Assembly: GCF_025698545.1 (NCBI RefSeq)
Contig: NC_068576.1
Span: 53,168,390 to 53,232,389 of the forward strand
DNA from: Gossypium raimondii
Taxonomy: Eukaryota > Streptophyta > Magnoliopsida > Malvales > Malvaceae
DNA: 64,000 nucleotides
Reading direction: 5' to 3'
Shown: positions 1 through 64,000 of the stretch, in pieces
How the letters are laid out: each line of letters begins with the position of its first letter
Numbering within the stretch: the stretch's first letter is position 1
Program-made: the position numbers and the translations under genes
Notes under the pieces: generated by a model
What the model saw: only the letters and a program-made list of their open reading frames with translations
Told to the model about the DNA's origin: nothing
The model's database searches: none

Positions 1-1123
1 ATAGTTTCAGTATTTAAGCAAGTAACCCAATCTGTGAACAAGTTTAGATAAAATAAAAATAAGTAAAAATAAAGTTTTTTTTATATATTTATATTATAGG
101 AAATATGAAATTTTATATAAACATGATCTATTATTATATAAAAATATAACAAAAAAGGCCCATTAAACTATTGGAACATGTGGGTTTTGCTTGCTATATA
201 ACCATGAGTTGTGGTGTAGTAGTTGCACACCTCATCCATTAACCAAGAGGTCGGAGTTCAATCCCCACCCATAGAAATGGAATACATTTCTTGAGCAACC
301 GTTTACTTCTTTAAAATGCACTTACGACAAGAGAATTTGTCATTACTACCGACAACAACCTAAGCCTACATTTCAAAAGACCAAAATAGGTGCTACCAAG
401 CAAGGAAAATCCAAGCAAACAATAAAATCTCAAGAAATACCTATTTAATAAAATGACCTCCAAATTATATATTTTTATTAGTATAGAATTCTTATTCTAT
501 AAAAGTTTCGAAAATGTGAAAATAAATTAATCTCCCCACTTAAAAACTCCCCAAATTTTTTCTTCTCAAATTTCTCTTGTTTTTTCAGGTAATCTCTCTA
601 AAATTCTTACAATATATGTGATCTATCTTTTAATACCTTCAAGTGACTCTTCCTAATTTGGTAACAACTATTCTTTCCTTCCAAATTTTATTGATATTAT
701 CTATAGAAAATTATGATTGTGGCTTTTCTTGTAATATATTAAGATTTTTATGCAATATTTTGAATGATTTTAAAATATTGATTTTGTATAAGATTTCTAA
801 CATCTTAATTGGGTAATAATTTTAGAGACAAATCCTTGAACAATTAGGATTGGTTGTTTTATAATATTGAATTTCTTGATTGTTGTTGCTAGTGTGTATC
901 TTTTGTTTGTGTTTACATTGTGTTTGACATAACACCATTTTTGTTTTGTGATAGAAAGCTACTAATCGTATGTTGGTTTCATGAACTTTGCAAATTCAGA
1001 ATTCATTTTTTTATTGTGTCTCAATTTATCTCATATTTACTACAATTTGCTCTAGTAATTTTATTTGACAAATAAGAAAAAAATTCAAATTTAGATATTG
1101 AATTTCAGCGTTGAATTTTATAT
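1..1123. other. AT-rich intergenic region
   Basis: No coding sequence is recognisable. Apart from the tRNA-derived SINE-like segment listed separately, the stretch is AT-rich sequence with short homopolymer runs and no convincing splice-bounded ORF. Confidence 0.6.
207..330 (+). mobile_element. tRNA-derived SINE-like element
   Basis: A pol III A-box match (TGGTGTAGTAG, 212-222, fitting TRGYNNARNNG) is followed about 33 bp later by a B-box match (GAGTTCAATCC, about 254-264). Box type, order and spacing are those of a tRNA promoter, but the flanks do not fold into a tRNA cloverleaf, which points to a tRNA-derived SINE head. The 3' end is a guess because no clear tail or target duplication was found. 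Confidence 0.45.
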
Positions 1124-3684
1124 CACTACACCAGAAAATGTTTTTAGCGGCTTTTTTTAGGCCTTTAGCGGCTCTTTTTAACGTCACTAAAGGCATTTGC
1201 GGCGCTTGAAGAAGCCGCTAACGACAACGTCGCTAACTTTTGCGGCGCTTACAGAAAAAAATGCCGCTAAAGAACATGTTCTTTAGCGGCGCCAAGAAAA
1301 TAAACGCCGCTAAAGATAATGTTCTTTAGCGGCGCTTAAGAAAAAACGCCGCTAAAGATCATGTTCTTTAGCGGCGCTTGAAAAACGCCGCTAAAGAACA
1401 TGATCTTTAGCGGCGCTTAAGAAGAAAACGCCGCTAAATATCATGTTCTTTAGCGGCGCTTAGGAAGAAAACGCTGTTTACATAAAATCAGAAATTTTGC
1501 GGCGTTTTCCACATAGCGCCGCTAAATCCAACCTTTAGTGGCGTTTCTACACTTGCGCCGCAAAAGCCATTCAATTCTCAAACAAAACTACACCATTTTG
1601 ACCAAATATTTAATAACTTTTTGCGGCGTTTTTGCTGAAAACGCCGCTAAATCTCACATCTTTTATTTATTTATTTATTTATTTATTGTATCTTTTATTA
1701 ATTGTATCTTTTAATTACTTTTGACAATGATAATACAATAATAATAAAATTTTATTAATTATTAAAACATTTGTACACTACTAAAAGTTTACTTTTATAT
1801 ACGTAATTAAATTTTAATATTTTAGACTAAATTGTTATAATATTTTCTTTTGCTTTTCTAGTTCTTATTTATTATTATACAAATACATAACGAATCAAGT
1901 ATTATATTTTTGGATTTAACCCATTTTGATATATTTTTAAAATATTAATTTATATTTATATTATTTTCATTTATATTAATCTAGAATATCTAAGATTAAA
2001 CACAAAAACGCTTAATTAATTGTTAAAAGCTAGCCCCAATCTGAAACCCTAAAATCATCAACCATATTATTTATCTGTAACCATCAAACCCCAAACTATA
2101 AACCACTATACTGTAAGCCTTAATTAATTGTAAATCCTAAACCCCAAACTATAAACCATTAACCCTAAACCTCAAACCCAAACCGTAAAACTTAAACCCT
2201 AAACCCGTCAATTAACCATTAAACATCAAACCACCAAACCATAAAATCCAAACCACAATATATCGTAGACATTAACCGTAGATCTTAAACCCTAAATTAA
2301 CCATAAACATTAAACCCGCAAACCACAAACAACAACCACCAAATCATAAACTCTAAACCCTAAAATTGGCCAAACCCCTAAAGTCTAAACCATAAGTCAT
2401 AAACCATAATCCTAAACCATATCTTTGGAAATTCAGGTGGCCAATGTGTTAGTTTAGTACATAACATATATTTTATATTATTTAATTATTTAATATAGGT
2501 GTGTTACAACGTGGCATGGATCCCAGTAAAATTAAAATGTTATTCTTTAATTAGTTTTCAAATAGTAGTATATATATATCTTTAAACCTTGAACATCAAA
2601 CCTTCAATCCCTAGCCCAAAATAAAAAATAGTATTTATACCATAAACCCTAAAACTCTATAGCAAAAATAAATCCTAAAATAATGGAAAAATAAATTAAG
2701 TTTCTTGTGGCGTTTTTAATATAAAGCGCCACTAAAAGTTACTCTATAGTAGCGTTTCCAAATAAGCGCCGCTAATGAATCTATATGTGAAGCCGAAACG
2801 ATGCGTTTTGGTCAAATTTTTTGCGGCGCTTAAGAAGAAGCGCCACTAAAAGCTGATCTATAGCGGCGTTTATGGGTAAGCGCCACTAAAGGCGCTGTAG
2901 CTCAAGACGAAACGTTGAGTTTCGGTTTAAAATTTTTCGGCGTTTGTTAGTTAAACGCCACTATTTATGGGATATAGCGGCGTTTTCTGGTAAGCGCCAC
3001 TAATGCCTTTATACGTCAAACCCAAACGATACGTTTTGTTCAAAATATTTGCGGCGATTGAGGAATAGCGCCACGAAAAGCTGATATATAGCGGCGTTTT
3101 CAGCTAAGCGCCGTTAAAGGCGCTATAGCTCAAGACGAAACGTTGCGTTTCGGTTTCAAAAGTTTCGGCATTTTTCGTTTACGCGCCGCTAATAGCGGGC
3201 TATAGCGGCGTTTTACACAAGCGCCACTATTGGCTCTATGCCTCATTTCCAAACGCTGCGTTTTGATTCACATATTTTGTGGCGCTTGTACTATAGCGTT
3301 GCTAATTATGTGCTTCAGTGGCGTTTTTACAGAAGCGCCACTAATTGTACTATACCTCAATATTGTACGCTGCGTATTGTTTAACATTTTTTGCGGTGCT
3401 TACAGACAAACGCCGCTAATTGTGCTCTATAGTGGCGTTTTTATAATGCGCCGCTACTGCCACTATTCCCGAATATTAAACGATGCGTTTTGTCAGATTT
3501 ATTACGGCGTTTTTGTTTAAAAACGCCACTAATGATGCTCTTTTGCGGCGTTTTCCTAGAAGCGCCGCTATTGTGGGATCTTTACCGGTGTTTTAGGATT
3601 AACGCCGCGAATGCCTGATTTTTAGAGGCGTTTTACCTACAAATGCCACAAAAAATGCCGCTAAAGCCCTCTTTTGGTGTAGTG
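1124..3684. mobile_element. non-autonomous CACTA (En/Spm-like) DNA transposon
   Basis: The left end starts CACTACACCAGAAAA and the right end is the inverse of CACTACACCAAAAG, the classic CACTA terminal inverted repeat. Just inside both ends are dense subterminal arrays of a short GC-rich motif (TTTAGCGGCG and its inverse CGCCGCTAAA) spaced every 30-70 bp: about 1140-1660 on the left and 2700-3680 on the right. The middle is AT-rich and carries telomere-like AACCCTAAA units. No transposase (TNPA or TNPD) is encoded, so the element would depend on a partner. The 3-bp flanks (TAT on the left, CGT on the right) do not match, so no target duplication is visible; the ends may have been rearranged after insertion. 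ORFs inside (for example 3230-3520) are by-products of the repeat. Confidence 0.82.
2035..2420. repeat. degenerate telomere-like repeat (AACCCTAAA units)
   Basis: About 390 bp made largely of variants of the plant telomere unit CCCTAAA (AACCCTAAACC, CATAAACCCTAAA and similar), interrupted and diverged. It lies in the core of the CACTA element, so it is transposon cargo and not a true chromosome end. Confidence 0.6.
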
Positions 3685-4000
3685 CGTGGGATAAAGGGTT
3701 CAGGCTTATTGAATTGGAATGTGATAATACCTTGATAGTCGAGTTGCTTTTAGCTGGATGGCATGCCGATAATAAATTAGTGGAGTTACGCTTAGTATAT
3801 TCCGAGATATTTGAATGAAGTGGTTGATCATATAACAAAAGGTACTATAATTAGGCTCACAGTTCTACCATGGTTTGAGGAGCCACCATCCTCTGTGGTT
3901 AATTTATTGTCGGGCTGATTGCAATATTTCCATGTAAATTTAATTTGAGAGTTTGATATAATTATTTTGTGCTATCTTTTTTTTATCAAAAAAAAAATAA
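3685..4000 (+). pseudogene. 3' end of an L1-type LINE (RNase H tail plus poly-A)
   Basis: Directly after the CACTA right end, the plus strand reads a short RNase H-like segment (WDKGFRLIELECDN, then LIVELLLAGWHADNK). Plant LINE ORF2 proteins end with this kind of domain. Stops and frameshifts follow, then an A-rich tail at about 3986-3998. No matching domain half is found left of the CACTA element, so the copy was truncated or rearranged there. Confidence 0.5.
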
Positions 4001-4647
4001 TGTGTGTGGTTTTTTCTAAGCATTTTATTTATTTATTTTTATAAAGAGTATAAGGAAACTTAATTAATTTGATATCAACCAGAATAAAAAATTACTGATA
4101 TACCATCAGCAACTTAGACATACCAGACCAAACAAACAAATACCTCAATAAATACATAAAAGCCAAAGGAATTAAAACACAAAAATATGAACCACCATGT
4201 TCGATCATAAAACTCTCTTGACACCTGCTTCGGCTAAAGCTCCACAACCAAGGAGTACATCTTCCATCATTTCAAATAAATTGGAAGAACGTTCTTACTA
4301 TAAAATTTTGATTTAACAAAAAAATAATTAACAACTTGGAGAAATTTAATTGTCATGAATGTACTGTCTAAGCTTTTTGGATGTCGATATTAGTGATGGT
4401 ATTTTTTAGATCCCATCCTAAATATCATTGAATTCAATTGACTCGTCATGATCTTCTTATTTTTACAAAAGGGACAGTTGATTCAATAGTTGGGGTATGG
4501 AGTATTTTGAAATATTTCTATCAAATTTCAATGCTGCAATAAAATGTTGCTAAGATTTTTTTTGCACTGGCGTCTCAAATTAGGATATGGAATAGATTCA
4601 TCTCACTACTAGGTTTAAAAAGGGAGAGTGGATGGATTAAGGTTGGT

Positions 4648-5214
4648 GGCAGTTTCTGTCTCATGGATGGATTAAGGTGAATGTGGATAGTTCTCTGTCA
4701 AGTACTAGACCAATGGCAATCATAGAGGAGTAGTGAGAGGACCGAATGGAGGATGGATGGGGGCTTTTTCAGATGGTAAGATGATTGCCTGATTTTTTTC
4801 AGGTTGAAGCTCTAGTACTACTCGAGGGCTTAAAGTTAGCTTGGACAAAAGGATACCACCAAACCAAGTGGAGATTGAGAGTGATAGTGCTATATTGATT
4901 TCTGTCGTATAGAATAGGTTTGCAGCGAGCAACATTTACAGTAAAGTTCAACTTATGCATGATTGGTGCTTTAAAGATTGGAATGTGACTTTCCGTCAGA
5001 TTGTGAGGGACAACAATAGGATGGTAGACTGTCTTACTAGAGAAGCTCAAGGCGGGATGGAGAAATTATTTATTCATGTGGATCCACCTATATATGTGAG
5101 GAACTTACTTGAAGACGACTTTGTCGTGCGATGAGAATTCCACCTGTTAAAGATTAAGTTTAGTGTAGTTAGCCTTGGCTAATTTTTCATATTTACCAAA
5201 ATAAAAAAAAAATT
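4648..5214 (+). pseudogene. LINE RNase H domain remnant with A-rich 3' end
   Basis: Across shifting frames the plus strand encodes the RNase H module found at the C-terminus of plant LINE proteins: WIKVNVDSS at the start, then VEALVLLEGLKLAW and VEIESDSAILIS, and finally VRDNNRMVDCLTREA. In-frame stops (for example after MAIIEE) and at least two frameshifts show it is dead. The sequence ends in an A-run near 5200-5210, as expected for a LINE 3' terminus. Confidence 0.65.
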
Positions 5215-5366
5215 TGAAGAATATAAAAGAGTAGAGAAATGGGACTTTTAAGGAGAAGTATTAATAGGTTGGATTATGTCAATTTATAACTTTGTATAGA
5301 GTGAAATATTCTTTAAGCAGTAGATAGTTTTCTACTTTTTGCAGTAGTTTGTAGCATATTTTTTTA

Positions 5367-6175
5367 AGGGTGTTTAAATAGTCGATTTAGTTAATTCCTA
5401 AATCAAATTATTATTAACTGAATTAATCAAAACCATAAAAATTTTAACCTTAACTATTAATTGAATCGATTTTTTAAAAAATCTTTTAATTGATCGAAAT
5501 AATTTCGGTTAATTTAAGCAGTTAATCGAATTAATGAAAAATTTTACATTTTTTCCTTTGTTTTGTTCAAATAAGTTTGAAACGATAAAAAATACCATTG
5601 CAATGTTTTTTTTCTTTTAATTCAAAAAAAAGAAAAGAAAAACAACAAATAACTCCATAACAACACTAATTTAAAATCATCATAATTAAAAACAAGAAAG
5701 TTTGAGATTTTGAGTGATGAAATGAAAAAAGAATTGATAAAAATTCAAGTCTGGTGTCAAAGTGATGCCCACTTAAGCTTTGTTTTGAGTTTAATGATGG
5801 AAAGAAAAAAAAAACTCAAGGCTTCTTTCTTTTATGGTTTTTACTTTTATTTATTTATTTAGTTTAAAATATATAAATCTATTATCATATTAAGCCTATT
5901 ATAATAATTCGTATAAATCTATTTAGTTTTAAGTTCATTCTTTAATTTTTATATTTTGGGTTACATAATATATTAGACCTATTTAATATATTGAGCTTAT
6001 AATATTTTATTAATAATAATTTTAATTAATTGATTAATTACCCGATTTAGAATCGAATTAACCATTAGTCAAAAAATTTTAAAAATCCTTAATAGATCCC
6101 TGATCGAATTAAATTCAATGACTGATCGATTAACTGAAATAACTCTATTAAAATCGAATTATACAAAACACTACT
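5367..6175. mobile_element. old hAT-like inverted-repeat element (relic)
   Basis: The left edge (AAGGGTGTTTAAATAGTCG) and the inverse of the right edge (TAAGTAGTGTTTTGTATAATTCG) are related. Both subterminal regions are rich in TCGGTTAATT/AATTAACCGA-type words, as in the better-preserved MITE at 47411-47889. The core is AT-rich and non-coding. Boundaries are approximate. Confidence 0.35.
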
Positions 6176-8421
6176 TATTAGATAATAAAAAATTTATTTA
6201 AAAAACCTGGAAGAATTTAGTGTAATTAAGTATGTTTATAAATTACAATATTTATGGACTAAGTTTTAGTAATCTGAGTAAATTTAGATTTAAATATTCT
6301 TTGTTTTTAAAGTTGTATAACAGATTTTCCAACTCCATCAAGTTTAAATAAATAAAAGGTATAATTAATTTCAGTATTTATATCTTTTGTTAATTTTGTC
6401 TTTATTATTATCAGTTAAATTTAATTATTAATCTTTAAAATTATATGTCATGTCAATAAATAATTGTTTTATATATAATCTATGTGTATTTCATACTAAC
6501 ATAATACTATTTATTTTATATGTCACTTAAATAAATAATTTAAAATTTATAAAAATATTTAAAAATCATTAAAATAAAATAATAGCATGAAGTACAACCG
6601 ATTACTATATGGCTAGTCATATTTAAAATTTTAACGTTTTGATCATTTTCGTTAAAAACCAACAATTGATGATTAAATTCGATTTTTTAAAAGATTGAAG
6701 GTTAAATTTAACTAAAAATAAATGAAAATATTAAGGTCTAAATTTTATTATATGGTTGTTGAAATGATCATATGTACTCACCAATGCAGTGCTACCATAA
6801 TTGTTTAACAGCAATATCCAGTATGATCATAGCTACCTTACCTCGCCGAATATGAATCTTCACCTTTTTTATTATATTTAAAATAAAATTAATGATTCAT
6901 CAGTCACTTCACCCACCGTTTCACAAGTCTGCAAGTGTTCAGATTTCCGTGGTGTTTTAATAATAGTATTGACCATGGGCGTTGGCGAACTACTTTGTAA
7001 AGATATTGACACTACTAGTACTGTTGGGAAAGAAGCTCATTTCAGTTTCAAAATATTGCAAAAGGGAGAGTTCAAAGATCATGTGTTTATTCAAATCCTA
7101 GTGGTCATTGTGATAATTTCCAGACTCTAGCTTTTGATGCTGAAATTTATGCTATGCTGGTGCTTTTTCCGGTGTTACTGGTGCATCTTTAACTGGCTAT
7201 TGCAAGACCAAGCTAGGTATTAAATTGAATTATTTTTTTTAAAGGGGTCAAAAACAAAACAAAAAATTATTCAAAGGCCTAAAAAGGCTTAATTGAATAA
7301 ATAATTATCAGGAGGGACTAAAATTGAGAAAACTTCATTTAATCAAGGGGTGTCGCGAGATACCGAGCAAAGTCCAAAATTTGCTGGTGAAACAGTGGTG
7401 ACGACGACAATGGCATTACATTTGCATGCTATATCTCGCATGCACGTTAAAGAGCAAAGTTTTGATAATTCCATACCCTGTTTTTATTTTCTTTTTTGGC
7501 GAAAGTATGTGTCAAATGCCTGCATGCACACATGATGTATTACAGTTTAATACAAAGAAGAAAACAAAAACAAAAAAAATACGTTTTATCCACTGAAAGT
7601 GCCTTGCAAGTTATTGTTCAACGCATGCGCGTGTTGTGTTTGTGCATGCATGTCATACAAGACTTAACCAGATAAGGGCAAGCATCGGGAACCAAATTGG
7701 TTTGAGTTATTTGACCTCATGAGCTAATGATTAATTTATATGCAAGGAATATGAGATTAGAAAGTACGTAGGGTTTTTTGGTTAGATACGTAATGAAGTC
7801 CAGCGTTGAGCTATATGTTGAGGAAAAGGGTCCACCTTGAACTATACCCACCTAAGCCAAGAGATACAAGTCAAACGTTTACCCTTAATCCACTCTACTT
7901 ATTATATAGTATATATGTTCAAAATTTCTCATTATCAAGAAATGGTGTATGCGTCATAAGGTGTTGAAATGAGGTCTGAGATGGACACGTTTACATTGGG
8001 TCTTTTTTATAAAACATATTACTAACCAACAAATCAGCGGCTACAAATCTAGGTTTTCAATCAAATGCACGTGTCTTTCAAGGCATTATGGTACGTTAAC
8101 TTGTTATCATATTCATACGTCCTCCATGTCAAAGATACTTGTGCTCTCTCTCTTATTAATTTGAGCAAACTCCCAAAGACTTATCTGACACAAAGGGGAG
8201 AAGGGTAAAGTAAATGAATCCAACCAATATGAATATAAGGAGTCGTGGAAATTAAGGTTTTTGAAACTGATATGAAGACCATTAGTTACTAATGTAAGTA
8301 TTGGATCTAAACAATATTTTATTATTACAACTTGCGACAATCATCAATCATGTAATTAGAATTCCATTATAATTATATATATATAAAAAAGAGTAAAAAT
8401 GAGATTGAGAGATTAAGAAAC
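6176..8421. other. intergenic region, no recognisable gene
   Basis: AT-rich sequence with decayed repeat-like phrases (6330-6740). A stretch at 6975-7220 has weak coding character but is broken by stops and matches no family I recognise. The short ORF at 7350-7535 has no family features and no splice context. Confidence 0.5.
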
Positions 8422-8812
8422 TGTAATTAAGCTACCCTAGATTTTCACATTTTCCTCTACAAACACCAAGGATTTACGGAATGGTGATTATAAATCCATT
8501 TATTTATTTATTTGAAGATAGGGGTGTTTGTGGAGGAAAATGTGAAAATCTAGGTACGAGCGAAGTCAGAACAATTTTTTAGGTGGGGTCGAATGAAATT
8601 TTAATTTTTTATAGTCTATATCTTTATAATTTTTAAAGAATTAAATTAAATTTTTATAGTTTTAGGGGGTCAAAGTATAATTTTACATTTACTAATTTAA
8701 AATTTTAAAAAATTTTAAAGTGCTTAAATAATAATTTTTCATTTCAGGGGCAGGGCCCCGGCACCTGCCAACCCCCTTAACTTTGCCTTTGAATCTAGGG
8801 GTAGCTTAATTA
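8422..8812. repeat. 47-nt-arm hairpin interrupted by a later insertion
   Basis: 8438-8468 is complementary to 8524-8553 over about 30 nt with only a G:U-type difference, and the loop is about 53-55 nt. The stem then continues: 8422-8437 pairs with 8799-8812, which lies beyond a 237-bp insertion. With the insertion removed, the arms are about 47 nt with one bulged base. No protein is encoded. It could be a small foldback MITE or a hairpin-RNA locus; I do not recognise a known miRNA in it. Confidence 0.75.
8555..8791. mobile_element. 237-bp insertion with 8-bp target duplication
   Basis: The segment is flanked on both sides by AATCTAGG (8547-8554 and 8792-8799) and interrupts the right arm of the hairpin. 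An 8-bp duplication fits a hAT-type insertion. Terminal inverted repeats are poor (TACGAGCGAAGTC against CAAAGGCAAAGTT), so the superfamily is uncertain. The inside is AT-rich with a GC-rich patch near the right end. Confidence 0.6.
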
Positions 8813-10000
8813 CAACAACTTGGTAAGTGCTTAGAATCTTTTTTATATCCGTTATTAAATCCAAATTCAATATTTTAAAATAAAACATTTTTTAGGGATT
8901 TAGATCAATCTTAAAACTATATAATATAATATGTAAAATTTAATTTTATATAATTACATATATAATATTTTAATTAGACTCAATTTTCATAAATTATTAA
9001 TATTATTATCATATATTGCATATAAAATAGTATATTAATATATTTTATTTTTAATTAAGTACAATTAAATTAAAATTAATGTTTTATACATATAATTAAA
9101 GTAAAATAAAATATTTATACGTATAATTACTGGAAATTAAAGTTTATATACACACTGAACCATAGAAGTTTATAATTCTCTTGAACTCTTGAAGAAGGGA
9201 ATAATGTCACATTTATATAACCTTTTGGATTAAAATATAACATTATTAAAAAAATGTTAAATTTATTGGTGTGACATTTTGAAATTAAAAAATTTTACTT
9301 AATAGTTTTGTAATTTAAAAATAACATTGCAATTAACTTGAATTTGACAACAAAAACTTTAATAATATTATCAATTGAATCTAAATTTTGAAATCTGAAA
9401 GGTAGAGGAACTAAATTTTTAAAATAAAAATATATGGATTAAATTTTAAAACTTCAAAAAATACAGAAATTTATGACAAATTTTAACCTTAGTATTTAGG
9501 TCCTTCAATTAAAAATAATATAAAATATAATTACGTGGCAAATAATATTATGAAACAAATCCATAAATTTCCCAAATATAATAATGTCCGTAAATCAAAA
9601 GGTTAAAATTAGGGGGCACATGTAAACGTAGTGATGACGAAATGGGTGATGGAATGATGGAGTAAGCTTGAAATGAGGGAGGGTGAGTGGGGGGTTTTTT
9701 GTAGGAAAATGGGATGAAAATTTTTTGGGTGAATACTTCGATATAGCAATTTTGATTGGGTCATCCATCATCCCATCTCTCTCTCTTTTGTGTATCTACT
9801 CACACCAGAACACCCCGTTTTCGTTCCAACGTCGCTTTCTTAAACCAACGGTGGACCCGGCCTGGGATATCCTCCCACTCTATAATTTCCCAAATTATAT
9901 TCATATATATATATATATATATTTACTAGGTTAAATTACATAATCTCCATATTATTTATTTATTTTTATATATCGGCCTTTGAAAGCTGCTCGAGGACTT
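8813..10000. other. upstream region of the MYB gene
   Basis: Mostly AT-rich non-coding sequence. 9230-9490 contains the half of a dispersed inverted repeat related to the element at 51853-52220 (shared phrases such as GGATTAAATTTTAAA). A TA dinucleotide run lies at about 9903-9922. No other gene is visible. Confidence 0.5.
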
Positions 10001-10008
10001 TATATAAA
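10001..10008 (+). promoter_or_regulatory. TATA box of the MYB gene
   Basis: TATATAAA lies about 105 bp upstream of the MYB start codon, a normal distance for a plant gene with a leader of about 75 nt. No other TATA-like word with the right spacing precedes the ATG. Confidence 0.55.
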
Positions 10009-10111
10009 GGTGGAAGTGGGGCTTTCGGGTCCTTACAGGTATAGAGTTGGTGAGATTAATTACTTGTCTTGCTATTGATACTACTTAGTTTGTGCTTAGT
10101 ACGACCAAGTT

Positions 10112-11001
10112 ATGGGTAGGCAGCCTTGTTGTGACAAACTGGGAGTGAAAAAGGGGCCCTGGACTGCTGAGGAAGACCAGAAACTCATCAACTTTATTCT
10201 TACCAATGGGCAGTGTTGCTGGCGTGCTCTCCCTAAGCTGGCCGGCCTCCGCCGCTGTGGCAAGAGCTGCCGCCTTCGCTGGACTAATTATCTTCGGCCT
10301 GACTTGAAGAGAGGCCTGCTTTCCGAGGCTGAAGAACAGTTGGTTATTGACCTTCATGCCCGTCTTGGCAATAGGTGAATTGCTTGGAGCAGTTTGATTA
10401 TTATCTTTGATTGGGACAGCTTATAGTTAAAGCAATTAATTGACATTGGTTATTGTTGTTTTGTTTTATCAGGTGGTCGAAGATTGCAGCCAGGTTGCCA
10501 GGCAGAACCGATAATGAGATCAAGAACCACTGGAACACCCACATCAAGAAAAAACTTGTTAAAATGGGAATCGACCCTGTTACTCACGAGCCTTTAAACA
10601 AACAATCTAAGACCGAACAAAGTCCTTCCCATGGTCACAATTCTGCAGATAATCATATCACAGAGAACGACGGCACCGCCGCCAACTCGTCAGAGGATAA
10701 TTCCAGTACTACACCAACTGAGAATTGCTCCACCACCGATGACTCCATTTTGTTAGACAGCATTTGCAACGATGAATCTTTATTGACAAGCTTATGGCTG
10801 GATGAACCTCCCCTGGCTGATGATTCATGGAACAGCACCGTACCCGCAGCTGAAACTTGTAATGATCAGACAAGCTTGCCATCTTGGGAAGACAGCATCG
10901 CATGGTTGCTGGACTGTCAGGATTTTGGGATCCATGACTTTGGGTTCGATTGCCTAAACGACAATGAATTAAACACGACCAACACGTACGCAAAACAGTA
11001 G
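10112..11001 (+). CDS. MYB42: R2R3-MYB transcription factor, MYB42/MYB85/ODORANT1 type
   Basis: Two exons, 10112-10374 and 10473-11001, joined AG|gtgaat...cag|G, give 263 aa. Repeat R2 (about residues 14-61) has W17, W37 and W57; R3 (about 67-112) has L70 in place of the first Trp, then W89 and W108, ending with [15 protein letters not shown]. The N-terminus MGRQPCCDK and the linker [13 protein letters not shown] are typical of the MYB20/43/42/85 group. The C-terminal motif [16 protein letters not shown] points to the MYB42/MYB85/ODO1 branch. Members regulate the phenylpropanoid and lignin pathways during secondary wall formation, or phenylpropanoid scent in petunia. The intron in R3 (LGNR|W) is present, but the usual first intron in R2 (near G45) is absent, so R2 is coded without a break. 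The family call is firm; the exact orthologue is inferred. Confidence 0.93.
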
Positions 11002-13713
11002 CCTGATCATGCCCCATAGTTGGAAGAAGTTGTGAGTAAAAATTAATCAAAATTACCAAAGTTTTATGTATGTAGTTTGATCATCTTTAGGTCGTTTTTT
11101 TTTTCCATCTATTAATTTCAGAATATTGCGGGAAGGTCCTCGCTTCTTCAGAGGTTTCTTACCTACCAATTCAACACTGATACCAACCCCCATATCCTCA
11201 AGATGTGATATTTGTTGGTGCCTTGCAAATATTGTAATCTTTTCTTCTGTTCAAGACAATTATTATTCATCCAAATATAAAATAGAAAAAGGGAAAAAGA
11301 GAGAAGATTAGGGACACAGTGGGCATGATCAAAAGTGCTAGTGGGCTTTTGTGTAGTGATACCTTTTCTGTATATATGTATATATTTGACATTTATATAT
11401 GGAATAATGGCAAAAGGAGAGTTACTTTGTTGTAATTTAAGTTTTCTTTCCCTTTTTTCTTTTATGATTTTAAAACAGGAACTTGGAGTTTAAATCTTAT
11501 TGTTTTTGATAAAAGAATAGATATATTTGTTATTGAACTACAAAATTAGTTTCTTTTCTCTTAATCACGCTTATTAATGGATGATCATCTTCTCAAGATT
11601 GATTAAGATTTGTGGCCAAATTTAATATTATATCCCTACCATAATTGTTAAAAACCTTGTCTCTCGTTTAAAAATTCGATAATCAACAAGTTATCAATTC
11701 ATAATAAATTAGTTAAAATTAACCATTTAAGTTTATGCGTTTACGAAAACTTGGATTATTTTCTCAGCTTTCTTTTAAATTAGAGGGACTAATTTTTTTA
11801 ATTTTCTTAAAGGAGAGGGATGAACTTCAGAATTTGACAAAAAAAAAAAAAGAGAGAAGAATAAATTCTAGTACATATACCAGAAGAAGTATTTGCCTCT
11901 TAATAGTTAACTCTTTAAGTTGCTAAGATCACTCAACAACATAAAAGCAATAGGAATAGGACCACTGTTCCGCTTCCTATTAACATATTATTTTTTCCTC
12001 AATCATACACGATTACAGAAAAAGGTCATGGACAATCCAAACCATTCCAGCCTCAAAAACTTGCGACATACAATAAGCTTTACCAAAGTCAATAAAATTC
12101 GAAATCTACAATCGACTTCTTAACATTTTGATCCATATTTCGGTTGGAGCACACTCTCCATTACATATTGTTTTCAACTTTACACCCTAAACCATTATAA
12201 TTAGTTCAATCCCACTCCTAATTAAATAAGCAATAAGTTGATCATGCTGTTTCTCTTTGCAGCGCTCTAGCAGGGATGATATCATTTTTCAGAGTTTTAT
12301 CATTATCTTTTATGGATTAATTAACATTTCTTTTGTCCAACATTTATAAACAAAACAAAAAAAAAAAACAATTGTACTGAGTGCAGACAAAATCACAGAT
12401 AACCTTTTGAAGAAAATTAGATTGTGAATAAAAAACTATTTACCAATGAGAAATACTTGAATTATGTCATCATGGACTTGATATTAAAGCTTTTTAATCC
12501 AGCCACAAGTTAATTGACTCATTTGTGACTTGTGATTAGACCTTAAATTCAAACAAGTATTTATCATGACTAAAAGGTTGATAATGAGTTGCTTTACACC
12601 ACACAGTCTCTGCTTGCTGATGCTTATATGATTTAAATCCTCAAGAAACCCTTAAAATAATGTTTAATTTCGACATACATGAATGTGTGATTTGCAAGCA
12701 TTTGGTATACCACATTATTTAAAAGCTCTGTAATCATGGTTTTTCTTAGGACACAAGCTATGATGTTTCATTAAATAAAAATCATGCGAACAAAATATAA
12801 TTATTTTAAACATGATTTGAGTGAAATAATGGAGAAGTCTACAATGACACTGGGAAAGGTGAGTGATCGATGGAGGGAGACGCAGCATCTAAAATTCTCA
12901 ACCTACATTACTCCTAGGGTGACCTGATCAGATTTCACCTCACAAAGATATATAGGAAAGAAGCTGTGACTACAAAGTGGAATGTTCAATCATGTGGGTA
13001 TATTTTTTTGTGGCTAATGTTGAATATGAGATTGATCAGTCGTCTTCTTTAATAATTAGACCATTTTTGTTAGAATCTTGGAGATTTCAAGTATTCGTTG
13101 GAAACACTAGAAGAGTGTCCACTTCAATTGAGATGTGCAAGGAAATTTGTCTCAACCACTCTATTTGCAAATTTTCAAGTAGACAAATAAAATTATCATT
13201 TGTCTTTGAAGATTCAACTGATTACAATTTTATAATTAAAATTCTTTTTCAGGATTTTAATTTATTTTTTATAGGGACTTCTAGTATTTAAGTCAAAATT
13301 CATTGAAACACCACTAGTTTCAACTGACAACTAGTCGCAACATCTCTTCTTGTGCAGTTTTCGATCTCATGAGCATAATTGGCAACAACAAATTTCCTTT
13401 CAACTAAACAATTATGACCTGCGATTGTTTCATGATGAGTATCAAACCATAATTCTTACACCATTTATGAGCAAAATATAATTAACGAGATATAAGAAAA
13501 ATTAAGAGTTTACATAGGAAATAATTTTTAATGTGATTATACTCTTTAAGCTTACACCCACCATCCCAAAAGAATAAAATATCATTTCATTTCACTCATA
13601 ACTTTTGCAAAGATAAAGCTACAAACCATCCTTTACAACAACGTGTGACTTTTGTACAATATAGTTACCAACCATCCTCACATAAATAATAAATAAAATT
13701 CTACGAAGGCCCT
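11002..13713. other. MYB 3' region and intergenic DNA
   Basis: The first 300-400 bp probably holds the MYB 3' UTR. The rest is AT-rich with no recognisable domain. Short ORFs at 11735-11926, 11920-12123 and 12977-13291 lack family motifs, splice context and coding-type composition. Confidence 0.5.
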
Positions 13714-14046
13714 TATATTAGGAGTCAGATTGCATTTTGTCTCTTCTATTCAAAAAAACGGGCAAATTAGTCTCTATACATTAAATGGAAGAGCAAATTT
13801 GTCATTTCTGTTAAAAACCTCATCCATTAATACAATTAAAAACAGACGTGGCTAACGGAATAATTAAACAATGACACGTGGCATACCACATATACCTTAT
13901 GTTGACATATAAGGGCCAATTTTTAACTGTAGAAATATATGGAATTTTTAACAAAAAGACCAGTTTGCTCTTTTATTTAACATGCATTGACTAATTTGTT
14001 TAATTTTTTAGTAAAGGGGGGAAAATGCAATCTGACTCCTAATATA
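13714..14046. mobile_element. MITE with 25-bp perfect terminal inverted repeats
   Basis: The left end begins TATATTAGGAGTCAGATTGC (13714 on) and the last 25 bp (14022-14046) are its exact inverse. The 333-bp body is non-coding and itself partly symmetrical (CAAATTAGTC on the left, GACTAATTTG on the right). No certain target-site duplication was found. Confidence 0.7.
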
Positions 14047-15111
14047 GAGACCTCTATGATACCTTTATCAGATTACATCCCTTCTAAACTTGATCTCCAA
14101 AAAAAAACTTAAGCAAGAAATTTTAATTATTAACATTTCTTACTTATTAAAAAAAGCGTAATGACAAAGTTAACTTTCAATATTTACATGTTGTCAGTTT
14201 GACCATTATTCTTTTATGAGCTAAATTGGTCATTAATTTTTTTAAAAAAGTTAAACCGCTTTTTTTAACGGAAATGCTAACAAAAGTATTAAATTTTTAA
14301 CGATATTGGCGTGGCAATTTGCATGGTAGTCCATCCGTGTCTACTTTATATTGACATGACATTATTTTTCTTATATGGCATATCAACAAATAATTTAAAA
14401 ATTATAAAACTATTCAAAAAATAAGAAAAATTCAAAATTATAAAGAAAAATAACATAAAGTGCATGTGGATTGTCATGTGAGCTACTATGTTTAAAATTT
14501 TACGTTTTAGTCAATATTGTTGTTTTAAAAAATTCAACTCTTTTAAAAGATTGATAGTCAAATTCGACTTTTTCAAAACATTGAGAGTCAAATTTAACTT
14601 GAAAAATAATAAGAACCAAATTGGTAAAAGATACAAATATTATAACCTAAATTTGTAAATTTATCTAAAAAATGTAATTTATCAAATAAACTTTAAGTAT
14701 CAAGTAATCTTTAACCAAGAGAATCACATTAGGAGGCAATTATTTCTCTACAAATTGAGAAAAAATGAAGTTGGTCCACCATATTTGATATATCTCAAGC
14801 AAACATTTAAAAAGAGGTTTATATGTATTATAAATTTTATCACATGAAAATCATTTATTTAGAATATATGTGTATTAAAATAACATATAATAAATAATGA
14901 AGCATAAAATTTGAAGCTAATATCAAGTTGACTTGTGACACTAACAGAACCAATGACATTATCATTAAGAGTTTTTTTTTATATTAACAGTTTCTTTTTT
15001 TAAGTTTACTCAAGAATTATCATTGGTGTTTGTTTATGGATCCATTAAATACAAGTTCAAAGTATGAAAAGACAAAAAGGTCATCAAAATAATAATAGTA
15101 GTATAACACCC
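14047..15111. other. intergenic region with decayed repeats
   Basis: Phrases between 14160 and 14660 (such as AAAAAGTTAAACCGCTTT and the repeated TTGAGAGTCAAATTTAACTT type) look like an old inverted-repeat element related to sequence at 6330-6740. There is no gene. The last five bases, CACCC, are the target duplication of the next LTR. Confidence 0.45.
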
Positions 15112-15499
15112 TGTTGACACCATTTTTTGGATGGAAAACGGGGTCGACTTGGGTTTTGATGAAAACGGAAAAAAACAGGAGTCGCCACCAATCCTTTTTG
15201 ATGAGGTGTGATTAGGTCACCTCGTAAAAGTGGTTGTTTTTAATAAACGGTTTAATTTTATTAAAACAACAAGTTTGGTCCACGAAATTCAGAAAAACGG
15301 GTTCGGGAGTCGGTTACGCACGAGGAAGGATTAGCACCCTCGATACGCCCAAAATTGGTACCTAGTTGATTACTTAATGTCTTAATGTCGAAAATTGAAA
15401 ACTTTGAAGAATTTTAAAAATACAATCCTTGTATTAAAATATTGAAAATTTTTGGGAAAAGGGGCATATTTTACGTTAATCGAGAAAAATGCATTATAT

Positions 15500-15713
15500 C
15501 CAGTAAGTTAGGACACAATGTCTCGAATTCCCAATGCGCGAAGGAATGCCGAAAATTTAAAAGATATTTAACTATCTCGAATTTTAAAAAAGGATCACGA
15601 CCAGTAAGTTAGGACACGATCTTTTTATTTTCGAGATCGTTTAAAATTTGAGTTTGAAAAGATTCGTGTATTTAAACTTATTGTGAAAATCGAAACCCAG
15701 TAAGTTAGGGTAC
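15500..15713 (+). repeat. three spaced copies of CCAGTAAGTTAGG in the LTR
   Basis: CCAGTAAGTTAGGACAC occurs at 15500 and 15601, and CCAGTAAGTTAGGGTAC at 15697, a spacing of 101 and 96 bp. The intervening sequence is much less alike. The same motif recurs, inverted, with similar spacing in the other two LTR copies. Confidence 0.75.
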
Positions 15714-16786
15714 GACCTCCCCAAATTTAAACACGAAATTTTGCTTATTCATATAAAATCATAATTTATGCATCAAATAAAATTAATCTAACACGAAATA
15801 AAATACGGTGTTAACACTCGTAATGAAACAAAAATGAATGCGATGATGTAAAAATAATGCGAGCAATAACAATATAAAAAAACAAATCAATATCATACCA
15901 AAATAAACAAGTATATGAACAAATAAAATTAAAACATCCTAAAAACGTAAATAAATAAATAAATAAATAAAATGAATAAAATTTTAAAAATATAAAAGAT
16001 ATATGTATATGTATATGTATATAAAAATATGAAATGTCTAAAATATAAGAGTATGTGTATACATGTATATTTAATAATAAAAGTGTGTATGTATGTTGCA
16101 GAAATGTATGCATATGTATATATATATATATGCTTTGAAATTATAAAATGAAAAAACTTTTATATGTATGTATATCTATGAGTTATAAAATATATGCATG
16201 TATATACATGTATTATAAACGTATAAGTGTACACATATATGTATATATACATATAAGGTATATAAATAAAATATAAGTATGAATATATATATAAATAAAT
16301 TTAAAAATATATATACGTATATATATATGACAAAAGTATGTATATTATAAAAATATATACATGTGTATATAGATAACAAAATTTGAAGTTTAACAAAGTA
16401 TAAATAAGTAAATAATAATTAATAGTAATAATAATAGCATCTAAATTTAATGAGAAAATAACCAAAACAACAAAGAAAAAAGGACTAAAATGAATTTAAA
16501 AGCAGGACTTTGGGGAAAATCCAAAATAAATAAAGGGAAGGACTCCTATGAACGCGCGCATAATGTGGAGGGACTAAAAGGGTAATTTTGCTTCTCCTCC
16601 AAAACGATGTTGTTTGGATAGGGACCCAATTGAAATCAGTAATAAAACAAAGGGCAAATTTAAGAATGTACAAAATCTGATTGAAAACATTAAAAACACG
16701 GAGGGGCTGAAAGCGCAATTAGCCCCTCCGCTAAGAAAACACGCGGATCCTTGGCAGGCGGGTCAGGTGGATCGGGTCTAAAGGCT

Positions 16787-16850
16787 AAACGACGTCGTTT
16801 TAGGGCTATGGTGCCAAGCCGTAAACGACGCCGTTTAGGAGGGGTATAAA
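16787..16850 (+). promoter_or_regulatory. LTR promoter: palindromes plus TATA box
   Basis: A perfect palindrome, AAACGACGTCGTTT (16787-16800), and a near-copy, AAACGACGCCGTTT (16823-16836), are followed directly by GGTATAAAA (16844-16852). A weaker copy sits upstream at 16602-16615. The order of repeated palindromes, then TATA, then a pyrimidine-rich leader fits the U3/R promoter of the LTR. Confidence 0.6.
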
Positions 16851-17637
16851 ACTCCAATTTTTTAGCAAAAATTCATTCTCTTCCACTCTTCAGAAAAAAA
16901 ACAAAACATTCTCTCAACTCTCCCTCTTCTCGGTCCCTCCTCGGCCGGGGTTACAGCGAGCCACCACCAGTAAGCGCCATGCACTGCCACCCTACACTGG
17001 TAGAAAAAAGCGATAAAGGTTTTTTTCTTTCTCTTTATATTTTTTTTCTTTTTTTGCAAATGTAAACTGTTTTTAAAAAAATAAAAAATAAAAAAGAGGT
17101 AAAAAAGAAAAGAAATGCAAAACGAAAATCACCTTTGATTTTTATATTTCTTGTTTTTGTGAAATGTTACAAAAGAAAGAAAAAAGAGAATCCCCCTTTT
17201 ACATTGTTTGGCTTTTGCCGAAAGAGAAGAAAAAAATCCTAGCAAATCCCCCCCTTTGTTTTCGATTAGAATGGCTTTTTATATCAAGCCATTTTACAAT
17301 TTTTTTTATTTTTCTTTGCTTGTTGTTGCTGCTTTCTTTGTTTGTTTGCAGTGAGCAGCTTGGGCGGTGGCGAGAGCAGGTGGCCACTTGCTATGAAGCG
17401 CGGGCAATGGCGGTGCTAGGGCGAGCTAGGGACGTGCAAGCGCATTAGCTAGGCTAGGGTTTGAAAACCGAAACCCTAGGTTGACTATTGGAAATTTAGG
17501 TTGGTTGGGCTTTGGGTAGTTGGGCCGGTGCATTTGGGCTTCGGGTTTTGGGCCAGTGTTTAGGTGGGTTGAGTTTGGGTTATTTTGGGTTTGTTTAAGA
17601 TGGGTTTGTAATGGGCCGGGCAAAATGGGCTTGTACA

Positions 17638-18939
17638 CACCCCAAAAATCTCAATGTCACTAATAATAGTATTTCGAAAGATAAATAGCAAATTTTCCCA
17701 AAAGTTAAGAGTTACCCATTGAATAATGAGGTAAAGTCAAAATTTAACATTGAGAAAGTAAGTATGAATAGTGAAGGGTTAGTAAGGATTAAACTGCAAA
17801 TTTATGAAAGATGGACTGATATTGCATTTTGTCATTTTAGAGAAATGGGTAATTTTTTCAAAAATATTTTTTTATGAATGTGATATGGATATGAATTGAT
17901 AGGTAGAGTTTGAAAATTTAGATATGGACTAGATTGAAAAGTGGTGACAGGTACAGGAATTAAAGTGTAATCTTTTCATTTGTGGAGGAAGGATCTAAAT
18001 GTAATTTTTTTTTCAACTTTTAGTAGATTTTTGGAGGCATAATCATAATATTGGAATATCCAAGTGTTGAGGCAAAAAGAAAGAGAAAATTTGTGAAGAT
18101 TGAAGAAGAAGTATGTTGAATTGGATTGGTTGGTAATTAAAGAATTAAATTGAAAGTAAAATGGAAATATTTACATGCATACAAGTGGCAAATGACAAAT
18201 AATAAAAGAATGAAAAATATGGGAAAAAAAAAGCAGACAATTCTCCATCATTGTAAATAGGTTCCTTGAATTTTGGGGAAGCTTTACTATGGTTTTCTTC
18301 AAAATTATTTTAGAAAACAAAATACTTTTTTCTGTTTTATTCAATTTGTTCTCTTTCTCATTTTCATGAAATTAAAGTGAGATTTCACCCCAAAGTATAA
18401 TTTAAGAGTGTTTTGTAACCAACCATGGAGACTTGAAATAAAGATGGAAGTGAGAGAAAACATGGGTAAATTGTTTAAATTATTATGCTATATTTATTTA
18501 ATTGTATAATTTTTTGTGAAATTGCAAGAATTAAGTGTACTAATTAATACTTGAACTCGACAACTAAGTTCATTTTAGTATTTGAACTTGAATTCCATCA
18601 ATATTTGATTATGTGCTACATTCTCACTTGAAAATTAAAAATAAAATAAAATTTCTTGGTGATGGTGTAGCACAATTATAGAGTGTCACGTTATCAAACT
18701 TTTATATCATCCAAGTTAAATAACTAAAATGGACTTAGTTACCCAGTTCAGGTATGAAAGCAAAAAAAAGTATAGGTACCAAAACGGATCTAATTGTGAA
18801 CAACTAAAAATTTCATTAACCCTATAAATTATTAAAAAAGAATTAAGATGAGGTTTTTTTTTTAAAAAAATTGATCTGGGCTTTTTTATAATAAACCCAA
18901 CAAGTTAACTCAGCCACTAAGAAAAGAAGCTTCTCTCTC
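17638..18939. other. intergenic region
   Basis: After the CACCC duplication there is AT-rich, non-coding DNA. 18525-18830 holds an imperfect inverted repeat (TAATACTTGAACTCGAC against phrases such as AGTATAGGTACCAAAACGG) that looks like a worn MITE. No gene is seen. Confidence 0.45.
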
Positions 18940-19080
18940 CTTCGTTATAGGGTTTACGAATAACCTCGATTTAATTCTCTTCTTTTGATATATCTCCGGC
19001 AATAAACTTCACCGTTTCATTCCATCCTAGAGTGCGGAGCTCCCTTCATTTGTCGGGTTTTGGCTCAGATCGACTGCCGG
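18940..19080 (+). other. non-coding first exon of the CHCH gene (5' UTR)
   Basis: A pyrimidine-rich leader, without an ATG that opens a useful frame, ends at CTGCCGG|gtaaga. The matching acceptor is ttattag at 19823, just upstream of the start codon at 19850, so a leader intron of about 740 bp is inferred. The transcription start is not fixed. Confidence 0.5.
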
Positions 19081-19849
19081 GTAAGAATTCGTGCCGTTGT
19101 TTCACAGTTCGACTCCTTATTTCTCTTCTCCTGAAGATTTTTCACATTTGAATCTCTGCCATTATCGTTTTTACACAGCTTTTCGTTTGGAATTAGGGGC
19201 CGACCATAGGCTGGTTGACTGAATCGGTTTCCGTATTGGGTTTTTTTTTTTTTTTTGTATTGTAAGCAATTGAAAGAATTGGAATCATAAATCCATAAAT
19301 GGATTTTGGATTTCTTTGTCTTTGTTGTTTCAGAAAGTGATCTGTTTGTAATTTATGCTTTTCGTTGGTTTAAAATAGTTAATTATTTTGGAGTAGCATA
19401 GGGATACTGCATTGCCAGGTATCAAATTGTACAATGTGCTTGTCACAGGTTTCCAGTGAGAACTCTTCATTAGTATCTAAATTGTGACTTAAAATTTGTC
19501 ATAATAACCCATGTTTTGTATCGGTATTATAGTGACTGAAGCGCTCATATATTTCATATACTAATTTTAATTTTATTATAGGATGGATGATCTATTTTCA
19601 GTCAATCATCCAGGACAGTTGTTTGAGTTTTCATGTTGCCCTTTGTAAATCCTCTGGTCTCTAGCTTGAGTTATACGTGTGTTTTTTGTGCTATGTTAGG
19701 CACTCATTAGTTATTTGTTTTGCCTAAGATCTTGAGCTAGATTCCTGGTGAAAGAGCTTGCTTAGTGAGAATAGGTGTGTTATGTTTTTAATCCATGGTA
19801 TGTTTCTTTGTTGATGTTATTAGGTATTTCATCTTGGGTTGGTGGTGAC

Positions 19850-20395
19850 ATGGGTGATTTTCCAATCCAAATTAGCACCAGGCTTATCGACCGACTAACT
19901 GAAGATGATGAGAAGGTGAAGAAAAGAACAAAGAAAACTAAAACCAGGGTGCCACGAGAGCCTCGACTGCCAGAAACTAAGGTAGATCAGCCGCAAATAT
20001 CTGATGGTTCTGAACAACAGAAAGGGACTAGTACAGGCACCGGATGGGCTGTTCCGCCTCCCTTGTTTATGCCTGTAAACCAACCTCCTTACTCTGTCAG
20101 TGCAGAATTGGATGCAATTCGATCTGTCGTTAAAGAGAGCGAGAACGTAGTAGAAAAGCTGCGGAAGCAGGAAAAGAACATGGTGCAGGAAGTAACACAA
20201 AAAGCCAAGGATCTTCATGATAAGGAGTTCAAGATACCAGAACCAAAGCCTATGCCTTGTTCGGTTGAGAGTAATGCTTGGATGACATGCTACAAGGAGA
20301 ATACTAATGACCTTACTAAATGCGCTCCTCTGGCGCAAAATTTTGCAGAATGTGCTCGCAGAGTCAGGCAGCTTGCAAAACCAGCTGATAAGTAG
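19850..20395 (+). CDS. twin CX9C (CHCH) domain protein, MIC19/25-like
   Basis: A single coding exon of 181 aa. The start MGDFPIQIS was chosen because an acceptor site (19821-19823) lies just upstream; the longer frame from 19775 would cross that acceptor. The C-terminus carries a twin CX9C motif, C137-x9-C147 and C158-x9-C168, the two-helix CHCH fold that is oxidised by the Mia40 relay in the mitochondrial intermembrane space. Before it lies a charged, probably helical stretch (about 85-125), and the N-terminus has a basic KKRTKKTKTR segment. A helical region followed by one CHCH domain resembles MIC19/MIC25 subunits of the MICOS crista-junction complex, but other CX9C proteins cannot be excluded. 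No classical presequence is seen, as expected for Mia40 substrates. Confidence 0.85.
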   Translation: MGDFPIQISTRLIDRLTEDDEKVKKRTKKTKTRVPREPRLPETKVDQPQISDGSEQQKGTSTGTGWAVPPPLFMPVNQPPYSVSAELDAIRSVVKESENVVEKLRKQEKNMVQEVTQKAKDLHDKEFKIPEPKPMPCSVESNAWMTCYKENTNDLTKCAPLAQNFAECARRVRQLAKPADK

Positions 20396-22798
20396 TCTTT
20401 GATAGGGGCAAATTTTGAAGTCATAGAAGGAGTGCAAGCCACTTGCCATTGCAAATAAACCAGCAGACGAGAAAATCTACCAATTTGTTTTAACACCCTT
20501 GTAGGGTTACAGTTTGTGCCATTTTGGCATCTATCGTCTCATACTTTTTGTTAACATCTTCTACTTCTCCCTAAAGGCTTTGTTTTGTTACTTAATATGT
20601 TCAAAGCGACTTGAAATGATTGACATGATTTTCACCATTTTAATTTTGGTGCTTTAACACCAAATATTGTTTTCATTAATGTCACTATTTATTGAGATAA
20701 AGCAAGACTCTAAATTTGGTAATTTTTATTTTGTATAATTAAAGTATCTTTTGTTTTTGTGTTATAATTTCTAAAGATTAATCCTTTTGAGATTTCCTCA
20801 ATAATGTTGTTGAAGTTGACATCTCTTCTTGGAATTTTGAGTGTGCAATGTCTTTTACCACTACATTTAATACTTATTGATTCAAAATTCTTAAATTTTA
20901 AACATATATAAATAACTCAAAAAATATTAACTTTATATTGTTAAAAAATTTTAAATAAAAAAATTTATGGCATGGTTTAAAGGTTACAACGGATGTTAAA
21001 AAATGCATAATTTCAACAGTCATTTTTCCTTTTCCCTTCAAATACTCTCCATCGGATTATAAGTGCTGTTAAGAGGTTTGCTCACTTGGGGCTGCCCTTG
21101 GTTTTGTGTGTGACAAGGATTAACAGAACCCAAGGCTTGAAAAGGTAAATTGCTCTGACAAGCCAGAAGAGAAATGGTTCTTAAAGTAGTTGCTGTAGCA
21201 ATTTTCGTGTTTCTTATGTTGACGTGGAACATGTTTTGGTGGAGGACAACCCGCTAAATCAAAAGATAATGGCATCCATTTGATGAATTGCCTTCCAACT
21301 TACTCGCCCAAAGAATGTAGATGCCTTGAGGGGATGGGGTTTCGGGATTTTGACCATTTTAATATGGATAATGATTTAGCCTATCATTAATGTTTTAATT
21401 ATATTATTATTTTATTACATTTTAAATATATATGATATTATCTTAGATTTATTTGTCGTTTTTTTCAATCTATTCATGGTGTACAGAATAATAATCCTTT
21501 TAATATTGTCTTCCCCGCTAGATGCTAGACAGGCATGGACAATGATAAAAATTTGAATGCTTTATGGGCTAGCCTTCCAAAGCACATCTATATTTTAACC
21601 TTCCTTGATTAGATACCCAATCGGAGCAATTCTCTTCCTAGACTTGGAGAATTATCCATGAAAGTATTGATTTGCTTAAATAGGGTCTTCATTGGAGCGT
21701 GGGAACATGCATGATATTATGATTTTGCATGACCAATGGATTCCTAGTTGTTTGCTTTTGTTTTGCGCCTCCTCCCTTCTATCAAGATCTTGGAATGATG
21801 CATCTTTATGTTCGTATTTTAACCATGAAAAGCATAAAATTATTGTGAAAATATTGATTAAACACCTACTTCATGGTCAACTTGGATGGAATTTCCCAAA
21901 GAATGATGGTTCCTTTAATAATTTCTCTAGGTGTAGATCACTCTCGTCTCACTCCCTTCGTGCTACGACCTCAGGTTGTTCTAGTTGCTGCCATGGGCTA
22001 CCTAGTGCAGGCTGAAAACATTTATGGGGTCCCATTGTGGTCCCAAAGATTTAAGAACCTGCTATAGAGGGCATGACACGATGCAATGGCAACAAACTAA
22101 AATATTGCTAAATGGATCAGTGGAGTAGATCCCTGCAGCCTGAGATTATGGAGTGGAAGTGAATTTGATTAAGCACATCCTCTTTTCTGTCTGTCTTCAA
22201 GGGTCGTATGGGATGCTTCGAGGTTTAGCTACAAACCTCTACAAGAGGAGTTCTCGAGTGTTAAATCTTGGTGGGATAATATTAGTGGCTATTTTGAGTC
22301 TTTCATACTATTGGGTTTTTTCCCAACCAGTTCAATCATAATTAAATAAAAATAAAAAATGATAAATTACAACAATAGTTACTCGCTTATTCAATTCGTT
22401 CTATTTTCATCACCTAATTATTATTTTTTTCATTTTATTTATTTAACTTTTGAAATTAAATATTTTAGTCATTCATTAGTTAGTTGACTAACGGTAAGTC
22501 TAATGTGGGCTTTATTTTATTAGCTTAATAATAAATTTAATCTTCCAATGTTTTCATATTTTATCAATTTGATACCAAATTTAAAAAATTTAACAAATTT
22601 AGCTTGCAATGTTCACAAGATTTATCATTTTAATCTTAATTATCAATATTTTAAAAATATTTAAAAATCTCAAAATTAAAAAATATATGAAATATAAAAT
22701 TATTTAATATTTTCACCCCAATCTTTTCATATAGCTGAATGCAGAATGCAAAGAAAGTCGTTGAATGGATTTCTTGGAATCGAAGGTTGGGATGTTTA
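20396..22798. other. 3' region and intergenic DNA with LINE debris
   Basis: 20396-20600 is the likely 3' UTR of the CHCH gene. 20700-21030 is AT-rich. The part between about 21290 and 21760 carries scattered LINE-like words (listed separately). 22380-22740 is AT-rich, worn repeat sequence. No intact gene is seen. Confidence 0.5.
21290..21760 (+). pseudogene. decayed LINE reverse-transcriptase C-terminal fragment
   Basis: Translation across frames gives phrases typical of the region after the RT domain of plant LINEs: GWGFRDFDHFN near 21340 and TWRIIHESIDLLK followed by GLHWSVG near 21640-21700. Many stops and an AT-rich interruption (21390-21500) show it is long dead. Limits are approximate. 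Confidence 0.4.
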
Positions 22799-23704
22799 TG
22801 TGAGACCTAATTTTTGCCCGGCCCATTAACAAATAACCCAATTACAAATAAAATAAAATACCCCTGCCCAATTACTAAATCAACCCAAACCTAGACCCAA
22901 AATCTAAACCCACTAAAACTAAACCCTAATGGCCCAAATGGCCCAAAGTACAAATCAAAAAACAGAACCCTAGCCATCGCCTTGGTAGCACCACCGCCTT
23001 TTGACTTCCACGCCGCCGCCATCATTTCCTCTCTGTTGCCGTCGCCTCTAGCAACCACCAACTCTGCCACCTAATCCATCAGCATCAAATCACTCTGCAA
23101 ACAAGGGGAAAACACGCAAAGTAGCAAAATAATAGAGAAAATAGAAATGGATCGGCTATAAAAGCCAAACACCATGTCTGTATTTTTTTTACAAGGGATT
23201 AACAACACCAGTGAATAATAAGGAGATAAAAACAAAAGAAAAATGTTGATTTCAATTTATTTTCTTCTCTGTTCTTGCGTTTTTATTTACTTTCTTCTAT
23301 TTTATTTTTTTTATTTTTATTTTTTTGTTTATTTTCTACAACTCTTTTAACGAAACAAAAATAAGAAAAAGGAGTTACCTGTGCCACGCCGGAAAGGAGA
23401 AGACGAGCAGTTTCCCCTCGTTCTTCAGGCTTCGGACCTTTTTTTTTAGGTTTGGCCCTAGATTTGTGCCTAAGACGCTCTTGGCTTCGAAAAGAGGATC
23501 AAAAGATCCGACTTTGGAGTCGCCGGCCACCGCATGCGGCGGTGCTAGGGCGGAGGCGAGCCGGAGGCCTAGATCGGCCGATGATCGGCGCCAGGGCCTG
23601 AGAGAATACAAGAGAGAGAGTTCTCTCTCAGTTTTTTTTTTAAATGATGAATCTGATTTTTTTTCTTTTTTTTGAGTTTTTTTATAATATTTATACTAAA
23701 AGTG

Positions 23705-23928
23705 AAACGGCGCCGTTTTGAGATCCCTTGACCTGCGCAGTGACCCGGCCCAAGGGGAAGGATCCGCGTGTTCTGCCTTAGGGGGATATTTGTGCTATAG
23801 GCCCTCCCTCCTTTGTGGCGTATTCAATACAGTTTTTTTATTTTTTGCAATTTCGGCATCAAATTTTGTTTCTGTTTCAGTTTGATCCCTAGACCATGCG
23901 CTTTGATTTCGTTGGAACGGCGTCGTTT
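23705..23928 (-). promoter_or_regulatory. palindromic motifs of the LTR promoter, copy 2
   Basis: AAACGGCGCCGTTT (23705-23718, a perfect palindrome) and GAACGGCGTCGTTT (23915-23928) match the motif family seen in copy 1. Reading on the minus strand, the 23705 palindrome is followed within about 15 bp by AGTATAAATATT, a TATA box, as in copy 1. Confidence 0.5.
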
Positions 23929-24064
23929 AATCGACAGGGGTTATTTCCCTATTCGGTCCTCCCTCTTGCGGCGCGCGTCACAATTTAATCCTTTTTTCAT
24001 TTTTTTATTTCGATTTCACCCAATACTTTCGTTTTTATTTTGATTTAGTCCATATTTTAGCAAC

Positions 24065-24065
<1 letters not shown>

Positions 24066-24136
<71 letters not shown>
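24066..24136. repeat. ATT microsatellite
   Basis: About 23 uninterrupted units of ATT inside the AT-rich zone of LTR copy 2. The other two LTR copies lack it at this length, so it expanded after insertion. Confidence 0.9.
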
Positions 24137-24139
<3 letters not shown>

Positions 24140-25788
24140 TGCTTTATTATATATACCCTTATGTATATATTTAATATTTACGTGCACATATAGTTTTTTT
24201 CATATATTTTATAAAAGATATACATGTATGTATTTACATTTGCATTTTAAACTTTTATACATACGTACTTACATATATCCTCATTTATTTGCGTAAATAT
24301 ATTTATATATCCTTTATACTACTAAAATATATATTTTGTATATATATTCTTTATATTTTATGATTACTATATATGTACCTATACTTTTATATTTTATGAT
24401 AGTTATATACGTATATATGTATATGCTTACTTATATATATATATATATATTATATGACAATTTTAAAATACGTACATGCATACATTTTCATATTTTCATA
24501 ATTTTATATATATACACTCATGTATATCTTTTATATTTTATAGTTTTATATATTTTCTTTGTTTGTTTTTATTATTTATTTATTTATTTCATTTCCATTA
24601 TTATTTTGAATGAATGTTTAACTTTATTCGTTTATATACTTGGTTATTTTAGTATGTTATAGATTTGACTTTTATATTGTTGCTATTACTCGTATCATTT
24701 TTGGTATTTATTGTAGTTTTGCCATGCATAACAACGTAATTTGCTTTCACATTTTACTACGACTTCGTGTTTTTATTTCACTCGATATAACTAAATTTGT
24801 TTTAAAAAATGGCACTTCGTGTTTAGATTCGAGAAGATAGTGACCTAACTCACTGGGTTTCGATTTTCACAATAAATCTAAATACACGAATCTTTTTAAA
24901 CTTAAGTCTTTAAATGATCTCGGGAATTAAGAAAAGATTGTGTCCTAACTTACTGGGCATGATCCATTTCCTAAACCCGAGATAATAAAATATCTTTTAA
25001 ATAAATAAATTTTGGCATTCATTCGCGTATCCGAAATTCGAGGCATTGTGTCCTAACTTACTGGACATGATTCTCTTTCTCGAATAACGTGAAACATGCC
25101 CCTTTTCCTGAAAATTTCTAACATTTTAATACAAGGATCGTATTTTTAAATTTCTTTAAAGTTTTCAGTTTTTCGACACTAAGACCTTAAGTAATCAACT
25201 AGGTACCAATTTTGGGCATATCGAGGGTGCTAATCCTTCCTCGTGCGTAACCGACTCCCGAACCCGTTTTTTTTTTGAATTTCGTGGACCAAACTTGTTG
25301 TTTTAATAAAATCAAACCGTCTATTAAAAACAACCCCTTTTCGAGGTGATCCAATCACACCTCATAAAAAAAAGGGATTGGTGGCGACTCCCGTTTCTTT
25401 TTTTCAAAACCCGAGTCGACCCCGTTTTTCATCCAAAAAATGGTGTCAACAGTTTAAATGACCATATACTAATGCCAAAATTTTCAAGTTTTTAGAGGTT
25501 TTCCCTCGTCTTATTTATTAGATGGTTTGTTTTCCATTTAAAAAAAATTATTGGAATGGAAAGATTATTATATGAATAGTCTCTGGAAAATACTTAGGTT
25601 GCGAAGGTTTTTTTTACTCATAAATGATCGTTTGCTTTTCCTGTTAATTTTTATTATGTGTTTATTGTTTTTTCAGACATTTTCAATTTGTCAACTAGGA
25701 GTTTTACAATTCGATATTAGATTTTTTATTTTTATTTTTATTTTTTGTAATGACAAAAGCAAGAATTGAGCTGTCCAGTGGTCGACCG

Positions 25789-26386
25789 TCATGCCACACT
25801 ATTCGTCTTAGATAGGAGATGATGTTGTCGATGCTTGAAGGAGATGTGTATTGTATATGGGAATGGGGAGAGAACCCTCCAATAACGCTGCAGCGCCACT
25901 CGTTTCCGTATCCATGTTGCGGATACTATGAAGAATGGAGAGTGTTGGTTTTGATTGATGGGAATGGTGGATGGGAGAGAGGCCGATTCTCGTGTCGGGC
26001 GGGATGTCATTAGTTTTGCATGAAGGGGCGGTTTAACACATGTGATTTTACATCGGTAGTGCATATGGTGTATTTTTTGAGCTACCTGCTGAGGACTCGG
26101 TGCTGCACCTGAGAAAAGGATTTCATTCCTGTGCTTCCAGATCTGCCAAAGTGTAATCAACCAACCGAAGATGGCTTCTCTCATCTCTAATAGTGCTTTC
26201 TGAAATTCCTGAATCCATGTGGTGATCAAAGTGTAGATGTCATCACCAGTTGAGGAATCTGACCGAATTGCCATGGGAAGGCGAATCACACATCTCTTGT
26301 GAGGGAGCAGATGCGAAATAGATGATCTGGAGTCTCCGTTGCTTTCTCCCAGATGGGGCACAGTGGCGATACTGGAATTTACATGG
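25789..26386 (-). pseudogene. LINE ORF2 C-terminal fragment
   Basis: The minus strand has an open frame with GWLITLWQIWKHRNEILF followed by SPQQVAQKIHHM, the linker between the reverse-transcriptase zinc-knuckle region and RNase H in plant LINE proteins. The upstream part is cut off by solo LTR copy 3 (26387 on). The downstream RNase H domain is not recognisable, so this is a fragment, not a host gene. Confidence 0.6.
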
Positions 26387-28892
26387 TGTACAGTCCACAT
26401 TTTGCCCGGGCCCAGTACCCAAAACAAAGACCCAAAACCACCAAAAAAATTAATTAAAAATTAAACCCAAAAACCCGAAGCCCAACAAAATAAGCCCCAA
26501 ATAGCCCGAATCATTACAGAAGGCCAGCCGTACCCCGAACCTTAGTTCCCTTCTGCCACCGCCGTTCGTCATGTCCCATCCGCCCCTCCTCTCTGCCTCT
26601 GTAGTCCGCCATCAAACACCTGCAAACAAGCAAAGAAGGGACAACAACAACAGTAGAAAGTAATACTACAATCGGCTATAAAAGCCGAAGCAAAATGTAA
26701 CTTCGGGTTCTTCTAAACACATGAATATTCAAAATAAAAAGAACAAGTTTAAAAGTGATTGTTTTTTTTCTTTTTTTTTCCGATTCGCTTTTTTTCTTTG
26801 GATACATTTTTCATTCTTTTTATCTTTTTTATATATACGAAATAAATAGATTAAAAAAGGAAAAAAGAAAGTACCTAGAATCGCCCCGCGAATCCCATCG
26901 TCGGAGACTTTTTTGGTCGCCGAAATCGGGCCGAGAGAGTGCGTGAGGGAACCTTTTTCCTTCGACCTTCCAGCCAAGAAGGGTAGGCTTTTGCACGTGT
27001 CTGGAACGGGGTTTTAAAAACCTGACTTTTGGGTGCCTCTGGCCACTGCCCACGACGGGGCCGACAACCGAAAGCCCTAGGCCGAGAAGGGGAGTATTTG
27101 AGAGAAAATGGGAGGTTTTTTAAAAAAAAATTTAAAGAGGACTGCAGAAATGAATTTTTTTAAAGAAATTTTGGTTTAAGTAGAGGTGCAAAACAGCGTC
27201 GTTTGGGCTAGGGTTATCAGACTCCAAAACGATGCCGTTTAACTCTGACTCGCGCGCAACCTAACCCGCTTCAGGGGGATCCGCATGTTTTCTAGCGTAT
27301 GGGTTATTTGCGCAATTAACCCTTCTGATTTTTCGGCCTGCTTCAATTTAATACCTTTTTTTAAATTTCTTCACCTACTTTTACTTTATTTTCAAATTGG
27401 TCCTTGGACCATTTGAGGAGACAGACACCTGAAACGGTGCCGTTTTCGATGACCCGAAACTCGACTTGGTTTCCAGATGGGATCCACACGTTTAATTACC
27501 GTCCTGGTCCTTCTGGTTTTAAATGGTTTACAATTTGGTCCTGTTTCTTGTTTCTTTTAGTTTTCTCCTATGATTTTGGTTTTATCTTTTTTTTTTTAAA
27601 TCCCTAGTAGTTTTTCTTTACTTATAATTTATACCCCTAATGTCATTTTCAATCCTTTTTTGCAAACTGTTTTGTCCATTAGTTATTTTGTCTCATTTCT
27701 TCATTTATTTGTTAGATCTTCAACCTTATTTAATAATTAAAGTTCATTTATTTGTATTCTTTTTATGTATATTTGTATTTTTTATTATTTATTTATATAT
27801 TTTATTACAAATTGTATCCTTAATTCCATTCATGTTTTAATTTGGTTCTTTATTTTAGATATTTTATAAATTATCCTCCCTATATTTATTTATGAATTTG
27901 TTACTTTGTCTTTATTTTTATTTATTGATATAGTCCTTTATGTGCATGCGTTATTGCCATTGCCATTATTATTGTTTATTTTATTTATTTTTATTGTTCA
28001 TATTAACGTCGAAATATTCTCGTAAATTGTTTTTATTATTGTCATTTATTGATGCGAAATTTATTCATATATCAAATTTAACATTACATCAATTTTTATC
28101 TAAATTCGTAAAAAAAAGAAAGAAAATTTTGAAAACAAAGGCAATACGTATTTGGGATCTTCGAGAGGATTGAGCCCTAACGTGTTGAGTTCTAATTTTC
28201 TTCGTTGAATTTAAGTAATTGAGAATGCTCTTTAATCAAAAAACATAAATAAAGAACTCATTGTCGGGAATTCAATACGCTATGTCCTAACGCATTGGAT
28301 ATGACACGTTATTTTCTCGAGATGGGGATTTTTCTAAAAAATAATAAAGACAATATTCAATGTTTAGAATTTTGAGAAATTGTGCCCTAACGTATTGGGC
28401 CACGATTTCTTCATCTGACTTAAACAATTGAATATTCTTTTAAATTTTATTGTACAAGTTTTTTTGGACAAGCTCATTTTTTAGGAGGTGAAATATCATA
28501 CCCTAACTCATTGGGTATGACATTTTCTCTCTCTGAAATGAGAGGGCTTAATATGTAATTTGATTTATACAAGTTTTTAATACAAGGATCGTATTTCGAA
28601 TCTCTTCAAAGTTTCCAATTTTCGACACTAAGACACTAATTAATCAACAAAGTACCATTTTTGGGCGTTACGAGGGTGCTAATCCTTCCTCGTACATAAC
28701 CGACTCCCGAACTCGTTTTTCTAAATTTCGTGGACCAAAATCGTTGTTTTAATAAAATCAAATCGTTTATTAAAAAACCACTTTTCGAGGTGACCCGATC
28801 ACACCTCATCAAAAAAAGATTGGTGGACTCCTTTTTTTCGATTTCAAAATTAAAATCGACATGTTTTCGCAACAAAAAAATTGGTGTCAATA
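26387..28892 (-). mobile_element. solo LTR of the same family, copy 3 (older, inverted)
   Basis: On the plus strand it begins TGTACAGTCC and ends GGTGTCAATA; the last CA has become TA. The 5-bp flanks CATGG (26382-26386) and GATGG (28893-28897) differ at one base, so the duplication is worn. It carries three AAACGNYGYCGTTT-type palindromes (27191, 27227, 27432), four spaced CCTAACNNATTGG motifs (28175, 28285, 28385, 28501) and the conserved terminal 300 bp. More differences from copies 1 and 2 in the shared end region suggest greater age. Confidence 0.8.
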
Positions 28893-29718
28893 GATGGAAT
28901 AGTAAAACGTAAAAAAGAAAAAAAATGAAATGACGGTGCCCACTGTGCTTTTAAGATGTTTTTTTTTCCATTTCATTTTACACCATGTTTGGTTCGGTGG
29001 GCCCCACTTAAGCCTCCTTTATTCCATTGTTTGGTTCATGGTAATGCTATTACGGGTGTAATACATTACTGCCCTAATCGGTGAAATCCACCGATTTCTA
29101 ATCCGTCCCTTTTGCTCAGTTTAGGTGCTGCTTCACTTTACCCTCCCTGTTTTACCCTCTGCCTCTTCTGTTCCCCTTTGCCTATTCTGTCGATTTGCTC
29201 CCTTCCTTCCTTCTACCTTCTGCCTTCTACCTTCTGTCGATTTGCCCTAAGAGCACGTTTCGCCCGATTTGCTCTATCTGTTTCTTTTCTTTTCTTTTCT
29301 GTCGATTTGTTCCCTCTGTTTCTTACAGTTTCTGCCGATTTGCTCAGTTTCAACCGATTTGCGTCTTCTGTTTCTTTTCTTTTTCTTTACAACATTACGG
29401 TTGCCCTTCTCAACCAGTCAACCTGTTGTAAGTTTGAGACCATTTCCATAAGGATAAGATGGCAGAGAGACAATGACACTATGTTCTAAGTTGAAACTAG
29501 CTTAGAACTAGTGCAATTGCCTGTGTTTTAGTTGTTTTTTTTTGTCTCATGTTTGTGCCTCTTGATAAATTTTCATTCTGTCCTCTTCTTCCCCTCTCAC
29601 TAAGACAATCTTCCTCTTGCCATTTGATTTCTTCTCTTCCCGAACAGGAAATGATGTTGTGTCCCTAATATGTTTTGTCCCTTTGATGCCATCTTTTCTT
29701 GTCTTTGGCATGTAATAG

Positions 29719-30095
29719 GATCTGGGCGAATAGGCAATCTGCTGCTAGGTCAAAGGAAAGGAAGATGAGATATATAGCCGAGCTTGAGCGGAAAGTACAG
29801 ACACTTCAAACAGAAGCAACATCACTCTTTACCCAGCTTACTCTAGTACAGGTAGTTTCATCCGCCCAGCACCTTCTACTCTTTTGTTTCCTATACCAGT
29901 GTCCAGATTCAAGGGTCCGTTTTCATTTTCTTTTACTTTTATATTTCTTTTCTTTTATTCATTTAGATCTAATTATTCATTTGATTCTTCTCATGGTAAC
30001 TTGTGAGCAGAGAGACACCAATGGTTTGACTGCTGAAAATAGTGAGTTGAAACTGCGCTTGCAAGCAATGGAGCAACAAGTTCACTTGCAAGACG
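29719..30095 (+). pseudogene. captured bZIP gene fragment (two exons with intron)
   Basis: Exon A, 29719-29851 (tgtaatag|G...ACAG|gtagtt), encodes [19 protein letters not shown] and the start of the leucine zipper. Exon B, 30011-30095 (gagcag|AG...GACG|gtgagc), encodes [20 protein letters not shown]. Basic region (N-x7-R) and zipper match group I plant bZIPs of the RF2a/VIP1/RSG kind. The N-terminal exon and the exon continuing the zipper are missing, so no complete protein can be made. Both splice sites of the retained intron are intact, so capture was at DNA level, not through mRNA. It lies inside the 28981-33211 element. Confidence 0.82.
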
Positions 30096-31277
30096 GTGAG
30101 CGCCTCTCAAAAACTTTTCGGTTAAACCAATATCCTTGCTTTATTGATCTATTATTATTATCATTATTATTAATGGAAAGACATTATGGACTGTATGATA
30201 TCTATTGATGGTTTGAAAGATTTTACATGTGATAATTTGGTTGAATGGGGACTGATATAGTAAATTAGATTGAAGCTGCAATGAGTTTGATATGCGTCCT
30301 TCACATATACTTACCGTTCTAGACATTTAATAGCAGGGGTGCTGTGTGTATGAAGGCAGGGAGAGATATCTGCACCTTAGTCTTTATTGTCATAAGATAG
30401 AGCTGGGGTTGGTCCAAATACTGGTACAATTGGCATCTGGTTCCTGAGATGCTACCCATTGTTTCAATGTCCTGTTATTTTGTCTTAAGGTCATTATACA
30501 CTGGTATGGATCTTATACTTTAGCAAAGAAATAGTATTTCTGGGAATTTCTTACTGCTAATTTATCATCATAAGAGTGCAATATGTTGTTTCTCAGACTT
30601 GAAAATGCTTTAGAAGAAACAATTTTACCCTTAGGAGATACAGCATTTGATCATATGTTAGAAAATGTCCTTTGGTGATAGGATTTTCAGTGCTGTTATA
30701 AGCGATAATTGAATGCTAGGTTTATATATATGTTAATAGTACTGGTGACCCTACTTTATAAACGCTTGCCTATGTTAAAGAAAATATAATATTGTTATGC
30801 TGAATTAAAGTGGTTCTCAACTGGTTAGGTCGATCATGTGGTCGTATGCTGTAAAAATATAGTGTAACTAATTATATGTGGGATGATGAAGGAGCTGCAA
30901 TATGTGTTTTCAACTTTCTTATGCAATTTTAGCTAATTTCTAAACATTTTCTCTCAAAGAAGTAGAATTCTGTTTATTGATCATTAGATTGATCTTTCGG
31001 CATATAAACTGTTACATAATTGTGCTTCTATTGCCTAATTGGAAAATTTTGAAACAAGGATAAGTTACTCTAGTCCATCGTAAAGTTATAAAATTGCGAC
31101 TGCTGTTGTTGTTGTCAATAGTTGTAGTATAATATGCAGTATATATCTAATAATTTGTGTTTTGGTAGGTTCATACAGACATATGGAACACACATAATAG
31201 TCGGCATGGCTATCGGTGGTCAAGATTTAATGTGTCAGGCAAAATTCTTCCTCTACAATTCCTACATCCGAGCTTAG

Positions 31278-31995
31278 AGGGTATTTGGAGGACCTCGAAG
31301 ATGTTATGTTTTCAGATGGGAAAAGCCCTTCATTAATACAGAGAAAGTCAAGAGATGGCGAACAAAAAGTATAAGCACCTCATTTATATTTAAGGGCCCT
31401 TTCTTCTTTTGTTCGGTAAACACTGATATTTTTACTAAATGCTGTATATTTATGTAGGTGCCCGACATCTTTAACCGTATTTTGCAGTCAAGCGCCATGC
31501 AGTTGGCCAGCATTGCAGAAACATTGAGCGTTCGGCACATTGAGGTATTAAGCCATTGAGGGCTTGGTGGTGATTGGCAAAACCCCTTTGCTTTCGAATC
31601 CCTTGTCCTCTGTCTCTATGGTTTTCTGATTCTAGTTCTTTATTCTTAAAAATCAGATCTAAATTTGTTTATTGTGATCGCGATTCTGTTCGTTCTAAAT
31701 AACTTTCTCATTGACAAAGAAAGTATGTGTTCCATAAAGAACTGCAAAAAGTTCAAAAACAAAGAAAGTAGTGTTAAACCACTAATGAACATGTCTAGAA
31801 GTGTGTATATGGTATATGCCCCATGTTTTGAAGTCTTTACTCTTTAGCATGTCTAAGAGAATGTGTATAGTATTTGCATGTTGAATTTTATATAAGCAAA
31901 TTAAGTGGTCAGTTTACTAATGCAGGGAAGAAGCAGATGAGTTGTGCCGAACGCTGGAGGAGAAAGAGGACAGTTCATGTACTGCCTCAAATTAG
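31278..31995 (+). pseudogene. captured exon-like fragments of an unidentified gene
   Basis: Three coding-looking blocks have splice borders: 31278-31368 (reads YLEDLEDVMFSDGKSPSLIQ, ends before gtataa), 31458-31544 (tgtag|GTG; reads VPDIFNRILQSSAMQLASIA; ends GAG|gtatta) and 31926-31995 (tgcag|GG; one frame reads EEADELCRTLEEKEDSS and stops). The phases of the last two blocks do not join cleanly, so the model is uncertain. I do not recognise the family. The blocks lie in the same transposon as the bZIP exons and may come from the same or another donor gene. Confidence 0.4.
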
Positions 31996-32687
31996 TTTTC
32001 TTGTATCACAATATAATGAAGCTTGCTAAACAAGTTATGCGTGCAAATTAGTTGGAGAGGTTTTTTGTTAGGTCATGTAAGACTTTTGTTGGTTAAACTA
32101 TTAGAAATTCAAGAGCAAATTGGGTCCTCTAATATAAAAATGAGCACTTTAGTCCTTATATAATTCGTTTTGAAGCAAACAAGTAACTTTTGAATAGTTT
32201 TAATATTTTTCTTATCTAAATGCTCGTGGAACAAATTGAAAATAAACATGTCTAAAAGTTTAATCATAAAAAATCCATCTTTCTACAAACAAAATATAAC
32301 AAAAAAAAAGTTAAAATGAACGAAGAAAACAACATTGAAGACCAAAATTGCTGCAAGTCAAATCTAGAAACAAAAATGAAATTGAGAAAATAAAATTTAC
32401 GTTCTAAATTTTAGAATTCGAAATTGTTGATGCACAAACAATAGAATCCTAATTTGTCAATAGACAGAAAATCACTGATGAGATGAGTTGAAAGGTGCTT
32501 TACGATCGGAAATGGAATACATAATTGGGAATATGAAGAAAAACCCTAATTCATTATGTTGTTGAGTAAATTTAACTTGGATTGCTGATGGTAAAGTAAC
32601 AATCATAAAATCATTATTCAAAGTCAAGTTCAAATATTTTAATATTTGATAGAAGAAATTGATGAAGTTTGTTGATACAATCATAAG

Positions 32688-33000
32688 AATTTTATTAAAT
32701 TATATATTTTGTTAAATTATATTTAATAATAATTATTTTAAATTATATTTTATAGTATTATATATTATGATTTTAGTAAATTCATATAAGAATATTTAAT
32801 ACTAAAAATTTTATTAAATTATATATTTTGTTAAATTATATTTAATAATAATTGTTTTAATTATATTTTATAATATTATATATTATAATTTTAGTAAATT
32901 CATATATTTTATTAAATTATATATTTTTATTAAATTATATTTAATAATAATTATGTTAAAATATGATTAAATTATTTATTATTTATATTAATAATCTTAT
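32688..33000. repeat. AT-rich tandem repeat, about 120-bp unit
   Basis: A unit starting AATTTTATTAAATTATAT begins at 32688 and recurs at about 32807 with few changes; a third partial copy begins near 32905. It lies inside the right part of the Pack-type element. Confidence 0.75.
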
Positions 33001-33214
33001 TAAAATTTAATAACAATAACAATAATCATTTGCCTAAATAAATTTATGCTAAGGGTATTTTAGTTATTTTAGTTTTTTTCATTATGCTATTACACCTCCA
33101 TTCCATTCAACCAAACACAAGATTACTATTACGCCTCTATTCCATTACATTCAACCAAACAATTGATTTGCTATTACACCTCTATTCTAATACAGCGAAC
33201 CAAACGTGCTATTA

Positions 33215-34804
33215 GACTTTCAAGTTTTAAACGTAAAAGGAATTCTCTTCCTCTGTTTGCTCTCACCGCCGCCCATGGGAAAAGACTCGGCGTCGCCGTG
33301 CTCCGCAGCGCCAGAGCTCCAACCGGCCTAAATAAACACTCTGCGGCATTCCTCCCAAACTCCCCATCTCGATTCTAGGCTTACTTTTTCGAAAATTAGT
33401 CCCAAAAATTGTTGATCTAAGTTTTATGCTTGAAGTATACCTTCTCCAATCTCCACTTCTAGCCATCCGATTAGCCTGATTTTAGAGTATGTTGTTCCTC
33501 GTCCTACTCAATCGCTTTTCACCGTTTGGATTTTTGAAAGAAAGCTCTGAACCCTTCTTTTTCTTTTAAACTTGAATCTGAGTTTTTTGTGTTGTTGCGA
33601 TTATATATATTTTTGGCTTTTTTTGTTATTTGGTTGAGGGAGGACTTTTTTTTTTAATTCTTGCTGTTAACCGCTTAGGGGTTTGATTTAGGGGGGTTTT
33701 CTAACCGGTGGTGGATGGGATGTGTCGTCAGGGGTGGTTGGGGTTTAGGTGCACCCCAGGGTTGCGGAGTTAGTGGCCATGGGCGGTGCAATAGTAGGTT
33801 GGTGCTGCCATGGCAGAGGGTTGGTAGTAGTTTATAGGGGCTGGCGGCTAGGGTTTGACTAGCACCTTCAGGTTGCCATGTATGGGATTCAAACGGGCCC
33901 GATGTGTTGCAGGCCCAAGTTTGAGATAAATGCTGATACTAATACTGGTAGACGAAGTTATAAAAAATAAAAAAGAAAGCTATATAATAAAATATAGATA
34001 AATACGGATAATATAAGAGAATAAATTATATTAGATAATTTTAAAATTAATTTTAATTTTTTCTTTGCTTCTAAATCGTCTTTTAGTCTTTTAGTTTTAT
34101 GCTGTCAATTTTTTTTAATTCTTTTAGTTTCGAGGCAGGTAATTATTTCTCATTTCTCATTTTCTTTTAATTTTTAATCAAAATCCAAAATTTGATGACA
34201 TCTCCAGTGGTGTTTATAATTTCTCAAATTTCGATTTTTACTAATATTTTTCTAGATTTTTAATGGTTGGTTTCAGTTTTTCTATTTTCATTTTTTGCTT
34301 ATGATTTTTTCAGCTTTTTAATATTTTCTAGATTTTTAATGGTTTGTTTCAGTTTTTCTATTTTGTTGTTTTAAATTAGTAATTGATAATAAAATTTAAT
34401 TTAATATTTTAAAAATAATAAAATATATTTTTACTCTTGTAAAATTTAATTCTACCTAAAACAATTTCGAACCTCGCCCTAGATTGAAGTATTTTTAAAA
34501 TTACTTTATTTTTGGTTTTTTCTCACATAGTTTGAACGCTTCTTTTCCCAAACTTTTAAATAAATTAAATTAAATTAAATAGAGATGATGATATTGTAAA
34601 ATAATATTTGTATTTTATTAAAAATTAATGGTGTGATATTATTTTATTAGTTAGTAAGGATGAAAGCAAAAGATCCCTTTTTGCCATATTCCACAAATCA
34701 CAAACAGCTCATTCTTGGTCTTTTGTGACGTATTTCTTGATATATGCCTCCATCTGCCCACCTAGATTGTTATTCGTTAACTAGTTAGCTCCCTTTTTCA
34801 TTTC
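33215..34804. other. intergenic region upstream of the P450
   Basis: 33240-33480 has gene-like composition, with a small frame from 33275 (MGKDSASPCSAAPELQPA, then stop) next to a pyrimidine-rich leader; it may be an orphaned first exon, but no partner exon was found. 33700-33900 is GC-rich but broken in all frames. 33950-34680 is AT-rich. Confidence 0.4.
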
Positions 34805-36728
34805 ATGGCTCTCCTTTTCACCTTTGTTATTGCCTCTTCAATTTTGTGGTTAACATGGATCTACCTTAAATCCAAGAAGGGGAAGCCGCCACCCCCACCA
34901 GGCCCTCTAGGCCTCCCCTTAGTGGGAAACCTTCCCTTCCTTCGTCCTGACCTTCACTCCTACTTCTCTGAACTAGCTCACATCTACGGTCCAGTCGTGA
35001 AACTCCAGCTTGGCAGCAAGCTTGCGATCCTGATAACCTCCTCATCCACGGCTCGAGAAGTTCTTAAAGACCAAGACATCGCGTTTGCTAACCGTGATGT
35101 GCCTGTGGTTGCCAAGGTTCTAACCGGCGGCCGTGATATAGTTTGGAACCCCTATGGCCCGGAATGGAGAATGTTAAGAAAAGTATGCGTTATCAAGATG
35201 CTTAGCAATGCTACTTTGGATAAAGTATATAGTCTTCGCCGTCAAGAAGTACGAGAAACTTTAGGTTATTTATATAGTAAGGCCGGTTCGCCTGTAAACG
35301 TGGGAGAGCAGATGTTTTTAACTATCTTGAATGTGTTGACCAATATGTTATGGGGCGGGTCCATGGAAGGGGAGGCCAGGGCGAGCCTTGGTGCAGAGTT
35401 CAGGCAAGTCATCTCAGAAGTAACAGAACTTTTGGGTCTACCTAATGTTTCGGATTTCTTCCCGGCGTTGGCCCCTCTTGATTTGCAAGGTGCAGTGAAA
35501 CGTATCCGAAAGCCAGCGGAGAAGTTGGACGCAATTATTGATAAGATAATCAATCAAAGGTTGGAGGAGAAGCAAAGTGGGCACACAGTAGAGGAATTCA
35601 AGGACTTTCTACAATTCCTATTAAAGTTGAAAGATGAGGATGATTCCAAGACCCCAATGACCATGACTCATATCAAAGCCTTGCTACTGGTGAGTCTTCT
35701 TTGATTCTTTTTAATTATTATTTGCAATGGTATTATTATTAATATTTTACAGAATTGATTTTGGTACCACCATGAGCACACAGATAGTTTACAAAGTGAC
35801 TTCTAAAAACAGTTCATACAAAGAAAGGTTTTAATTAGATGCGTAAAAAAGAATTTAATAGGTGGGCCTACATGACTGATCCACCAGACTATTCATCGTG
35901 GTCTCTGCCAAAAAACCAAAAAACTAGAAAAATATCTCTTTGGCATTATTATTGGTTCTCAAATGGATTCCCCGTCGTCCAGGAGTCGGTAATTATTATC
36001 CTTTGTGTTCCATCATGGCCCCATTGAATTATAAAAACAATGATGAAATTGAATTCCAAATTTGCCTTGGTAACTTTGGTTATATTATATTTATATTGAA
36101 ACAGGATATGGTGGTGGGAGGATCAGACACATCATCCAACTCAATTGAGTTTACAATGGCTGAAATCATCAACAAACCAGAAGTAATGAGAAAAGCACAG
36201 CAAGAACTTGATGAAATAGTGGGCAAAGATAACTTCGTGGAAGAATCCCACATTCACAAATTGCCATATCTCCTTGCAGTTATGAAAGAGTCATTGCGTC
36301 TGCACCCGGTTTTACCACTCCTAGTCCCTCATTGTCCTAGTGAACCCAGCACCGTAGGTGGCTACGCCATCCCTAAGGGTTCAAGGGTGTTCGTCAATGC
36401 TTGGGCAATTCACAGAGACCCTTCTATCTGGGAAAACCCATTGGAGTTCAACCCTGACAGGTTTTTGAACAGCCAATGGGATTTCAGTGGGAGTGATTTC
36501 AGATATTTTCCATTCGGGTCTGGCCGAAGAATCTGTGCTGGAATAGCTATGGCTGAGAGGATGGTGTTGTATTCGGTTGCCTCACTGTTGCATTCTTTTG
36601 ACTGGCAAGTGCCGGGGGGTGAGAAGTTAGATCTTTCTGAAAAGTTTGGGATTGTTTTGAAGTTACAGAATCCACTTGTCGCAATTCCCACACCAAGGTT
36701 ATCAGATCCAGCTCTTTACCAGCCATAG
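34805..36728 (+). CDS. cytochrome P450, CYP706 family
   Basis: Two exons, 34805-35689 and 36105-36728 (CTG|gtgagt...aacag|GAT), encode 502 aa, full length for a class II P450. An N-terminal membrane anchor (about 1-22) and a proline hinge, PPPPPGPLGLPLVGN, place it on the ER surface. The I-helix motif is GGSDTS (300-305), K-helix ExxR E357-R360, PDRF at 412-415, and the heme loop FPFGSGRRICAG (430-441) with C439 as thiolate ligand. The single phase-0 intron just before the I-helix is common in A-type plant P450s. The C-terminal part (RMVLYSVASLLHSFDW, SEKFGIVLKLQNPLVAIP) fits CYP706. Cotton CYP706B1 hydroxylates delta-cadinene in the gossypol pathway, but this protein looks closer to the CYP706A/C side. 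The substrate is unknown; terpenoids are a fair guess. Confidence 0.9.
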
Positions 36729-37639
36729 TTTTTTGATTTATTTACATCCCTTCTACTCTCGCTCATTTGTATTAATACAACATAGGCCTCCATCAACCAT
36801 CAACTTATTAAACAAACTGAAAACATACAAGGCATGTTCGTTTGTTTATGTTTGTTTAATAAGTCATCAACCTTATTTATTGTTAAATTATAATATCATT
36901 GTAAAATGTAATCGTACTTTCCCAGGGATGCTGTTGTGATGCCATACGACTCGAGTCATAAATACAGACCAAAAATGGGTTAGAGAATCCTTAGTTTATA
37001 CTACAATACACTTTCAAAATGATAAAATTTTCTGTAAATTACGAATATTTTATCATTCTTTTGATCATATACTAATAGATTGACTTTCGTGAGATATTTG
37101 ATTGGACACAGTTCAAAACATATTTTCTGTACCACCCAAAGCTAGTCCTCATGTTGCTCCCTGACACCGTGTCGACGCAAATGACAATATCTCTTGTGAC
37201 TATTGATGCCGAATGGGCTTTAGAGAATCAAAACACGTTTTTGTCCTAAATTGAAACTATCTAAGCAGGAGAAAAAGTTTGTCCAATTCTGGTTTTGATA
37301 CTTATACTATGCCTTAATTAATTTAAAAGTCCTCTTTTGGATCAAAAATATATTTATACTATGCTTAAATTTTGGATTTAGAATTTATATATATTTTTAA
37401 ATTGTACAATTAAAAGGTTTATTAAGTTGAAATTTTATCAATTACCAAAAAAAAAATCTAATAAATTTGGTTTAACCAATTTTTTAGTTAATTCAATCGG
37501 TCTATTCCAAGCAATTTGTTCAAATTTAAGTTCAATACCTATGTCTTAATTAATACACCTTTTTTGTTTGTATAAAAAAAACAACATTAAGTGAATACAT
37601 CAAAACCAATTAAACCCATATAAAGGTATCGCTATCAGA
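36729..37639. other. P450 3' region and intergenic DNA
   Basis: Probable 3' UTR up to about 36950, then AT-rich sequence with no recognised gene or repeat. Confidence 0.5.
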
Positions 37640-38125
37640 TAGCAAAACCCCTTGTACTAAGGTCGGGAATCCTCAAACAACATCAAATTTAAGGGACTAT
37701 TATTCACATACTTGGCCATTCAATTAGCAACCACATTTTGGGCTCTCAGTATATGGCGAATTCTTATCTTCCGATCTCATTTGAACAAACTATTGATTAA
37801 TCGAAACTCAACCATACTACTATTGGCAGCACTATCCGCTAGTAGAGACTCCACAAGAAACGCATTATCACATTTAAACTCTAACTGTCTGTAATCCTTT
37901 TCCCAGGCTATGTGCAAACCTTCAAGCATGACTTGTGCTTCAATTTGAAAGATTGTTTCCCTGCCAACCATCATTGAGAAACCACACAACCATCTCGCAT
38001 CAGCATCTATAAATACCCCTTCAACCAAAGGTTATAACTAGTAGATGATACTGCTCCATCCTTGTTAAGTTTAATCTATCATTGCTTCGGTGGTGACCAA
38101 TATATAGCCGGCACCATAAAATTTA
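37640..38125 (-). pseudogene. LINE RNase H remnant
   Basis: The minus strand encodes DADARWLCGFSMMVGRE, then EAQVMLEGLHIAWEKDYRQL and ECDNAFLVESL-type sequence (read here as EFKCDNAFLVESLLAD), the RNase H module at the end of plant LINE ORF2. Only this domain survives; the frame is closed at both ends. It belongs to the same domain family as the remnants at 3.7 and 4.7-5.1 kb. Confidence 0.65.
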
Positions 38126-38690
38126 GTTGAAGCCAACTTAAGTTTGAATTAACATAACTCCATGCTCAAACAATACCTATATCTATACCTTGTAATTTTT
38201 TTCAAATTTCACCAGAATATATCTGTCTTAATTAATATACCTTCTAATTCATCATCATGCTGATATTTTTTTTTCATAGTGATAACAACCACAAATTGAG
38301 GAGTGATAGGTAATGGAGATTTTTTTTTTCTTTTTTGGAAGTTATGGGAGATTTTTTTTTTTTAAATAAGGGCCCAATTTTTCTTATATAGTTGAATGCG
38401 AAATGCAAACAAAGTTGAATGGATTGCTTAGTATTGTAGTTGGGATGTTGAAATCACTATATGTGGCTAAAGTTATCCACCATATTGCTTATTTTAATTG
38501 TTTATCTTTGTAGTTGCCTCGGACCAACGGCAACTTTTCACCTTATTTTTTTCAAGGTTTTTAGAGGTTTTCTCATTGTTATCTTTCTAGTTGCCTTAGA
38601 TCAACGTCAAACTTTTCGTTTCTTCTTTCAAGGTTTTTTTTTTTTTAGAGGTTTTCTCTAATCTCGATTATTGATCACATATTTAATATT

Positions 38691-38920
38691 GAGTAAACCA
38701 TAAAAATAGTCACTTTTGTTTGCTTCGGATTACATTTTAGTCACTTATATTTGAAATGTTACGTTTTAGTCACTTACGTTATCGTTTTGTTATGAAGCGG
38801 TCACTCTACCGTTAAGCTCCGTTACCTCCTTACATGGCAGTTTAAATTAAAATTATTTAATTAAAAACCTATTTTCATCCAACAATTCGACATTCAAGTT
38901 AGCATTTAAAAACTTATTTT
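38691..38920. mobile_element. half of a MITE (left arm only)
   Basis: GAGTAAACCATAAAAATAGTC onwards matches the left arm of the intact element at 55220-55588, including the phrases TAGTCACTTA, GAAGCGGTCACTCTACCGTT and AAAAACCTATTTT. The right arm is missing, so the copy was truncated near its centre. Confidence 0.6.
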
Positions 38921-39617
38921 CGCTTGTCACTATTTTTGAAAATGAACATGGAAGTAGTGGGCAATTAATTCAATTTGTAATAGTTTATTAGCCAACAAAT
39001 ATTTCAAATACTAAACAAAATCCAATAAAATTGGTTGAATCAATTTTTAAATTAATTCAATCAATTTTTTTTTGGTTTAATGGTTGTTTCAAGTAATTCG
39101 ATCAAATATCTTTATTCGATTTGAAACACTCGTCAATTTTCGATTGGATCTATTCGTTCAATTCAATTCTAACAATACCAGTTAAAATTATTTTTTTATG
39201 AATATATATAATTGGGGTACTTGATATTAAAGTCGAATTTTTATATCTACAACATAACGTTGTTATCGTTAGATCATTCCTTCTAAATTCTTATTGTGGT
39301 GGTGTTAATTTTTTAATGCTAAAGAGAGATGTTTTTTTGGGAAATGCCATCAATATTTTAAGTGAATTAATACAACAACCAACGGTGAGATTATTGACTT
39401 CATAAAGGAGAAGAAGCGTGGTGAAGAGGGTTTCAAGGAGAGGGCTTTCCGGTCTAGGCCTTAATAAGGAAACAAAAGAGATATGGTTTACAATGTAAAA
39501 TACATAAATTCCAGGACTCCCTTACCCACTTCCGATTTTTTATTTTTTCATAATATATAATAATAATTTAATTATATTTACTGTGGTGTTTGATACACTG
39601 ATAATTAAACTTGTTCA

Positions 39618-40185
39618 TCAACGGATCACCCTGCCTGACCCAAAGATTCACCCAAAAAATAGAAGATTTTAAGAAAAATATAAGTCTAAAAAACGGGTTT
39701 TAATAAAAAATAAGATCCGTTTTCTAAACAGGTTAAGCCTCGGGTAAGCTTTTTTTGACCCGAGCCCAATCTGATTTTGCAAAAAAGAAATGCTACTATT
39801 TTTTTTACTGTTTTTTGATTGTTTTGCTATAATTTCACTATTATATTACTACTATTTTGTTGTTATTGTTTGAATATTGTATAACTCTTGTTTTATTATT
39901 AATTTTACTAGTATTTGCTTGTTAAGTTGCACTTATTTTAGTTTTATTTAATTATATATATATTTTAAAATTATTTATTGGGAAACATTTATTTTAATGT
40001 TTTTAGTATATTTGATGTATTATATTTTTGTAAATTTATTTTTATATAAAAATAATAGTATAAAATTTTAATATTGGTTGGTCGGGCTTAGGCAAAATTT
40101 TAAGCCAATTTTTTGGGTTGACCCGAGCCTAAAAACATACCTAAATTTTTCTACTTGGCCCGACCCGGCCCGTGGATACCCTACT
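39618..40185. mobile_element. old relative of the GGCCCGGCCC MITE
   Basis: The left part contains CTGACCCAAAGATTCACCC and AAAAAACGGGTTTTAAT, and the right part contains GGCCCGACCCGGCCCGTGG. These match, in order and kind, the subterminal words of the element at 46989-47402. The ends are too worn to find a target duplication. Confidence 0.45.
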
Positions 40186-40652
40186 AATAATGTATTTTTT
40201 TAATTTCATAAGCAACTTTCAAAACCTTCTGATTCTATTTGTAGAGTCTAAAAACTCTACTACCATTGTATCAAATATTTTTATTATATTTATATTTAAT
40301 CGCATGTGTTTGAGGATCAAATTGATAAAATTTATAAATATAGGTTTAAATTTATTAAACTATTTAGACTTAAAATTAAATAATAAATATATAAATATTA
40401 AGAATTAAATAGGTTAGTATAACAATTAGAAAAAATTCATGTCATCGTCTAACAGTGAGTGATTAAATAAAACATTAGTGATGAAATTAATTTTTTAATT
40501 TAATAATAAAATAAAAACAGGTTAATCCCGATGCCGTACCCTTCATGTGTTCATGAATAAGAGGAGAGAGTGAGAGATCGTTGATCGAGTTAATTGATTG
40601 AATCAAAACAATAGAACCGAATAGAATTAATGTAGGGAGTGTAGATTCAGCA

Positions 40653-43600
40653 ATGAAAGGCGTCTCCTTGGCGCCTGGAGATTACATCCACTTCAAGTCC
40701 CAAGTCCCCCTTCACAAGATACCTGTAAGTATTCTTTCTTTTCTTTTCCATTGAATTTCAATTCTTCTTCATGATTTTTCTACTATTTTGTTTATGGGTT
40801 TTGTGGTTTTAGCTATTATGGTCTAATTATTATGTGGGGTTTTATGAGAATTCTGATCACGGAATTGCAGAATGTTGTTCTGGGTGTGCCTGGAATTTGC
40901 CTAATTCTGTGCTTTGTATATTCTGGGTGTGAATTTCTTTCAAGTGTGAATGTCTTGATTTATGTGAGCTTAGATTTTTACTCATTTGGATAGATTTTGT
41001 GTTCGATTTCAATTTGAAATCTTAAGGATTGCTTTTTGGCTTATGCTAAATGATGAATTTGTTATCTCACCCGATGGCTTATGCTATTTAGTTTTTTGTT
41101 CATGAAGGTACATTCTTTGTTTATGCCTTTTTCAATTCATTATTATTATCGCTTCAAGACTAGGATGGTTGACCAAAACTTCTTGTCGGCTATTGCATTT
41201 CTTTTTCACCAATTGTGGGTGAATCTCATTTTTGGAGTTTCTTATTTCTCTCACAGATTGGCACAAAGCAATGGCGATATTATGATTTTGGTCCCAAAGT
41301 AGTTCCTCCTCTCATATGTCTTCCTGGAATTGCAGGGACAGCAGATATCTACTATAAACAGATCATGTCCTTGTCCATGAAGGTTGTTAGCTTTTATTTT
41401 ATTACATTTGACAAATTCTGGATAGTTTTTCTTTTTTATTTATTCTTTTTGCTTCTTTTAGTTCTTGGAGAAGTCCTTTGGGAGCTGATATAGGCTGTTA
41501 TATCCAAAAAAGAATAGAATGAAACCTCCATAGGCTATCAGTTGCTGTGTATGTCTATATTCTTGTCCCCTTATTGCTTTTAATATTATAATCTATTAGA
41601 TACTTCATGGTTATTGCTTTGACTCTTACTTTTTCCAAGTACTCATGTCCAACACTAGTTTCTGATCCATATCCATACATGAGTGTGGGGATATGATCCT
41701 CCAAGAACTCCCCAAATACAAGTACTTGGAAAAAAATTGAACGTATCCTTTTTGTTGTTAGAGTTAGTTCTTGGCAATTTGTGATCTTATCTTTTTTTTT
41801 TTCTTATAACTAGAGTTTCTGAAAAAAAGAAAATAACCATTGCCAGCATGAAGTTTCTCTGATTTTCTTTTCACTGATTGGTGGAAACGTAAACTTATTT
41901 CCGAGTAATGATTTACTTAAAATATTATATTGTTTATTATCAAACATTATTTAGACAAGTGAAGAAACTTTTACTTCTAGTTCAAGTCTAATAATTTAAA
42001 TTTTGCAAATATTCAGGGCTACCGGGTGATTTCTGTTGATATTCCCCAGGTTTGGAATCATCAAGAGTGGATTCAAAGTTTTGAGAAGTTCTTGGATGTC
42101 ATCAATGTTCATCATGTGAGAGCTTAATATATCTGTGGCCTATGCCCTTTTCAGTGCATATTTCATCTTTACTATTCCTATTATATTTTTCTGAAATAAA
42201 GAGTAGGCTCTCTATGTAACTTGGAAATATATTGCTTCTGCTTTATTAGTTTCATAGTAAGTCCTAATAGTAATTTATGTTGAATTATAACATTTGTTTA
42301 GTAGACTGAGTAACCTGTTTCATACAGATACATTTATATGGTACATCTCTAGGAGGATTCCTAGCTCAACTTTTTGCTCAACATCGTCCAAGACGGGTTA
42401 AATCCTTAATTCTATCAAATGCATTTTTGGAGACACGCAGTTTTGCAGCAGCAATGCCTTGGGCACCTATGTATGTCTTTACATTTCTTTTAATCAACTC
42501 TAGGCTTGGTATAATAAAAAATGCTTCATTTGTTTTTGTTGGATTGTGCATATCAGTAATTCATTTGCATAAGATTTGCATTACTACTGGGCTGTAAATT
42601 CATCGGCATTTTGAAATCAAATAACCGCATGTGTGCAGTTAGTGCCACATCAAGTTAGAACAAGTTTCCTGGAAATTATTAAGTTCCTTGTAAAATTGAC
42701 TCTTTACTTTGCACATGCATTTCTTGGATAGTCTTTTCTTATTTTTCCTATATAAGCTAGTCTTTTCCTTGGTATAAATTTACTTATTGCTATACATAGT
42801 TTCTTGGGTATTGAGTTCAATCAATATTCTTCTTTTTTTAGTTCCAGCTGTTATTTCTAGGTGTTTCTCCTTAACTGATCTTTATTACCTCTTGCATATA
42901 AATGTGAAAATGTTCTCAAGATATTAACTTGCCACATGCAGTGTTGGTTGGAGCCCATCTTTTTTGTTGAAACGATTTGTCTTAACAGGAATTCGTGATG
43001 GTCCTCATGAACCTTTTATTGCTGATTCTGTGGACTTTGTTGTTTCTCAGGTAGGTTTCTAGCCTTGCAACCACTAATCAGTGAATTTGCATCCTCTTCC
43101 TCTGTTTGAATTGGTCATCCTGTCGATAAATGGTCTCTGTATTTCTACATGCTGCATGTGAGTACAAATGTAGTTTTGTTGGGCTCTTAACTTGGTTCTA
43201 TGAGTTTAGAAATGTAAAACCAGTCAAGGTGGATATTATTCTGTTTATCATCTTTATGTCAAGAAACTATTTGTTTTTCCTAAAATTGCTCTCACTCTCT
43301 CTCTCTTTCTCTCTGCCATTTTCTCTGGCTCTTTTTCCCTTTGTTTATCTGTAGTAAGAAAAAAATTGTTTTCTTTATTTGAGGCCATTTGTGGCTATCA
43401 TTTCAGGTTGAAACGCTGTCAAGAGATGACTTGGCATCCAGATTGACTTTGACAGTAGATACTGCAACAGTTGAACCTCTTCTACTTTCGGATTCATTTA
43501 TTACTATAATGGATGTAAGTTATCTGAAACTTGCTTTTCATGGGTGCGTGCGCTCACTAACATGTTTCTATTTTTCATGCTTTTTAAGGAAAATAATGTT

Positions 43601-44458
43601 TCTTTGCTAAGCTGGACAAATGATGGTCTCTCCATTAATCCTTTCCTTTAGAAGTGAATGGAATAGATATTGTACTTGTATTTATTTTGATTTTATAACA
43701 TTTTTTTTTTCTTATAAGCACAACATGATTTCCTTATAGCAGCATTTGCATTCCATATACATATTCATATTAGGAAGTTGAAAAAACTAAAGGTAAAGCT
43801 TTATCTGATAGCTCTATTGTTGACATGGTTTTGTATATGGGCTTGAAGACAAACGACTACTCTGCAATTCCTCAACAACTCAAAGATCAGCTGAGTGAGA
43901 GGTATCCAGGTGCAAGGCGAGCTTATCTGAAAACAGGAGGTGATTTCCCATTTCTTTCCCGTCCAGATGAAGTCAACCTACATCTTCAGGTATATCTCAC
44001 ATATATAGTATTGTTAATACATCGAGCAAACTGTTTCTTTCAACTGGTATATCGAACATGGCAGCTACACCTGAGACAAGTTGGAGTTGAAGCTCGGCCA
44101 GATTTGGTTCAGAGCATCCCAAAAGGTGGCACCGGTGGGAGCCCTAGCAAAGAAAGTGACAAAAAGAAGGATCCAGATGACCAACCTAAAGATAATGGAG
44201 GCAACCCTGAAAGTACATCTGAAGAAAGCCAGTTACCTCCTAGTTCAGAAATTCACAGCCTTGATGATCAGCTCCTTAGCGATGCAAAAATATGTTCCAT
44301 GGGTCATAAAGATGCAATTATTTTGATGCAGTCTCAATACACTGTAGTCAATAGAATCCTTCAATCAGCTTGTGAGTTATTTATTTTCTCTTTGCTTCCC
44401 ATTTATGTTGAGTCATCGTACGTTACTTCAAATAATGTTTGGAAATTCAGACAACTGA
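40653..44458 (+). CDS. maspardin (SPG21)-like alpha/beta hydrolase
   Basis: Nine exons: 40653-40724, 41257-41382, 42017-42115, 42328-42470, 42942-43050, 43407-43514, 43849-43989, 44065-44371 and 44451-44458; together 370 aa with all phases agreeing. It starts [14 protein letters not shown]. The fold core includes [18 protein letters not shown] (oxyanion side), the nucleophile elbow G104-T-S106-L-G108, and the maspardin-type block [22 protein letters not shown] hydrophilic, low-complexity insert ([18 protein letters not shown]) sits in the C-terminal part. In animals maspardin binds CD4 and endosomal partners, and no substrate is established; plant function is unknown. Exon 7 was started at 43849, not the earlier AG at 43773, because this joins IMD to TNDYSAIP as in homologues. 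The last, 8-nt exon is the weakest call; read-through would instead stop at 44463. Confidence 0.9.
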
Positions 44459-46231
44459 TGTAAGTAGCATAGAACATAGTAGCACTTTCTTCTCCATTGT
44501 TGTTCATACAAGCAAACTGTTGCAGAGCCGCTCGAGTTTTCCATTGACAGTGTTGTACCTGTTTTGTTATTAAAGTTATTGCTATTTAATTCAGATAATT
44601 TTTTTCATAAATCACTGTTATCTATAACGCTCATACATTCTTCAACGCCTAAGCATATATGAAAACAATGTTCAAGCATCCTTTCTAGAAAAAATAAAGG
44701 GTGCTATATAGTGTTTGCTGTCAGTGCCAGCAGCTACACAAGGTTAAATTGCTGCTGCTGATTGCTAATAGTATAGAAAGAACCAGAACATAAAATCTAA
44801 TGGTGAACCAGTGAAGGTGCGACTAGGAAGCAAAATGCCCTTCGTCTACTTTTGCACATAAAAGGCAACCTAAGACACTCCATTAAAATAATGGATCATG
44901 CATCACTGCCCCACAGCTTTATTTAAAGCTATCAATTAAAGGACCAATCTAAGCTGGCAACGCATCTTTTCAAGCATGTGACCCCTAAGGAAATAGAATC
45001 ACCTGACAACATGATTGCTTATGAAATCTCGCCATCTAACCTATTCTCAACAATTTGTAGATTAGGATAGTGGTCCTTGGTCCTCCACTCAACCAAACCT
45101 TTCTGCAACCATCACAAGTTATAGTTGGATCCCATACTTAAATGAAGAAACCCTCATAGCAAACCCACCTTAGACTGCAGCTCATGCAAACTAATGTACC
45201 ATCAGTTTATCACAAAGCATACTATTTCCTACATAAATCCTAGTTCTGCAAACTTTATTGCTATTGGCATCAGTTGAGTTCAGATTGATGTAAGATGAAT
45301 TGGATACAACATCGGAAATTGATGGAAATCAATGATCAGTTAGCTTTGAGCCCATAAGTCATTGCCAAGATGGTTGATAGCAGTGACCCTACAGATCACT
45401 AAGGTTCTTTAGAACTCAATGCTATAAAACTATAAAGATGGGTTGGGAAGAGGGACTTTCATAGACATATCAAGAACTATGTGCTCTCATAGAATTCAAG
45501 GATTACGTGCAAACATCAACCCCCCTTTCCCTAATGAGAGACAACTCAAGATAGTATTCAACCATAATTAATGCCAGCTTACAACCACTGGCTGCTGCCA
45601 CAAAACGATACCCTAGTTTCATTTTGATTTCATCTTTCGCTATCAATGATACTGTCCTTAATAGAATCAGAAATTCCCTCATCCACAACCTGTTCTTGGC
45701 ATCTTTAGTCATTGGGTAATTTGGTCTCTCAGAAGGCATTTTGCATGCTATCCTAATAACAATTAACATAAACACCTCTCCTCTCCTCTCCTCTCATTTC
45801 ACCAACTCTATAAGATTAATAGATAGAAAACTACAAAAACACAAAATTGGCAATAAGAAAGCAATAAATATTATATTACAGAAATTAATCTTAAAAATTT
45901 AGAGAAATTTAAAAGACAGAACTTTGGCATAAAGAACCGAAAGGACCAATGAAAAATTTCTTGGAACAAATAGCTCAAAAACATGGAGGAAGATATAGAA
46001 ATTTATAATACAAAATTAAACCAAACACAAGAATATTAATATGAGAATACATAAGTACCACACACCAATCAAATTCTCTAAGAAAGAGTGTTACCATTAG
46101 TTCCAAAGGTTCCATAGAAACAAACCAAAAAGAAACAAAAAATTGAAAACACAATATCCTCCGCCGGATCAAAGCCTAGTTCCCCCAAAAAGAAAAAAAC
46201 AAGCAAGGAAAACAAACGTTAATAAGCTTTC
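44459..46231. other. convergent intergenic region
   Basis: Lies between the 3' ends of the maspardin-like gene (+) and the EF-hand gene (-), so both 3' UTRs fall here. A CTCTC microsatellite lies at about 45776-45795. A 90-codon frame on the minus strand (45503-45775) has no family features. No RNA gene was recognised. Confidence 0.5.
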
Positions 46232-46675
46232 TCACTTAGCAACCATCCTGGCAATGAATTCCTCGTAACGGATCTTCCCATCTGGCCCGACATCCACTTC
46301 CCTGATCCACTCATCGAACTCCGAGGGCTCCAGCTTCTCTCCGATGCTAGTCAGTATATGTCTCAGATCTGCAACGGAGACAAAGCCAGTATTGTCCTTA
46401 TCCAGAACCTTGAAAGCATCGCGTAGCTGCCTATCGAAGGGCTCAGGTTTCATATGCTTGGACATGAGATCTAAAAAGCGAGGGAAGTCAAAGGGCGCCG
46501 TGAGCTTCTCTTCAGCGATAATAGCTTTGAGTTGGGCTTGGGTGGGGTTACCGCCGAGAGACCTCATTAGGATCCCTAGCTCCGATGGAGCGATCTTGCC
46601 GTCACCGTCGGTGTCGAAGAGAGTGAAAGCCTCCTTCATTGATGAGACTTGCTCGTCGCTCAGATCCTTGCCCAT
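46232..46675 (-). CDS. CML13: calmodulin-like protein, CML13/CML14 type
   Basis: A single exon of 147 aa; it starts [17 protein letters not shown] and ends ARMVAK. The frame extends upstream, but this Met is where family members begin. Four EF-hand units are laid out as in calmodulin. Loop 1 (D21[11 protein letters not shown]32) is canonical. Loop 2 is lost (TAPFDFPRF). Loop 3 (D92[11 protein letters not shown]103) has Asp in place of the usual Glu at position 12. Loop 4 (D128[11 protein letters not shown]139) lacks the acidic residue at position 3. So probably only EF1 binds calcium well, as reported for Arabidopsis CML13/14, which bind IQ motifs of myosins and other proteins. CML13 and CML14 cannot be told apart here. 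Two MITEs begin 313 bp upstream of the start codon. Confidence 0.93.
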
Positions 46676-46988
46676 TTTGTGTACGGTTTTTGAGTTGTGA
46701 CGGAAGCAAACAGAGAAAACTCGAAGAAAGGAAATAATGAGTTGAAGTAGATTTGAAATGAGAGGACTGAAGATCGGACGGTTAAATGTTGTGTCTTGTA
46801 AGAAAAGCGATGTCGTTTCGTGAGTTATGAGGGTGTCATTTGTCTTGTCCCATCTATTAGTGGAGATCCATTGGGAATTGAAAATGGGTCCACACCATTT
46901 CATTTTAATCACAATTCTAAATGATGAAACATGGAATCAATTTCAATCTCTATTTTTAATCCTATCTTTTTTCCTACATCTGTTCAAC

Positions 46989-47402
46989 TAGAGGTGTTCA
47001 TGGCTGGGCGGCCCGGCCCGGCCCGACGGCCTGCCCAAAATATGAGAGGGTTCGAGTAAAAATATAGGCCTGAAATATGGGTTTGGGCAAAAAATGAGGC
47101 CCGTTAAAAAAACGGGCCGGGCTTTGGGCACGACTTTTTTGGCACGGGCCCGGCCCGAATATATAATAAAAAATATTTTTTATATTTTTTAAATTTTAAA
47201 ATATTTTTAAAATACTTTTTTTAAATTTTTTTAAAAAATTGGTGTTTATTTTTAAAAAACGGGTCGGGCTCGGGCCTAAGAAATTTTTCCCGGGCCGGCC
47301 TGGACCAAATTTCAGGCCCATATTTCGGGCCGAGCTTGGCTCGAGCCTAGTATGCGGGCCGAAATTTTTTTACGAGCCCGGCCCGGCCCATGAACACCTC
47401 TA
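46989..47402. mobile_element. hAT-type MITE A (GGCCCGGCCC family)
   Basis: 414 bp with terminal inverted repeats TAGAGGTGTTCATGG (left) and its exact inverse at the right end, flanked by the perfect 8-bp duplication TGTTCAAC (46981-46988 and 47403-47410). Subterminal GGCCCGGCCCGG blocks form long inverted arms. It is non-coding. An 8-bp duplication and a T/CAG-type start indicate the hAT superfamily. Confidence 0.88.
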
Positions 47403-47410
47403 TGTTCAAC

Positions 47411-47889
47411 TAGGGCTGTGCATAATTCGGTTAACCCGATTTTTTTTCGGTTAACCGACCGAGTTCGGTTAATCGGTCGGTTAACCGAAAAAATTCGGTC
47501 GGGGGTCGGTTAATTTTTTTTATTTTTTCGGTTAACGGTTAAATCGGTTCGAAACCGGTCGGTTAATCAAAAAATCGAATAAACCAATTTTGCGGTAGGG
47601 CCTAAAATAGGTCAAATTAAGCCCGCCCAATTTTTCTCAAGCTCAACACCAAACTTTTGGGTAATTTTCGGGTAATTCGGGTAATCGGGTAATTCGGGTA
47701 ATTTTTAACCAAAAATAAAAAACACATAATTTTTGGTTAATTTGGTTAACCGACCTTATTAACCGAAAAAAATTCGGTTCGGTTAATTTTTTTAAAAAAA
47801 ACTCGGTTCGGTTAACAGTTAAAAATTTTAGAAGGTCAGTTAATTCAGTTATAGTAATTTCAGGTCGGTTAACCGGTCGAACACCCCTA
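47411..47889. mobile_element. hAT-type MITE B (GGTTAACCG family)
   Basis: 479 bp starting TAGGGCTGTGCATAATTCGG and ending with the related inverse (TCGAACACCCCTA). It is flanked by TGTTCAAC (47403-47410, shared with MITE A) and TGTTTAAC (47890-47897, one change). The subterminal zones are full of CGGTTAACC-type words. It is a different family from MITE A, with which it shares only the hAT-like ends. Confidence 0.85.
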
Positions 47890-47897
47890 TGTTTAAC

Positions 47898-50800
47898 AGC
47901 TTGTTTTAAACTTTCTCATCCCTACCCCTTTTATCATTTATATTTTAAAGAAAATTTAAAAAAACTTACAAAATTTAGGGAGCGCCTCCATCAGTTGGCG
48001 AATATATTCTTTGTAAATTCTCAAAAGAAATATTTATTTGGTATCCATTTGGCTACCTTGATTTCTAAGGATTGGGGGTTGTGCCTCCTTGTTTCAGTAG
48101 CATCTACTAATACTTAATTGAATACATCCTTTAAATTATCGGAAGGGTTCAATTCACCATTGGTCGTCCTCGCAAACTTCAACCCTTATATTTTAGCATC
48201 GTTAATGCACTGGTATGTTGTTGGTGATTAGACTCTTAAACGTGGTGACACTTGAATTATGAAAGATCTTTTTGAATGCCACTATTCATCAAGCTTTTTT
48301 TTTTTTGTTGTAGTTTTCTTTTTATATCCGCATGTTACGTTTGACTAATCTATCCTATAGTCTCTAAATAAAATTTTACTTCCAAAAAAGATTATTTCAT
48401 TACATTTTTAATTGATTTTAGAAAAAATAATTATAATTTATTTTTATTAGTATATATTATTTTCAAAATTCAATTATTTGTCCGGCTCGATATATTAGAT
48501 GTATGAACGTTTTTACTTGAGCAAAAACTTTTATTGACCATTATTAGTTGGCAAATACAGAGATTTTAGGCTTTGAGACTCACAATGTGCAGTTATATAC
48601 GAGAATCTCCGAAGTCTTACCATATGCGATTTTCACATGTGGGTCTAAGTCCAGTTTGTTAGTTTTAGTCTAGATTGTGCTAGTCCATAGACTATTTGTG
48701 CTTGTAATTGTTCGTTTCTATTTTTACTAATAATCCCTGTTCTTGGATCGGATTCTAACGAATCGAATCTTTCGACAATTTGTAATAAACTCTTTCTTTA
48801 GTGATCACTCGAATATATATTTGTATTTATATTGTACTTGTAACACTTTAAACAAAATCTTATTTTTTTCATATTAAATAATAAATACAGACTTAATTTT
48901 ATAAATTCTAAATAAAATAAATATATGTAGAAGACAAATTTTGGGGGGGGGGGATTCGGGGGATGTTAAGGCCCAAAGGATAGAGAAGTTGAGGGTGGCC
49001 CAAGGAACCACCCCTTTGTTTTGGGTTTCCTTCTACTAAATAAGTTCCATCTTATTCTTGCTCACTATCAATGACCATGGCAATTTTAAGGGTTTGCCAA
49101 GCTATTAATACATAATTTTTTAAGTTACAACTTTTGACTTGTGAAAAATAATATTTGAACTACTTTTTTTTTAACAAACTAACAGTAATGCGATAATAAA
49201 TATAATAATATATTATGAAATGATCAATATCTGACTTGAATCAATTTTCTACCAACATCGGACTCTCTGTAAAATTTACACTTCATTACAATATTTGAAC
49301 TACTTTTATCATCTAACCTATTTAAAATAGACCGTTTATATTTTGGTCATTGTTTTGTTGCTTTTGATTTTAGAGTATTATTAGTTTCTTATTTTGTGCA
49401 ATTCCAGGTATTGATTGTATTTAATATCAAATATATTTTTAATTATTTATTTTAATTTTAAAATAATAACTGACCATATTAATTTTTAGAAAATGACTTA
49501 ATTTTTATTTTATTTTAAAAATATTTTAAAAACTTTTTTAATTATTAAAACAATATCGCTGTTTTAGAATTATGTTTTGGACAGAAAAATTATAGAAAAC
49601 ATTTTTCTTAAATTTGATATTGAAAATATTAAAATATTTATTAAAAGTTATGATGTAAAATGAAAATATGTTTTAAATTTGATTTTATAAAAAAAGTGTT
49701 TATAGAAAAACTAATTAAAATGTTTCATTAAAAAATAAAATGAAAAAAACAATGAAAGCATTTTTAGTTTGACTTTGTAAAATAATTAATGGTGGATACT
49801 ACCTAATTTTAAAAATTAAAAGTGTGTAAAGCATTGACAGTTTGAAAATATTAAAATTGTAAATAACCTTAACGATTTAATTATAAATTTAAAATTATAA
49901 ATAGCATTAATGTGAAAATATTAACGAAAACACTTGAAGGGTGAAAATAAAATTATTAATGGTTTAATTATAAATTTTAAAATTTATAAAAATTAATTTT
50001 TTTACTTTTTAATTTTTTCGAGGCAGATTTAAAAAAAGCTCAACTAATGTCGCAAATATATCAAGCAGCACCTAAAATTAATGTAGCAAATAATTCATTT
50101 TCATAATTAATTTATTCCTCACTTCATTTTTTAATTAATTAATTTTAAATAATATTTTATATAAAAACCTTTAAAACATTTTTTTATAAAACTTCTAAAT
50201 TATTTTCATTTTATTAAAGATTAAAATTTATTTTTACAAAATAAAAATTAAAATTAAATTGTATATCATATTCATAAAATTTTCAAATACCTAGTATTGG
50301 TTTTCGATTTTCCTATCAACACTAACTTTTAAAGAGTGTTTTGGATTTTCCGGTGTCATTTTTTCCACGTCGCTTCAAGGTGTGATTAAGGAAAGTCACA
50401 TCTTTCTTTATATTTTCCAAAAGATAAAATCTCCAACTCTCAACTCTTCCATTTACTTGCCCGTCATTAGGGGCGATGTTTATGGCTATTATTACACTAA
50501 TAATGCCTTCATACTTTTTCTAATTTATTTTTTAAAAACAAATATGTGGGATATTTTACCAATGGCCAACTGAGACATAAAAATATAAAGGTATTTATGA
50601 ATAAATTACAAAGTGCAGTAATTCAATCAGATTTCCAAATTCATCCAACTTTTTCTTTCCCGTAGAAAAAACAAGTCTTTGGTCTCCACGACATTTGACT
50701 AAATTAGTAGCGGTAGTTATTAGATACCCATCAATCTCAAACACATGAACATGTCTGCGACCAATGATGAAAAGGAAGACATTAAATCAATATTACCATA

Positions 50801-51852
50801 TTTCAGTCTTGTTTTTATATTCTGTACCACTGTACACATTTAATTATTTGTCTTAACGTGGTTGGAATTTGATGGGTTCAATTGGATCAGAAAACAATTA
50901 GTGTATTAGCTAGAAGAGAGAGATTAAATTAATACAAGCTGATTAATTTTGATTAAAATTTTTGATCAAAATAAATTTTTATTATTAATAAAATTTTAAT
51001 AATTTATTTAATTAAATGGGACCAATTGATGAATTTAAAATTGACAATTTAGTCCATCCAACTATAAAAATATTGCTAGATAATATACTTTTGTTCCAAA
51101 TACGCGTATAGTTGCTTTCTTATGTTTACTGGAAAATTGCGAACAAGCCCTTTAAAGCGTATTTATTTGCCATTAACTTTTGGGTACAACTCCAATGCCA
51201 ACTCTCTTTCCACCAATTTTGATCACTTTCCTTTTTCCTAATCAATGGAAACGACAATGGTGCGGAGATACTTGAAAACTCCACCACCACTTAATGGAAT
51301 GGCGTGGTTTTCTTTGTCATACGTCATCATGACCAAATGGTTTTTATTTGGGTTTTATTTACAATTTTCTTTGGCTACATACTTGAATTTGTATTTTGTC
51401 ACCTAGATGTGTATCACTTCGCTAACTTTGATAGTATATATTGATATGACATTAATAACCAATTTATTGGTGACACATACTAGTCTTTTAGTATGCCACA
51501 TAATAGATATGAATTAAAAGAAATTAAAAATATATAAATTAATAAAAAAAATACATTTTTTTCAATGAATTGGACAAAAAATTATACTTTTTAATTAATT
51601 TATTAATTTTAATTTTTTAATTTATGCTTATCACATGGTATGCTCATAAGCTAATGATATTAGTGTGAATGTACCAACTTGGGTGACAGAATATAAGTTA
51701 AGTAACAACTAGGTACTAAAAAAAAGTTTAGGTATCAACTAAGTAAAAAAAAAAGTTCAGGTACCAATTAAGTACTTTTAGACAAGTTTAGGGCAAACTA
51801 CATCTTAACCCTTTTAAAGTTGAAAACAAGGCCTAGTTATTTAAATTTTAAT
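47898..51852. other. AT-rich intergenic desert
   Basis: About 4 kb with no recognisable coding exon. It holds a run of 11 G at about 48943-48953, long AT-rich stretches (49400-50300), and dispersed-repeat phrases at 51360-51480. The ORF at 50382-50573 shows no domain. Confidence 0.5.
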
Positions 51853-52220
51853 GGTTAAAATATGCCATAAGTCTCTATAGTCTTTGTAAATTTAAAATTT
51901 AGTCCATGTGCTTTTATTTTTAAGATTTTAGTTCCTCAACTTTTTAGATTTCAAAATTAAAGTCCAATTGTTAACATTGTTAAGATTATTTTGTTAAATT
52001 TATATTTATTATAAAATCATTGTTTTAGTTACATTGCTACCAAGTGAGTTTTTTTCAACTTCAAAACGTCACACCAATAAATTTAACAAAAAATAGTGCT
52101 AACAATTGCACTTGAATCTTGAAATCTAGAAAGTAGAGAGATTAAATTTCTAGAAATAAAAGTATAAGGATTAAATTTTAAATTTGTGAAAAGTGTAGGG
52201 ACCTATGGCATATTTTAACC
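51853..52220. mobile_element. MITE with about 115-bp inverted arms
   Basis: The left arm starts GGTTAAAATATGCCATAAG and the right end is the near-exact inverse (CTATGGCATATTTTAACC). Pairing continues inward for over 100 bp (TTTAAAATTTAGTCC on the left against GGATTAAATTTTAAA on the right). The 368-bp body is non-coding. Relics of the same family lie at 9360-9490. Confidence 0.75.
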
Positions 52221-52817
52221 AATTTTATTTTTCTGCAATTCCCTAAGTTATGATTCAAATTTTAAATTGGTTTAGAGCTTCAAAATATTAGTATCATATT
52301 AATCAAAACCTATAATTAGTCTAACTATTAGTTGTCTCAAATCTAACGTTAAGTCAAATTGCAAATACATTTATATTTACAACATGTTCTACATTATATT
52401 TGAATTTATACATTTAACATCTAACCAAACCACTAAACAAACAAAAATAATTTATTGATACATATTACTTTTTTTAAAGAGATTGATATAATAAAACTTC
52501 GAAAATTAAAAAAAATAGTTTAAAAAGTCCGGTGTAATTATTATTATTTTCTTGTTTCCTCTTGTATATACAAATAAAATTCTTTGGTTTAACGAGATTT
52601 ATTAGTTTAGCAACAAAGCATGTTATACTCTTGAAATAATAAATACTACAAATTTCATGCATCAATTACAAGTTAAAGTCGAAGTCCCGTGACTCTATTT
52701 CTTTTATATGCATATTAAAACAAACTCTTGCATGGAATAGATGAATTATTAATGTATTATACCTTAAAACCCCACAACCATCATACTCCTAACACATGAA
52801 CCCCATGACTAAAACCC

Positions 52818-53059
52818 TATATATGTACCCTAAAAAGATGAAGAAAAGCGGCTCTTTCCATCTTTTTTTCATCTCCTCCTTCAAAAGAAAACTCATTTTA
52901 ATACTCTAATCATCTCTTCCATCGTCCATTTATCTTTGGAGGAAACTATTGAACTGTGAAGTTAAGATGGTGCGGACAGCCAGGTGTCGGCATTGCAACA
53001 CAACATTTAAACAAAGTTGTAATCAGAGATCTGCAATTCCGACAAAAGAATCCCCATGA
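52818..53059 (+). other. possible small transcription unit with a 30-aa ORF
   Basis: TATATATG (52818-52825) is followed by a pyrimidine-rich leader of about 100 bp and then an ATG at 52967 that opens a 30-codon frame, MVRTARCRHCNTTFKQSC..., closed by TGA at 53057-53059. The peptide has one CxxC pair and a further Cys. Promoter-like layout is the only support; there is no family match, and it may be a chance ORF. Confidence 0.2.
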
Positions 53060-53931
53060 TGGACCCTTTTCTTTTCCCCTCTACCAAAGGCAACATTAGC
53101 AGCAGTAAGTAATTAGTGATAAAAAAGAGAAGCACGTATTCAACTGTTGACATGATTAGCTTCGAGAGGGTAATTAATTATAATTTACGAGAATCCAAAG
53201 ATTACTACAAATAAAATGATGTTGGGTCATTTCCACTTGTTGCTCTACTGAAACAGGTAGGGAGAAAATTATGATATAAAATTCAATTTTTTGTTTTTAA
53301 AATATTAATAGTATATCAATCAAGTTATTCTGACAGTTTAGCCATTAGTTTAGATAATATATTTAAGTAAACACATATGTACTTATTACATGAATAATTT
53401 AGATATGACGTGCTTAATAAATAAATAGCCCTTTTAAATGCTATTGATACTTTTTTTATTTAACACAACAGATATAAATTGTCCATGCAATAAATGTACA
53501 TGTATTTATAATTTAATCAATACATTTTAAGTATACTCTAAATCAAATTCTAAAGTGCTTAACACTTAAATTGAATGTTGGACCAACGAAAAGACTTGAT
53601 TGATGCAAAAATAATACTTTAAAGACTCATTTAAAATTTAGAGACCATTTTAGACATGTTCGTGAAATTAATCCCTTTAAAATAATAATAATAAATTAAA
53701 TTTAAAGTCGGTAGTGTACAACTTGGGTGGGGGGTAGTTTGGTATTCCTTGTAGGCTCTGATTTCTATAAATAGTCAAAGGCCCATGTGAGGGATGGCTT
53801 GTTTTGTTAGGCTCCCTACCCCAATTCCCATTGACCTCCACAACAGTTCTTTATATTTCATGCTGCACAACTGCTATTTAATATAATAATACATAGTTTG
53901 AAATTTTAGCCATCTAAAGGAATATCTGTTC
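53060..53931. other. intergenic region upstream of the plastid insertion
   Basis: AT-rich DNA. 53700-53930 is less AT-rich and holds a TATA-like word (TCTATAAATAG, about 53763), so it might be a promoter, but no transcript or hairpin could be confirmed. Confidence 0.4.
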
Positions 53932-54298
53932 CCAAAACAGATCTCTAATTAATAAATTCCTCGGACTTGGTTCTGATTTCTCTATTTTTTTTAAGAATAT
54001 CGCTTCTCCTACTCGTATCGAATAGAACATGCTGAGGTAAACCTTTTTCATGTAAAACCTGCTTGATTTAGATCGGGAGAATCGTACGGTTTTATGAAAG
54101 CATATGTATATGGCTCGAATCCATAGTCAATCCTATTTCCGATAGGAGCAGTTGACAATTGAATTTCCATTATTTTCGTATTCGTAATAGTGCGAAAGGA
54201 AAGCCTGGCTCCAAGTTGTTCAAGAATAGTGGCGTTGTTGAGTTTCTCGATCCTTTGACTTAGGATTAGTTAGTTCTATTTCTTGATGGAGGCAGAGA

Positions 54299-54370
54299 AG
54301 GGATATAACTCAGCGGTAGAGTGTCACCTTGACGTGGTGGAAGTCATCAATTCGAGCCTGATTATCCCTA
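54299..54370 (+). pseudogene. trnV-GAC: plastid-derived tRNA-Val(GAC) copy
   Basis: 72 nt fold as a tRNA: AGGGATA pairs with TATCCCT, a D-arm with AGCGGTA loop, anticodon GAC in CCTTGACGTGG, and TTCGAGC as the T-loop. It is the plastid trnV sequence, but the last pair of the T-stem is broken (ATCAA against CTGAT, where the plastid gene has G). It sits in a NUPT without plastid promoters, so it is scored as a pseudogene. Confidence 0.8.
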
Positions 54371-54409
54371 AACCCAATGTGAGTTTTTCTATTTTGCCTT
54401 GCCCCTCGA

Positions 54410-54638
54410 CGTCCTGTTCCTGGTAAAAAATATAGTGAAATCACCTTTTCTATTCTTTCCCCAGACCCTGCTAGTAATAAGGATGTTCATTTCTTAAAAT
54501 ATCCCATATCGTGGCGGCAGCAGGAAGGGCAGATTATCCCGACGGGAACAAAAGTAACAATGCTGTTTATAATGCTACGGCAGCAGGTATAGTAAGCAAA
54601 ATCATACGAAAAGAAAAAGGGGGCACGAAATAACTGTA
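54410..54638 (+). pseudogene. petA: plastid petA (cytochrome f) fragment
   Basis: The plus strand reads [18 protein letters not shown], then DVHFLKYPI; after a frameshift another frame reads [20 protein letters not shown] and [10 protein letters not shown]. This is a middle part of cytochrome f, the heme subunit of the thylakoid cytochrome b6f complex. The heme-binding N-terminus and the membrane anchor are absent. It is a dead fragment within the NUPT. Confidence 0.85.
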
Positions 54639-55219
54639 GGGTGGATCTCGAAAGATATGAAAGATCTCTCTCCAAGCCATACATACGACTTTCATCAAAT
54701 ACGATTTTCCACAGAATTCCATATGTATATATGAGATCGAGTATGGAATTCTGTTTACTCACTTTAAATTAAGTATCCGTTTCCCTCCCTTTCCTGCTAG
54801 GATTGGAAATCTTGTATTTTACATATCCATACGATTGAGTCCTTGGGTTTCCGAAATAGTGTAAAAAGAAGTGCTTCGAATCATTGCTATTTGACCCGAA
54901 CCTGTTCTAAAAGAGTCGAGGCAAAAACAAATCTCTAATTAATAAATTCCTTGGATTCATTGTAAATTACTTGCAAAATTCAACCTAAACCATATATCTA
55001 TAACAATGTTATTGACAGTTTTCATGTTATAAAATTTAATATATATTTTTTGCCATTGTAACTTCATCTAGAGAGATGTTAATATCAAAATTTCAACATA
55101 TAGCTTTAATTTTATTGACAATAAATATTATCATTGTCAACGACAGATTTTGGGATTGAGTTTTGGTAGAATTTAGTAATTTTTTTCAATAAATTTAGGA
55201 GTTTAGTGAAATTTTTTTA

Positions 55220-55588
55220 GAGTAAACAATAAAAATAGTCACACACTTATGTTTGAAATGTTATCTTTTAGTCACTTACATTATTGTTTTGTTACGAAGT
55301 GGTTACTTTACCATTAAGCTCCATTACCTCCCTAACGACGGTCCTACGTGGCAGTCCAAATTAAATTTATTTAATTAAAAACCTATTTTTATCCTAGCTA
55401 CTGGACATCTAATTTGGTATTTAAAACCCATTTGGACTACCACGTAGGAAGGTCGTTAGGAAGGTAACGGTAGAGTGGCCACTTTGTAACAAAATGATAA
55501 TTTAAGTGACAAAAATGTAACATTTCAAACATAAGTGACTAAAATGTAATCTGAGGCAAACAAAAGTGACTATTTTTGTAGTTTATCC
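55220..55588. mobile_element. MITE (AGTCACTTA family, intact)
   Basis: The left arm GAGTAAACAATAAAAATAGTC and the right arm GACTATTTTTGTAGTTTATCC are inverse. Pairing runs inward past AAGTGACTAAAA and CATTTCAAACATAAG to the GGAAGGTCGTTAGG region, so nearly the whole 369-bp element folds back. It is non-coding. A truncated sister is at 38691-38920. Confidence 0.75.
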
Positions 55589-55971
55589 ATTTTTTAAAAT
55601 TGAGGGTTTAATTGTAATTTTTGTGAGATTAACAAATATTTTTAAAAAAATTAAGAGAATTTAATTATTTTTAAAAAATTTAAAAGTATAATTAGAATGT
55701 TAAAAAAATTAAAAAGAAAAATCAAAATTTTGAAGGGGGTTACTCGAAATATTAGGGTTGAAATAAAATGCAGCCGTAAATTTCAATTATTTTTTATACA
55801 AAGAAATTCAATTTAAAAATACGCTTGAAATTCAAATTTGTTGGTCTAGATCTTTCACTAACTCAAATGAAATTTTATCCATTTTGGAAAACACTAATTT
55901 CTCCATTCATATAAAGTCCAAACCCATATGAAAATAAGTCAATGTACGGTCAACTCATCCATTTACATTTT

Positions 55972-56518
55972 AGTTAAATTCTGCTATTAGTCCTTGTACT
56001 TTATGAAAGTTGTAATTTACTCATCTTTACTTCATGCCCTTTTAAGTTTTAAAATTTTAGTCCTCACCAAACAACAATTGTTAAATTAATTCAGTTAAGT
56101 TTTACTATTTCTAAATTTTGATGCAGCAAACATATTATCATATGTGTAATATCATGTTAGCTTGTTATTTTCACATATTACTCACTAAAGATTTAGTTAA
56201 TGGATTAACGATGGTCATTTAAGTCAATATTAAAATTTAAAAATTTGAAAAGTATAAAAACTTAGAATGATCCAATTAGAAAATATGAACTAAATTTATA
56301 ACTGTACGTTTAGTATATGACTAGTAATTGAATTTAGCTAAATGAATTTAATTGTTATTGTTCGGGTTAGGACTGAATTTTCAAATTTTCAGATCCGAAA
56401 CGTACAGTGACTAATGTGAACCAATTCGAAAAATATAGAGATTAAAATTGATCAAATTTGAATATAAGGACTAATCCACAACTTCCACAAACTACAAGGA
56501 TTAATACCAGAATTAAAC
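55972..56518. mobile_element. MITE with CTGNTATTARTCCTTGTA ends
   Basis: The left end reads AGTTAAATTCTGCTATTAG and TCCTTGTACTTTATGAAAG; the right end carries the inverse (CAAACTACAAGGATTAATAC then CAGAATTAAAC). Arms are about 50 bp with several changes. The 547-bp element is non-coding and ends about 530 bp upstream of the LRR-kinase start codon. Confidence 0.65.
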
Positions 56519-57048
56519 AATTACATCTCCACTTGCTTTGCTTAAAACTTTTCTGAACCCCAAAGTCACAAACAGATCTACCACCAAACTGTTTTCACGG
56601 CCAAGAAACTTCACCATCATCACAATTCACAGGGCAATTTCTTGATAATCAGACCTTAAATCAAAACTAAACTACTAAACAAAGAAAAAAAAAGGATCTA
56701 GCGATGGAAAATTGTTTCCGATGGTCACGGTCATGATAGCTAGCTGTCATCTTTCATCATCGCCCATATTTCTTTATCAACTATTCAACTCCCTTATTAA
56801 ATTTGGAATGGGAACATGTTGAGTTGCTCCAAAAGTCGCTATTAATTGTGCATTTTCTGTTTCAACTTTGGCATGCACTCATCTCTACACTTACTCCGCT
56901 TTTCTTGCCTTTGTGTCTTTTCTTAATTACCCCCTCTCTTCTCACATTCTTCTTCTTGACTTTCATTAACTACTGGACTTACTACGAACATGGCTTCTTT
57001 TCTTTGATCTTATTTTTCAACCCTGGAAGATTTAAGCTGAGGGAAAAG

Positions 57049-59637
57049 ATGGGTGTCTCTCAGTTTCGGTTCTTTCTTGTTCTTTTCTTCGTATTCTACG
57101 TTCCAAAGTGGGTTCATGGGAACACGGAGCTTAGAGCTTTAATGGAGCTGAAGGCTTCTTTAGACCCAACAAACAAGGTGCTGGAGTCATGGAGGAGTGA
57201 CGGTGACCCTTGCAGTGGTTCTTTTATGGGTGTGGCCTGTAATGAGCACCGTAAGGTGGCTAACATCTCGTTGCAGGGAAAGGGTCTTTCTGGTAAACTC
57301 TCGCCTGCTATTGCGGGATTCAAGTGTCTTTCTGGTTTGTACTTGCATTACAATTCATTATCTGGAAAGATACCACAAGAACTTTCACAACTTCAGGAAT
57401 TAACTGATCTTTATCTTAATGTTAACAATCTGTCTGGTAGCATCCCTTCTCAGATTGGAAACATGGCTGGTCTACAAGGTTAGTTCATCATCTGCTTTAA
57501 CATTCCATATACCTTTCAACTGTACTTCAAGTTCCTATTCAAGAACCAACCTAGTTTAAGGTGTAGGAGATATCTTTCCGTTTCCGGGACCCTACACTTC
57601 ACATTCCGCCAAACAAATCACATTGTTTACGATATTTTCTGTTGTTTGCCCTATTTGATATTAGCTACCTCGACAATATCAGAAAGGTTGAATTCTTATG
57701 CTACCAAATTGTTTGCTTTCCTTTTGTAGTTTTTTACTGGATTGTTAAGAAATTTTTAATCTTTACTCTTTGTTTGATATCAATTATCGTCCAAGTTGAG
57801 ACATTCACACAGGAAACTTGTTTGCCTTTGTAGTTCTGCAGTTGTGTTGCAACCAGCTGACAGGGAATATACCTACACAGATTGGGTCTTTGAAGCAACT
57901 AAATGTTGTTGCTTTGCAATATAATAGACTAGATGGTAAAATTCCACCCAGCTTAGGGAACTTGAGAATGTTGAAAAGACTTGATTTGAGCTTCAATAGC
58001 CTCTTTGATGCAATCCCTCCAACGTTAGCTGATATCCCAGAACTGGAAATTCTAGATGTCCGAAACAATACTCTATCCGGACTTGTTCCTTCAGGTAACG
58101 ATGTTTCTCTTGGATTAAGTACTGTTTTTTGTGTTGACTTTTGAGACTGATTTGTAATCTGTAATGGATGATAACCAAGGTTTGAAGAGATTAAATGAAG
58201 GGTTCCAAGGTGACAACAATCCGGGTCTATGTGGAACCGGTTTTCCATTGTTGAGACGTTGCGGTCCTTTTGATGGTGTGAACATCAACCAGGTTGAACC
58301 ATTCCGGCCACATTTAAATAATACTGCTCCAGAGCCAGGGGTTAACTCTCACCCATCAAATGTCCAGGGACATTGCAACCACACTCATTGCTCACGCCCA
58401 TCGAGATTCCCAGAAATGCCTGTAATTTCAGGGGTTACTACGATGGTTTTCATTTTTACGGTTGCCGGACTTTTTGCAGTTATTCACTACCGTAGGCAGA
58501 AACAGAAGATTGGAAATACATCTGGTTCTTCCGAAGAGAGCTTTAGCATTGATCAGAAGAAGGAAATTCTAAGGAATGGAAGTGTTTCACCACTCATAAC
58601 ACTTGAATATTCATATGGATGGGATCCATTAGGCGATGGCTGGAATGGCATTGGATTTTCCCAGGAGCATTTGAATAAGTTTAGGTTCAACTTAGAAGAA
58701 GTCGAGTCCGCAACTCGATGCTTTTCCGAGTCGAATTTACTGGGAAAGACAAACTTTTCGGCTGTCTACAAAGGGGTTCTAAAAGACCGTTCTATTGTAG
58801 CCATTAGAAGCATAAACGTAACCAGCTGCAAGTCCGAGGAAGCAGAGTTTGTTAAGGGATTGTACTTGTTAACCTCCTTGAGACACGAAAACCTTGTCAG
58901 GCTACGAGGTTTTTGTTTCTCAAGGGGCAGAGGCGAATGTTTTCTCATTTATGACTTTGCTTCCAAGGGAAACCTATCCAAATACCTCGATCTAGAAGAT
59001 GGAAGTGAACCTGTTCTTGACTGGTCGACAAGGATTTCCATCATCAATGGCACTGCAAAAGGTCAGTTTCAGATCAGGCTTATGCTGTGCATAAAATATC
59101 AATAAACCACCATATGTTTCTCTTTTGAATGGTTTCTCTTATTTTGCTCGAATAGGTGTGGAATATTTGCACAAAAGTGAAGCAAACAAACCACCCATAG
59201 TCCACCGCAACATATCTGTGGAGAAAGTTCTCATCGACCAACAATTCAACCCATTGATTGCTGACTCTGGTCTCCATAAGATTTTTGCCGATGACCTTGT
59301 CTATTCAACTCTGAAAGTGAGTGCAGCCATGGGTTATCTAGCACCGGAGTACATTATGACAGGACGTTTTACGGAGAAGACCGACGTGTTTGCATTTGGG
59401 GTGATCATTCTCCAAATCCTGTCTGGTAAACTACTACTCACAAGCTCAATGAGGTCGGGGGCGGAAACTAGCAAGTTCGAAGATTTTGTCGATAAAAATC
59501 TCAGGGGAGAGTTTTCTGAATCCATGGCAGCTAAGCTGGGGAAAATTGCACTTAATTGCACCAATGAAGAACCTAATGACAGACCAAGCATGGAAACAAT
59601 TATTAAAGAGCTAAATGATTACAGTGTCAGTTCTTGA
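57049..59637 (+). CDS. LRR receptor-like protein kinase, predicted pseudokinase
   Basis: Four exons, 57049-57478, 57834-58094, 58180-59061 and 59156-59637, give 684 aa. A signal peptide (1-24) is followed by an LRR N-cap with WRSDGDPCSGSFMGVAC and about five to six LRRs (about 70-230). After a Cys-rich juxtamembrane stretch comes one membrane span (about 312-332, then HYRRQKQK). The kinase-like domain (about 400-680) lacks key residues: the glycine loop is GKTNFSAV (419-426), VAIK is VAIR (R440), HRD is HRN (541-543) and DFG is DSG (561-563), while APE (587-589) is kept. It matches the Arabidopsis At5g51560 type, which is similarly degenerate. It is probably a plasma-membrane receptor acting without catalysis, as scaffold or co-receptor. 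The start at 57049 was chosen over 56803 because it gives the signal peptide. Confidence 0.9.
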
Positions 59638-60072
59638 TGGAGGCATTATCTTTTACCCCAACTTGAGAAACTGATGACGATGATGGTGGGATCAAAGAGA
59701 TCGCTGAAACTTGATTTTTGTTGGTGGTTGTAGATCTTTTTGTCAAGTACTATGATGGTTTGAAGTATAAAAAGATGACAATATCGTGTAAAGTGGAGTT
59801 GCAGATAGGAGTTTCCTCACTGATGACTAGCAAACAAAAGTAGTACGGAGAGATATTGGGAGAAATAACTTTCTAATCATACAATTTGATACATAGATTT
59901 TAATTCGTACCTCCACAAGCATTGAGCCAGCAAAACGAGCCAAGCTAGTTGACATTAAGGTTAATAGCATGTCTCTTGGAGAACATCATCCCCTTATTGC
60001 TTTTATTTTCTTTAGTGAGGAGAAAACAAGTTAGCGGTTGTAAAATAAGTTTTAACAAGTTGTACGATCGGT
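59638..60072. other. convergent 3' intergenic region
   Basis: 435 bp between the stop of the LRR kinase (+) and the stop of the IBA57 gene (-). Both 3' UTRs must lie here, perhaps overlapping. There is no other feature. Confidence 0.6.
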
Positions 60073-62003
60073 CTATGCAACAGCAGTATGTTGTTGATCT
60101 TGAAACCATTCTGCAGGCCACCAATCTGGTCTAATTGCCATAACCTTTATATCTTCTTGCCCCTGTATCGTCAATGTGTCTTTGAATGCATCGTCAAGCC
60201 GCAAGACACCCATTCCACGAAAGCCAAGTGCAGTGGTTACACTCCCTAGCTTCTTACCAGAGGCAGTGTTGATCACCTCTGAACCAGGGGTAACTTTCCC
60301 CTCCACCTCTGAAAAAACAAAATGTATCAGTTGTGTTGTTGTAAGATAATTAACTTCATTGAAGCCCGACGGAGGGAGACTACCTTTTCCGTTATTATCG
60401 AGAAATTTTAAAGGAAGCAAACGCTTGCGAATAACCCCCCTATGGTGTGTACGAGCTATAAGTTCTTGCCCCACATAGCACCCTTTATCGAAACTGATTG
60501 CGTTTAGACCTGCGAAATTGTATTCGAGTGGAATCGCTTCCCCTAAACAACAAAACGATGTCAAAACTGAGACCAGATAGATGAAACATCTTATAATAAA
60601 TTGAAGAAACAAAAATAAGATGAATAGCCATAAAGCAAAAACAGCACCTTTGGGAATTTCAGTTGAGCCCTCAGCAATTCCCTTCTCTAATCTCCACATA
60701 AGGTAATTCTCCTCATCTGTTTCTTTATCCGACTCAACTAATGGCGCTGCAACAGACAAAAAAAATAGGAAATTGCTCTAAGGCTTTAAGCAATAGGTGA
60801 GTTGCATGACTTATTAAGAAACAATGCCATCCTAAATCGATTATTATCTCGAAGCCATGACTTGTATTTAAAACGTAAATTAAGAATGAATTTCAGCCGC
60901 AACAAAAGATCGGTGAACTCACGCATTGTACCAGACGGAAAAATCCCCCTAAAACCTAGACAACCTAATCTGGGATCCTTAAACCATTGCCATCCAACAT
61001 CACTGCTATGTGAAGCTGACATGTCAGCACGATCAACACCACCACCCCAACCAACGGAATCCGCCTCTGGTTCCTCGACAGTAGGGGTTTTTCCAGAAAG
61101 GTCACGCCCGTACCTCTGCCAGCAACTGAAGTCTTCTGCCACATTATCAATATCTACTTTAGACCTCAACCGGTATCTGCAACAGCAAAAACAGGAACAG
61201 TCATTAATTGAAATTCTAATGTTAGCATTACTATAAAAGACAAGCACGTTTCTCTAGCTGGTAGTACTATAGTCATGCAATGAAGATACAATAACATTTT
61301 CAGATATATCTCTTTAACAAATTATTTTTGAAAGAAACAACAGCGCCGTAAGAATTCCATACTGATTATGAATTTAACAAATAATAATACTTTGAGGAAT
61401 CGCTAAGACATGCAGAATAATAAGTTATCTGATAAAGCTAAAAACACAGAAAAATTGACCATGAAACTTAACCGAGAGATCCTATGAAATTCAAATGCAG
61501 AAGATAGACAACAGAAATTTATCCTTTTGAAAATCAACATTTAAAAAATTCAGGAAAATAAAAACTAAAAATACCCACTTCTTAAGAGTCGCCAACAACC
61601 CATCCGAGATCGAGTTATCAACATCAGCTAAAATCTCCACCGACCCACCAGACCCATTACCTGGACCCGACCCAGTCCTGTCCAGCTTCTCCTCCGGCCG
61701 GGGCGGCCTATATAAGAACAAGTCATACAAAAACCTTCCTTGAGGCGTCAAAAGAGCTGCATACATAGGAGGAACTACAACAGAGGCCACGTTCGGCGTA
61801 GGAATGGGGGAGTTCTCTTCACGTGGGGGTTCACCGAACCTCCGTACATCGTTTGATAAAAGACCCTGAAGGAATTTGATGGTGTCGGGTCCTGAAAACC
61901 GGATTACAGAGCGGGATTTTAAGTGAGAGCATAGTGGACCAGCGTTTTGGAGGCTGTGAAGGCAACGATGGTGGGAGAGAAGAGAGGACCTGAAACGGTG
62001 CAT
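60073..62003 (-). CDS. IBA57: IBA57/YgfZ-type Fe-S cluster assembly factor, mitochondrial
   Basis: Minus strand, five exons: 61579-62003, 60923-61176, 60648-60746, 60384-60542 and 60073-60308; together 390 aa with matching phases. The N-terminus ([18 protein letters not shown]) is basic and hydroxylated, a likely mitochondrial presequence. The folate-binding GcvT-like fold follows ([24 protein letters not shown] onwards), and the family signature KGCYVGQE is at 279-286 with C281. IBA57 works with ISCA1/ISCA2 in mitochondrial [4Fe-4S] cluster assembly; the bacterial relative is YgfZ. The Arabidopsis gene is annotated as a putative transferase, At4g12130, and is essential for embryo development as I recall. 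The exon 1 frame is open upstream to 62144, but the Met at 62003 gives the best targeting peptide. Confidence 0.93.
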
Positions 62004-64000
62004 TTCGGAGTCGTTTTGGACTGGAGATTTGAATTGTTTCTGTGAGGGTTTAAAGGAAGAAATGCAGGGGTTTAGAAGTGTTCGTCGTGGGCAACTTGGA
62101 TGGTGGACACGTGGGCAGTCGGTCGAGTTTTTGATACGTGGCACACTGACACGCTAACGTTGTTGTTCGGAGGAAGAAAAGACACCAGATGTTCGATGAA
62201 ATTCTTGAATGAGATTGGATTTGTTAGAATTCTGAAGAAGAACATGGGCTTTGGGTTTATATTTGCATATATTGAGCAGTTGACATGGCAATGTGTCAGG
62301 TCTTTGTACCATTTACCACTCCAGTCCCTGGGGCTTAGGCTTCCTGCCTAATCTTTTCTTTTTGGGCAATGCGGCTTCCTGCCAAATCTATTTTTGTTCG
62401 ATAACATTTTTTTTAATTAAAAAAAGATGTTGGGCCTTTAATTCTCAGCCTACTTTTAGTTTAATTGGATGTAAAATATGTGTATTTAAAAATAACATAT
62501 AATAAATAATAAAATATATAGTTTAAAATTAATTAATAATAACACATAAAATATGTATGGTATTAAAATGAAAAAAATAGATTAAATTGTGATTAAAATA
62601 AAATTTAAACTCATAAATACATCAAGTTAAGAATACAAAATAAGTACAATTATTTATCGTGGTGTTGTCATCAATTTTGAGTTCAAATCCCATCATGTTG
62701 CTGTCACCAACGTAATTATCATGGGTTCAAATCTCATCATATATATATTTTTATTGTTTTTGTTTTTAATTTAAGAGACTAGAATAATTCTGAATAATAT
62801 AACTTATTTTTTAAAATATTATTTTTATAATTTTCCTAACCGAGTTGGTGCCCGATTGACTCTTGACACCAACTCAATTAAATTTTTTATTAATAGTACA
62901 GATTTCGTAAATGAGAAAAAAATCATTATTATAAAATATTATATTTAAAAACTATGAAAATTTATCAAAATTTGATATAATTTCTAAACAAATCATAATA
63001 AATTAGAAAATAATAAGTGTTTAAACATACTCAAATCACAACCTCCAATTTGCTGGAATAATAAGAATGTTAATTAAACAGATATTCAGTGGACCATAAT
63101 AATTGATCATTAGCACTTATAAAAACAATTTATTAAAATGGATTAGATACGATAACTTGTTTGGGTGTTGGGGATGTGTTGTTTGTATGAAATCCACAGT
63201 TTTGAGATACGTAAAATTGGCATTTGATCATTCTTTAATATTTAATAGGGTTCCATCCTAAAAACAAATATGTAGTGTTAGGAAATGTGGATTTGTAAAA
63301 ACTAATTAGGCTCGGCCGCCAAAAAGGATTAGCCTAATTCTTAAATGGTCCTAGTCAGTTATAAACTTTTTCTCAGGTTTTTTTTTTTTTTTTGCAGCTT
63401 CTCCTCTTCTCTTGTTATGTGTCCACGTGTAGAATTTAATTTTAAATGTTTTTATATTTACCTATTAATGTTTTATTTAGAAATTACAAAATTATTATAT
63501 GATATCGCGACGTTAAACATATCATGTCGTGATGAAAAATGATCTACAATGTCATAGTGAGACAAGGAATTCCCTCATGTCGCGACGTCTACCTTATAAT
63601 TTTAATACTTTACAATTCAGTCTTGGGTAAGCTTTAGAGCTTTCGTATTATTTGCTTATAACACATGTTTTTGCATGTCTAATGACATGAAATAATATTT
63701 AAATGGATCGTAGTTGCTCCAACAATGAATGTGACACCTTATAACTCAGACTCGACAATCGTGTTGGGTATAAGGCATTACACAATACAGATTTAAAGGT
63801 TAAAAAAACGAAAATTTAAATAAAAAGCTAAAATAAATTTTTTCATAAAGTCGAAAGACTAAATAGATCATTATACTTTGTTTAAATCCTATAATCAACC
63901 ACTTAAAATGTTAATTGACTTTATACCTAGTGAAAAGATAGAACTAAAGTTTTGTTTCATTTTGTAATGAAAATTTTACCTAAATATGTAATCATGGTGT
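62004..64000. other. IBA57 upstream region and AT-rich intergenic DNA
   Basis: 62004-62150 is the IBA57 leader and promoter side. 62640-62740 holds two B-box-like words (GAGTTCAAATCCC and GGGTTCAAATCTC), perhaps a worn SINE. A poly-T run lies at about 63379-63395. The rest is AT-rich with no gene. Confidence 0.5.
63480..63850. mobile_element. possible LTR-retrotransposon relic
   Basis: Repeated TCGCGACGT / TGTCGTGA words (63505-63590) and a TGTGACACC...GGTATAAGGCATTACAC stretch (63731-63785) resemble ends of gypsy-type LTRs known from plant genomes. No matched flanks or coding part are visible. This is a weak call. Confidence 0.25.

Follow-up and report, generated by a model that had tools for sequence, protein, structure and literature searches.

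The window, as we call the whole 64,000-nucleotide stretch of Gossypium raimondii DNA analysed here, raises the question of how two bZIP exons came to lie between related inverted ends flanked on both sides by TTA. An earlier note, made from the letters alone, had read this segment as a Harbinger-like Pack element that captured DNA from a bZIP gene and possibly from a second gene. Our analysis bears out the core of that reading and extends it. Specifically, the 4.2-kb segment 28981-33211 is very probably, all parts of the explanation taken together, a non-autonomous Pack-type PIF/Harbinger element carrying bZIP, MACPF and HISN2 pieces. Its kind is already known under the name Pack-PIF, of which it is an additional member. 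Table 1 reports the coordinates of its features.

Table 1. Features of the element, in positions of the window; "element" positions are counted along the element itself
Feature	Position	Strand	Remark
Left target-site duplication, TTA	28978..28980	.	
Left terminal inverted repeat (TIR), CACCATGTTTGGTTCG	28981..28996	+	32-bp internal deletion compared with the longest relatives, e.g. L030
Left arm	28981..29421	+	element 1-441; element 14-447 recurs near relatives' left ends (98% over 231 bp in L016)
Junction 1, left arm/bZIP	29422..29424	.	CCT common to both parents (3-bp microhomology)
bZIP piece	29422..30736	+	element 442-1756; part of intron 1, exon 2, intron 2, exon 3, part of intron 3
bZIP exon 2	29719..29851	+	basic region, zipper start; splice sites intact
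bZIP exon 3	30011..30095	+	zipper; splice sites intact
Junction 2, bZIP/MACPF	30735..30736	.	AA common to both parents
MACPF piece	30735..31529	+	element 1755-2549; exons about 31169-31368 and 31458-31529 (by eye)
HISN2 piece, internally deleted	31540..32679	+	element 2560-3699; end of exon 2, truncated exon 5, 3' flank
Right arm	32680..33211	+	element 3700-4231; AT-rich repeats and terminal region
Right terminal inverted repeat, TAGCACGTTTGGTTCG on the minus strand	33196..33211	-	
Right target-site duplication, TTA	33212..33214	.	

Ends, target site and transposon family

A search of the genome contigs places the element on C12 of the 750.8-Mb genome. TTA is followed by CACCATGTTTGGTTCG at its start and CGAACCAAACGTGCTA is followed by TTA at its finish, while inverted TTTGGTT/AACCAAA words occupy the subterminal regions; ends, flanking triplets and words all lie where the earlier note had placed them. 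Thirteen of 16 positions are identical between the two 16-bp ends. Both are variants unmatched by the exact family motifs used for counting; on the right, TAGCACG stands in place of the family pattern's GGGCACG. In agreement with the claimed lack of a transposase, Pfam recognised none in the bZIP frame or in 10 other long frames, the shorter frames being judged by eye.

A search of the same genome for an empty site with joined flanks returned no spanning match among the best 40 of 2725 candidates, the left-flank dispersed repeat having filled the list; therefore, we infer the insertion from the target-site duplication and the ends alone. The repeat in question covers 28731-28893 of the window and recurs at 83-89% identity in at least 38 other places.

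Family end motifs were defined by eye as TWA followed by CANCATGTTTGGTTGGGTGTATTGGC on the left and TWA followed by GGGCACGTTTGGTTCGCTGTATTGG on the right. Both end types are common to other copies: the exact motifs occur 268 and 218 times genome-wide, whereas neither reversed control occurs at all, and these counts are therefore far above chance. Pairing of listed left and right ends within 15 kb took in 100 of the 268 left and 96 of the 218 right ends (four listed C7 right ends were dropped, as the left ends considered reach as far as C6) and gave 26 pairings, none wrongly oriented, with a median length of 3.87 kb. The TTA/TAA duplications match in 25 of the 26, the sole mismatch being an outer pairing for which a fitting alternative exists. 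A search with the left arm, in addition, led to 29 other loci (L010-L038), 24 of which show a left end with at most one mismatch to the core motif, every time with TTA or TAA directly before it. At this threshold the left end is absent from L011, L021, L022, L032 and L033, and L021 has a right end only.

The superfamily assignment comes from a relative, L054 (C3:22925646-22932400, 6.75 kb, TTA duplication), whose paired family ends lie within C3:22925590-22932460. Between them lie a Myb/SANT-like gene (Myb_DNA-bind_3, E 2e-10) and DDE_Tnp_4 pieces; searched apart, these pieces gave Pfam E values of 1.2e-8 and 4.9e-4, of which the latter does not reach Pfam's cut-off. A DDE_Tnp_4 transposase and a Myb/SANT gene are the two genes of PIF/Harbinger elements. 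Since L054 has the family's ends and carries broken versions of both genes, we conclude that the family belongs to PIF/Harbinger, as the earlier note had proposed. L054 could represent the kind of element able to move the family, its own copy being broken, with transposase frames interrupted by stops. Among the sister elements, selected frames of L052 matched IFRD and fn3_6 weakly, short of Pfam's cut-offs, and L051, L053, L055 and L056 gave no Pfam match in the frames tried. L056 has a similar module pattern, with breakpoints at query 961, 1334 and about 1580; no donor was found for its modules, and it was left out of the donor tally.

Other classes of element were compared on the same features. 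Mutator-type elements (Pack-MULEs) make a 9-bp target duplication, and Helitrons have neither TIRs nor a target-site duplication. The window element has TIRs with a 3-bp TTA duplication, in place of the 9-bp duplication and Mutator-type ends of the former and at variance with the latter. The 3-bp TTA/TAA duplication and the terminal inverted repeats common to the members are those of PIF/Harbinger, while the lack of its own transposase and the presence of host-gene pieces with fuller copies elsewhere (the C9 HISN2 copy being itself damaged) are those of a Pack-TYPE element.

Pieces of three host genes and their possible product

The interior is a mosaic of broken pieces from three unrelated host genes on three other chromosomes, namely C10, C3 and C9. 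Introns are kept in the captured pieces, which indicates that capture took place at the DNA level.

The first piece is 96.4% identical to C10:22161996-22163314. Its two intron-separated exons, reported earlier with intact splice sites, are indeed preceded by AG and followed by GT, and the frame 29687-30205 matches Pfam bZIP_1 (E 3.8e-8); the captured gene may belong to the RF2a/VIP1-like bZIPs of group I, as the earlier note had it. The genome search returned eight places including the window itself, six of which, besides C10, are shorter and 69-80% identical. The C10 donor has four bZIP exons, and its first and last exons, the last preceded by AG and ended by a stop, are without counterpart in the element. 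This agrees with the capture from a bZIP gene that had been proposed.

Preservation of the order, introns and splice sites of the two exons would also fit a bZIP gene decayed in its original place, with its other exons nearby. We rejected this reading, which is improbable in the extreme: a near-identical gene that has the missing exons lies on another chromosome, C10, the piece stops abruptly on both sides, against family and MACPF sequence respectively, and the entire stretch lies between TIRs with a TTA duplication. With other copies sharing both end types as well, neither of the two findings that would have overturned the earlier note was made. That the mosaic is an artefact of assembly is scarcely more credible, since a misjoined stretch of donor DNA would not depart from the donor at 44 of 1314 positions, as the bZIP piece does, and the right half of the mosaic is common to three other loci.

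The second piece is 95.2% identical to C3:1788853-1789664, part of a gene whose joined exons encode a MACPF domain (E 2.5e-14), and has a 2-bp frameshift deletion in its first exon. The third derives from HISN2, a gene of histidine synthesis, and lies in the element as sub-blocks 31540-31671, 31663-31716, 31722-31989 and 32015-32679. Three blocks match the C9 locus at 91.7, 96.6 and 89.0% identity, and the fourth, a small one, is common to the HISN2 copy on C1, C9 being deleted there. The second donor that had been thought possible is thus real as a further capture, but there are two further donors and not one; likewise, the second exon-like zone, 31270-32000, is gene-derived as claimed, but belongs in part to MACPF and in part to HISN2. 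Beyond it, C9 homology ends at element position 3699, and all six fetched members without HISN2 start matching the right arm at 3703-3708, so that the boundary between host and right-arm DNA is visible from both sides.

If transcribed, the element might give rise to a zipper fragment or to small RNAs against the bZIP donor, a speculative outcome. An exapted role of this kind, as a short bZIP zipper protein or as small RNAs acting on the donor gene, would fit the open frames and intact splice sites of both exons, as well as the lower number of donor differences in exons (4/216) than in introns (40/1098), figures for which the exon limits were set one or two bases wrong. We nevertheless consider such a role improbable. 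With two paralogues as outgroups, two of the four exon differences are donor-derived, and the two element-derived ones are both nonsynonymous and both in the zipper. Because of these two changes and the frameshifted MACPF exon, we see no sign of a selected product; the counts are small, and the sequence speaks mildly against a selected protein. Most likely, then, the window element makes none.

As for the neighbourhood, a cytochrome P450 gene with two long frames (p450, E 5.2e-33 and 6.3e-64) occupies 34781-36725, about 1.6 kb downstream of the element. An effect of the element on this gene, from 34781 on, is possible.

The HISN2 copies on C1 and C9

A protein search found 22 HISN2-bearing loci, 16 of which lie within 3 kb of a right-arm match; both searched exons are nearly whole only in C1 and C9. 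The C1 copy is carried by a family member, which extends from position 243 of locus L057 (C1:42881500-42888499) onward. Its HISN2 gene, at C1:42882653-42884913, has five exons with AG/GT splice sites and a 288-aa open frame, and the protein matches the solved chain 7bgm (E 1.5e-118). The triplets flanking this outer C1 element are TAA and CAA, one base different. A second family member with a TTA duplication (C1:42886236-42890514; L057 from 4737, L064 to 115) is nested in its right arm. The nested member carries a piece of an RNA-dependent RNA polymerase (RdRP) gene (E 8.9e-12).

Over the 7.5 kb fetched, the C9 locus (L065 and L059, C9:23629000-23636499) is free of the family TIR motif. Homology with C1 breaks off at L057 588 and 4430, the flanks beyond being unrelated. 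Because the locus is without transposon arms, C9 appears to be the original HISN2 site. It carries a 43-bp deletion covering the 5' splice site of exon 2, a loss of its own, given that C1 and the window's fragment both retain this sequence. Of 13 nonsynonymous differences between C1 and C9, five are C9-derived, one is C1-derived, three match neither and four are without an outgroup residue. Since C9 is damaged and the other loci among the 22 are incomplete, the one complete HISN2 copy that was found is carried by a transposon.

These observations, all from sequence comparison, are compatible with a tentative proposal, to which we give slightly less than even chances, namely that this Pack-PIF family moves whole working genes. 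A complete HISN2, with upstream region, five exons and 3' flank, would have been captured first and relocated to the transposon; C1 would be the only complete open copy, C9 being without its exon 2 5' splice site and altered at conserved residues, and the window element would be a shredded and re-chimerised descendant. If true, this would be a housekeeping histidine-synthesis gene whose function has passed to a transposon-borne copy, and this side result may outweigh the finding on the window element.

At five further loci (C1:35496604, C11:11603352, C3:38549786, C4:39955171 and C7:25377128) the match to HISN2 exon 2 ends at residue 73-74, and after another 5-8 bases the sequence matches the window element from 3048 to 3899-3918. 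These five form a truncated lineage that was amplified separately.

Order of capture and comparison with known elements

Three relatives, on C3 (C3a, L046), C4 (L050) and C5 (L049), are unbroken, as is the C3 donor, across the point at which the window element switches from bZIP to MACPF; their MACPF piece is longer (about 1.37 kb) and 93-97% identical to the donor. Continuity through this joint indicates that the bZIP capture is newer than the MACPF piece. An ancestor would therefore have held the MACPF and HISN2 pieces, the bZIP piece and another left arm joining later, in the lineage of the window copy. HISN2 probably preceded MACPF, being more widely spread, with 22 loci compared with at least four plus the donor for MACPF, a figure that comes from the best 40 of 2185 candidates. 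The genome search found the bZIP piece at no locus besides the window and the C10 donor. Its age, with two substitution rates, comes to 1.3 to 6.6 million years, a range too loose for use.

All together, the following course explains the data best. A PIF/Harbinger transposase made elsewhere, of the type whose broken version a relative encodes, would be able to move the window element's ends. The lineage probably captured the HISN2 locus first and then part of the MACPF gene, and in this form spread to at least four places. On the branch leading to the window copy, a left arm of another subfamily, together with the 1.3-kb C10 bZIP piece, took the place of the left half. Presumably the element then entered its present TTA site, which lies about 1.6 kb upstream of the P450 reading frame. 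It seems not to have spread since, its bZIP content being found only here and in the donor.

As to the mechanism, the joints suggest that the bZIP piece was most likely captured while a transposition gap was being repaired, by template switching where the two parents share 2-3 bp, although two microhomologies so short are common by chance. The main rival is provided by the model of Catoni and colleagues, told for maize Pack-PIF in PMC8903248, in which two neighbouring elements fuse and, together with the stretch that separates them, move as a single unit. The C1 element, in which one family member is nested in another, lends this model some support in the present family. Against it, neither bZIP joint shows an inner TIR remnant, one joint lies in the left arm and the other in a MACPF intron, each with 2-3 bp common to both parents, and the fetched C10, C3 and C9 donor loci are without a family TIR motif within 2 mismatches. 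We thus regard fusion as unlikely, though still the strongest competitor, and favour switching during repair.

Among known systems, rice Pack-MULEs carry chimeric, intron-containing gene pieces from several loci between their TIRs. The window element resembles them in exactly this respect, but in its ends and its 3-bp TWA duplication it follows PIF/Harbinger and not Mutator. Its right end, GGGCACGTTTGGTT, and the TWA target fit the PIF/Harbinger/Tourist type; unlike Tourist-like MITEs, however, it is several kilobases long and carries host-gene pieces. The GrTEdb description (PMC5467567) gives 435 PIF-Harbingers, found through transposase similarity. Our literature search returned no text naming Pack-PIF together with Gossypium, and the matches listed, as far as their available text goes, hold no report of the present family.

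The closest relatives in kind are the Pack-PIF elements, the Pack-TYPE PIF/Harbinger elements of maize and rice (Gisby and Catoni 2022, PMC8903248). In the available part of that paper, they share with the window element the TTA/TAA duplication, the TIRs, the lack of a transposase and the host-gene pieces, and some derive from more than one donor locus, with stepwise acquisition within a family. In the maize cluster described there, the elements are about 0.4-0.5 kb long and their captured pieces 163 and 58 bp. In contrast, the pieces in the window element, from another plant, measure 0.8 to 1.3 kb, retain introns and come from three donors, and its family has a median length of 3.87 kb over the 26 pairings. 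In conclusion, the locus documents the stepwise build-up of a three-gene chimera by a PIF/Harbinger element, and the order and joints of capture are readable because intermediate stages persist in the same genome.
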